Shown here: positions 1-37,083 of the stretch, in pieces
How the letters are laid out: every line of letters begins with the position of its first letter
Position numbering within the stretch: position 1 is the first letter of the stretch
Assembly: GCA_016870995.1 (NCBI GenBank)
Contig: VFZU01000054.1
Location: forward strand, 1-37,083
Length of the DNA: 37,083 nt
Origin: Acidobacteriota bacterium
GTDB taxonomy: Bacteria; Acidobacteriota; Terriglobia; Bryobacterales; Bryobacteraceae
Direction of reading: 5' to 3'
Translations under genes and position numbers: made by a program
Notes under the pieces: generated by a model
Database searches by the model: none
The model's input: the letters and a program-made list of their open reading frames with translations, nothing else
Told to the model about the DNA's origin: nothing

Positions 1-169
1 CGCAGCGGCGGGCTTCCCCAACCCCTCACCACTCGGCGGCATCCTCTGGTGGAACTCCCTCCAGGGCGTCATCGACTTCATCAACCTCCACGCCCACGCC
101 CCCTGGTTCGACTCCGCTCAACTCATCGACACCACCATCACCACCCTCCTCAAAGGCAGCCGGCGATAG
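1..169 (+). CDS. C-terminal end of a TetR/AcrR-like regulator (5' end outside window)
   Basis: The frame starting at base 2 is open for 55 codons and stops at TAG 167-169. The peptide ends with a 'LQGVIDFINLHAH' stretch and an 'IDTTITTLLKG' tail. This resembles the last ligand-domain helix and 'LLxG' tail of TetR-family regulators, but the assignment rests on pattern only. The N-terminal HTH would lie left of the window, so it cannot be checked. A diverged, deleted second copy of this 3' end lies at 1244-1345, on the far side of higBA. Confidence 0.45.
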   Translation, partial: AAAGFPNPSPLGGILWWNSLQGVIDFINLHAHAPWFDSAQLIDTTITTLLKGSRR

Positions 170-175
170 GCCGCA

Positions 176-339
176 CGCAGTCTTCCCGAAAAGGACTGCG
201 TTGACGATGAGTCATCGCAAGCCATTCAATGGGGAATGGCGACATGACAAAGACTGTGCGGGAAGAATCACGAACTTGAGTTGAAGAAGACTTAGCCGAC
301 GCGACACAAGCTTCCCTCGATTGCGTCGCGGAAAGTCTT
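176..339. other. Intergenic segment with four consecutive inverted repeats
   Basis: The space between the TetR-like stop and the higA stop contains four perfect-armed inverted repeats: CGCAGTC 176-182 with GACTGCG 194-200; CGATGA 205-210 with TCATCG 212-217; GCCATTC 221-227 with GAATGGC 234-240; and a larger one pairing AAGACTT 287-293 plus CGACGC 297-302 with GCGTCG 323-328 plus AAGTCTT 333-339. The last overlaps the higA stop codon and could terminate converging transcripts, although no T-run follows. REP-like DNA or a structured RNA are alternatives. Confidence 0.5.
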
Positions 340-754
340 ATGAAAGAAATACGCTGACTGGCAAGTGAAAGTGTGCGGCTAGTTTTAGCGCGGACGCTTT
401 GCTGATTCCTCGCTGGCCGTTGCAGATCTGAGAAGCCGTGGCGCGTGAGATGCCTAGCACTCTGGCCAAGTCGGCCTGGCTCATTGAATGCTGATCCATC
501 ATGAATTGCAGGCTGCTCAGTGGGTCTGACTCGTAGAGTGCCGGGTTCTGCTGCTTGTCGTACGCGGTAAGCACTGGGAGCATCAGGCTGGCGAGTTCCT
601 GTTCTTCGGTTGTGGCGATCGGCGAGCGGTGAATCGACTCGATGATTGCTGCCCAGCGGTCAAAGTCCTCGTCGGAGGTGATTGGTCGTGGAACAAGCTT
701 CCCGAGCAGCTCGACATAGCGGTCGGTGTTGAGGGTCAGGCCCATTGCATCCAT
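338..754 (-). CDS. higA: HigA-type antitoxin, XRE-family helix-turn-helix protein
   Basis: A 138-residue protein. The C-terminal part (about 83-130) is an XRE-type helix-turn-helix with 'SQADLARVLGISRATASQ' as the HTH core. The N-terminal half (about 1-75) is a helical region, as in HigA-like antitoxins that bind a HigB toxin there. In this family the protein neutralises the RNase toxin and represses its own promoter. It follows higB on the same strand; its ATG at 754 overlaps the higB end by 19 nt (a second in-frame ATG at 745 would cut this to 10). Toxin-first order is the hallmark of higBA loci. The likely operator is the pair of 23-bp direct repeats at 1041-1086. Confidence 0.85.
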   Translation of the reverse strand: MDAMGLTLNTDRYVELLGKLVPRPITSDEDFDRWAAIIESIHRSPIATTEEQELASLMLPVLTAYDKQQNPALYESDPLSSLQFMMDQHSMSQADLARVLGISRATASQICNGQRGISKASALKLAAHFHLPVSVFLS

Positions 755-1029
755 TCCTTTCGATCACATTCGGCGTGCGATAGCAGCGCCTTGACGTAAA
801 ACACATGTGCCGGCCAGTAGACCGTGACGATCAGGCGATAACTGTTGCCCCGCAGGTTGAAGATCAGCACTTGGCCAACCTGATCGACGGAAGGAAAGGT
901 TTCGCCGAGCTCCTGGAGGGTGTCCCAGTTCCGTCGCGTCGCTTTGTGGAACCATTGCATCGCTGCTTCGCCACAGTCCGGATGAGACTGGATCAGCTTG
1001 GCCAGTCCTCGGTTGCTGATCACGTTCAC
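736..1029 (-). CDS. higB: HigB-family mRNA interferase toxin
   Basis: A small RelE-superfamily toxin of the HigB type. In known members it cleaves mRNA at the ribosome. Family features visible are 'FPSVDQVGQVLIFNLRGN', then 'YRLIVTVYW' and 'VKALLSHAECDRKEW', the conserved beta-sheet core and C-terminal tail. I place the start at GTG 1029, giving 97 residues beginning M-N-V-I-S-N, because the family normally starts a few residues before 'VIS'. An in-frame ATG at 1056 would add nine residues ('MFAFCYYLV') and would run into the upstream direct repeats. The 3' end overlaps higA by 19 nt. Confidence 0.83.
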   Translation of the reverse strand: MNVISNRGLAKLIQSHPDCGEAAMQWFHKATRRNWDTLQELGETFPSVDQVGQVLIFNLRGNSYRLIVTVYWPAHVFYVKALLSHAECDRKEWMQWA

Positions 1030-1040
1030 AACCAGATAGT

Positions 1041-1086
1041 AGCAAAATGCGAACATTCATGAAAGCAAAATGCAAACATTCTTGAC
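1041..1086 (-). promoter_or_regulatory. Two tandem 23-bp repeats, likely HigA operator
   Basis: Bases 1041-1063 and 1064-1086 are back-to-back direct repeats matching at 20 of 23 positions; each contains AGCAAAATGC and AACATTC. They lie immediately upstream of higB. A possible -10 box TACTAT reads on the minus strand at 1041-1036, with only a weak -35. Transcription would then start within a few bases of GTG 1029, so the message might be leaderless. The operator role is inferred from position and from known HigA autoregulation. Confidence 0.5.
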
Positions 1087-1146
1087 CTACTCGCTCTCCG
1101 CCGATCTGCTCCGCATTCAGTCTTTGTTGGCGTCCCCCATTGTCAG

Positions 1147-1345
1147 CCTTGGGCGTGATCACAAAACACAAACTCAGGCCGGCAACTCCAACGGACCGCT
1201 TCTTGATGGGCTTGGCCAGATTCATGCGCCTAAACAGGATCCACGCAGCGGCAGGCTTTCCCGATCCCTCTCCTCTCGGCGGTATCCTCTGGTTGAACTC
1301 CCCGACACCACCATCACCACCCTCCTCAAGGGCAGCCAGCGATAG
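1147..1345 (+). pseudogene. Decayed copy of the TetR-like C-terminal region
   Basis: Bases 1244-1345 match bases 1-169 at about 90 percent outside one deletion. The 67 bp corresponding to 60-126 are missing, which shifts the reading frame. Before the deletion the frame reads 'RIHAAAGFPDPSPLGGILW'; after it the TTITTLLKG tail and TAG stop are in another frame. Coding-like sequence extends left to about 1147, beyond what can be compared because the first copy is cut by the window edge. There is no start or HTH, so this is a remnant. Confidence 0.6.
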
Positions 1346-1356
1346 TCTGCATCGAA

Positions 1357-1411
1357 GTCAGACCTCTCGGACACCCAAACCTGCGAGCCGCCAGAATCGC
1401 AAAACTGAGCT
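1357..1411 (+). repeat. Copy of the region upstream of hicA
   Basis: These 55 bases align without gaps to 3659-3713, the segment just before the hicA start, with about 10 mismatches. Shared cores are AAACCTGCGAGCCG and AAAACTGAGCT. No hicA sequence follows here; bases 1412-1513 show nothing recognisable. It is either a leftover from an earlier hicAB insertion or a copy of a small dispersed repeat. Confidence 0.55.
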
Positions 1412-1513
1412 GAAGCGAAGTAGCTTCCCGGGATCCTGGTCATCGTCGAGCAGCCCGGATTTAGAGCTTTAGCACTACTACAGGCGAGCCTTAGTTCGGT
1501 CGATCTCTTTACT

Positions 1514-2452
1514 ATGTGGGTCGTACTTTCTATCCTGGGTGTCCTGTCTTTGCTTGCAATCACGCTCTTCATCGTCTACCAGGAAAAATGGGTGCAATTC
1601 AAGATCTCTTGGCACATGTCCTTCAACCGTACGGACCGGGCTTTGCCCTTGGTGAAAGCGCAGTTCGAACGGCTCCAGCGAAAGAAGGGAGCTGGTCACC
1701 TGGATACGGAAGTGGCTCGCTACGTGTTGGGTGAGATTGAATTCGAGAACGGTCTTCCCAAGCAAGGGAAACAGCGAGTGACCGAAGCGGCAGCATGGTT
1801 TGCCACCCAACCTGACCAGCGCGATGCCATCTTCGCGGTGCATCTGATGAACCTCGCGCTCGCGCAGCGAATGGCGGGCGACCTGGAGGGGGCGGCGGCG
1901 AACTTGAGGCGTACGCTTGCGGTGCAGCGAATGGTGTCGAAGGTGAATGACGGGCAGTTCGGCCAGACACTCTCGAATCTGGGCGTGGTGCTGGAAGAGG
2001 GTCAACGCCCGCACGAGGCCCTGGAGGTATATGAAGAAGCGCTGTCGATCCGCCAGGCTGCGCACGGCGAGCAATCGATCGAAGTGGCTCGCACTCGGGT
2101 GAACCAAGCCTGTGCTTTGATCGCCTTGGAGAACTGGGGCGAGGCGGAGAGATGCCTGCGCGCTGCGCTGCCGGTGCTCCAGTCCTACCCCGGGATGCAA
2201 GATCTGGGCCAAGCCTACGACACCTACGGCGAGCTTCTCGAAAAGCAAAAGCGAGACGCGGAGGCCGAACCGATGAGGGAAGCATCGATTCAGTCGTTGC
2301 GGCAGGCATTGGGCGACAAGCATCCGGAAGTGGCCAAGCAGTTCGAACGCAAAGCCGCTCTGCTAGGCCGCTTGGGGCACAACATGGAGCGCGACTTCCA
2401 CGCCCGCAAGGCGGCGGAGATTCGGGAGGCACTGAAATGCTCGTTGGCTTGA
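1514..2452 (+). CDS. Membrane-anchored tetratricopeptide-repeat protein
   Basis: A 312-residue protein with one N-terminal membrane helix (about residues 3-21) followed by a charged segment and at least four TPR-like helical pairs, for example around 'LMNLALAQRMAGDLEGAAAN' and 'LSNLGVVLEEGQRPHEALEV'. TPR arrays are protein-binding scaffolds; no enzymatic motif is visible, so the partner and role are unknown. The C-terminal 'GDKHPEVA' segment resembles kinesin-light-chain-type TPRs. The start is the ATG directly before the membrane helix. The 3' end overlaps the next gene (ATG 2437) by 16 nt, and that gene is a shortened paralogue. Confidence 0.8.
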   Translation: MWVVLSILGVLSLLAITLFIVYQEKWVQFKISWHMSFNRTDRALPLVKAQFERLQRKKGAGHLDTEVARYVLGEIEFENGLPKQGKQRVTEAAAWFATQPDQRDAIFAVHLMNLALAQRMAGDLEGAAANLRRTLAVQRMVSKVNDGQFGQTLSNLGVVLEEGQRPHEALEVYEEALSIRQAAHGEQSIEVARTRVNQACALIALENWGEAERCLRAALPVLQSYPGMQDLGQAYDTYGELLEKQKRDAEAEPMREASIQSLRQALGDKHPEVAKQFERKAALLGRLGHNMERDFHARKAAEIREALKCSLA

Positions 2453-2760
2453 TGTGGGTCTTTGCGGCTTTGGCCGCAACCTTGGTGTTCCTGTTCTGGC
2501 GCGCCCGGCAGAGGATGAGGCAGTGGGGTCAACTGATGAAGACAGCGCAAGAGGCACAGTCACGAGGTGACTGGAAGGGTGCCGAGCATTGTCTGGCGCA
2601 GGCCTGCGATTTCGCGGAATCGAACAAGGGCGCCATGATGAACAGGGTCGCGTTGATTTCGAAGCAACAGAAGGCGGAGACCCTCTACCGTGCGGGCGAG
2701 CTGGACCGCGCTGCCGATCTGAGCTTCGAATTGATCCAGGTCTACAAGGGCCCTGGTTGA
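2437..2760 (+). CDS. TPR paralogue, N-terminal part (ends at in-frame TGA)
   Basis: This 107-residue ORF begins with a membrane helix ('LMWVFAALAATLVFLFW') and a TPR-like pair, as in the preceding gene, then stops at TGA 2758-2760. The next ORF (2779-3339) continues in the same frame with more TPR units. Together they would give about 299 residues, close to the 312 of the upstream paralogue. The simplest reading is one gene split by a nonsense codon. Two coupled genes, or a sequencing error, are alternatives. The start overlaps the upstream gene by 16 nt, suggesting translational coupling. Confidence 0.65.
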   Translation: MLVGLMWVFAALAATLVFLFWRARQRMRQWGQLMKTAQEAQSRGDWKGAEHCLAQACDFAESNKGAMMNRVALISKQQKAETLYRAGELDRAADLSFELIQVYKGPG

Positions 2761-2778
2761 GGGCCGGGACCTCTCGCC

Positions 2779-3339
2779 GTGAGCGAGATGAACATCTGGT
2801 TGGCACGGGTGCTGATTGCCCGGCAGGAGTATGGCGAGGCGGCGGCGCTGCTGCGGCGCTCCCTGGCTGAACTCGAGGGAGTTCTGGGCACGACGGACGT
2901 GAATCTGGTTCCAATTCTGCATTTGCTGGGCCGTTGCTTGTGGAGAACGGGTGATGTCGGCGGAGCGCAGCTGACTTTGCAGCGGGCCGGCAACTTAACC
3001 ACCCAGGGACTGGCGGACGAAATCAAGCCAGAATCGGAGTTCCGTCCCTCAACGCAGAACGAGCAGGACTTCTACCAGGGAGACGTCGCAGGCGCGGCGC
3101 TAGCGATGAAGATTCAATTGGAGTTTGAGGCGGCCCACAGCCCGTCACCAGATCCAGACGATCAGCCCGGATGGGAAACTCTCGGAGAGATCGAGGAGGC
3201 GGCGGGGAATGTGGCCGCCGCACGAGATGCATACGAGAAGGCGCTAGAGGCCTGGAAGTCGAAATTGGCGCCGACACATCCGCGCACGAATTGGGCGCGC
3301 GAACGTCTCGCGGCATTGGAAAGTTGCCGGGTGGCTTAG
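2779..3339 (+). CDS. TPR paralogue, C-terminal part
   Basis: A soluble TPR segment of 186 residues from GTG 2779, in the same frame as 2437-2760 and separated from its TGA by only six codons. Repeat units appear at 'IWLARVLIARQEYGEAAALL' and 'LLGRCLWRTGDVGGAQLTL'. The end, 'APTHPRTNWARERLAALE', parallels the C-terminus of the 1514-2452 protein. It has no membrane helix of its own and no convincing ribosome-binding site close to GTG 2779 (a GAGGG lies about 15 nt upstream). It is probably the distal half of a broken gene. Confidence 0.55.
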   Translation: MSEMNIWLARVLIARQEYGEAAALLRRSLAELEGVLGTTDVNLVPILHLLGRCLWRTGDVGGAQLTLQRAGNLTTQGLADEIKPESEFRPSTQNEQDFYQGDVAGAALAMKIQLEFEAAHSPSPDPDDQPGWETLGEIEEAAGNVAAARDAYEKALEAWKSKLAPTHPRTNWARERLAALESCRVA

Positions 3340-3369
3340 TCACGCGCTGCGCAACTGGCGGCCGCGCTC

Positions 3370-3438
3370 GACGGCAAGCTGCTTCCCCCACCCACAAGTG
3401 GCCGGGATGACTTCACTCGCATGCTGACCGTCGCGTAA
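3370..3438 (+). pseudogene. Remnant of a hicB 3' end
   Basis: Bases 3370-3446 match 4082-4158, the end of the intact hicB plus its first downstream bases, with about six mismatches and no gaps. The reading frame ends in 'FTRMLTVA' and TAA at 3436-3438, as in hicB. The rest of hicB and all of hicA are missing upstream. The homology runs on to a shared CCGTTC, where the sequence switches to the STGP-gene remnant. Confidence 0.7.
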
Positions 3439-3439
3439 C

Positions 3440-3643
3440 CCGTTCCAGCAAACCCAATACGACGCTCTCGACCGCTTCACAAACGAACCTACGAGCGAAC
3501 TCTGGCTTCACCAAATGGAGCGAAATCAGAAGCTAGGCGTCATGCAAGACAACCACCCCCAGGCTCCCTTGTTTGACGCCGCAGAACTCTTCGCCGCCAC
3601 CATCGCCGCCACCATCGCTGCCCACCTCAAGAGCAACCAGTGA
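3440..3643 (+). pseudogene. Remnant of an STGP-family gene with two internal deletions
   Basis: An in-frame 67-codon fragment without a start, ending at TGA 3641-3643. It corresponds to the intact gene at 4302-5003 but lacks two blocks. The first junction falls at CCGTTC, present in the intact locus both after hicB (4152) and inside the gene (4449). The second falls at CGACGCCCTC, present twice in the intact gene (4469 and 4589), removing 120 bp in frame. After 'MQD' the tail ('LFAATIAATIAAHLKSNQ') is unlike the intact gene, so the parent was a paralogue, not an exact copy. Confidence 0.65.
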
Positions 3644-3658
3644 TCGTCATGATCGAAC

Positions 3659-3713
3659 GTCAGACACCTCGGCTAATCAAACCTGCGAGCCGCTATCATC
3701 GGAAAACTGAGCT
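3659..3713 (+). promoter_or_regulatory. hicA upstream region, duplicated at 1357-1411
   Basis: This segment ends three bases before the hicA start and has a diverged partner at 1357-1411. It contains a possible -10 box TATCAT (3694-3699) without a clear -35, and a purine-rich GGAAAACTGAG just before the ATG that may serve as ribosome-binding site. The promoter role is inferred from position. Confidence 0.35.
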
Positions 3714-3716
3714 TGC

Positions 3717-3914
3717 ATGCCTCGCAAAATCCGCGAATTGATTGCAGTTTTGGAGAGCCACGGGTTCGTGGATCGCGGAGGCAAGGGCAGCTATCGAAAC
3801 TTTACACATCCTCGAGTCAACCGCCCGGTCACGCTCTCCGGCCGGCTTGGTCAGGACGCTAAAAAGTATCAGGAAAAAGCGGTCGAAGCCGCGATCTCGG
3901 AGGCCAAGCAATGA
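3717..3914 (+). CDS. hicA: HicA-family toxin with altered active-site residue
   Basis: A 65-residue HicA-like protein with the double-stranded-RNA-binding fold used by HicA mRNA interferases. Visible family features are 'MPRKIRELI', 'GFVDRGGKGS', 'NFTHP' and 'PVTLSGRLG'. HicA toxins normally have a catalytic histidine right after Gly-Ser. Here that position is Tyr26 (TAT), one transition from a histidine codon, so the toxin may be weak or dead. The start is the only ATG that fits. Its end overlaps hicB by 4 nt (ATGA), the usual coupled arrangement. Confidence 0.85.
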   Translation: MPRKIRELIAVLESHGFVDRGGKGSYRNFTHPRVNRPVTLSGRLGQDAKKYQEKAVEAAISEAKQ

Positions 3915-4150
3915 ACGACAGTGCCCGCTACGTGAAAATCGTCGAGTGGTCCGATCAGGACCAATGCTTCGTCGGCAGTTGTCCAGGACTCATCTTTGGC
4001 GGTTGCCATGGCGATGACGAACGTGTTGTTTTTGAAGAGCTCTGTTCCGCGGTCGAAGCGGCCATAGAGCTTTATAAGCGGGACGGCAAGCCGCTTCCCC
4101 CACCCACTAGTGGCCGCGACTACGTCACTCGCATGCTGACCGTCGCGTAA
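3911..4150 (+). CDS. hicB: HicB-family antitoxin
   Basis: A 79-residue HicB-like antitoxin with a partial RNase-H-like fold: 'YVKIVEWSDQDQCFVGSCPG' then 'FGGCHGDD' and 'AIELYKRDGKPLPPPT'. HicB binds and neutralises HicA. Larger HicB proteins carry a C-terminal DNA-binding domain; this one ends after a short 'RMLTVA' tail, so autoregulation by HicB alone is not evident. It overlaps hicA by 4 nt. Its 3' end also occurs as a remnant at 3370-3438. Bases 4151-4252 downstream hold no gene; an A/T palindrome ATTTTTTCGAAAAAT lies there. Confidence 0.88.
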   Translation: MNDSARYVKIVEWSDQDQCFVGSCPGLIFGGCHGDDERVVFEELCSAVEAAIELYKRDGKPLPPPTSGRDYVTRMLTVA

Positions 4151-4252
4151 CCCGTTCCAACATTTTTTCGAAAAATATCTCCCCGCCTATCAATCACTTC
4201 CAGATTCCACCTTCAATTTTCCTGATTCCAGTCTGCTAGCTTCTTCTCTGTC

Positions 4253-4276
4253 GAGGCGCCTCGTGCGCCTCCTTTT
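4253..4276 (+). terminator. Hairpin with short T-run between hicB and the STGP gene
   Basis: GAGGCGC 4253-4259 pairs with GCGCCTC 4265-4271 across a CTCGT loop, followed by CTTTTC. The T-run is short, so this is a modest terminator for hicAB. Because it lies 30 bases before the next start codon it could also act as an attenuator. Confidence 0.45.
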
Positions 4277-4301
4277 CTATTTCAACCAGGAGCTCTCAAT
4301 C

Positions 4302-5003
4302 ATGTCCAACCAAGCCCGCCTTCGCGCCAACCGCGCCAACGCACAAAAATCCACCGGCCCCAAATCCGCCGCTGGCAAAGCCAAGTCCGCCCTCAATTCG
4401 GCGAAACACGGCCTCCAGTCCAACCCCACCACCATCCTCGAAAACAATCCGTTCGAACGAACCCAATACGACGCCCTCAAAGCAAAGCTCTTCGAGCAGA
4501 TCCTCCCCGACGGCGAGCTCGAACTCCAAACCTTTGAGCGCTACGTCTTCGCTCTCTATCAATCCAACCGCTCCCGCCAACTCGAACTCGACGCCCTCGA
4601 CCGCTTCACAAACGAACCCAACAATGAACTCTGGTTCCACCAAATGGAGCGAATCCAAAAGCTTGGCGCCATGCAAGACCGCCGCGCCGACCGCGCCCTC
4701 AACGAAATCCGCAAACTCCAGCGCGACCGCATCGCCGCCCAGGAAGTCGCCAACGAACTCTACGTGATGGACGAAGAGACCATCATCCCCATCCCCGCCA
4801 CTCTCCCCACCGCCGAGATGCGCAAATCGAACTACAACCAAACGAACCCATTCAGCATGGCCACCATGCTTCTTTCCACTACTCCAAAAGTCAAGGCGAT
4901 CCTCGCCCGCGAGACAAAACCCGATTCGTTTCAACCAGATCCCGAACTGATCCAGGCTCTGCTGAACCTCAACCTAACCTCCGATCCGGGCCAATTGTCG
5001 TGA
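4302..5003 (+). CDS. Hypothetical protein with N-terminal STGP...GKA...KHG motif
   Basis: A 233-residue protein of unknown function. Its N-terminus has 'NRANAQKSTGPKSAAGKAKS' followed closely by an N-x-x-KHG-like segment. I recognise this as a recurring signature in acidobacterial and planctomycetal hypothetical proteins, with no known activity. The middle (about 55-165) is helical and charged, with 'ALYQSNRSRQLELDALDRF'; no catalytic motif is seen. The start is ATG 4302, with AGGAG at 4288-4292 at good spacing; a GTG at 4263 is less likely. A decayed paralogue, also joined to a hicB end, lies at 3440-3643. The TonB-dependent receptor starts 43 bp downstream. Confidence 0.7.
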   Translation: MSNQARLRANRANAQKSTGPKSAAGKAKSALNSAKHGLQSNPTTILENNPFERTQYDALKAKLFEQILPDGELELQTFERYVFALYQSNRSRQLELDALDRFTNEPNNELWFHQMERIQKLGAMQDRRADRALNEIRKLQRDRIAAQEVANELYVMDEETIIPIPATLPTAEMRKSNYNQTNPFSMATMLLSTTPKVKAILARETKPDSFQPDPELIQALLNLNLTSDPGQLS

Positions 5004-5046
5004 AAGTGTAATGACCTTCTCACGATCTTGCGTCATCCTGAAGAAA

Positions 5047-8000
5047 ATGAAACATCTCGCTTTGCTACTTTGCCTGGCCCTACCCGGCTTTGCGCAATCC
5101 GTCGCTGGTCTCGGCGCGATCTCCGGCGTCGTCACCGACGCGAGTGGTGCTCGCGTTCCCGATGCGGAAGTCGTCGTCACCAACAATGAAAAGGGCGTAC
5201 GCCGCGCCATCAACACCAACTCCGCCGGCCTCTTCCTCGTCGGCTCGCTCGTGCCAGACTCGGGCTACGCGATCTCGGTCACCAAAGCCGGCTTCAATCG
5301 CTCCGACGTCAAAGACATCATCGTCCAGGTCGGCCAACAGGTCGATATCAAATTCGCGCTCACCGTATCCGGCGCAGCCGCCACGGTGGAAGTCACGGCC
5401 GATGCCCCCACCGTCGATTCCGCCAAAACCGGCGTTAGCCAGGTCGTCGACGAAAGCCAGATCCTCAACCTTCCCATCAACGGCCGTCGCGTCGATTCCT
5501 TCGTCCTGATCACCCCCGGTGTCACCAACGACGGCACCTTCGGCGCACTCACCTTCCGCGGCATCCCCGGCGGCAACGCCTTCCTGCAGGACGGCAACGA
5601 TTCCACCCAGCAGTATTACAACGAAAACGCCGGCCGCACCCGCATTTCCGCCAATATCTCCCAGGACACCGTGCAGGAATTTCAGGTCATCACCGGCGGC
5701 TCCGCCGAATTCGGTCGCGCCTCCGGTGGCGTCATCAACACCGTCACCAAGTCCGGCGGCAACAGCGTCCGCGGTACAGCCTTTTGGTTCTTCCGCAATC
5801 AGAATTTCAACGCCCGCGACCGTTACGCCGCCTTCACTCCAGACGAGAAGCGCAACCAATTCGGCGGCTCCATCGGCGGCCCCATCAAGAAGGACAAGCT
5901 CTTCTACTTCTTCAATACCGAAATCACCCGCCGCGACTTCCCTCTCATCTCAAGCAACAACGGCCAACCTCTGTTCAATTCAAATGGCCAGTACGTCGCC
6001 GCCTGCACTGCTTCGGCTGCTCAATGCGAAGCCGCACGGCGCTTCATCGATCGCTTCAATACAATCGTCCCCCGTACTTCCAATCAGGAATTACTCTTTG
6101 GCAAGCTCGATTACCGCATCAACGATCGTAACAATCTCAGCACCAGCTTCAATTACCTCCGCTGGCTCAGCCCCAACGGCATCCAGACCGCCGCCGTCCT
6201 CAACAATGGCGGGGCCATCGGCAACAACGGCCTCTCCACGGTTCGCGCCCGCAATGGCCGCCTCGCGCTCACCTCGCTCCTCAATAACACCACCGTCAAT
6301 GAATTCCGCTTCGGCTGGTTTAAAGACCGTCAAGCCGACGACCTCATCCCCGACTACCTTCCTTTCACTGGTTTCAACGGCACACTCACCATCAATGGCG
6401 TCGGCAACATTGGCACTCCCAACTTCCTCCCGCGCGTCCAGCCCACCGAAGATCGCTTCCAGTTCGCCGACAACATCTCTGTCACCCGGGGCCGCCACCT
6501 CCTCAAGTTCGGCGTCGACAAGGCGCAAACCCGCATGATCCAGGATCAGCTTCTCAACGCCCGCGGTTCCTGGGTCTACGCCAACGTCACCAACTTTGCC
6601 CTCGACCTCACCGACAACCCCACCGGCGCCAAGCGTTGGCAAAGCTACACCCAGAACTTCGGCAACCCGCTCTCCACCGTCTGGATCCGCGATTACAACT
6701 TCTTTGCTCAGGACCAGTTCCGCGTCAATCCCCGCCTCACCTTCAACTACGGCCTCCGCTATGAGTTTGCCCAGTTCACCCAGCCCAAGGCCGCTGTCCC
6801 CGGCTATGACCGTACGGGCAATATCCCCGAGCCCAAGCTCAACTTTGCCCCCCGCGCCGGCATCGCCTTCAATGTCATCCCCGACAAGACCGTCCTGCGC
6901 GCCTCTTGGGGCATGTTCTACGCTCGCTTCCCCGGCGCTCTGATCACCAACCTCAACATCGCCAACGTCCAGCAGCAGAGCTTCAACCTGCAGTCCAATA
7001 ACCCTGCTGCCCTTGCTTCTGGCCCAGTCTTTCCTAACATCCTCAGCACCAGCGCTGGCCTTGCTGCCGGCACGCGCAGCATCAGTTTCGCCGGTGAAAA
7101 CTTCCGCACTCCTTACACCATGCAAGGCGACTTCGGTATCGAACAGGCCCTCACCCGCCAAACTTCCTTGACCGTCAGCTGGGCCTTCAATCGCGGTCTC
7201 CGCATGATCAGCATCCGTGACGCCAACGTCGGCCCGCTTGGCGATCCCGTCACCTACCGCATCAACGATGCCGCCGGCAATCAGGTCGGCAGCTACACCA
7301 CTCCGGTCTACCGCCTCGCCAATCGCATCGACCGCAACTTCCAGCGCGTCAACGTAGTCGAAGGCGCCTCCAACATCTCGTACAACGCCCTTCTCGTCCA
7401 ATTCCGCAACCGCAAGCTCAATCTCGGCCCCCTCAGCATGGGCGGCAGTATCAGCTACACATGGGCCCACACTATCGATGAAAACCTCGGTGGTGCAGGC
7501 TCCAATACCTTCTTCTCCGGCGGTCCCACGTCCTTCTTCAACGGCGACTACCGCGGCGAAAAGGGTTCGTCACAGCTCGATCAGCGCCACCGCCTCGTCA
7601 TTGCCGAAACCTTCGCTTACAAGCCCTTCAAGGCCGACAACGCCTTCACCAAATACGTGGTCAATGATTGGCAGCTCAGCATCCTCGGCACCTTCGCCAG
7701 CGCCTTCGGCACCACCCCCACCGTCAATGGTGCGGGCATCGTCATCCCCGGCCTTCCCGCCGCCTTTACCGCCAGCCTCAACGGCCTCGCGGGCGACAAT
7801 CGCGTGCCGTTCCTGCCTCGCAACTTCCTCGACATCGATCAGGTCCGCCGCGTCGATGCTCGCATCTCGAAGCTGTTCCGCCTCGGCGACCGCCGTGTCT
7901 TCACCTTCAACTTCGAAGGCTTCAACGTCTTCAATACTCCAGCGGATACGGCTCGCCGCAATCAGCGCCTCAACGTCACCGGCGGGAACATCCTTGTCCC

Positions 8001-8094
8001 CGTGGCAAACTATGCGGAAGGGATCGCGAGCGCCGGTTTCCCCGACGGCACCAACGTGCGCCGTCTCCAACTGAGCCTGCGTTACCAGTTCTGA
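5047..8094 (+). CDS. Oar-like TonB-dependent receptor with carboxypeptidase-regulatory domain
   Basis: A 1015-residue outer-membrane protein. ATG 5047 gives a clean signal peptide ('MKHLALLLCLALPGFAQS'), preferred over the upstream ATG at 5011. Residues about 20-105 form a carboxypeptidase-regulatory-like beta-sandwich ('ISGVVTDASGARVPDAEV'). A TonB plug-like region follows ('ILNLPINGRRVDSFVLITPG' and 'GGVINTVTKSGGN'), then a long beta-barrel ending in an aromatic C-terminus 'LSLRYQF', as expected for outer-membrane insertion. This architecture is expanded in Acidobacteriota and usually linked to uptake of large organic substrates; the substrate cannot be told here. Its stop overlaps the rsmG start by one base (TGATG), an odd coupling for such different functions. 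Confidence 0.9.
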   Translation: MKHLALLLCLALPGFAQSVAGLGAISGVVTDASGARVPDAEVVVTNNEKGVRRAINTNSAGLFLVGSLVPDSGYAISVTKAGFNRSDVKDIIVQVGQQVDIKFALTVSGAAATVEVTADAPTVDSAKTGVSQVVDESQILNLPINGRRVDSFVLITPGVTNDGTFGALTFRGIPGGNAFLQDGNDSTQQYYNENAGRTRISANISQDTVQEFQVITGGSAEFGRASGGVINTVTKSGGNSVRGTAFWFFRNQNFNARDRYAAFTPDEKRNQFGGSIGGPIKKDKLFYFFNTEITRRDFPLISSNNGQPLFNSNGQYVAACTASAAQCEAARRFIDRFNTIVPRTSNQELLFGKLDYRINDRNNLSTSFNYLRWLSPNGIQTAAVLNNGGAIGNNGLSTVRARNGRLALTSLLNNTTVNEFRFGWFKDRQADDLIPDYLPFTGFNGTLTINGVGNIGTPNFLPRVQPTEDRFQFADNISVTRGRHLLKFGVDKAQTRMIQDQLLNARGSWVYANVTNFALDLTDNPTGAKRWQSYTQNFGNPLSTVWIRDYNFFAQDQFRVNPRLTFNYGLRYEFAQFTQPKAAVPGYDRTGNIPEPKLNFAPRAGIAFNVIPDKTVLRASWGMFYARFPGALITNLNIANVQQQSFNLQSNNPAALASGPVFPNILSTSAGLAAGTRSISFAGENFRTPYTMQGDFGIEQALTRQTSLTVSWAFNRGLRMISIRDANVGPLGDPVTYRINDAAGNQVGSYTTPVYRLANRIDRNFQRVNVVEGASNISYNALLVQFRNRKLNLGPLSMGGSISYTWAHTIDENLGGAGSNTFFSGGPTSFFNGDYRGEKGSSQLDQRHRLVIAETFAYKPFKADNAFTKYVVNDWQLSILGTFASAFGTTPTVNGAGIVIPGLPAAFTASLNGLAGDNRVPFLPRNFLDIDQVRRVDARISKLFRLGDRRVFTFNFEGFNVFNTPADTARRNQRLNVTGGNILVPVANYAEGIASAGFPDGTNVRRLQLSLRYQF

Positions 8095-8744
8095 TGACTT
8101 TCGAAACCGAACTCAACCTTCTGCTCCCCGACGACCTGCCGCATCGCGCGCAGGTCGTCTCGTTTTCTGCCAGGCACCTCGATCTCATCGTCGAGGCGAA
8201 TCAAACCCTCAACCTCACACGTATCACCTCTGTCCGCGAGGCCGCCATCAAGCATGTCCTCGATTCGGTCCTTCCCTGGCGTCTCTTCTCGGGTCACAAG
8301 GTCATCGTCGACGCTGGCACCGGCGCCGGCCTGCCCGGCATCCCTCTCTCCCTCGTTCTCCCAGACTTGCGATTCATCCTCCTCGAATCCATCCAGAAAA
8401 AAACCCGCTTCGTCCAATCCGTCATCGACGCCCTCGCCCTCCCCAACGTGACCGCCCTTCCGCTTCGCGCCGAAGACTGGCTCAAAACAAACGAAGCCAA
8501 CATCATCACGGCCCGCGCTATGGCTCCCCTTGAACGCGCTGTCCCCCTCTTTGCCCCTGCCATCCGCCAGGGTGCCCGAACCCTGCTCTACAAAGGCCCC
8601 GACACCGCCCAGGAAATCGCAGAAGCATCCCGCGAAATCCAGAAGCGTGGCCTCAGCGTCCGCGAAATCCTCCGCTACGACCTCCCCGATCAATTGGGCA
8701 CTCGCACCATGGTCGAGATGGTACAAGGGAGTAAGCATGCCTAG
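8094..8744 (+). CDS. rsmG: 16S rRNA (guanine-N7) methyltransferase RsmG
   Basis: A 216-residue RsmG/GidB-type SAM-dependent methyltransferase, which modifies G527 of 16S rRNA (E. coli numbering). Family features are 'NQTLNLTRI' near the N-terminus, the SAM-binding 'VIVDAGTGAGLPGIPL', 'ESIQKKTRFV' and 'ITARAMAPLE'. Length is typical. The start codon overlaps the receptor stop (TGATG), and the 3' end overlaps aroB by 8 nt. rsmG, aroB and menG/ubiE thus form an overlapping plus-strand run, and the receptor may be cotranscribed with them. Confidence 0.93.
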   Translation: MTFETELNLLLPDDLPHRAQVVSFSARHLDLIVEANQTLNLTRITSVREAAIKHVLDSVLPWRLFSGHKVIVDAGTGAGLPGIPLSLVLPDLRFILLESIQKKTRFVQSVIDALALPNVTALPLRAEDWLKTNEANIITARAMAPLERAVPLFAPAIRQGARTLLYKGPDTAQEIAEASREIQKRGLSVREILRYDLPDQLGTRTMVEMVQGSKHA

Positions 8745-9822
8745 TTTCACCGTTCGTACCGCCACGACGCAGTACGAAGCCATCGTCGAATCCAACATCA
8801 TCTCCAAGCTCGCCAGCTTTCTTCCCTCCAAAGTCAGCCAGATCTTTGTCGTCACCACTCCCGACGTCTGGTCCTATCACTCAAGGCCGCTTGAGTCCGT
8901 CCTTGAAGGCCGCAAACACAAAGTCCTCTTCTTTCCCGGCGGCGAATCCAACAAGCGCATGTCCGAGGTTGAAGCCCTCGCTGATCAAATGGTCGGTGCT
9001 GGAGCCGACCGCGCCAGCCTCGTCATCGGCTTCGGCGGCGGCATCGTCACCGACGTCGCTGGCTTCCTGGCCGCCATCTTCCTCCGCGGCATCCCTGTTC
9101 TTCAAATTCCCACCACTCTCCTCGGCCAGGTCGACGCTGCCGTCGGCGGCAAAACCGGCGTCAACCTCGTCTCCGGCAAGAATCTGATCGGCAGCTTCCA
9201 CCAGCCCCTCGCCGTCCTGATCGACCCGGAAGTCCTCCGCACACTCCCCGAGCGCGAATACCGCGCCGGCCTCTACGAAGTCCTTAAGGCCGGTGTCATC
9301 CGCAGCAAAGAGCTCTTCGATCTCATGGCTCTCCGCTCTGCCGATGTCCTCGGCCAGCATCCTGATGTCCTCGCTCAGATCATCAGCGAAAGCGTTCGCA
9401 TCAAGTGCGAAGTCGTCACCGCCGACGAGAAAGAAGGCGACCTCCGCCGCATCCTCAATTTCGGTCACACCATCGGCCACGCCCTCGAAGCCGAATCAAG
9501 CTACCTGCGCGTCCTCCACGGAGAAGCTGTCTCCTTCGGCATGACCGCCGCCACCCACCTCGCCCGCCTTGCCGGCCACCTGAACGAGGACGATGCCAAC
9601 GCCATCCTGAAGTGCATCGAGATCTACGGACCCATCCCCAGCCTCGAAGGCATCAATGCTGAATCGCTCTTGGCCCGACTCGGCTCCGACAAGAAAACCC
9701 TCCACGGCAAAGTCCATTTTGTTTTACCCACCAAAATCGGCGAAGTGATCATCACTAATAATGTGGACCCCGAACTGATTCGCCAGGCCACCATCGCCGC
9801 CCTCCATGTCAACAGCCGCTGA
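8737..9822 (+). CDS. aroB: 3-dehydroquinate synthase
   Basis: A 361-residue AroB, which converts DAHP to 3-dehydroquinate, the second step of the shikimate pathway, using NAD and a divalent metal. Diagnostic motifs are 'PGGESNKRMSEVE', 'GFGGGIVTDVAGFLA', 'TTLLGQVDAAVGGKTGVN', 'EVLKAGVI' and the metal-binding 'NFGHTIGHALE'. ATG 8737 has an AAGGGAG ribosome-binding site five bases upstream and overlaps rsmG by 8 nt. The 3' end overlaps menG/ubiE by 17 nt. The cytoplasmic product feeds aromatic amino acid synthesis and, through chorismate, menaquinone, which fits the following methyltransferase. Confidence 0.95.
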   Translation: MPSFTVRTATTQYEAIVESNIISKLASFLPSKVSQIFVVTTPDVWSYHSRPLESVLEGRKHKVLFFPGGESNKRMSEVEALADQMVGAGADRASLVIGFGGGIVTDVAGFLAAIFLRGIPVLQIPTTLLGQVDAAVGGKTGVNLVSGKNLIGSFHQPLAVLIDPEVLRTLPEREYRAGLYEVLKAGVIRSKELFDLMALRSADVLGQHPDVLAQIISESVRIKCEVVTADEKEGDLRRILNFGHTIGHALEAESSYLRVLHGEAVSFGMTAATHLARLAGHLNEDDANAILKCIEIYGPIPSLEGINAESLLARLGSDKKTLHGKVHFVLPTKIGEVIITNNVDPELIRQATIAALHVNSR

Positions 9823-10489
9823 AATCCGGGAAATGTTCGGCCGCGTAGCCCCCCGCTACGACCAGTTGAACCACCTGCTCAGCCTCCAGATCGACCGCTT
9901 CTGGCGCTGGCGCACGGCCCGCATCTTACGGCCAATTCTGAAACCAGACTCAATAGTATTGGATCTCGCCTGCGGCACAGGCGACCTCATCGCGGCCCTT
10001 GAAGCAGCCGCCCCGGCCCGCTATTTTGCCGCCGACTTCTGCTTCCCCATGCTGGTCCGCACCCGCCAGAAGTCTGCTGTTCCGCTGATCGAAGCCGACG
10101 GCCTCGGCCTCCCTCTCCGCGACAACACCCTCGACTGCATCACGATCGGTTTCGGCTTCCGCAACTTCGTTAACTACCCCGCCGCCCTCACCGAGCTCCT
10201 GCGGGTCCTCAAGCCGGGCGGCACCCTGGCGATCCTCGAGTTCACCCAGCCCCCATCTTCGCTTGTCCGCACCTTCATGGCCTTCTGGAACCGCTACGTC
10301 CTCGACCCCCTCGGCCGCCTCATCTCTGGCCAAGGCGACGCCTACACGTACCTTCCCGAGAGCGTGGCCCGCTTCCCCGCCGCCCCCCGCTTAAAAGACA
10401 TGATGCTCGAGCAAGGCTTCAAAACTGTCGACTACCGCTACTTCGACCTCGGCATCGTCGCCCTCCACCTCGGCCGCAAAGCTACCTAG
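9806..10489 (+). CDS. ubiE: Demethylmenaquinone/ubiquinone C-methyltransferase
   Basis: A 227-residue class I SAM methyltransferase of the UbiE/MenG family, catalysing ring methylation of demethylmenaquinone (or the ubiquinone precursor). Seen are 'MFGRVAPRYDQLNHLLSLQI' at the N-terminus, SAM motif 'VLDLACGTGDL' (51-61), 'ITIGFGFRNF' and 'LRVLKPGGTLAILEF'; the C-terminal 'YTYLPESVARFP' is also conserved. Acidobacteria mostly make menaquinone, so menG may be the better name. It overlaps aroB by 17 nt. Its last roughly 60 codons are repeated downstream in decayed tandem copies up to about 11148. Confidence 0.92.
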   Translation: MSTAAEIREMFGRVAPRYDQLNHLLSLQIDRFWRWRTARILRPILKPDSIVLDLACGTGDLIAALEAAAPARYFAADFCFPMLVRTRQKSAVPLIEADGLGLPLRDNTLDCITIGFGFRNFVNYPAALTELLRVLKPGGTLAILEFTQPPSSLVRTFMAFWNRYVLDPLGRLISGQGDAYTYLPESVARFPAAPRLKDMMLEQGFKTVDYRYFDLGIVALHLGRKAT

Positions 10490-11148
10490 CCCCGAGCTGC
10501 GACTTCATATCCAGCAAGGGCGATGCATAAACATACCTTTATGAGAGTGCGCTTCCCGATTGACCGACAGGATGCTTGAGCAAGGCTTCCACGCAGCCAG
10601 CGACAGCTCCTTCGCCCTCTTTATCGTCGCCTTCCGCCTTAGCAGCAAAGCCACCTATTCCCGAGCTGCGCCTTCACGTACGAAGTCAGCCATCGCAACG
10701 ACGACCTCGGCATCGGCGCCTTCCATCGCGACCGCAAGCCTACCTGGCTCCGAGCATCGTCCCGATCCCCTCGACCGCTTCATCTCTAGCCAGGGAGATG
10801 GATGTACGAACCATGAGGAGAGAGCGCTCCCCGATTGACAAACAGGATGCTTGAGCAAGGCTTCCATGCAATCAGCCATAACTCCTTCGCCCTCTGTGTC
10901 GTCGCCTTCCACCGCGACGGTACGGCTACTTGGCTCCGAGGTTCGTCCTGATCATCTCGGCGGCCTCATCTCCGGCCAGGGCGGCGCCTACACGTGCCAT
11001 CCCAAGAGTGCTGCTCGCTTCTCTGCCGGCCCCGATGGAAGCACAAGGTGCATGGTGGGGTGCTTCCATGCCGTCAGCTGCCGCTACGTCACCCAATACA
11101 TCCGCCGCAAGGCTACTTTGCCCCGAGCTTCGTCCCGATCACCTCGCC
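10300..11148 (+). repeat. Tandem decayed copies of the ubiE 3' end
   Basis: The segment from codon 165 of ubiE through its stop and a short tail (copy A, 10300-10501) recurs as diverged copies at about 10502-10670 (B), 10671-10757 (C, 3' part only), 10758-10950 (D) and 10951-11148 (E). Landmarks that recur are GCTCGAGCAAGGCTTC-like, CATCGTCGCC-like and CCGAGC(T/A)(G/T)CG-like blocks. B and D share changes absent from A (for example CCCGATTGAC and CAGGATGCTTGAGCAAGG), so B/D descend from a common altered copy. No copy keeps an open frame. The ORFs that can be drawn here are not genes. Copy E runs into the 3' end of the convergent OmpA-like gene. Confidence 0.75.
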
Positions 11149-12708
11149 CGACACTACGATCTCCACGCGCCGGTTCTGCTGGCGCCCTTTGGCCGTGGCG
11201 TTATCCGCAACAGGCTGCTCCTTGCCAAAACCTTGTGCAGTCAGATTCGAGCCGCCAATGCCCTGGCTCTCGAGATAAGCCCTCACGGCCTCCGCCCGCT
11301 GCTCGCTCAGCCGCTGGTTCAGCGCATCGCTGCCTGTCGCGTCCGTATGGCCTTCAGCCTCCAGCTTCAATCCAGGGTGCGCCAGCACTAAGCCTGAGAG
11401 CCTTGCTAGCTTCTCCCGCGCATCCGGCCGCAGCGTCGCCTTGCCGATGTCGAAAAGAAGGTCGCCCATGTTGACGATTAAGCCCCGGTCGCTATCCCGC
11501 GTTTCGAGAACCTGGTTGAACTGAGCAAACAGCCTTTCACGCAACGCCACCTTCTCCTGCTCAGCCTTGGCTGCCATTGCCTTGGCTTCCTCAGCCAGCT
11601 TGCGTGCAGCTTCTTCCTGCAGTGCTAGCTTGCGTCGCTCTTCTTCGATCTTGATCCGCTCCTGCTCGGCCTTCGCCGCCACAAGCTCGGCCTCGATCCG
11701 GCGCCGCTCTTCCGCCTCACGCGCTGCTTGCGCGCGCAGGCGTTCAGCTTCCGCCTTCGCCCTGTCGAGCTCCGCGGCAATCCTTCGCGACTCCTCGAGC
11801 TTGCGCTGCTCTTCGGTCATCCTCTGCTGCGCCTCAGCCTCAGCCCTCTTGCGTGCTTCTTCTTCAGTCGCTCGCTTGGCTGCCGCTTCTCGTGCCGCTG
11901 CTGCCTCGCGCTCCTTTTCGAGAGCTTCTTCCTCGGCGCGCTTCACGGCCAGCGCCCTCGCGTCTTCGGCCCGCTGCACGGCATCGCGTGCCATCATCGC
12001 CGTTGGCTTGGCTTCCCTCTTGCGCAGCTGATATTCTTCGGCCTGCTTCAGGCTCGCCTCTGCCTTTTGCCAAACATCAGCGGCGTACTTGTCGGCCTTG
12101 ACACCTTTGGCGATCAACAACGCGTTGCGCGCCTGATACAGCTCCAGCGGAACCTTCGGGTCGAGCGTCATACCCATCGGGTTCGCCATCTTGGCGTACT
12201 CGCCGCGCTTCAGCAGTTCATACTTGGCATCGATGGTTTCAAAGCGCCCAGCCGTATCTTGCCGCAGCTCGTTCTCAGCCACGATCAGATCGCTCGGCAT
12301 CGTTACCGCAAAGTAAGGCTCGGCCGTTACGATCAGGCCAAACGCCTGCAGCTCGGTCGTCACACTCAGCTTGCCGCGTCCATTGTTCAGCAAGATCTCA
12401 CCCAGGTTCTGCGGCCGCCCTTCCGGCGTCACGGCCCAAAGAACATAGGTGAGATATTCGGCCCCAAACTTGTTGGCCGGCTCAAGTGCCCGGATGTCGA
12501 AGTCGATCTCAATCCTGCCAGACTTGCTCTCTACCTTGGCTTTACCTTCGGCCTTCGCCATCACCGCCGTACCTTTGAAGTCCACCATCGTCGCGCCCAT
12601 CCGGTGGCGATAGTTCACAGCTTTGGTGCTCTTGGCGACCACGTCGGTTTTGAACGTAACCGGTTCCTGCGCAAAGGCGAGCAGGGCGAATGCGTAAGTC
12701 AGTGTCAT
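11113..12708 (-). CDS. OmpA-family protein with long coiled coil
   Basis: A 531-residue envelope protein. It has a signal peptide (about 1-14, 'LTYAFALLAFAQE') and a region of unknown fold (15-215) beginning 'VTFKTDVVAKSTKAVNYRHR'. A very charged Ala/Glu/Arg/Lys coiled coil follows (about 225-395). Last is an OmpA C-terminal peptidoglycan-binding domain (about 405-520) with 'GDLLFDIGKATLRPDAREKL' and 'AEGHTDATGSDALNQRLSEQ'. Such proteins tether the outer membrane to peptidoglycan; here a coiled coil, not a beta-barrel, sits before the binding domain. The last residues and the TAG stop (11113-11115) lie inside the last decayed ubiE repeat, so its C-terminal tail has been shaped by that duplication. 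Confidence 0.88.
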   Translation of the reverse strand: MTLTYAFALLAFAQEPVTFKTDVVAKSTKAVNYRHRMGATMVDFKGTAVMAKAEGKAKVESKSGRIEIDFDIRALEPANKFGAEYLTYVLWAVTPEGRPQNLGEILLNNGRGKLSVTTELQAFGLIVTAEPYFAVTMPSDLIVAENELRQDTAGRFETIDAKYELLKRGEYAKMANPMGMTLDPKVPLELYQARNALLIAKGVKADKYAADVWQKAEASLKQAEEYQLRKREAKPTAMMARDAVQRAEDARALAVKRAEEEALEKEREAAAAREAAAKRATEEEARKRAEAEAQQRMTEEQRKLEESRRIAAELDRAKAEAERLRAQAAREAEERRRIEAELVAAKAEQERIKIEEERRKLALQEEAARKLAEEAKAMAAKAEQEKVALRERLFAQFNQVLETRDSDRGLIVNMGDLLFDIGKATLRPDAREKLARLSGLVLAHPGLKLEAEGHTDATGSDALNQRLSEQRAEAVRAYLESQGIGGSNLTAQGFGKEQPVADNATAKGRQQNRRVEIVVSGEVIGTKLGAK

Positions 12709-12744
12709 TGCTGAAAAGACGAAAGAATTGGCCTGAGTGTTTCG

Positions 12745-13500
12745 TTAAGCTGCTGTCCAGCCGCCATCGATCGTGATGACGCTGCCATTGACGAACGCTG
12801 CTTCCTGCGAAGACAGATAGAGAGCAAGGTTCGCAATCTCCTCCGGCTTCCCGAGACGGCCGATCGGCTGGCGTTGATTCAGCTCGCCGCGGACCTTCTC
12901 TTTCTCATGCTTGTGATACTTCTCGAGGTAGCCTTCGACAAACGGCGTGTCGACTGTTCCAGGGCAGATGCAGTTCACTCGAAACTCCGTCGGGTAATCC
13001 ACTGCAAGCTGTCGCGTCATTGCCACAACCGCACCCTTGCTCGCGCAATATCCGAAGCGGCGGCGCACTCCAATCAAGCCAGCCACACTCCCAATGTTCA
13101 CCATCGATCCGTGGCTGTCGATGAGCAGCGGAACCGCATACTTGGTCACCAGAAACATTCCGGTAACGTTCACCCGGAGAATCCTCTCAAAATCGGACAA
13201 CTCGGTTTCGGTCACTCCACCCACCAGGCCAATCCCGGCGTTGTTGATCAGGATGTCCATATGCGGAATCTGTTGGAAGGCATGCTTAACCGACTCTTCG
13301 CTCGTGATGTCGCAGTGCATCGCGCGGCTGCCGGGCAGTTCGGCCGCCAGAGCTTCGGCTCTGGCTGTGTCGATGTCAGCGATGATGACGCTGGCTCCGG
13401 CGTTCGTAAAGGCGCGCGAGGCGCGTTCGCCAATCCCGCTGGCACCGCCAGTGATCATGGCAATCTTGCCGTCTAGTCTGAAGGGGGTGGTGGAATCCAT
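12745..13500 (-). CDS. Short-chain dehydrogenase/reductase
   Basis: A 251-residue classical SDR. Visible are the nucleotide motif TGGASGIG (17-24), Asp42 after the second strand (favouring NAD(H)), NNAG (86-89), and the catalytic tetrad Asn111, Ser138, Tyr151, Lys155. The C-terminus 'VNGSVITIDGGWTAA' is typical. The substrate cannot be assigned; the sequence is in the general range of sugar-acid, hydroxybutyrate and 3-oxoacyl reductase-like SDRs. ATG 13500 has AAGGAAGG just upstream. It is divergent from the OpgC-like gene with 46 bp between starts. Confidence 0.87.
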   Translation of the reverse strand: MDSTTPFRLDGKIAMITGGASGIGERASRAFTNAGASVIIADIDTARAEALAAELPGSRAMHCDITSEESVKHAFQQIPHMDILINNAGIGLVGGVTETELSDFERILRVNVTGMFLVTKYAVPLLIDSHGSMVNIGSVAGLIGVRRRFGYCASKGAVVAMTRQLAVDYPTEFRVNCICPGTVDTPFVEGYLEKYHKHEKEKVRGELNQRQPIGRLGKPEEIANLALYLSSQEAAFVNGSVITIDGGWTAA

Positions 13501-13546
13501 ACCTTCCTTGATTATGTGACAGGAGGGGTAAGGAAATCGTCACAAT

Positions 13547-14566
13547 TTGTCGATAGTCGCACAAGCCCAAAGGCAGTCCCTCCACGCCATCGAATTCGTT
13601 CGGGATTTGTGCTTGCCGCTCATGCTGCTTGAGCAGTTGCGGCACCTCTGGCTCGCCGATTTAACCCACCAGCCTCTCGGCTTCTTCTCGGCTGCCGCCG
13701 TCTTCATCTTTCTGTCCGGCTACCTGGCTGGGCTGCGTATGCCTGCCCAACCGCTTCGCCGCTGCTTTCAGCTCTACACGCTTCATATGAGCCTGTCGCT
13801 GGTCGTGATCGCGCTCGCTGGCATCACTCTGCTCGGGCGCGAAGTGGAGATCGCGATCACGGATCCATGGCAGGCACTTCTCGATGCGGCCCTTCTCATG
13901 CCAAGAGTCCCATTGCTCAATTTCCTTCCGATGTATCTGGTGTTTCTCGCTGCGACGCCCTTTCTGCTGGCATGCTTGGAGGCGGGCCGCGAGAAGCAGG
14001 TGCTTGGGGTGAGTTTTGCAGTTTGGCTCGGTGCGCAAAGTGAAATCCTGCCCGACCTCGCGGGCTGGCAGTTGCTTTACGTGATTGCTATCTACCTCGG
14101 TGTCACTCCCGTGGAGCGACCGGTGCGAACCAAGGCTTTGAATCTCGGTTTATTCGGTTGTCTGGTCGCGCTCGCCATGCTGCGACATGCCAGTTGGTTC
14201 GGTCTTGAGGCGTTTCGTGAGTCGATGCCGGCGTGGTGGGTGGAGCAGTCGAGTCTCGGGCCGATGGTGTTGTTGAACCTGGCCTTGTGGGTGGCCTTCC
14301 TCTGGCTCGTGCCAGAACCCCTGTGCCGCATGGCACGGCAAGGCCGACTCTTCATCGCCATGGGGCATAACGCTTTTGCCATGCTGGCCTGGCAGGTGCT
14401 CCTGTTCTACGCCTTCATGAGCTGGTTTCCGCAACGGAGCGAATTCTCAATGGGTGGGCAGGCGCTGGTAGTTTGCTTTGCGGTGGCGTGTTTGGTCTTT
14501 CCAGTCGCCCTTGCGATCAATGCTTTCCTACCGGAAGCTCCCGCCAATCACCGTTCTGACTCTTGA
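13547..14566 (+). CDS. OpgC-like multi-spanning membrane protein
   Basis: A 339-residue integral membrane protein with about ten predicted helices. The order of motifs resembles the OpgC/acyltransferase-3 group: an N-terminal 'IEFVRDLCLPLMLLEQLRH', 'FIFLSGYLAGLRM', 'QLYTLHMSLSL' and 'PLLNFLPMYLVFLA'. OpgC adds succinyl groups to periplasmic glucans in Proteobacteria; transfer of that function here is inference. The start appears to be TTG 13547, with AAGGAAA about ten bases upstream; the next Met is inside the first helix. The last 50 bases overlap the convergent GDYXXLXY gene. Confidence 0.72.
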   Translation: MSIVAQAQRQSLHAIEFVRDLCLPLMLLEQLRHLWLADLTHQPLGFFSAAAVFIFLSGYLAGLRMPAQPLRRCFQLYTLHMSLSLVVIALAGITLLGREVEIAITDPWQALLDAALLMPRVPLLNFLPMYLVFLAATPFLLACLEAGREKQVLGVSFAVWLGAQSEILPDLAGWQLLYVIAIYLGVTPVERPVRTKALNLGLFGCLVALAMLRHASWFGLEAFRESMPAWWVEQSSLGPMVLLNLALWVAFLWLVPEPLCRMARQGRLFIAMGHNAFAMLAWQVLLFYAFMSWFPQRSEFSMGGQALVVCFAVACLVFPVALAINAFLPEAPANHRSDS

Positions 14567-14987
14567 CCGCCAGGCGAATCGGCCGCGGATCACCCTTTGC
14601 TGGAACGCTCACTTCAGCCCAAAGCTCTTCACCCGGTTTCAGCACGCTCGGGTCTGGAATGTTCTCTGGGATGAAGAACGAAACCGAGCGGCGCAGGGCA
14701 ACATAGCATGGCTCAGAAGCCGCCGTGGCTGGTATGCAGCAAGGCGACTCCGCGAAGTGGAGCCTGTTATCCAACACATAGAGTTTGCCCCTCTCGTACT
14801 GTTCGAACGGGGGTGACACCGCAAGCAGCCTCAACCTCACATAGCGGCCGCGCATGAGATCGTAAGGGTCGTAGGGTTGGGTTCGAGTCCAAGCTCGTGG
14901 CGCTGTACTCTCCTCGATGCCGAACGTGCTCCAGAGGACCACAACGATTCCCATGTGAATCAGGGCGAGAAGAAAGCTGCGGTTCAT
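14517..14987 (-). CDS. GDYXXLXY-domain protein
   Basis: A 156-residue protein with an N-terminal membrane or signal helix ('FLLALIHMGIVVVLW') and a soluble domain starting 'PYDPYDLMRGRYVRLRL'. This matches the GDYXXLXY family, with Arg in place of the usual Asp. That family is typically encoded directly after a DUF2157 membrane protein, as here, where the start overlaps the DUF2157 stop by 4 nt. The biochemical role is unknown; the conserved pairing suggests one membrane complex. Confidence 0.8.
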   Translation of the reverse strand: MNRSFLLALIHMGIVVVLWSTFGIEESTAPRAWTRTQPYDPYDLMRGRYVRLRLLAVSPPFEQYERGKLYVLDNRLHFAESPCCIPATAASEPCYVALRRSVSFFIPENIPDPSVLKPGEELWAEVSVPAKGDPRPIRLAVKSQNGDWRELPVGKH

Positions 14988-16036
14988 TGAATACGCTCCA
15001 CCAATCGTCGTCGGGCTTTCTCAAGAGCGAAGCCTCCGGCCAGCATCAGTATTCCAAGTGCGATGAGCCCCAGCGAACTGCCCAGAAGGGTCATGGCGTG
15101 CGAGACATAAAACGCGAATACTGTGATGGCGAACCCGGCGATTCCAACGTTCACTCTCTCGGTGCGTTGCACTGAGACACCCCAAAAGCACAAGCCGGCA
15201 AAGGCGGCCCCAAGGATCGGATAGAAAGTCCAGCCATGGATTTGCGTCGACCAGTAGCTGAGGAGAGCCACCACCCCAACCGCTGGGGCATGCTTGCGGC
15301 CTGCAGCCAGCAATCCGAGAACGAGGATCCCGAAGGCTAGCCAGACGGGCTGAGCGATTGCGGGCCGTTGCGCGCCTCCCGAGGAGTTGAAAATAATGAG
15401 CGCGATCGAAGCCTGGAGAATCCCAATGCCTCCCAGCCAAACCAGAGGCTTGTGGCTACTGACGAAGTAGAGCAGCGCGAGGCCAGTCCAGAGCATTGCG
15501 ATCGGAAGCTCGTCGTTGCTCTTTGGTCCACGAATGGTCCATTCTGCGGTGAGCCAGGCTGGGATCAGCAAAGCAGCGAGTACCATTTGGAGCCAGTCGC
15601 GAATCAGCCAGTAGCCGGCGCAGGCTCCAATAGCCCAGAGCAGCATCCAGCCATTCCAATCTGTAGACAGATTGAAGGTCTGCGCGGTCAGTGCGATGCC
15701 CGCACCGAGGGAGGCGGTTCCGATGCCGTGAAGGGCAAGGTGGAGGGCTCTTACTTTTGGGAAAAAGCCAGCTGCTGCGTGAAAGCCTCCAGTCAGCAAC
15801 AGGATGAGCGCCACCTTGGCAGTTTCCGGCAAGCCGGACCAGTTGGCGGCGACGAAGGAAATGACGCCGGCGCCAATCAGCAGGGCCCCGAAACCCCAGG
15901 CGATCGCGGCGGCCCAGCGGGTCTTCGATGTCGGTGCATGGCTCGCCTCGAATGCGCGAATGCGTTCGGCCGCGTCAGCGTCGATTAGACCTGCCTCGCT
16001 CCAACGCTTCAGATAAACTTCCGCTTTGGGTTGCAT
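14984..16036 (-). CDS. DUF2157 multi-spanning membrane protein
   Basis: A 350-residue protein. The cytoplasmic N-terminus ('YLKRWSEAGLIDADAAERI') followed by 'WGFGALLIGAGVISFVAANW' is the DUF2157 signature, and about ten membrane helices follow. Function is unknown. It is paired with the GDYXXLXY gene by a 4-nt overlap, as in many bacteria. It is divergent from the first CPBP protease gene; only about 20-40 bp separate the starts. Confidence 0.85.
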   Translation of the reverse strand: MQPKAEVYLKRWSEAGLIDADAAERIRAFEASHAPTSKTRWAAAIAWGFGALLIGAGVISFVAANWSGLPETAKVALILLLTGGFHAAAGFFPKVRALHLALHGIGTASLGAGIALTAQTFNLSTDWNGWMLLWAIGACAGYWLIRDWLQMVLAALLIPAWLTAEWTIRGPKSNDELPIAMLWTGLALLYFVSSHKPLVWLGGIGILQASIALIIFNSSGGAQRPAIAQPVWLAFGILVLGLLAAGRKHAPAVGVVALLSYWSTQIHGWTFYPILGAAFAGLCFWGVSVQRTERVNVGIAGFAITVFAFYVSHAMTLLGSSLGLIALGILMLAGGFALEKARRRLVERIQ

Positions 16037-16068
16037 TCGAATCTACTCAGAATATCGCTGTGCTAGGT

Positions 16069-16968
16069 TTGGAAAAAGTGCTCTATGACCCCGATCACCA
16101 ACCGTATGCGCCCGAGGGTAGGATCTTTCGGGTCCTGCTGAGTCTTGCCGCATTGATGCGCAGCGTTGTCGCTTTGCTTGCGATCAAGACGAGCGCCGTG
16201 CTTGTGGGCTTGCCGCTGGCTCCGTTGTTGATTTTGATTCCAATGCCGAGGCGGGTGGCGAACTCGCTCCTTCAAGCTGTGCCAGATCTGGCGATGGGGT
16301 TGTTGGTTTCCTGGCTGTTACTGCGGTTTGCTCATGCCACAAAACTACGCGAGCTGGGATTGAACTGGGATCGCAAGGTGGCTCGGGAAACCCTGATCGC
16401 TTTCGTGGGCGGAGCCATCGCGCTGGCGATGACAGTGGTGCCCTTGCTCGCGATGGGGATGGGCAGCTTTGAAGCCGTAGACATGAGGGTCAAGACCGGG
16501 CAGGGCATGGTGATTGTGCTCGCCCTGGTTCTCATCTCTGCTTTCGCCGAGGAAGTCATCTTGCGCGGGTATGTGTTTCAGACGCTGGCGTACCCGATGC
16601 ATCTGTTGGGCGCATTGGTGCTGACGAGCGGCGCTTTCGCAGCGCTTCATTTGCGGAACCCGGGTGCCAACGAATACACGATGGCCAATACATTTCTGGC
16701 CGGTTGCGTTTTGGGGCTATTGCTGGTTTGGCGGCGGAGCATTTGGGTGGTGAGCGGTGCGCATTTCGGCTGGAACCTGGCGACGATGCTGCTGGGGCTC
16801 AACGTGAGCGGAGGAACCTTGCAAATCGTCCCTTACCGCATACTGTGGTCCACCGGGACGGTGTGGACAGGAGGGAATTACGGGCCTGAGGGCAGCGTGG
16901 TGTGCATGGTGCTGCTAAGCCTGTTACTGTTGGTTCTGGTGCGGCTCCACTATCATCGCGAAGCATGA
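16069..16968 (+). CDS. CPBP-family intramembrane metalloprotease (first of pair)
   Basis: A membrane protein of about 299 residues with the CPBP (Abi/Rce1-like) motifs: Glu161-Glu162 and Arg166 in 'FAEEVILRGYVF', His194 in 'AALHLRN', and His232/Asn236 in 'GAHFGWN'. All catalytic and metal positions of the family are present. In bacteria such proteins are linked to processing of prenylated or membrane proteins and bacteriocin-like peptides; the substrate is unknown. The start is uncertain: I chose TTG 16069, with GTG 16060 and GTG 16078 possible, none with a strong ribosome-binding site. It overlaps the next CPBP gene by 4 nt. Confidence 0.8.
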   Translation: MEKVLYDPDHQPYAPEGRIFRVLLSLAALMRSVVALLAIKTSAVLVGLPLAPLLILIPMPRRVANSLLQAVPDLAMGLLVSWLLLRFAHATKLRELGLNWDRKVARETLIAFVGGAIALAMTVVPLLAMGMGSFEAVDMRVKTGQGMVIVLALVLISAFAEEVILRGYVFQTLAYPMHLLGALVLTSGAFAALHLRNPGANEYTMANTFLAGCVLGLLLVWRRSIWVVSGAHFGWNLATMLLGLNVSGGTLQIVPYRILWSTGTVWTGGNYGPEGSVVCMVLLSLLLLVLVRLHYHREA

Positions 16969-17852
16969 ATGTACCCTGGATGATTCTTCCTGCCCTGTTG
17001 CTCGAAGCCCTGTTTTACTTCGTCCCGGCGTTTCCGCGGTTTCAGCGGGCTTTCGGGGCCGTGCCGGGGTGGTTGCAGGCGGTCCTGATCTGGGTGAGTG
17101 GCGTGACGCCGGTGCTGTTGTTAAATGCCCTGCTCGGGGTTGCGCCTGAGGGCTTCGTCTTCCTGGCCGGTTGTCTAGCTGCGGTCTGTCTTTGGCCGCT
17201 GGTGATGCCGAAGCGACCTCTGGCGGATCTGATTCTAATGGCTGGGATGGCGGGCTTGATCTTGTCTCCCTGGTTTGGTGGGTTGTTCCCAACCGTGGAA
17301 GGACTAAAGCTGGGGGCTCTCGCGAAGCTGCTCTGGTTGCGCGTGGGGATTGCGATATTTCTGTTCGTCCGCAAATTCAAGGTGCAGGGCTTTGGCATCG
17401 TGCCAGACCGTCGGGATTGGCTGGTGGGGCTGGCCTACTTCGGCGTATTCTTCGGGTTATTGTTGCCGGTGGGTTTGTACTTCGAGATCCTGCGAGTGCA
17501 GTTGCCCAAGATGGCTGAGTGGATGATTCCGTTTGCGGCGGTCGGGATGTTTGTAGCGGCGTATCTGTTTATCGCTTATGGCGAAGAGTTCTTCTTTCGG
17601 GGTGTGCTGCAACCGATACTGGCCGATGCACTGGGTGGAAAGTGGTGGGGGTTGATCGTATCGAGTGTTTGCTTCGGGGCAGTACATCTGCCTTACCGGG
17701 CATTTCCGAACTGGCGCTTTGCGCTGCTGGCAACGGTGGCGGGTATTTTCTATGGGTTGGCCTATGAAAAGGCAAGATCGTTGCGAGCAGCGATGATCGC
17801 ACACGCGATGGTTGTCACGATTTGGACTGTGGTGTTTTCGCGGTCGCTCTGA
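16965..17852 (+). CDS. CPBP-family membrane protein (second of pair)
   Basis: A 295-residue multi-spanning protein related to its upstream neighbour. Glu207-Glu208 and Arg212 ('YGEEFFFRGVLQ') and His241 ('GAVHLPYRAFP') are kept. In the third motif His280 is followed by 'AMVV' instead of an HxxxN pattern, so the Asn is missing. It may be a divergent or less active member. The ATG overlaps the previous stop (ATGA), implying coupled expression and perhaps a heteromeric pair. The gene ends 6 bp from the convergent STAS gene. Confidence 0.8.
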   Translation: MNVPWMILPALLLEALFYFVPAFPRFQRAFGAVPGWLQAVLIWVSGVTPVLLLNALLGVAPEGFVFLAGCLAAVCLWPLVMPKRPLADLILMAGMAGLILSPWFGGLFPTVEGLKLGALAKLLWLRVGIAIFLFVRKFKVQGFGIVPDRRDWLVGLAYFGVFFGLLLPVGLYFEILRVQLPKMAEWMIPFAAVGMFVAAYLFIAYGEEFFFRGVLQPILADALGGKWWGLIVSSVCFGAVHLPYRAFPNWRFALLATVAGIFYGLAYEKARSLRAAMIAHAMVVTIWTVVFSRSL

Positions 17853-17857
17853 GAAGG

Positions 17858-18214
17858 TTAGGGAACCGCGGCGAGTGCGGCTTCGCAGGTGTCGTAGAAC
17901 TTGAAGACGGTGTCGAGCCGGGTGACGCGGAAGCTTTGCCTGACGGCGTTGGGAGCGGCAGCCATGCCGAGCGTGCCGCCGGCCTGCATGACGCGATTGT
18001 AAGCGGATATGAAGCGGCCAATGCCTGTGGAATCGAGTTGTTTGACGCCGGCGAGATCGAACACGAGATGTTTGGCACCCTCGTCCATGCGGGCGTTGAC
18101 CAACGTTTCGAGCGAGGCGCTTTCAGGGCCCATCATCAATTTTCCCGACAGCCGGATCAGTACGAGGCCTGGCCGCAAATCTTCCGCTTCGATCTCAAGC
18201 ATGACAATCTTCAA
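17858..18214 (-). CDS. STAS-domain anti-sigma-factor antagonist-like protein
   Basis: A 118-residue single STAS domain. 'DLAGVKQLDSTGIGRF' contains the conserved DSTG with Ser62, the serine phosphorylated by anti-sigma kinases in SpoIIAA/RsbV-type proteins. In those systems the unphosphorylated form binds the kinase and frees a sigma factor. No partner kinase or sigma factor is adjacent, so the partner must be elsewhere. It lies 10 bp after the HELGH-protein gene on the same strand. The start could also be Met5 (18202). Confidence 0.85.
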   Translation of the reverse strand: MKIVMLEIEAEDLRPGLVLIRLSGKLMMGPESASLETLVNARMDEGAKHLVFDLAGVKQLDSTGIGRFISAYNRVMQAGGTLGMAAAPNAVRQSFRVTRLDTVFKFYDTCEAALAAVP

Positions 18215-18224
18215 GCATACCCGA

Positions 18225-18998
18225 TTAGGGCGCTAACAGCCGCTCGAGGGCAGAACGCGCCCGTTCCAGCGCCCAGGCGTAGCCATTGGGGTCCAGTTGG
18301 ACTTTACCGTCCAGCTCTTCGATGAGTTCGATCGAGATGGCTTCGGCCTGAGGGTCCTGTTTGGCCAGTGCATCGAGATATTCTTCGCGGCCAGGGAAGG
18401 CGCCGTGCTCGAAGCCAGTGCGGACATCGAGCATGAGACTGAGGCGCTGGGCTCTGAAGCAATTGTCGCCGGCACCCATTGGGGCACCGCGGAGGGTGTC
18501 GTTGGCGGCCTGGTAGTCGCGCGCGTAAGAGGGCCGCCAGTCGATACCGCGGCGGTCGCTTTCGGCGCGAAGCAGCATGTGTTGCACCATGTCGCCGATG
18601 TGGATGCCAAGGCAGGCGCGGGGGCCGGGTTCGTAGACGGGTGGAATGAAGCCGAGCGAGGCCAGCCAGAGGTGTCCCAGTTCATGCGAGATGAGAGCCG
18701 CGGGTGAGTTCTGGGTTTGCTGCATGCGCGGGAGGTTCAGCAGGATCAGGCTGCGGGTCTTGCCAGCCCTTTCATAGCGGAAGGTCATGGCCTGGGCGCG
18801 CTGAAACGAACCGGCGAAATCCGGTTTTGAGAAGTAGCTGATCAGAACATCGCGGTCTTCGGCGGGGATTGGGTCGCCGGGAATCCGGACGATTTCGATG
18901 CGCTGAAAGGTGCTGGCTTCAATTTCAGACTTCCATTGCTCAAGAACCGGCGGCAGCGCCACCGGCAACTGCATCGCAAACAAAAACGCAGGCCACAT
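18225..18998 (-). CDS. Exported HELGH metalloprotease-like protein
   Basis: A 257-residue protein with a short signal-like N-terminus ('MWPAFLFAMQLPVALP') and a zincin motif HELGH (105-109) within 'ALISHELGHLWLASLGF'. A plausible third ligand lies downstream but cannot be fixed. No known peptidase family was recognised with confidence. I use ATG 18998 because it precedes the signal peptide; the frame stays open further upstream but that part is the start region of the divergent gene. Only 24 bp separate the two start codons. The STAS gene follows 10 bp downstream. Confidence 0.65.
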   Translation of the reverse strand: MWPAFLFAMQLPVALPPVLEQWKSEIEASTFQRIEIVRIPGDPIPAEDRDVLISYFSKPDFAGSFQRAQAMTFRYERAGKTRSLILLNLPRMQQTQNSPAALISHELGHLWLASLGFIPPVYEPGPRACLGIHIGDMVQHMLLRAESDRRGIDWRPSYARDYQAANDTLRGAPMGAGDNCFRAQRLSLMLDVRTGFEHGAFPGREEYLDALAKQDPQAEAISIELIEELDGKVQLDPNGYAWALERARSALERLLAP

Positions 18999-19022
18999 CC
19001 TATAAGGTTCATAATAACGAGA

Positions 19023-20129
19023 GTGCTCTCCCGAAGATCCCTGCTGGCCGCCCCGATCTTGCTGCCTGCCTGTAACAACCGATCCCGCAATGCCTTTGTG
19101 GGTTATGCCTTTGTCGCTACGCGTGATTCGGGAGACATCGCAATTGTCGATCTGGCGGCATTCTCTCTGCTCAAGAAGCGGATCAAGCCCTCGGGAGCGC
19201 CGGTTCAACTGATCGATGTACCTGGGGAAGACTTTCTACTGACGGTTGGAATCAATGGCATCGTCGAGGAAGTGCAGTTGAGTGAGGCGGCCCTGAGGCG
19301 GAAGCTGGCGACGCCGGTGTTTCCGTATCACGTCTGGCTGTCGCACGACGCCAAAACGATCTGGGCCCTGACGGCGGACCAGCGAACTCTGTTGAGGATC
19401 GACAGGGCAAAGTTCGAGGTAGTGCAACAGATTCCGCTACCGCAGAAGGCCGCTCACATCGCTGTATCCCCGGGCAGTCACCATGTCGCCGCCGCGTTTG
19501 ACGAGACCAGTGAAGTGGCCATTCTGAGCGACCCAGCCCAGCCGTTGGTGATTTCGAAGCTCGATCACAAGCCCGGTCAATTGCGATATCTGAACAATGG
19601 CAGCCGGCTGGTTGTGGCCCATGAAAATGATCGGTTGCTGGCGATGGTGGACAGCGCGACCGGCAAGATCATCGTTGAGCTACCGCTGCCGATTCAGCCA
19701 CAGAATCTTTGCTTCAATGCCGATGGCGGGCAGCTGTTCATCTCCGGCGAAGGTCTGGATGGTGTGGTGGTGGTTTATCCGTTTCAATCTCAGGTTGCCG
19801 CGACGCTACTGAGTGGGAAGTCGCCGGGGCCGATGGCCACATCGTCGTCTCCGCAATTCTTGTTTGTCACCAGTCCTTCGACAGGGACGGTGTCGGTGTT
19901 GGATGTGAGGACGCAAAAACTGGCAGCCGTTGTGGCTGTCGGGGTGGACCCTCGAGCCGTGGTGCTGACGCCGGACAATCAGATGGCTTTGGTGTTGAAT
20001 CAGCGGTCTGGGGACCTTGCAATCATTCGCCTGGCGAACATCGTCTCGAAGCGCCAGAAAACGGCACCGTTGTTTACCATGATCCCCGTGGGATCCGCGC
20101 CTGTGGCGGCGATCATCCGGAGCCTGTAG
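19023..20129 (+). CDS. Exported YVTN-type beta-propeller lipoprotein
   Basis: A 368-residue beta-propeller of YVTN/WD-like blades, e.g. 'GYAFVATRDSGDIAIVDL', 'LFVTSPSTGTVSVLDVRT' and 'MALVLNQRSGDLAIIRL'. From GTG 19023 the N-terminus reads 'VLSRRSLLAAPILLPACNN', which combines a twin-arginine-like SRRSLL with an LPAC lipobox, suggesting export and lipid anchoring. No catalytic residues are evident; such propellers often act as binding proteins. The following small exported gene starts 2 bp after its stop. Confidence 0.75.
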   Translation: MLSRRSLLAAPILLPACNNRSRNAFVGYAFVATRDSGDIAIVDLAAFSLLKKRIKPSGAPVQLIDVPGEDFLLTVGINGIVEEVQLSEAALRRKLATPVFPYHVWLSHDAKTIWALTADQRTLLRIDRAKFEVVQQIPLPQKAAHIAVSPGSHHVAAAFDETSEVAILSDPAQPLVISKLDHKPGQLRYLNNGSRLVVAHENDRLLAMVDSATGKIIVELPLPIQPQNLCFNADGGQLFISGEGLDGVVVVYPFQSQVAATLLSGKSPGPMATSSSPQFLFVTSPSTGTVSVLDVRTQKLAAVVAVGVDPRAVVLTPDNQMALVLNQRSGDLAIIRLANIVSKRQKTAPLFTMIPVGSAPVAAIIRSL

Positions 20130-20131
20130 GC

Positions 20132-20497
20132 GTGAGCGGGATCCTGCTGGCGCTCTATTTCATCACCGCGCCGCCGGCCGATCTTCTGAGTGGCGTGACA
20201 GCGGGGCAGATTACGGCGCGATCGGGCGGGAAGTTGATCCGCTGGTTTTCGCAAGGCTCGGCGCAGATTGGGAGCCTCGCAACACTCAGCGCGCCAGCAA
20301 AGATCCTCGCGGATTATCAAAACGAGGGATTTTTGCGGATCCTGATTGAGCCCAACGTGATCGACAACGCCGTTGTGTATGCGCCGGAAGCACTGCAGAT
20401 CTTCGTCAACGGCCGGAAGTTATCCTGCCGCAAGGAAGGCGACCAACGCCGCATTTTTTATCCGATTCTGAACAACCGCGAGCCGTGCGAGCGCTAG
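20132..20497 (+). CDS. Small exported hypothetical protein
   Basis: A 121-residue protein from GTG 20132, with a hydrophobic N-terminus ('VSGILLALYFITAPPADLL') that looks like a signal peptide, then a beta-rich body and a tail with two cysteines. I do not recognise the family. It starts 2 bp after the beta-propeller stop, so the two are probably cotranslated and may act together. The last 4 bases overlap the end of the convergent rsmE. Confidence 0.55.
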   Translation: MSGILLALYFITAPPADLLSGVTAGQITARSGGKLIRWFSQGSAQIGSLATLSAPAKILADYQNEGFLRILIEPNVIDNAVVYAPEALQIFVNGRKLSCRKEGDQRRIFYPILNNREPCER

Positions 20498-21192
20498 CGG
20501 CGGAGGATGGCCATCGCGGCGAGCCAGGCGGTTTCGGCACGGAGGATTCTGGGGCCGAGGCTTGCCGATTGCCAACCGGCTTCTCGCGCTAAGGAGCGTT
20601 CGTCTTCGGTCCAGCCGCCTTCGGGGCCGATCAGGATACTGATGGTTACTTCCCCAATCGCAAGGCTGCCGAGGGTGGATGCCTCGCGGTTTTCGTCGAG
20701 GAAGATGCGGCGGCCTTCCACAACTTTGAGCAGGTCTCGGAAGCGGGAAACACCGTCGATCTCGGGCAGAAAGGTGCGTCTCGACTGCTGACTCGACTCG
20801 AGGGCGATTCTGCGCCAGCGCTCTAACCGCTTGGGTACGGCTTTTTCAAGTCCCATTTCGGCGCGGGCTGTTTGCACTGGGATGATCCTGTCGACTCCGA
20901 GCTCGGTTGCTTTCTCAATGCCCCACTCGAAGTGCTCAAACTTGATGACCGAAACGTAGAGATGGATGGCAGGGGTTTCCCTGGTGGCTTCGAGCTTTTC
21001 GACGATTTCGAATTTGACGGCTTCTTTATGAGCTTCCTCGACCCGGGCCAAGTACTTGTGCTGGTTGTCGGAGATCTCGTAGATCTGGCCGGGTTCGACT
21101 CGCAAGACGCGAGAAAGGTGCTTGGCTTCCTCGCCGCGCAGCTCCGCGCGGCCGCTTCTGACTTCATTCACAAAAAAGAGACGGCGTGCCAT
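20494..21192 (-). CDS. rsmE: 16S rRNA (uracil-N3)-methyltransferase RsmE
   Basis: A 232-residue SPOUT-class methyltransferase that methylates U1498 of 16S rRNA. Seen are the N-terminal PUA-like part ('EEAKHLSRVLRVEPGQ'), 'EWGIEKATELGVDRIIPV', 'RWRRIALESSQQSRRTFLPE' and the SAM-knot motifs 'ILIGPEGGWTEDE' and 'SLGPRILRAETA'. Length and motif order are standard. It is divergent from ruvA with 16 bp between the start codons, so the two share a very small control region. Confidence 0.94.
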   Translation of the reverse strand: MARRLFFVNEVRSGRAELRGEEAKHLSRVLRVEPGQIYEISDNQHKYLARVEEAHKEAVKFEIVEKLEATRETPAIHLYVSVIKFEHFEWGIEKATELGVDRIIPVQTARAEMGLEKAVPKRLERWRRIALESSQQSRRTFLPEIDGVSRFRDLLKVVEGRRIFLDENREASTLGSLAIGEVTISILIGPEGGWTEDERSLAREAGWQSASLGPRILRAETAWLAAMAILRR

Positions 21193-21208
21193 AGGCTATG
21201 GTGTTTTT

Positions 21209-21808
21209 ATGATTGCTTACCTGAAGGGTACCGTGCTCGAAAAGTCTGGAGGCACTGTGATTGTGCTGGCCGGAGGCGTGGGATATGAAGTGGATGTGCC
21301 GGTGAGTACGTATACTGCGATCCCGGATGTGGGGACTGAGGTGAGCCTTCGCATCTACACAAAGGTGAGCGAAGACGCGATTTCGCTGTATGGTTTTCTG
21401 ACTGCGCTTGAGAAGCGGGCGTTCGAGAAGCTGATCGGGGTTTCGGGGATCGGTCCTTCGCTTGCGGTGAAGATACTGAGTGGGATCGCAGTGGAGAATC
21501 TGGTGGCGTGCATACGGAGCGCTGACGTTGCGAGCTTGACGCGGGTGCCCGGTATTGGCAAGAAGACTGCTGAGCGTATGATTGTTGAACTGAAGGACAA
21601 GATGGAGGAGCTGCCTTCAGCTCCAGGTAAAGCGGCTCCGCGGAAGGAATCGAGCTTTACTCCGCTTGAGGAGGATGTTCTCTCGGCGCTGATCAACCTG
21701 GGTTCGAACGCGGCTGCGGCCGAGCAGGCGGTATTGAAGGCGAAGGGCACTGTATCGGGCCCCAACTTCGAGGAGTTATTTCGCAAGAGTCTCGAATTGA
21801 TACGTTAA
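21209..21808 (+). CDS. ruvA: Holliday junction branch migration protein RuvA
   Basis: A 199-residue RuvA. The N-terminal OB fold starts 'MIAYLKGTVLEKSGGTVIVL'. It continues with 'EKRAFEKLIGVSGIGPSLAV', 'VPGIGKKTAERMIVELKDK' (helix-hairpin-helix repeats) and a C-terminal RuvB-binding domain ('EEDVLSALINLGSNAAAAEQ'). RuvA tetramers bind Holliday junctions and load RuvB. ATG 21209 is the family start; the frame is open further upstream, but that part lies antisense within rsmE. ruvB follows 11 bp downstream, forming the usual ruvAB operon; ruvC is not in the window. Confidence 0.95.
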   Translation: MIAYLKGTVLEKSGGTVIVLAGGVGYEVDVPVSTYTAIPDVGTEVSLRIYTKVSEDAISLYGFLTALEKRAFEKLIGVSGIGPSLAVKILSGIAVENLVACIRSADVASLTRVPGIGKKTAERMIVELKDKMEELPSAPGKAAPRKESSFTPLEEDVLSALINLGSNAAAAEQAVLKAKGTVSGPNFEELFRKSLELIR

Positions 21809-21819
21809 CCTGAACAACA

Positions 21820-22839
21820 GTGAGCGAACGAGGCATTGTGGGCGGCGAACCGCTGGATGAAGACCGACTTTTCGAAGCATCGCTGCGCCCGCGCAGCCTT
21901 GCGGATTTCACCGGACAAGCCAAGTTGAAGGAGAACCTTTCGATCGCCATCGAAGCTGCGCGGATGCGCGGTGAAGCGATGGACCATGTGCTTCTCTACG
22001 GGCCGCCGGGGCTGGGGAAGACCACGCTCGCGACACTGATCGCCAATGAGCTCGGGTCGTCTTTTGAGCAGACTTCGGCTCCTGTGCTGCAGAAGAAGCT
22101 GGATCTGACGGGGCTGCTTTCGAATATTCGGGCCAAGCAGGTGTTCTTTATCGATGAGATTCACAGGCTCGCGCCGGACGTCGAAGAAATGCTGTATTCG
22201 GCGCTCGAAGATTTTCGCGTGGACATTCTTGTTGGCGCGGGGCCTGGCGCGAGGACGCACTCGCTGCCGGTGCCGAAGTTCACGGCGGTGGGGGCCACTA
22301 CAAGGCTGGGAAACATCAGCGCTCCGTTGCGGGGAAGATTCGGCCTTGTGCTGAGGCTGGATGTGTATGGGCCTGAGGAGTTATCGAACATCGTGCGCCG
22401 CTCGGCGAAGATCCTTGGGTTGACGATGGATGCGGCCGCATCGGAGGAGATTGCACGGCGGAGCCGGGGCACTCCGCGGATCGCGAATCGACTGTTGCGC
22501 CGTGTTCGCGATTACGCTCAGGTGAAGGCCAAGGGCGATATGTCGAAGCAGGTGGCGGTGGATGCGCTGGATCTGCTGGAAGTGGATCCGCTGGGGCTCG
22601 ACGAAGTGGACCGGCGGATCATGTTGTGCATCCTTGAAAAGTTCGATGGCGGGCCGGTGGGCCTGAATACGCTGTCGAGTGCAGCCGACGAAGAGGCCGG
22701 CACCATCGAGGAAGTGTACGAGCCCTATTTGATCCAACAGGGTTTCATTGACCGGACGCCACGCGGCCGGATTGCGACCGAGCGTGCCTTTGACTACTTC
22801 AAAGTGCCGCGGCGTCGATCTCAGAATGTTCTGTTTTAA
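21820..22839 (+). CDS. ruvB: Holliday junction helicase motor RuvB
   Basis: A 339-residue AAA+ ATPase. Walker A is GPPGLGKTT (61-69); Walker B/DEIHR lies in 'VFFIDEIHRLAP'; sensor-type 'GATTRLGNISAPLRGRFG' and the arginine-rich 'RRSRGTPRIANRLLRRVRDY' follow. The C-terminal winged helix has 'FIDRTPRGRIAT'. RuvB drives branch migration with RuvA. The start is GTG 21820, 11 bp after ruvA. The phytase gene begins 6 bp downstream and may be cotranscribed although functionally unrelated. Confidence 0.96.
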   Translation: MSERGIVGGEPLDEDRLFEASLRPRSLADFTGQAKLKENLSIAIEAARMRGEAMDHVLLYGPPGLGKTTLATLIANELGSSFEQTSAPVLQKKLDLTGLLSNIRAKQVFFIDEIHRLAPDVEEMLYSALEDFRVDILVGAGPGARTHSLPVPKFTAVGATTRLGNISAPLRGRFGLVLRLDVYGPEELSNIVRRSAKILGLTMDAAASEEIARRSRGTPRIANRLLRRVRDYAQVKAKGDMSKQVAVDALDLLEVDPLGLDEVDRRIMLCILEKFDGGPVGLNTLSSAADEEAGTIEEVYEPYLIQQGFIDRTPRGRIATERAFDYFKVPRRRSQNVLF

Positions 22840-22845
22840 CTCACG

Positions 22846-23829
22846 ATGCTTACAGCCTTATTGATGCTCACACTGGCGCAGGTAGATGTTGCACCCTTGC
22901 GCGAAACCAAAAGTGAACCGGTGCAGACGGACGACCCGTCGATCTGGGTTCATCCCAAGAGGCCGGCGGAAAGTTTGATTATCGGCACGGTGAAGATGGC
23001 CGCGCCGGAGGGGGCTATCGCCGTATACAAGCTGGATGGCCAACCGTTGATGCGGATCCCGAATGTGGACCGGCCGAACAATGTGGATGTCGCCTACGGC
23101 TTGAAGGTTGGTGGACGCCGAATCGATATCGCGGTGGCAACCGAGCGCAACAAGAACGCGTTGCGGATTTTTGAAATCGAGCCGGGCAAAGGTATCAAAG
23201 ATTTGGCAACGATCCCTGTGTTTGAAGCTCCGATGGGTGTGGTGTTGCACAAGGAACCGAAGACGGGTAAGATCTTCGCGATTGTGAGCCGCAAGCAAGG
23301 ACCGTCGGGGAGCTACCTTTGGCAGTACGAGTTGAAGGACGACGGGAAGGGCGGAGTGAGCGGGGTGAAGGTGCGGGAGTTTGGCGCTTTCTCGGGCTCA
23401 AAGGAAATCGAAGCCGTTGCGGTTGACGATGAACTGGGGTTTGTTTACTACTCCGACGAAGGGGCAGGGATTCGCAAGTATTCGACGGACCCGGCGAACT
23501 CGAAGGAGTTGGCGTTGTTCGCGACCGAGGGATGGCAGGGGGACCGCGAAGGCCTTGCGCTTTACAAGACCAAGGGGAATGGCGGATACCTCATTGCTAC
23601 CGATCAGCAGACGCCGAATTCGGTGTATCACGTGTATTCGCGGGCGGACAACAAACCACTCGGCAGCTTCCGGGTGGGGGCGGCGGCGACGGATGGAATC
23701 GATGTGACGTCGAAGAGCCTTGGGGCGGAGCTGCCGCGGGGGCTGTTTGTCGCGATGAACGACAGCCGGAGGAACTTCATTCTGGTGGACTGGCGTCAGA
23801 TTGAGAAGGCGTTGAAGCTGGGGCAGTAG
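22846..23829 (+). CDS. Beta-propeller phytase
   Basis: A 327-residue exported protein with signal peptide ('MLTALLMLTLAQV') and six-bladed beta-propeller phytase motifs: 'DDPSIWVHP', 'NNVDVAYGLKVGG', 'EIEAVAVDDELGFVYYSDE', 'GDREGLALY' and 'IATDQQ'. The acidic residues in these motifs bind the calcium ions needed for phytate hydrolysis in this family. It probably releases phosphate from phytate outside the cytoplasm. The last 13 codons (23791-23829) have a second copy at 26089-26127, with differences only at third positions, and an IS6-family end begins right after the stop codon. Confidence 0.88.
   Translation: MLTALLMLTLAQVDVAPLRETKSEPVQTDDPSIWVHPKRPAESLIIGTVKMAAPEGAIAVYKLDGQPLMRIPNVDRPNNVDVAYGLKVGGRRIDIAVATERNKNALRIFEIEPGKGIKDLATIPVFEAPMGVVLHKEPKTGKIFAIVSRKQGPSGSYLWQYELKDDGKGGVSGVKVREFGAFSGSKEIEAVAVDDELGFVYYSDEGAGIRKYSTDPANSKELALFATEGWQGDREGLALYKTKGNGGYLIATDQQTPNSVYHVYSRADNKPLGSFRVGAAATDGIDVTSKSLGAELPRGLFVAMNDSRRNFILVDWRQIEKALKLGQ
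23791..23829 (+). repeat. Left copy of duplicated phytase 3' end
   Basis: The last 13 codons of the phytase gene, from the Trp codon through TAG, recur at 26089-26127. Both encode 'WRQIEKALKLGQ' and a stop. Of 39 bases five differ, all at third codon positions (CAG/CAA, TTG/CTG, CTG/CTA, GGG/GGC, TAG/TAA). The two copies bracket about 2.26 kb containing the IS6 remnant and the TIR locus. Confidence 0.8.
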
Positions 23830-23830
23830 A

Positions 23831-23974
23831 GGGTTTTGTTGCAAAGAGCGGGAACTGATGACCAAGCGTGGCATTGAAGTCGATCAGTTTACGATCTGGA
23901 CGTGTGGCCGACGGTTTGCTTCAGAGCTCAACCCGGAATTGCGACCGCATCTGAATCCTGCCAGCCCTTCGTGA
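23831..23974 (+). mobile_element. IS6-family insertion sequence remnant
   Basis: GGGTTTTGTTGCAAAGAG at 23831-23848 is nearly identical to the terminal inverted repeat of IS6-family elements (GGTTCTGTTGCAAAG). Ten bases further a frame reads 'ELMTKRGIEVDQFTIW', then 'RRFASELNPELRP' and a stop at 23972-23974. This matches the segment before the first catalytic Asp of IS6 transposases (RGxxVDHxTIxRW...YAPEL). The N-terminal transposase part between the end and this motif is deleted, as is the catalytic domain. No right-hand inverted repeat was found. Bases 23975-24083 show nothing further. Confidence 0.7.
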
Positions 23975-24083
23975 TCTAGATGCGGCCAGCAGCTTACAGC
24001 GTCATCGGTGCAGAAGCCCGGGCCGAGTAATTCCGAGTAGCCAACGATTCGAGAGCTGCTGGGCGTAGCTAAACACTGTGGCG

Positions 24084-24296
24084 TTACTCAGGAGCTATCG
24101 CCCGGATCACAGATTCAAAGGGTCGGCGTCCGAACGATTTTCGCTCGATCCCGCTTGTGGGAGAGGTGCCCAAGAGCCGGGCTGAATCAATCGCTCCGCT
24201 CGCGATGCCGCAAATCGCTCGGCAGTTCTGACCCTTCCCCAAGCAGCGCTTCGACGCTTGCAGAATCGCGGTGTCCTCTTTCCGAAATTTGCTCAA
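24084..24296 (-). CDS. Small hypothetical ORF downstream of the TIR locus
   Basis: A 70-residue ORF whose ATG overlaps the stop of the 24293-24619 ORF (ATGA), suggesting translational coupling. It contains 'CRAICGIASGAIDSARLLGT' and 'IERKSFGRRPFESVIRAI'; I recognise no family. Codon use looks protein-like. It may be the last gene of the TIR module or a leftover fragment of a larger gene. Confidence 0.4.
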   Translation of the reverse strand: MSKFRKEDTAILQASKRCLGKGQNCRAICGIASGAIDSARLLGTSPTSGIERKSFGRRPFESVIRAIAPE

Positions 24297-24619
24297 AATG
24301 ATTCATACCATTCGTCCAACTTCGCTTTGAGTGCCCTCAGTTCTTCCTGATCGACGTCTGCCCCCGCAGACGCGTGTCGCAGGAGTGTGTCCACTGTCGC
24401 GCGCAAGGATGGCTGTTGGGGAAGCAACACCTGGCCTGCTACCCAGATTCGGTTCCGCTCTCGACCAAGCTCTCGGATAGGATCTCGCGCAAGGCTGAGT
24501 TTTCCCTTCAACCCATCCATTACCTGCACCAAACTGCCAAGCGCGAAGGCGTTTTCAACTCTGCCGCGATGTTTTTCACGGAACGATCGCGAAAGGAACT
24601 GTGAGAGAGCCCCGGCCAA
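24293..24619 (-). CDS. Hypothetical ORF overlapping the 3' end of the TIR gene
   Basis: A 108-residue frame starting at TTG 24619 that overlaps the TIR gene by 100 bp in another frame. Its sequence is helical and protein-like ('FALGSLVQVMDGLKGKLSLA', 'LPQQPSLRATVDTLLRHASA', 'EELRALKAKLDEWYESF'). It lacks a good ribosome-binding site. The overlap is long for a normal gene pair, so it may instead be the true C-terminus of the TIR protein, reached through a frameshift near 24600-24620. The function is unknown. Confidence 0.5.
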   Translation of the reverse strand: MAGALSQFLSRSFREKHRGRVENAFALGSLVQVMDGLKGKLSLARDPIRELGRERNRIWVAGQVLLPQQPSLRATVDTLLRHASAGADVDQEELRALKAKLDEWYESF

Positions 24620-25749
24620 ATGCGGACGAGGTTCTCGTGCTGTGTGGATTCTACACCCAGGCGATCAAGCCAGCTCACCAGTTTCCTCTTCGTCTTCTCG
24701 ATTGCTTGCTCGGTGTCATTGGCACCAGTTTCGACCGATTGCTCCATGACGATGAGTAGGTACTGGAGCTTGCCAATACGATAGGCGGCGCCCTCCATCT
24801 CCCGGACGTGTAGTTCCTCGATCGCGGGCACAGTGTCAGGTGGCGCCGAGGCAGCGGCCGGGAGCTCATCCGGGTTTGACGGCGAAGTCGACGCACGGCT
24901 CTCAGCGACGACCTCGTCAATGCACTTCTGAAATGCGGCAACTCGGTCCGGTTTCCTTCCCAGGGCAGCCGCTACCTCTTCGATGAATTGATGCAGTTGT
25001 CCGGGGCTGTCACAGCTGAGGGCATTGACCGCAGAAAGTGGCCCCTCTAGAAGTTTGGCATCCCCACCACAAGCCAGAAGTGGTAACAGCGGCTTTCCGG
25101 ATCCCCAGCGAGCACCGAGTTCAAAAAGAACATATTTGGATTCTGTGCCGCGGGGTGTGATGACAGCGATGAAGACATTGGACGAGAGTGTCTCTTGCCT
25201 GAGGTGTTCGGCGACCGACGCCCCTACGGGCAGTCGATACCCGTCCACGCTGGTGCATCGAATTGCCTCGCTCGACAGGTTTAGTGCAGATCTGATGAGC
25301 GTGATCAAGCGTTTCACTACAGGTTGGTCATGACTGCTGTGGCTGATAAAAACGTCCATGTTCACATTCTCTTCGAAATCGGCCGAGCCCTCCGAGTTCA
25401 GTTGGAGTGGTTCCGCAATGAAGACGCGAGTCTTGTCGTGACCTTCTAGAAAGACCTCTCGTTCGCGCGGCCAAGGCATGTCGAAGTCCCCCCGGCCGCG
25501 TAAGCGCGCCTTCTCCTCGTATTCTCGACAGCGATTTTCAAGCCCGGCAAGGACCACGCTCGCGGGCGCATCCGTATGGCGGATTTGAAGGAAGCCAGTG
25601 GCTTCGAAGGGTATTGTCACGCCGCCAATGAAAACATCTTTAATACCAGGGATCGCTGCTATGAAATCGGCCTTGATTTCCGCCTCATCGAGATCGAGTT
25701 GATAGCGAGCCTCGGCTTCTTCTTTACCTCTTGCGATGTGATCCGGCAT
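24520..25749 (-). CDS. TIR-domain protein with uncharacterised N-terminal region
   Basis: A 409-residue protein. Residues 131-265 form a TIR domain: 'MDVFISHSSHDQPVVKRLI' at the first strand, 'VFIAVITPRGTESKYVLFE' and 'LGARWGSGKPLLPLL'. Glu210 occupies the position of the catalytic glutamate of NAD-cleaving bacterial TIRs. Residues 1-130, with 'KADFIAAIPGIKDVFIGGV' and a charged stretch, match nothing I know; residues 290-409 are helical. There is no membrane helix. TIR enzymes serve as NADase effectors in anti-phage systems; that role is inferred here. ATG 25749 is the first usable start, with an in-frame stop about 40 bases upstream. It sits in an island between duplicated phytase ends. Confidence 0.75.
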   Translation of the reverse strand: MPDHIARGKEEAEARYQLDLDEAEIKADFIAAIPGIKDVFIGGVTIPFEATGFLQIRHTDAPASVVLAGLENRCREYEEKARLRGRGDFDMPWPREREVFLEGHDKTRVFIAEPLQLNSEGSADFEENVNMDVFISHSSHDQPVVKRLITLIRSALNLSSEAIRCTSVDGYRLPVGASVAEHLRQETLSSNVFIAVITPRGTESKYVLFELGARWGSGKPLLPLLACGGDAKLLEGPLSAVNALSCDSPGQLHQFIEEVAAALGRKPDRVAAFQKCIDEVVAESRASTSPSNPDELPAAASAPPDTVPAIEELHVREMEGAAYRIGKLQYLLIVMEQSVETGANDTEQAIEKTKRKLVSWLDRLGVESTQHENLVRIWPGLSHSSFRDRSVKNIAAELKTPSRLAVWCR

Positions 25750-25989
25750 CCGGTCGGAAGTCTCTTCGTGGAGCCAGAAAACAGCCTAACACTTAAACGA
25801 ATCTCGTCGCTCATGATGCATTCGACGGAGTCAACTTCACAAAAGTCGCGTAGTTTAGAGCTATCCCAACTGGGTGACGCGCGATTCGTCAGCTATGGAA
25901 TCGCCGACCATCCATCCGGGAGTCAGCGGGCCATAGCTAAAACAATGGCGTTTTTCGCTAACATCTGAAGCGATGTGTAGAATGCCTAA

Positions 25990-26074
25990 GGTGAGTCCTG
26001 GGTGGCCCAAACTACCTTCGGGTAGGCTCCCATTCCTTGGTTATCTTGCTCATGGTGAGTCCTGAGGTTGGGCC
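25990..26074. other. Structured non-coding segment with UUCG hairpin
   Basis: CTACC-TTCG-GGTAG at 26012-26025 is a perfect hairpin with the very stable UUCG loop. It lies inside a wider inverted repeat, GGCCCAA 26004-26010 with TTGGGCC 26068-26074. GGTGAGTCCTG occurs twice (25990-26000 and 26054-26064). The rest of 25750-26088 has no gene that I can support. The segment lies upstream of the TIR gene and could be a small RNA, a terminator or part of the island end. Confidence 0.4.
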
Positions 26075-26088
26075 GTAGCGGAGACTGA

Positions 26089-26127
26089 TGGCGTCAAATT
26101 GAGAAGGCGCTGAAGCTAGGCCAGTAA
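26089..26127 (+). repeat. Right copy of duplicated phytase 3' end
   Basis: Partner of 23791-23829: thirteen codons encoding the phytase C-terminus and TAA, with only synonymous differences. No phytase sequence can be seen upstream beyond a possible few bases. The copy overlaps the last codons and TAG (26116-26118) of the convergent dps gene. This suggests that phytase and dps were once convergent, overlapping neighbours at this spot. Confidence 0.8.
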
Positions 26128-26580
26128 GGAGCGGAGCATCCAGGCGGTCTTCTCGTGGCTTTCGAGCAGGCCGGTGAGGAAGTCGCTGTTGCCGGCGTCG
26201 CCGTGGTCGGCGGCGCTTTGCAGGTCTCCGCGCAGAGAACGGATGATGGATTCGTGATCGGCTAGTAGATTGGCGATCATGGTGCGGGCGTCGATCTTGC
26301 CGCCGGCATCTTCGGCGAGGCGGGCGTCCTGCGGGAATTCCGCGAAGCTGCCGGGGGAGAGGACGCCTAGTGCGCGGATGCGCTCGGCGACTTCGTCGAT
26401 CGTTTCGTCGATTTCTTCATATTGGCCCTCAAACATCTTGTGAAGGTCGTGGAAGTGCATGCCTTCGACGTTCCAGTGATACTTGCGGGTTTTCGTGTAG
26501 AGAATGTATTCGTCGGCGAGCGTCCGCCGGAGGAGATCCGCTACACCAGCGCGTTGGGAGTCGGTCAATCCAATGTTCAT
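26116..26580 (-). CDS. dps: Dps-family ferritin-like DNA protection protein
   Basis: A 154-residue Dps/miniferritin. It has 'KYHWNVEGMHFHDLHKMFEG' and 'IDETIDEVAERIRALG', which carry the inter-subunit ferroxidase His, Asp and Glu residues, and 'LLADHESIIRSLRGDL'. Dps dodecamers oxidise and store iron with peroxide and shield DNA under stress. I place the start at ATG 26580 rather than the upstream one at 26622, because the shorter form has the usual N-terminus and leaves a 40-bp divergent gap to the radical-SAM gene. The stop codon lies inside the right phytase-end repeat. Confidence 0.92.
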   Translation of the reverse strand: MNIGLTDSQRAGVADLLRRTLADEYILYTKTRKYHWNVEGMHFHDLHKMFEGQYEEIDETIDEVAERIRALGVLSPGSFAEFPQDARLAEDAGGKIDARTMIANLLADHESIIRSLRGDLQSAADHGDAGNSDFLTGLLESHEKTAWMLRSLLA

Positions 26581-26620
26581 GCTTCTCGGATGCAATCGCC
26601 CGGCTGATAGACTCGTCAAC

Positions 26621-27850
26621 ATGGATCCCGATCAGTTTCATATTCTGGGTCAGGCGTCGGGGCCTGGCATTCCATTGCATTCCGAGCGGTCGGGGACCGC
26701 TCCGCGCATTTCTTCGATCTTGATCAAGCCCGCGTCGGCGATTTGTAATCTCGATTGCGGCTACTGCTTTTATCTCGATCGCGATCTGGACCCTTACACC
26801 GATTTACCGCAACGGCGCATGTCGGATGAGACGCTGGACCGGCTTGTCGATTCTTATTTGTTCTACTCGTACCCAAATTCGACGTTCGCATTTCAGGGTG
26901 GGGAGCCGACGCTGGCGGGGCTGCCGTTTTTCGAGAAGCTGGTGAGGTTGCAGGAGACCAAAGGCCGCAACGGCCAGTCGGTTTCGAACGCGCTACAGAC
27001 GAATGGCGTGCTGCTCGATGACAATTGGGGCCAGTTGTTTCATCAGTACAACTTTCTGATCGGGTTGTCGCTGGATGGACCAGAAGGGATCAACGACAAG
27101 TACCGCTACAACAAGGAAGGCCACGGTACGCATAAGTGGGTGATACGGGGCATGGAGGCGCTGCAGCGGAACAAGGTGGATTTCAACATCCTCTGCGTGG
27201 TGAGCCAGGCGAACGTCGATAAGCCGCGCGAGCTCTACAACTACTACAAGAGCCTTGGGGTAGATAACATCCAGTATATTCCACTGGCCGAGTTTGGCGG
27301 GCCTTCGAAGGGCCTGCCCTTCAGCATCACGGCGGAGCAGTACGGACGCTTTCTGGTGGAGACCTTCGATCTATGGTGGCCGGAGCGGCGCAAGATGCGC
27401 ATCCGGTTTTTTGACAACATGGCGGAGGCGATCGCAGGGCAGAAGCCGGGATCGTGCACGATGCACGAGACGTGCGACAGCTATGCGGTGGTTGAGTACA
27501 ACGGCGATGTTTTTCCTTGTGACTTCTTTGTCGAGTCCGGTTGGAAGTTGGGGAACATTATGCTCGATTCGTGGCCGGAGATTGCGCGACGCAACCGCAG
27601 GTATCGCTTTGCCGAGAAGAAGACGCTGGCGCATCCGGAGTGCCAGGTTTGCGAGTATCAATCGATCTGTCACGGCGGGTGCCCGAAGTTCCGGCATGGG
27701 CCGAATGGGAAGTTTGAAGATCTTGATTACTTCTGCCAGTCGTACAAGATGATCTTTGCGCGCGCGGTGGGGCCGTTGCAGGACGAATTGACCAAGCTGA
27801 TGGGTAAGCAGGTGACAATGCCTGGGCGGCATTCGATCAGCCCGTACTAA
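26621..27850 (+). CDS. Radical SAM/SPASM anaerobic sulfatase-maturase-like enzyme
   Basis: A 409-residue radical SAM protein. The [4Fe-4S] motif is Cys42, Cys46, Cys49 in 'AICNLDCGYCFYLDRDLDP'. 'AFQGGEPTLAGLPFF' and 'LQTNGVLLDDNW' follow. The C-terminal SPASM region has the cysteine series 'GSCTMHETCDSYAVVEYNG', 'CQVCEYQSICHGGCPKFR' and a late Cys. This is the anSME pattern, which converts a Cys or Ser of type I sulfatases to formylglycine. No sulfatase is in the window, so the substrate is elsewhere. ATG 26621 is divergent from dps; the 3' end overlaps the convergent PHP gene by 4 nt. Confidence 0.88.
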   Translation: MDPDQFHILGQASGPGIPLHSERSGTAPRISSILIKPASAICNLDCGYCFYLDRDLDPYTDLPQRRMSDETLDRLVDSYLFYSYPNSTFAFQGGEPTLAGLPFFEKLVRLQETKGRNGQSVSNALQTNGVLLDDNWGQLFHQYNFLIGLSLDGPEGINDKYRYNKEGHGTHKWVIRGMEALQRNKVDFNILCVVSQANVDKPRELYNYYKSLGVDNIQYIPLAEFGGPSKGLPFSITAEQYGRFLVETFDLWWPERRKMRIRFFDNMAEAIAGQKPGSCTMHETCDSYAVVEYNGDVFPCDFFVESGWKLGNIMLDSWPEIARRNRRYRFAEKKTLAHPECQVCEYQSICHGGCPKFRHGPNGKFEDLDYFCQSYKMIFARAVGPLQDELTKLMGKQVTMPGRHSISPY

Positions 27851-28683
27851 AGGCTGGCGAGCTTATCGACCCATTCGGAGGGTACGCTGACGTTGCCTTC
27901 GATACCGCTGCCGAGGCGGACTTCTGGCTTGATGTCGCCGTGATAATCGGATCCGCCTGAGGGAGCGAGACCATAGCGGCGGGCCATGGCACGATAGCGA
28001 TCACGAGCCTGGCCGGCCTGATCGGAGTGGATGACTTCAAGCCCGAGCAGCCCCGCGTCGACTTGTTCGCGGATGAAGGCCTCTTCGACTTCGGGGCCTT
28101 TCATGCCAAGACGGATGGGATGGGCGATGACCGGGACGCCGCCGTGCTCGCGCACCGTTCTGACTGCAGCGGAAGTTTTGGGGTCTTCCATCATCACAAA
28201 GCCAGGAGCGTCTTCACCGATGTATTTGTTGAAGGCTTCGTTGATGCTTTTCGCGTAGCCCTTGGCGATGAGAACCTTGGCGAAGTGAACGCGACCGGTG
28301 ATGGTTCTGCCTAAGGCTTCAGCCTCGGAAAGTTCAATCGCGATGCCGAGGGATTGAAGGCGTTGGGCCAGCTTTCGATTGCGCTCCCGGCGGTATTCCA
28401 GCATTGCGTCGAGCCAGACAGCGAAGGCTTCAGGCGGTGTGCCATGGAACCAGTAGGCAAGAAGGTGGACCTTGCGGCCGTTGGCCTTGGTGCTGATCTC
28501 GACGCCACGGACGAGCCGGATGCCGAGTTCTTCGGCTTTTGGCGCAGCTAGCGCGTGAGCGCTGAGGGTGTCGTGATCGGTGATTGCCAGAACGCGAAGT
28601 CCGAGATCGGCGGCTTTTTCGACCAATTGCACGGGGGAATCCGTGCCATCGCTCTCAAAGGTGTGTGTGTGCAGATCGACCAA
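27847..28683 (-). CDS. PHP-domain phosphoesterase
   Basis: A 278-residue PHP protein of the YciV/RNase AM-like group. Metal-binding motifs are 'DLHTHTFESDGTDSP', 'ITDHDTLSAH', 'GVEIST', 'VIAHPIRLG' and 'SGGSDYHGD'. Relatives hydrolyse 3',5'-nucleoside bisphosphates or trim RNA 5' ends. The start is TTG 28683, three bases after the stop of the upstream gene, so it is likely coupled as the last gene of the minus-strand run that begins with the MOSC gene. Confidence 0.87.
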   Translation of the reverse strand: MVDLHTHTFESDGTDSPVQLVEKAADLGLRVLAITDHDTLSAHALAAPKAEELGIRLVRGVEISTKANGRKVHLLAYWFHGTPPEAFAVWLDAMLEYRRERNRKLAQRLQSLGIAIELSEAEALGRTITGRVHFAKVLIAKGYAKSINEAFNKYIGEDAPGFVMMEDPKTSAAVRTVREHGGVPVIAHPIRLGMKGPEVEEAFIREQVDAGLLGLEVIHSDQAGQARDRYRAMARRYGLAPSGGSDYHGDIKPEVRLGSGIEGNVSVPSEWVDKLASL

Positions 28684-28686
28684 CTA

Positions 28687-29292
28687 CTAGGATATCGGAT
28701 CGAACTCAAAAAGTTGGCCAGCCAATTTGACGGTGAGGCGACCGGCGCCGAGGCCTCGCTTTTCGGTTTCGTAGAAGATGGCGCCGTCGGTGGATTCGCC
28801 GGCGGCGAGTTTGAGCTTAACGAAAGCGATGGCGCTGGTGGCCGCGGCGGCCTTGAGGCGGGTGCCGCCAAATTCGCCAATGGCGCTTTGGCGGCGTTGT
28901 TCATAGCCGTTTGTGGATTGCATGCGCTGGAGGCCGTAGAGGCCGACCTCATAGGTGCCGACGAGCTTGATCACGTCGTCGCGATTGGCTTTGTCGAGCA
29001 TGCGCTTGACGACCGTGCGGGCGGGCAAGGCTTTCTCGTGGCTGCCGTCGTTGCGGTGGAAGACGAATTCTTCGGGGTCGACTGTGGTGATGTATTTCGA
29101 GCCGTTGGAGACGGCGATCTGCATCACGGTGTAGCCCTTCAGATTGGAGGGAAGGCTGGCGAACATGACGGTGACGCCGGCCTTGGTGAGCGTTTGATAC
29201 TTCAAGCCGTTCGATTCGAATTCGATGACCTGCGCCCGCGCGGATACCAGCGTGACGGCGGAAATCAGAATGGATCGAAGGAGCAAGCTCAC
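28687..29292 (-). CDS. Exported hypothetical protein
   Basis: A 201-residue protein from GTG 29292 with a signal peptide ('LLLRSILISAVTLVSARAQ') and a beta-rich body ('GYTVMQIAVSNGSKYITTVD', 'FVFHRNDGSHEKALPARTVV'). No family is recognised. A beta-sandwich fold resembling protein-interaction domains is plausible but not shown. It sits 16 bp after the second TPR gene and 3 bp before the PHP gene, inside one operon. Confidence 0.65.
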   Translation of the reverse strand: MSLLLRSILISAVTLVSARAQVIEFESNGLKYQTLTKAGVTVMFASLPSNLKGYTVMQIAVSNGSKYITTVDPEEFVFHRNDGSHEKALPARTVVKRMLDKANRDDVIKLVGTYEVGLYGLQRMQSTNGYEQRRQSAIGEFGGTRLKAAAATSAIAFVKLKLAAGESTDGAIFYETEKRGLGAGRLTVKLAGQLFEFDPIS

Positions 29293-29308
29293 AAACTAAT
29301 GATAGTCC

Positions 29309-30109
29309 CTAGGATTTTCCGAGCTTGACCAGCTCTTCGCGGATGACAGCGTTGTCGGGGTGGTCGGCGGCAAAGGCCTCGAGCATCTGACGGGTTTCTT
29401 TCATTCGCTTGTCTTTCTGATAGATGCTGGCGAGCATCATTTGGGCGAAAGGTTTTAAGTAGCGGCCGTCGCGTGCGCATTTCTCCATCAGCTCGATGCC
29501 CTTCTTTTTATCGCCGGTGGCCTGATCGATCTTCATGAGCCAGCGGATCACGAACGGGACGCTGCCAATGAGGTATTCGCTAAAGCCGCGGGTGAACCAG
29601 GCATCGTTCATGCTGCCGTCGATGGCCTGGAGCTGGAGGGCGTAATCCTGGCTGGCCTTGGCAGCGTAGTAGCTGTCCTTGTAGCGCTTTTCGACCAGAG
29701 CGGCGAAGTCGCGCTCGGCTCCGGTGGCGATGAGCAGGCCGAGCAAGGCGTTGGTGTCTTTGGGATTTTTCTTGAGAGCGTCGGTGCCGGCACCTTTGGC
29801 TTTGTTGAGGGCATCCTCAAAGTTCCGCTTGGCTTCGGCGCCGATGCGCTTGGCCTGCTCGCCTTTGACCTTTTCTTCTTTGAACATGTCCTTGTTGAAG
29901 ACTTGCAGGCGGTTCATTTCGCTGAACAAGTAGGAAGCGGCAAGGGAGGCGTGGCCGAGGGCATCGTAGGGATGCTTGTCTGAATAAGCACGCGCGACGC
30001 GCTGGCTTTCTTCGAACTGGAAACTGTAGAGGCGGTTGAATGCGTGTTCAACGGTGGCCTCCTGCGCCAGCAAGCTGCCGGCAATGAAGAACAGGGCAAT
30101 GCGGTTCAT
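29309..30109 (-). CDS. Exported TPR protein, second of tandem pair
   Basis: A 266-residue exported protein: signal peptide ('MNRIALFFIAGSLLAQ') followed by TPR-like helices. It shares layout and phrases with its upstream neighbour: 'HAFNRLYSFQFEESQRVARA' against 'QALNRMYNFDFAGADREMDR', and 'GFSEYLIGSVPFVIRWLM' against 'GMTEYMLGSVPFFVKWFV'. The pair therefore arose by tandem duplication. The start overlaps the first gene's stop by 4 nt (ATGA). No enzymatic motif is visible; a periplasmic binding or scaffold role is inferred. Confidence 0.72.
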   Translation of the reverse strand: MNRIALFFIAGSLLAQEATVEHAFNRLYSFQFEESQRVARAYSDKHPYDALGHASLAASYLFSEMNRLQVFNKDMFKEEKVKGEQAKRIGAEAKRNFEDALNKAKGAGTDALKKNPKDTNALLGLLIATGAERDFAALVEKRYKDSYYAAKASQDYALQLQAIDGSMNDAWFTRGFSEYLIGSVPFVIRWLMKIDQATGDKKKGIELMEKCARDGRYLKPFAQMMLASIYQKDKRMKETRQMLEAFAADHPDNAVIREELVKLGKS

Positions 30110-30915
30110 CGGAGTTTGGGTCGGAGTTTTTCGATTTCTTTCTTGAAGAGTGGATTCTCGGGGAAGTCCCGGCTGAGCTCGATTAGTCTGCTCTCGGCGT
30201 TCAACGGGCGCTTTTCGCGTACATCGATGATGGCTAATAACATCTTCGCAAATGGCCCGAGGTACTTGCCACGAGCCACCACACTATTCAGACGTTCGAT
30301 GGCGAGGTTCTTGTTTCCTTCGGCCTCTTCAAATCGAACAAACCACTTCACAAAGAAAGGGACGCTTCCGAGCATGTACTCTGTCATTCCCGTGGTGAGG
30401 TAAGCGTCGGTAAATGAGGGGTCGAGCTTCAATAACTTCACTGCGTGGGAGTGTGATTCTTTGGCGTAGGTGAGACTGCCCAAGTGCCGCTTCTCGATGA
30501 GGCTCATGTAATCGGTGATCAGGCCGGCGTCGAGGCAGAGGGCGAAGAGGGCGTTGCTGTCGTTGGGGGCAGAGGCCAGGCGGTTGCGGGCGATGGCTTT
30601 CGATTGCTCGATGGCGGCCATGAAGCGATCTTTGACTGCGTTGTCGGGGCTGAGTTTTTTCTTGTCGATGAGGCGCTTATCTTGCGTGAAGAATTCGCCT
30701 TCGAGAATTGCGAGCCGGTCGAGCTCGCGGAAGAGAAGGGATGCGGCGCGGAAGGTGAGGCCGAGTGGATCGGCGGGCTTTTCGGCGATGTAGCGATCCA
30801 TCTCGCGGTCGGCTCCGGCGAAGTCGAAGTTGTACATGCGATTGAGAGCTTGTTCAATCGAGGCGGCGGAGGCAGTGGAGATGAGACTAAGTAAACAGAC
30901 GCTCAAAAGTCTCAC
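30106..30915 (-). CDS. Exported TPR protein, first of tandem pair
   Basis: A 269-residue protein with signal peptide ('LLSVCLLSLISTASAAS') and TPR-like helices, e.g. 'PNDSNALFALCLDAGLITDY' and 'GPFAKMLLAIIDVREKRPLN'. It is paralogous to the next gene over its whole length. GTG 30915 lies 29 bp inside the end of glnE, so translation is probably coupled to glnE. Link to nitrogen control is only by position. Confidence 0.72.
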   Translation of the reverse strand: MRLLSVCLLSLISTASAASIEQALNRMYNFDFAGADREMDRYIAEKPADPLGLTFRAASLLFRELDRLAILEGEFFTQDKRLIDKKKLSPDNAVKDRFMAAIEQSKAIARNRLASAPNDSNALFALCLDAGLITDYMSLIEKRHLGSLTYAKESHSHAVKLLKLDPSFTDAYLTTGMTEYMLGSVPFFVKWFVRFEEAEGNKNLAIERLNSVVARGKYLGPFAKMLLAIIDVREKRPLNAESRLIELSRDFPENPLFKKEIEKLRPKLR

Positions 30916-33373
30916 GGGTTCTCTCCTGAACTGCGGCTAGTTCCGATTCGAGGTTGGTATGACGTGGTTTGGCCGGGAGCCAGCGGCCCAGCATGGAGGA
31001 AAGGGCTTCGCGGGCGGCGGCGGATTCGGGTGGCAAGTTGGTGTTCTGCCCGGTGTAGAGGCGCATGCCGTGATCGATGGCTCGATAGAGGAGCGCGGCA
31101 TCCATGAGGAAGGCGGCGTCATCCTGTTCGAGGTGGCCCATCTGTTCGACAACGTCGATTCTTTGTGGAGTGTTGAGGACCTTGAAGAAGATCCCTGCGC
31201 TTTTGAGGCGCAAGTAAAGCAGTAGAAAGTCGATGTCGTAGAAGCCTCCGCGACCGGCTTTGAGAGGGTTGTTGCGACCCTGTTCTTTTTCGAGGCGAGC
31301 GCGCATGTCGCTGAGTTGCTTCTTTGAGCGCTGGGATTGTCCGTAGCGGCGCCAGTCGACTTTCTGGAGTTCTTTGAGGAATTTTGTGGCGCGCTCGGTG
31401 TTGCCGGCGACGGCGCGGGCCTTCATGTAGGCGATGCCTTCCCAGGCCTCGGCATGCTGGGCGAAGTAGTCCATGTAAGTGCTCTCGGGCTGGACGAGGT
31501 CGCCTTCACGGCCGAAGGGACGGAGGCGGGCGTCGACGGTGAACATCATGCCGTCGCCCGTGTAGGCGGTGAGGAGTTCGATCATGCGGGCGGCGATGCG
31601 GGTCCAGAACTCAAGGGAGGCCTGTTCTTCGTCGGGAAGGATGAAGATGATGTCGGCGTCGCTGGCCAGATCGAATTCGCGCAAGCCGAGGCGACCGAGG
31701 GAGACGATCATCATGGGGTTCGAGACGTCGGCTTCGCCTTTGCTGATATCGAGGATGGCGAGCTCATAGCAGTGGGAGATGACGGCGTCGGCGAGATCGC
31801 TGTTGGCGGCGAGGGTTTCAAAGACGCCACGGCCGAGGATGAGACTTTCGCACTGGATGCGGAACATGCGGCGGCGGAAGGCTTTGCGGAGGCCCTGTTC
31901 GCCTTGCCAGGTGAAGGGTTCGTAGGGTGTGGAACGCATGGCGCGCAGCTCTTCGAGCCACTCGGGCTGGCGGATGAGTTCGTCGGTGAGATAGGGGCTG
32001 AGGGCGGCGAGTTCGCGGAGATCGGCGGGGTCGGCATCGAGTGAGCCCCAGCGGGCTTCGAGTTGTTCCTGGAGGCGTTCGAGCTGAACGCGGTTCTGAG
32101 GGTTGGAGGGCTGGTCGACGGGTGCCGAGGTGGGAACCTGGTGGCCGTAAATCACGCGGGAGTAGATGGATTCGACCGAGGCGAGGTGGGCCTTGAGGCG
32201 GTCGATCAGGCGGACGCCGGTGTTCTCGTGGCCGAGGTCGAGGGTGGGCATGCGGCGGGCGAGGTCTTCGATTTCCTCGAAGCTGTCGGGGAGGGTGTGC
32301 GTTTGTCGGTCCTCCATGATCTGGAGGCGGTGCTCGAGGTGGCGGAGGAAGACGTAGGCTTCGATGAGCGTTTCGTGTTCGGAGGAACTGATGAGGGTCT
32401 TATCGAAGAGGCGGGCGAGGCCGATCATGGTGCCGGTGGAGCGGACCCACCGCTCGCGGCCGCCGTGGAGGCGCTGGAGACACTGGACGAGGAACTCGAT
32501 GTCGCGGATGCCGCCGCGGGTGAGCTTGACGTCGATGGCGCCGCCGAGGAGCTTGCGATTGGCGAGTTTTTCGTTCCAGCGGATGCGGGTGGCGCTGACG
32601 GCTTCGATGGCGGAGAAGTCGGTTGTGGTGCGGTAGGTGAGGGGTTCGACGAACTGGATGAGGGCCTGGCCGGGTTCGGGCTCGCCGGCGGAGACGCGGG
32701 CCTTGATCATCATCTGGAGTTCCCAGTCGCGTGCGCGGAGGCGGTAGTAGTCGCGGGCGGCCTCCATTGAGGTGGCGATCTCGCCGAGGCTGCCTTCGGG
32801 GCGCAGGCGGAGATCGACCCGGTAGCAGATGCCTTCGGGGGTGTAGGCGCCGAGGAATTGAGTTTGGTGCTGTGCGAGTTTTTCGAAGAACTCCCGGTTG
32901 GTGAGTTTGACGGGGCCGGTGGTTTCGCCGCGGCCGCCGTAGATGTACATGAGGTCGATGTCGGAGCTGTAGTTGAGTTCGTTGCCGCCGAGTTTGCCGA
33001 GGGCCAGGATGGAACAGCCGCAGGGGCGGCCGTTCTCGAGGATGGGTTGGCCGAAGGTGGCCTCGGCCTCGGCGCGCAGTTTCTCGTAGGACCACTCAAG
33101 GATGGCGTCGGCGAGGGCGGAGACTTCTGCGGTGGTTTGAGAGAGGCTGGAATGGCCAAGGACATCGCGGAGGAGGATGCGGGTGAGGCAGCGGCGGCGG
33201 AAGGCGGCCAGGGCGAGGTTGGTGAAGGAGAGAGTTTCGAGCAGGTTGCGGAAGTCGTGGGCTTCGAAAGCGCGATCGAGTTGGATCCCAACGAGCCAAT
33301 CGGGGTGTTGCCGCACTTCTTCGAACAGAATGCGGCTGTGGTGCTTCAGGATTTCTTCGTAGGAACGGAGCAA
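30887..33373 (-). CDS. glnE: Glutamine synthetase adenylyltransferase/deadenylase GlnE
   Basis: An 828-residue GlnE with both nucleotidyltransferase domains. The first (deadenylylation) has 'LALGKLGGNELNYSSDIDLM', with Ser-Ser-Asp at 136-138 where Gly-Ser-Asp is usual. The second (adenylylation) has 'SLGRLGLREFDLASDADIIF', Asp pair at 572 and 574. Conserved 'LRPEGSLG', 'RGGIRDIEFLVQCLQ' and 'RLRPFGREGDLV' are present. It is over 100 residues shorter than the E. coli protein (946), about 35 of them before the first domain. GlnE switches glutamine synthetase on and off in response to PII and glutamine. TTG 33373 is the likely start, three bases after the MOSC stop. Confidence 0.93.
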   Translation of the reverse strand: MLRSYEEILKHHSRILFEEVRQHPDWLVGIQLDRAFEAHDFRNLLETLSFTNLALAAFRRRCLTRILLRDVLGHSSLSQTTAEVSALADAILEWSYEKLRAEAEATFGQPILENGRPCGCSILALGKLGGNELNYSSDIDLMYIYGGRGETTGPVKLTNREFFEKLAQHQTQFLGAYTPEGICYRVDLRLRPEGSLGEIATSMEAARDYYRLRARDWELQMMIKARVSAGEPEPGQALIQFVEPLTYRTTTDFSAIEAVSATRIRWNEKLANRKLLGGAIDVKLTRGGIRDIEFLVQCLQRLHGGRERWVRSTGTMIGLARLFDKTLISSSEHETLIEAYVFLRHLEHRLQIMEDRQTHTLPDSFEEIEDLARRMPTLDLGHENTGVRLIDRLKAHLASVESIYSRVIYGHQVPTSAPVDQPSNPQNRVQLERLQEQLEARWGSLDADPADLRELAALSPYLTDELIRQPEWLEELRAMRSTPYEPFTWQGEQGLRKAFRRRMFRIQCESLILGRGVFETLAANSDLADAVISHCYELAILDISKGEADVSNPMMIVSLGRLGLREFDLASDADIIFILPDEEQASLEFWTRIAARMIELLTAYTGDGMMFTVDARLRPFGREGDLVQPESTYMDYFAQHAEAWEGIAYMKARAVAGNTERATKFLKELQKVDWRRYGQSQRSKKQLSDMRARLEKEQGRNNPLKAGRGGFYDIDFLLLYLRLKSAGIFFKVLNTPQRIDVVEQMGHLEQDDAAFLMDAALLYRAIDHGMRLYTGQNTNLPPESAAAREALSSMLGRWLPAKPRHTNLESELAAVQERTRETFERLFT

Positions 33374-33376
33374 GGG

Positions 33377-33850
33377 CTAGACGACCTGGGCTAACAGCGA
33401 AATTTTATCATCGGGGAAAAGCGGCCCGGCCTTGAGGACGCGGGCATACCAGCCGCCACGGCCTTCGAGTTTGAGGAGTTTTTGGATCTTTCCGAGGCCC
33501 TCACGGTTGTAGACGTCGAGGGTGCGGCAGGGCTCACGGAGTTTGGTGAGTTCGATCTCGCAGCTTTGGCCAAGGCGGAACTGCTGGCCAGAGGCGAGGC
33601 GGCTGTAATCAAGGCCGGAGGTGGTGAGGTTTTCACCGAGCGCGCCGGGGTAAAGCTGGTAGCCGAGGGCGTTGAGTTCTTCGATGACTTCTTTGCCGAT
33701 GAGGAGGAGGGCCTGTTTGGGGCCGCCATGGTATTTGGGATGGGCCCAATCGTCGCCCTCGAGGCCGAGAGGGGTGAGGTTGGCGGAGAGGAGGGATCGT
33801 TTTGGGATTCCGCCGCGGGAAGTATTCAGCTGACTTATTACAGCGTGCAT
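33377..33850 (-). CDS. MOSC-domain protein
   Basis: A 157-residue MOSC-fold protein: 'GIPKRSLLSANLTPLGLEGD', 'HPKYHGGPKQALLLIGKEVI', 'YPGALGENLTTSGLDYSRL' and 'LREPCRTLDVYN'. The Cys in the last motif matches the conserved sulfur- or Mo-binding cysteine of the family. MOSC proteins of the YiiM type reduce N-hydroxylated compounds with molybdenum cofactor; the substrate here is unknown. ATG 33850 has GGAAA upstream; the open frame further upstream runs into the glnA control region and is not coding. It is the first gene of the operon containing glnE. Confidence 0.83.
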   Translation of the reverse strand: MHAVISQLNTSRGGIPKRSLLSANLTPLGLEGDDWAHPKYHGGPKQALLLIGKEVIEELNALGYQLYPGALGENLTTSGLDYSRLASGQQFRLGQSCEIELTKLREPCRTLDVYNREGLGKIQKLLKLEGRGGWYARVLKAGPLFPDDKISLLAQVV

Positions 33851-33922
33851 AAAGATGTTTCCATTATCCGAATCAATCGACTCGATAAAAACAAAGCATT
33901 GGGTTTGAAAGGCCGCAGTTGC

Positions 33923-33952
33923 TTGGATTTGGGCAATTCGACGGACTATAAT
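33923..33952 (+). promoter_or_regulatory. Likely sigma-70 promoter of glnA
   Basis: A perfect -10 box TATAAT lies at 33947-33952, with TTGGAT at 33923-33928 eighteen bases upstream as a partial -35. It is 122 bp before the glnA start in the 223-bp gap between the divergent MOSC and glnA genes. No sigma-54 (-24/-12) element was seen. Confidence 0.5.
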
Positions 33953-34073
33953 CGAGCATCGGCCCTGTGCCGAGGTTTGTCTATGGTTGGGTTTCCGAAC
34001 CCGGGTTCTGAGTCTCCGTTGACTCGCCGTCCGCTCAACAGCCAGCATCCTATCTACTCAATCGAGGGAATGA

Positions 34074-35504
34074 ATGTCGAACGAATTGCGTAATTTTTTA
34101 TCGCTCTCCTATGGGGAGTTAGAAGACCTCAATCTGATGGCCAAAGAGCAGCGCAAGAATCGCGTCTCGCCGGAAGTGATCCAAGAGGAACGTCTTAAGT
34201 ATCTGACCGATGAGAAGCGGATCAAGGCCGTCACGGTTTTGTTCAGCGATCTCGAAGGCCGGCTGCACATGCTCGACTATGACAAGAAGTTCTTGATCAA
34301 TAGCTGGGACAACCTAACGTTCGACGGTTCTTCCATCCGCGGGTTTACGGCTCAGCGAGAGAGCGATCTCCGTCTGTCGATGGACTGGAGCGCATTTTAT
34401 TGGGGTCCGGCCGATATCTTCGGTTCGGGCAAAGTGCTTTTGTTTAGCGAAGTCATCGATAAGGACGGTTCGCCTTATGGCGCTGACATCCGTGGCGTGC
34501 TGAAGCAGTATGCCAAGGGCCAGTTCCAGAAGAACGGCTATACGCTGAACGCGGCGAACGAAATTGAAGGTTTCCTGTTTGAAGGTACCGACGCAGAGCG
34601 CAAGTATCATCAGACCGGCAGCTTCAAGTATGTGAACACTGGTGGTTATTACCACTCGCTGCCTGGCGATCCGCTGCGTACGTTTATCGACACCTGCGCC
34701 GAAGTGCAGCGTGCGATGGGCTTCCAGAACGAGAAGGATCACCCGGAAGTTGCGCCGTCGCAGTTTGAAATCAACTACATGTACGGCGACGTGGTGGCGG
34801 CGGCGGATCAGATTCAGATCTACAAGCTGATCGCGCGTCAGGTGGCGACGAAGATGGGGCTGACGGCGAGCTTCTTGCCGAAGCCGGTTGTGGGCGTGAA
34901 CGGCAACGGCATGCACACGAACGTTTCGATCACCAAGGGCGGCAAGAACATCTTCTACGACGCCAAGGGCGAGGAGAACATGAGCAAGACTGCATGGCAG
35001 TTTATTGACCGCATCCTGACCCATGGCAATGACATTTGCCTGCCGCTGAATGCGAGTGTAAACGCTTATCGTCGTCTCGACCCGCACTTCGAAGCTCCGA
35101 ACCAGATCAAGGCTTCGGCGACGGATCGCGGCTCGATGGTGCGCATCCCGATTGGCAATGAGAAGAGCTCGCGCGTTGAAGTTCGCTCGGTGGGCCCGGA
35201 CGCTAACCCGTACATGGTGCTGTACACCGTGTTCAAGACCGGTCTTGACGGCGAGATCGCCAAGATCAAGAACTTGCGTCAGGCGGACCGCTATCTGCCG
35301 GACAACATCTATACGGCGATCGAGAACTTCCGTGCAGCAAGCTGGACGACGGAGCTGTTCGGAGCGGATGTGAAGGGCCGGTTCGCCGACCTGAAGCAGG
35401 CTTCGGCGGATCGTTGCCCGCGGTTGCTGGGCACGGCTGTGAAGGCACCGGAAGTGCAGTATCACCACGAAGTCTACAACCAATACCTGTGGAACCAGTT
35501 CTAA
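34074..35504 (+). CDS. glnA: Type I glutamine synthetase
   Basis: A 476-residue glutamine synthetase, making glutamine from glutamate, ammonia and ATP. Seen are 'NLTFDGSSIRGFTAQRESDL', the metal/ATP motif 'PEVAPSQFEINYMYGDVVAA', 'VNGNGMHTNVSI', 'SVNAYRRLDPHFEAPNQIKA' and the arginine-rich 'RIPIGNEKSSRVEVRSVGPD'. An N-terminal extension of about 45 residues precedes the first domain. The adenylylation loop NLYDLP of the E. coli enzyme is absent; the equivalent region reads 'QADRYLPDNIY' (403-413). GAGGGA at 34064-34069 supports ATG 34074. A strong terminator follows. Confidence 0.94.
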   Translation: MSNELRNFLSLSYGELEDLNLMAKEQRKNRVSPEVIQEERLKYLTDEKRIKAVTVLFSDLEGRLHMLDYDKKFLINSWDNLTFDGSSIRGFTAQRESDLRLSMDWSAFYWGPADIFGSGKVLLFSEVIDKDGSPYGADIRGVLKQYAKGQFQKNGYTLNAANEIEGFLFEGTDAERKYHQTGSFKYVNTGGYYHSLPGDPLRTFIDTCAEVQRAMGFQNEKDHPEVAPSQFEINYMYGDVVAAADQIQIYKLIARQVATKMGLTASFLPKPVVGVNGNGMHTNVSITKGGKNIFYDAKGEENMSKTAWQFIDRILTHGNDICLPLNASVNAYRRLDPHFEAPNQIKASATDRGSMVRIPIGNEKSSRVEVRSVGPDANPYMVLYTVFKTGLDGEIAKIKNLRQADRYLPDNIYTAIENFRAASWTTELFGADVKGRFADLKQASADRCPRLLGTAVKAPEVQYHHEVYNQYLWNQF

Positions 35505-35516
35505 ACTGGACCCGCG

Positions 35517-35548
35517 AAAAGGCCCCGGCGGAAGCCGGGGCCTTTTTT
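35517..35548 (+). terminator. Strong Rho-independent terminator after glnA
   Basis: GGCCCCGGC 35521-35529 pairs perfectly with GCCGGGGCC 35534-35542 across a GGAA loop, followed by TTTTTT 35543-35548. The preceding AAAA (35517-35520) extends the stem and supplies a T-run on the other strand. It therefore can serve both glnA and the convergent glnB. Confidence 0.93.
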
Positions 35549-35567
35549 ATTTTGTGGTGGATGGTGG

Positions 35568-35906
35568 CTAGAGGGCGCTGGCACCGCGGTCGCCATTGCG
35601 GATGCGGATGGCTTCCGCGACATCGTAGACGAAGATCTTACCGTCGCCGATCTTGCCGGTGCGGGCCGCTTTGATGATGGCATCGAGGACTTCGTCGAGG
35701 CGTTCGGCGGGGATGACGACTTCGACCTTGATCTTGGCGAGCAGATCGACCTTGTACTCCTGGCCGCGGTAGACCTCGGTGTGGCCCTTTTGGCGACCGT
35801 GGCCGCGGACTTCGGTGATGGTCATGCCGTCGACGCCAATGCCCTTGAGGGTCTCCTTCACTTCTTCGAGCTTGAAGGGTTGGATGACTGCTTCGAGTTT
35901 TTTCAT
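35568..35906 (-). CDS. glnB: Nitrogen regulatory protein PII (GlnB/GlnK)
   Basis: A 112-residue PII protein starting 'MKKLEAVIQPFKLEEVKETL'. The T-loop 'GRQKGHTEVYRGQEYKVDLL' keeps Tyr46 and Tyr51; Tyr51 is the usual uridylylation site. The B- and C-loops are present ('ARTGKIGDGKIFVYDVAEAI' and 'IRIRNGD'). PII senses ATP/ADP and 2-oxoglutarate, gates AmtB and controls GlnE. It follows amtB by 20 bp with AGGAAG before the start, so the pair is cotranscribed; by position it could be called glnK. Confidence 0.94.
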   Translation of the reverse strand: MKKLEAVIQPFKLEEVKETLKGIGVDGMTITEVRGHGRQKGHTEVYRGQEYKVDLLAKIKVEVVIPAERLDEVLDAIIKAARTGKIGDGKIFVYDVAEAIRIRNGDRGASAL

Positions 35907-35926
35907 GATGTGCTTCCTGTCTATTT

Positions 35927-37083
35927 TCAGCCTTCCAGCGAGTAGCCTTCTTCACCATGCTGGCTCAGATCGAGACCTTCGATCTCATCCTGGGTGCTAA
36001 CTCTCACTCCGCCGCAGACGATATCACAGATTTTGAGGATGATGAGAGTGCCAACGATTGCGATGCCCCAGGCGATGGCGACGCCGATGGCCTGATTGAG
36101 AATCTGGCCCACGTTGCCGTCGACCACGCCGCCCTTACCTTCGGCAATGGCACCATTGACGGCTTTGGTCGCGAAAAAGCCTGTGAGGAGAGCACCGAGG
36201 GTGCCGCCTGCGCCGTGGACGCCAAAGGCATCGAGGGAGTCGTCATAGCCGAACATGGCTTTGACCTTGACGACCATGAAGTAGCAGAACATGCCGCCAA
36301 TGAAGCCCATGAGGAGGGCGGAGCCGGGGGTGACGAAGCCGGAGGCGGGAGTGATGACGACGAGGCCGGCGACGGCGCCGGAGATGGCTCCAAGGACGGT
36401 GGCCTTGGAGTGAAACCATTCCATGAGAGACCAGCCGAGAGCTGCGGCGGCAGCGCCGAAGTGAGTGGTGACGAAGGCGGCGGAGGCGAGGCTGCCAGAG
36501 CTGAGGGCGCTACCGGCATTGAAACCGAACCAGCCGATCCAAAGCATGCAGGCGCCGATGAAGCTAAGGACAAGAGAATGAGGCTTCATGGGTTCGCTGC
36601 CGTAGCCGACGCGTTTTCCCATATAAATTGCGCAGACCAGAGCCGACACACCAGAGGTGATGTGGACGACTGTGCCGCCGGCGAAATCATAACAAGGGAT
36701 GGAACCACCCAGGAAGGCATTGAGAAGGCCGCCCTTGCCCCAGACCATGTGGGCCATGGGGAAATAGACGAGCAGGGACCAGAGAGTCATGAACAAGACC
36801 ATTGCGTTGAATTTCATGCGCTCCGCGAAAGCGCCTGTGATGAGGGCAGGTGTGATGATGGCGAACATCAACTGGAACATCATCCAGGTTTGGTGAGGGA
36901 TGGTGGCGGCGTAGTCGGGCATGGGGTCGGCGCCGACGCCGGCGAGCATGAAGTAACGGAGGTCGCCGATGAAAGGGCTACCCTCCCCGAAGCTCAAGCT
37001 ATAGCCCACGAAGGCCCAGAGGACTGTGGCGAGTGCCATCAGGATGAAGCTCTGCATCATCGTGGCAAGGACATTCTTTTTGC
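35927..37083 (-). CDS. amtB: Ammonium transporter AmtB (5' end outside window)
   Basis: An Amt/MEP/Rh ammonium channel. The frame continues past the first Met in view (37060) to the window edge, reading 'KKNVLAT' ahead of 'MMQSFILMALATVLWAFVGY', so the gene is cut. Conserved motifs are 'FAIITPALITGAFAERMKF', 'FAGGTVVHITSGVSALV' (first pore His) and 'LDAFGVHGAGGTLGALLTG' (second pore His). The C-terminal tail 'STQDEIEGLDLSQHGEEGYS' is the typical cytosolic region that responds to PII. Order is amtB then glnB on the minus strand, the reverse of the common glnK-amtB order. Confidence 0.94.
   Translation of the reverse strand, partial: KKNVLATMMQSFILMALATVLWAFVGYSLSFGEGSPFIGDLRYFMLAGVGADPMPDYAATIPHQTWMMFQLMFAIITPALITGAFAERMKFNAMVLFMTLWSLLVYFPMAHMVWGKGGLLNAFLGGSIPCYDFAGGTVVHITSGVSALVCAIYMGKRVGYGSEPMKPHSLVLSFIGACMLWIGWFGFNAGSALSSGSLASAAFVTTHFGAAAAALGWSLMEWFHSKATVLGAISGAVAGLVVITPASGFVTPGSALLMGFIGGMFCYFMVVKVKAMFGYDDSLDAFGVHGAGGTLGALLTGFFATKAVNGAIAEGKGGVVDGNVGQILNQAIGVAIAWGIAIVGTLIILKICDIVCGGVRVSTQDEIEGLDLSQHGEEGYSLEG

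Follow-up and report, generated by a model that had tools for sequence, protein, structure and literature searches.

Integrative elements that target the 3' end of a gene are a well-known kind of mobile DNA. In (pseudo-)compound transposons of the IS6 family, two IS6 copies surround the cargo and there is an 8-bp target duplication. Two further systems come close to the case reported here. Passages of PMC3031569, which refer to Nobusato 2000, describe restriction-modification genes that were inserted with a long target duplication. Homology-facilitated illegitimate recombination (HFIR), according to parts of PMC3240628, joins DNA through one homologous and one illegitimate end, and foreign DNA can come to lie beside a partial resident gene.

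The window analysed here is the whole stretch of 37,083 nucleotides, contig 54 among the 215 that make up a draft genome of 5.72 Mb. In it, the last 13 codons of a phytase gene (12 sense codons plus the stop) occur a second time at the end of a dps-like gene, and a segment with a TIR gene lies between the two copies (Table 1). The locus resembles the 3'-end-targeting elements in its geometry and in having direct-repeat ends that match a gene 3' end (39 bp, 34 of 39 positions identical), but differs in that neither an integrase nor another occupied site was seen. It shares an IS6-type end at the left junction with the IS6-family pseudo-compound transposons, from which it differs by its single decayed IS, with no second IS and no exact 8-bp duplication at the right. 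A defence-type gene without an integrase, a direct repeat of gene sequence and an empty site are also features of the restriction-modification insertions as those passages present them, but here the repeats differ by 13%, at synonymous sites only. With HFIR the locus has in common that foreign-looking DNA adjoins a partial copy of a resident gene, although here the product alone is seen, without donor or experiment. We consider the locus best read as the outcome of ordinary gene exchange and not as a new mobile element or integration system.

Table 1. Features of the phytase/dps locus (positions in the window)
Feature	Position	Strand	Evidence or remark
Phytase gene (beta-propeller type, intact), 6 nt downstream of ruvB	22846..23829	+	PF02333, E 1.1e-51
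Left copy of the 39-bp phytase end, within the intact gene	23791..23829	+	degenerate 39-mer search
Decayed remnant of IS6 type, with the left inverted repeat (15 bp, starting at 23832), two pieces of the transposase and internal deletions	23831..23996	+	
108-aa ORF over the end of the TIR gene, reality doubtful	24293..24619	-	no match in Pfam, PADLOC or PHROGs
TIR-domain protein, 409 aa, open frame	24520..25749	-	PF13676, E 1.4e-9
Non-coding repeat	25842..25957	.	83% over 120 columns to contig 106 of the same genome (G000)
Right copy: isolated final 13 codons, probably of another phytase allele, where phytase and dps ancestrally meet	26089..26127	+	39-mer search, relatives
dps-like (ferritin-like) gene, last 12 nt common to the right copy	26116..26622	-	PF00210, E 3.3e-31

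The two copies of the phytase 3' end

A degenerate 39-mer covering both copies was searched for with at most three mismatches. It matched twice in the window and not at all in 100 shuffles. The whole draft genome also held two matches, and the reversed control none. The two copies reported in the first-pass annotation are thus confirmed and, at this stringency, occur nowhere else in the genome. They are 87% identical, and none of the five differences alters an amino acid when read in the frame of phytase. The earlier statement that all five fall at third codon positions holds for four of them; the remaining one is a first-position change between two leucine codons (TTG/CTG). Had the right copy decayed neutrally after a duplication, five synonymous changes out of five would be expected with a probability of 0.013 when the dps constraint is taken into account and of 0.008 when it is not. 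As had been proposed, both copies were thus probably coding when the arrangement formed, with the caveat that five changes in 39 bp are a small sample.

The right copy does overlap the end of the dps-like gene (26116-26127), as first annotated, and contains a CTA codon that, on the other strand, reads as the stop of dps. CTG stands at this place in the left copy; it would destroy the dps stop, which fits a left copy that has been freed from dps. Dps-type NCBIfam models match the dps-like gene below their cut-offs.

The segment between the copies

The IS6-type end begins 2 bp past the phytase stop. The congener genome G129 contains a complete-looking element whose 276-aa ORF is an IS240-type (IS6-family) DDE transposase (PF13610, E 1.3e-48), and pieces of the remnant match three separate parts of it: a 17-nt end piece (94% identity) and the two transposase pieces (78% and 83%). 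The element end is GGTTGTGTTGCAAAG in G129, and its counterpart in the window from position 23832 is GGTTTTGTTGCAAAG. The IS6 remnant of the first-pass annotation is thus real and is an old insertion at the phytase end. With two internal deletions, it is more decayed than the 13 codons, so that the IS6/TIR segment looks older than the junction with the right copy. IS6-type similarity is confined to the remnant itself, without a second IS6 copy, and an exact 8-bp target duplication is absent (left CAGTAGAG, right-hand homologue CAGTAAGG).

The Pfam match in Table 1 bears out the TIR gene. Over its TIR part it also matches the PADLOC models spbK (E 3.6e-14) and ThsB (E 7.9e-7), and its GC3 of 0.607 is the lowest among the 14 genes measured (0.607-0.806). 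Its domain suggests that it may be an anti-phage gene. Relatives were found in seven other genomes of a phylum sample of 396, mostly over the TIR domain, and in no viral contig. It is doubtful whether the two small ORFs mentioned in the first-pass annotation, taken as 24293-24619 and 25576-25968, are real: each overlaps the ORF of the TIR protein, and the second, like the first, has no match in Pfam, PADLOC or PHROGs. The single NCBIfam match of the first is below cut-off (E 0.003).

The non-coding repeat is also present in another genus (G169, G220 and G078; 74-88% over 34-70 nt) and is possibly a small non-autonomous element. Its copy on contig 106 (L002 1264-1469) has inverted-repeat arms. 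No integrase or site-specific recombinase was found with Pfam and PHROGs among the eight ORFs of at least 60 aa within 23830-26088, in agreement with the first reading of the sequence. Rfam, tRNA, promoter and terminator scans gave no matches.

The phytase/dps junction in related genomes

The genus sample comprised eight genomes, including that of the window. Phytase follows ruvB (assigned by Pfam) directly in G104, G129, G158 and G167 as well. In G104, phytase and dps are convergent with overlapping stops and no island lies between them, which is the empty site with a single phytase end that the first-pass annotation had suggested looking for. G146 has ruvB, an internally deleted phytase in which codon 46 (approximately) is joined to the last 18 codons, and a dps gene that overlaps the phytase 3' end (L126 6614-6805); it is an independent case of a phytase 3' end surviving beside dps. 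G055 has ruvB followed by dps without phytase, and G129 has phytase followed by a radical-SAM gene without dps. Phytase is present in G158 and G167, where the downstream sequence examined lacks dps, and neither gene was found in G175. These varied states indicate that the junction is plastic and that the right copy lies where a phytase end belongs. The convergent, slightly overlapping arrangement of phytase and dps is the ancestral one, in the order ruvB-phytase-dps, and the earlier suggestion that the two genes were once adjacent is borne out by G104 and G146. The gene order of the window is also found in a Bryobacter sp. MAG (L046).

None of the seven congeners yielded the TIR gene, although G146 is only 88% and G158 only 79% complete. 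The DNA of 23780-26130 gave matches over short stretches in 7 of 236 other family genomes; three lie in the IS6-type part, three in the repeat and one in 39 bp of the TIR region. A donor that combines the left allele with the island was not found among the genomes, and phytase identity to the nearest congeners is 64-70%. By identity, phytase is nearest to G158 and G167 and dps to G146, while ruvA is nearest to these three alike, and phytase is thus not conspicuous as an import. The gene identities gave no support for an import of phytase as a whole: G146, G158 and G167 are favoured by ruvA, dps and the propeller gene as well as by phytase, rsmE is undecided, and only ruvB is opposite. The ruvB gene (21820-22839) is 87% identical to those of G104, G129 and G055 and 76% to those of G146, G158 and G167, the reverse of the grouping of ruvA and phytase; an exchange of ruvB is possible.

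Copies of gene ends elsewhere in the genome

In a scan of 1.24 Mb of the genome, copies of the 3' end at most 3 kb downstream were found for 11 of 1039 ORFs, and copies of the 5' end upstream for two. The comparison sets gave four of each in 1929 ORFs; the 3'-end copies were distributed as 0/377 (G055), 1/127 (other congeners), 0/308 (family phytase loci) and 3/1117 (wider phytase loci), with at least seven loci present in both of the last two sets. The excess of 3'-end copies over the other sets has a Fisher P of 0.003. Four of the 11 lie in the window, whose selection was itself based on a feature of this kind; when they are left out the excess is modest, with P about 0.045 for an assumed rather than counted denominator of 1007. 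At least one of the 11 (contig 4, 1813-3457) adjoins a tandem paralogue. A stricter scan gave ten 3'-end and no 5'-end copies for the 1039 ORFs, and none of either for 327 ORFs of G055. A further 400 kb of the same genome contained two 3'-end copies in 349 ORFs and no 5'-end copy.

The pyruvate phosphate dikinase gene on contig 18 (PF01326, PF02896; L224 about 693-3990) has a 437-bp copy of its 3' end with 95.7% identity, within 0.7 kb of the contig end. Its changes, 15 synonymous against 4 non-synonymous, are a sign of two functional alleles, as at the phytase end. Other 3'-end copies belong to a 156-aa ORF without a Pfam family (contig 6), an esterase-type gene (contig 35) and a phosphomethylpyrimidine kinase gene (contig 38). 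The synonymous to non-synonymous counts on contigs 6, 35 and 38 and at xseA were 9:12, 3:4, 11:10, 5:9 and 6:10, with two menG rows left out as being out of register, and these ratios fit simple decay after duplication. Two convergent junctions are repetitive. In the window, degenerate tandem copies of both gene ends, spaced 169-275, lie at 10490-11112 between menG/ubiE (PF01209) and an OmpA-family gene (PF00691). The xseA/guaB junction (L264 4240-4691; G000 contig 7, 24240-24691) is a tandem repeat with a period of 175 and 2.6 copies. With a period of at least 90, Tandem Repeats Finder reported one array in this genome (xseA/guaB; menG was missed) and 1, 0, 1 and 2 in the other sets.

It is conceivable that in this lineage the 3' ends of genes are recurrently copied into the space downstream of them, chiefly where two genes converge and far more often than 5' ends, and that this process produces tandem junction arrays such as menG/ompA-like and xseA/guaB and, at phytase/dps, a landing place for foreign genes; we regard this as unlikely. 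A lineage-wide process of 3'-end copying is not established. The data only hint at it, and it is a lead.

Origin of the arrangement

Our preferred explanation, to which we give somewhat less than an even chance, is that the locus is a recombination scar of two functional phytase alleles from close relatives. Starting from the order ruvB-phytase-dps, an IS6-type element would have landed 2 bp after the phytase stop in one lineage. The segment with the TIR gene lies beyond that element and would have been acquired in that lineage too. An allele with the already decayed IS6/TIR segment would then have entered a strain with the plain phytase-dps order. On the left, the exchange would have proceeded through homologous recombination in or before phytase; on the right, the incoming DNA would have been joined to the final 13 codons of the resident gene with no long stretch of homology, either by HFIR or by allelic exchange followed by a later deletion. 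Most of the resident phytase would have been replaced and only these codons left.

The main rival is a tandem phytase paralogue beside dps: the IS6/TIR segment would have entered between the two genes, and a deletion would have spared only the last 13 codons of the second. This accounts for two coding copies, and G146 demonstrates that most of a phytase can be deleted at this site while its 3' end stays beside dps, where overlap with the end of dps would explain the survival of the last codons under the import and the paralogue models alike. The downstream remnant of the esterase-type gene (PF00756) on contig 35 likewise consists of two pieces that are apart in the intact copy, as after a deletion. 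Tandem phytases do exist, in 3 of 79 loci of a wider search, all from Bacteroidota, but there was none in 45 family loci, 40 of which had been fetched mainly downstream so that an upstream partner could escape. The model also requires that 12 residues stayed the same in two paralogues whose DNA there had diverged by 13%. This deletion model, one of two in the first-pass annotation, comes closer than the other, and we nevertheless hold it to be rather unlikely. A duplication in place is unlikelier still. Here a long target duplication at insertion, or a tandem duplication of the phytase/dps junction, would have been followed by drift of the copies. The passages cited above describe target duplications, long and of variable length, next to restriction-modification genes; a relative with an empty single-copy site exists in G104, and the menG/ompA-like and xseA/guaB junctions hold degenerate tandem copies. 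Against this stand the probability of about 0.01 for five synonymous changes under decay of the right copy and the lack of a dps-end copy in 23830-26088, which a junction duplication would leave.

The other model of the first-pass annotation, a site-specific element that attaches at the 3' end of phytase and carries a new end for the gene, predicts the geometry seen, with the gene restored at the left, the old end at the right and the cargo between. To the missing recombinase are added a target that is poorly conserved, as the phytase C-terminus varies even inside the genus, and a phytase gene present in only 52 of 200 family genomes, the window's own counted. The last 60 nt of phytase were compared with 645-9000 bp of downstream sequence at 45 of the 53 other family matches, the deleted gene of G146 among them. 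The window scored 56 and the 45 other loci 16-32. For comparison, 20 control pieces were taken from the same gene in each case, and the highest score among them was 21-36; the end exceeded its control in four loci (24 v 23, 32 v 28, 23 v 21 and 32 v 27), none of them near 56. The phytase end therefore does not recur downstream in these loci, the different cargo at the same site that the first-pass annotation had named as possible support was not seen there, and an integration hotspot is not supported; we consider this model the least probable of all. Nearly as improbable is an assembly chimera of two strains. It would be in keeping with a draft of many contigs and with a nearest named congener record that is itself a MAG, but for the segment beside the right copy a search of phytase and of the rest of the genome gave, within its sensitivity, no match, and there is thus no shared word that could have joined the two parts.

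Between an incoming allele and a resident paralogue we favour the former, narrowly. The import of an allele gives the scar in one step, but a tandem paralogue with insertion and deletion needs more. Synonymous-only changes, set against the decayed IS6 piece and the 3'-end copies elsewhere that fit decay, suggest that two working alleles met late.

Implications

If 3'-end copying at convergent junctions were indeed lineage-wide, it would be a new source of genome plasticity. At the phytase/dps locus itself, the leftover of 13 codons can be read as a recombination scar, in which the overlap with dps would have kept the fragment and the purely synonymous differences would show that two working alleles have met.
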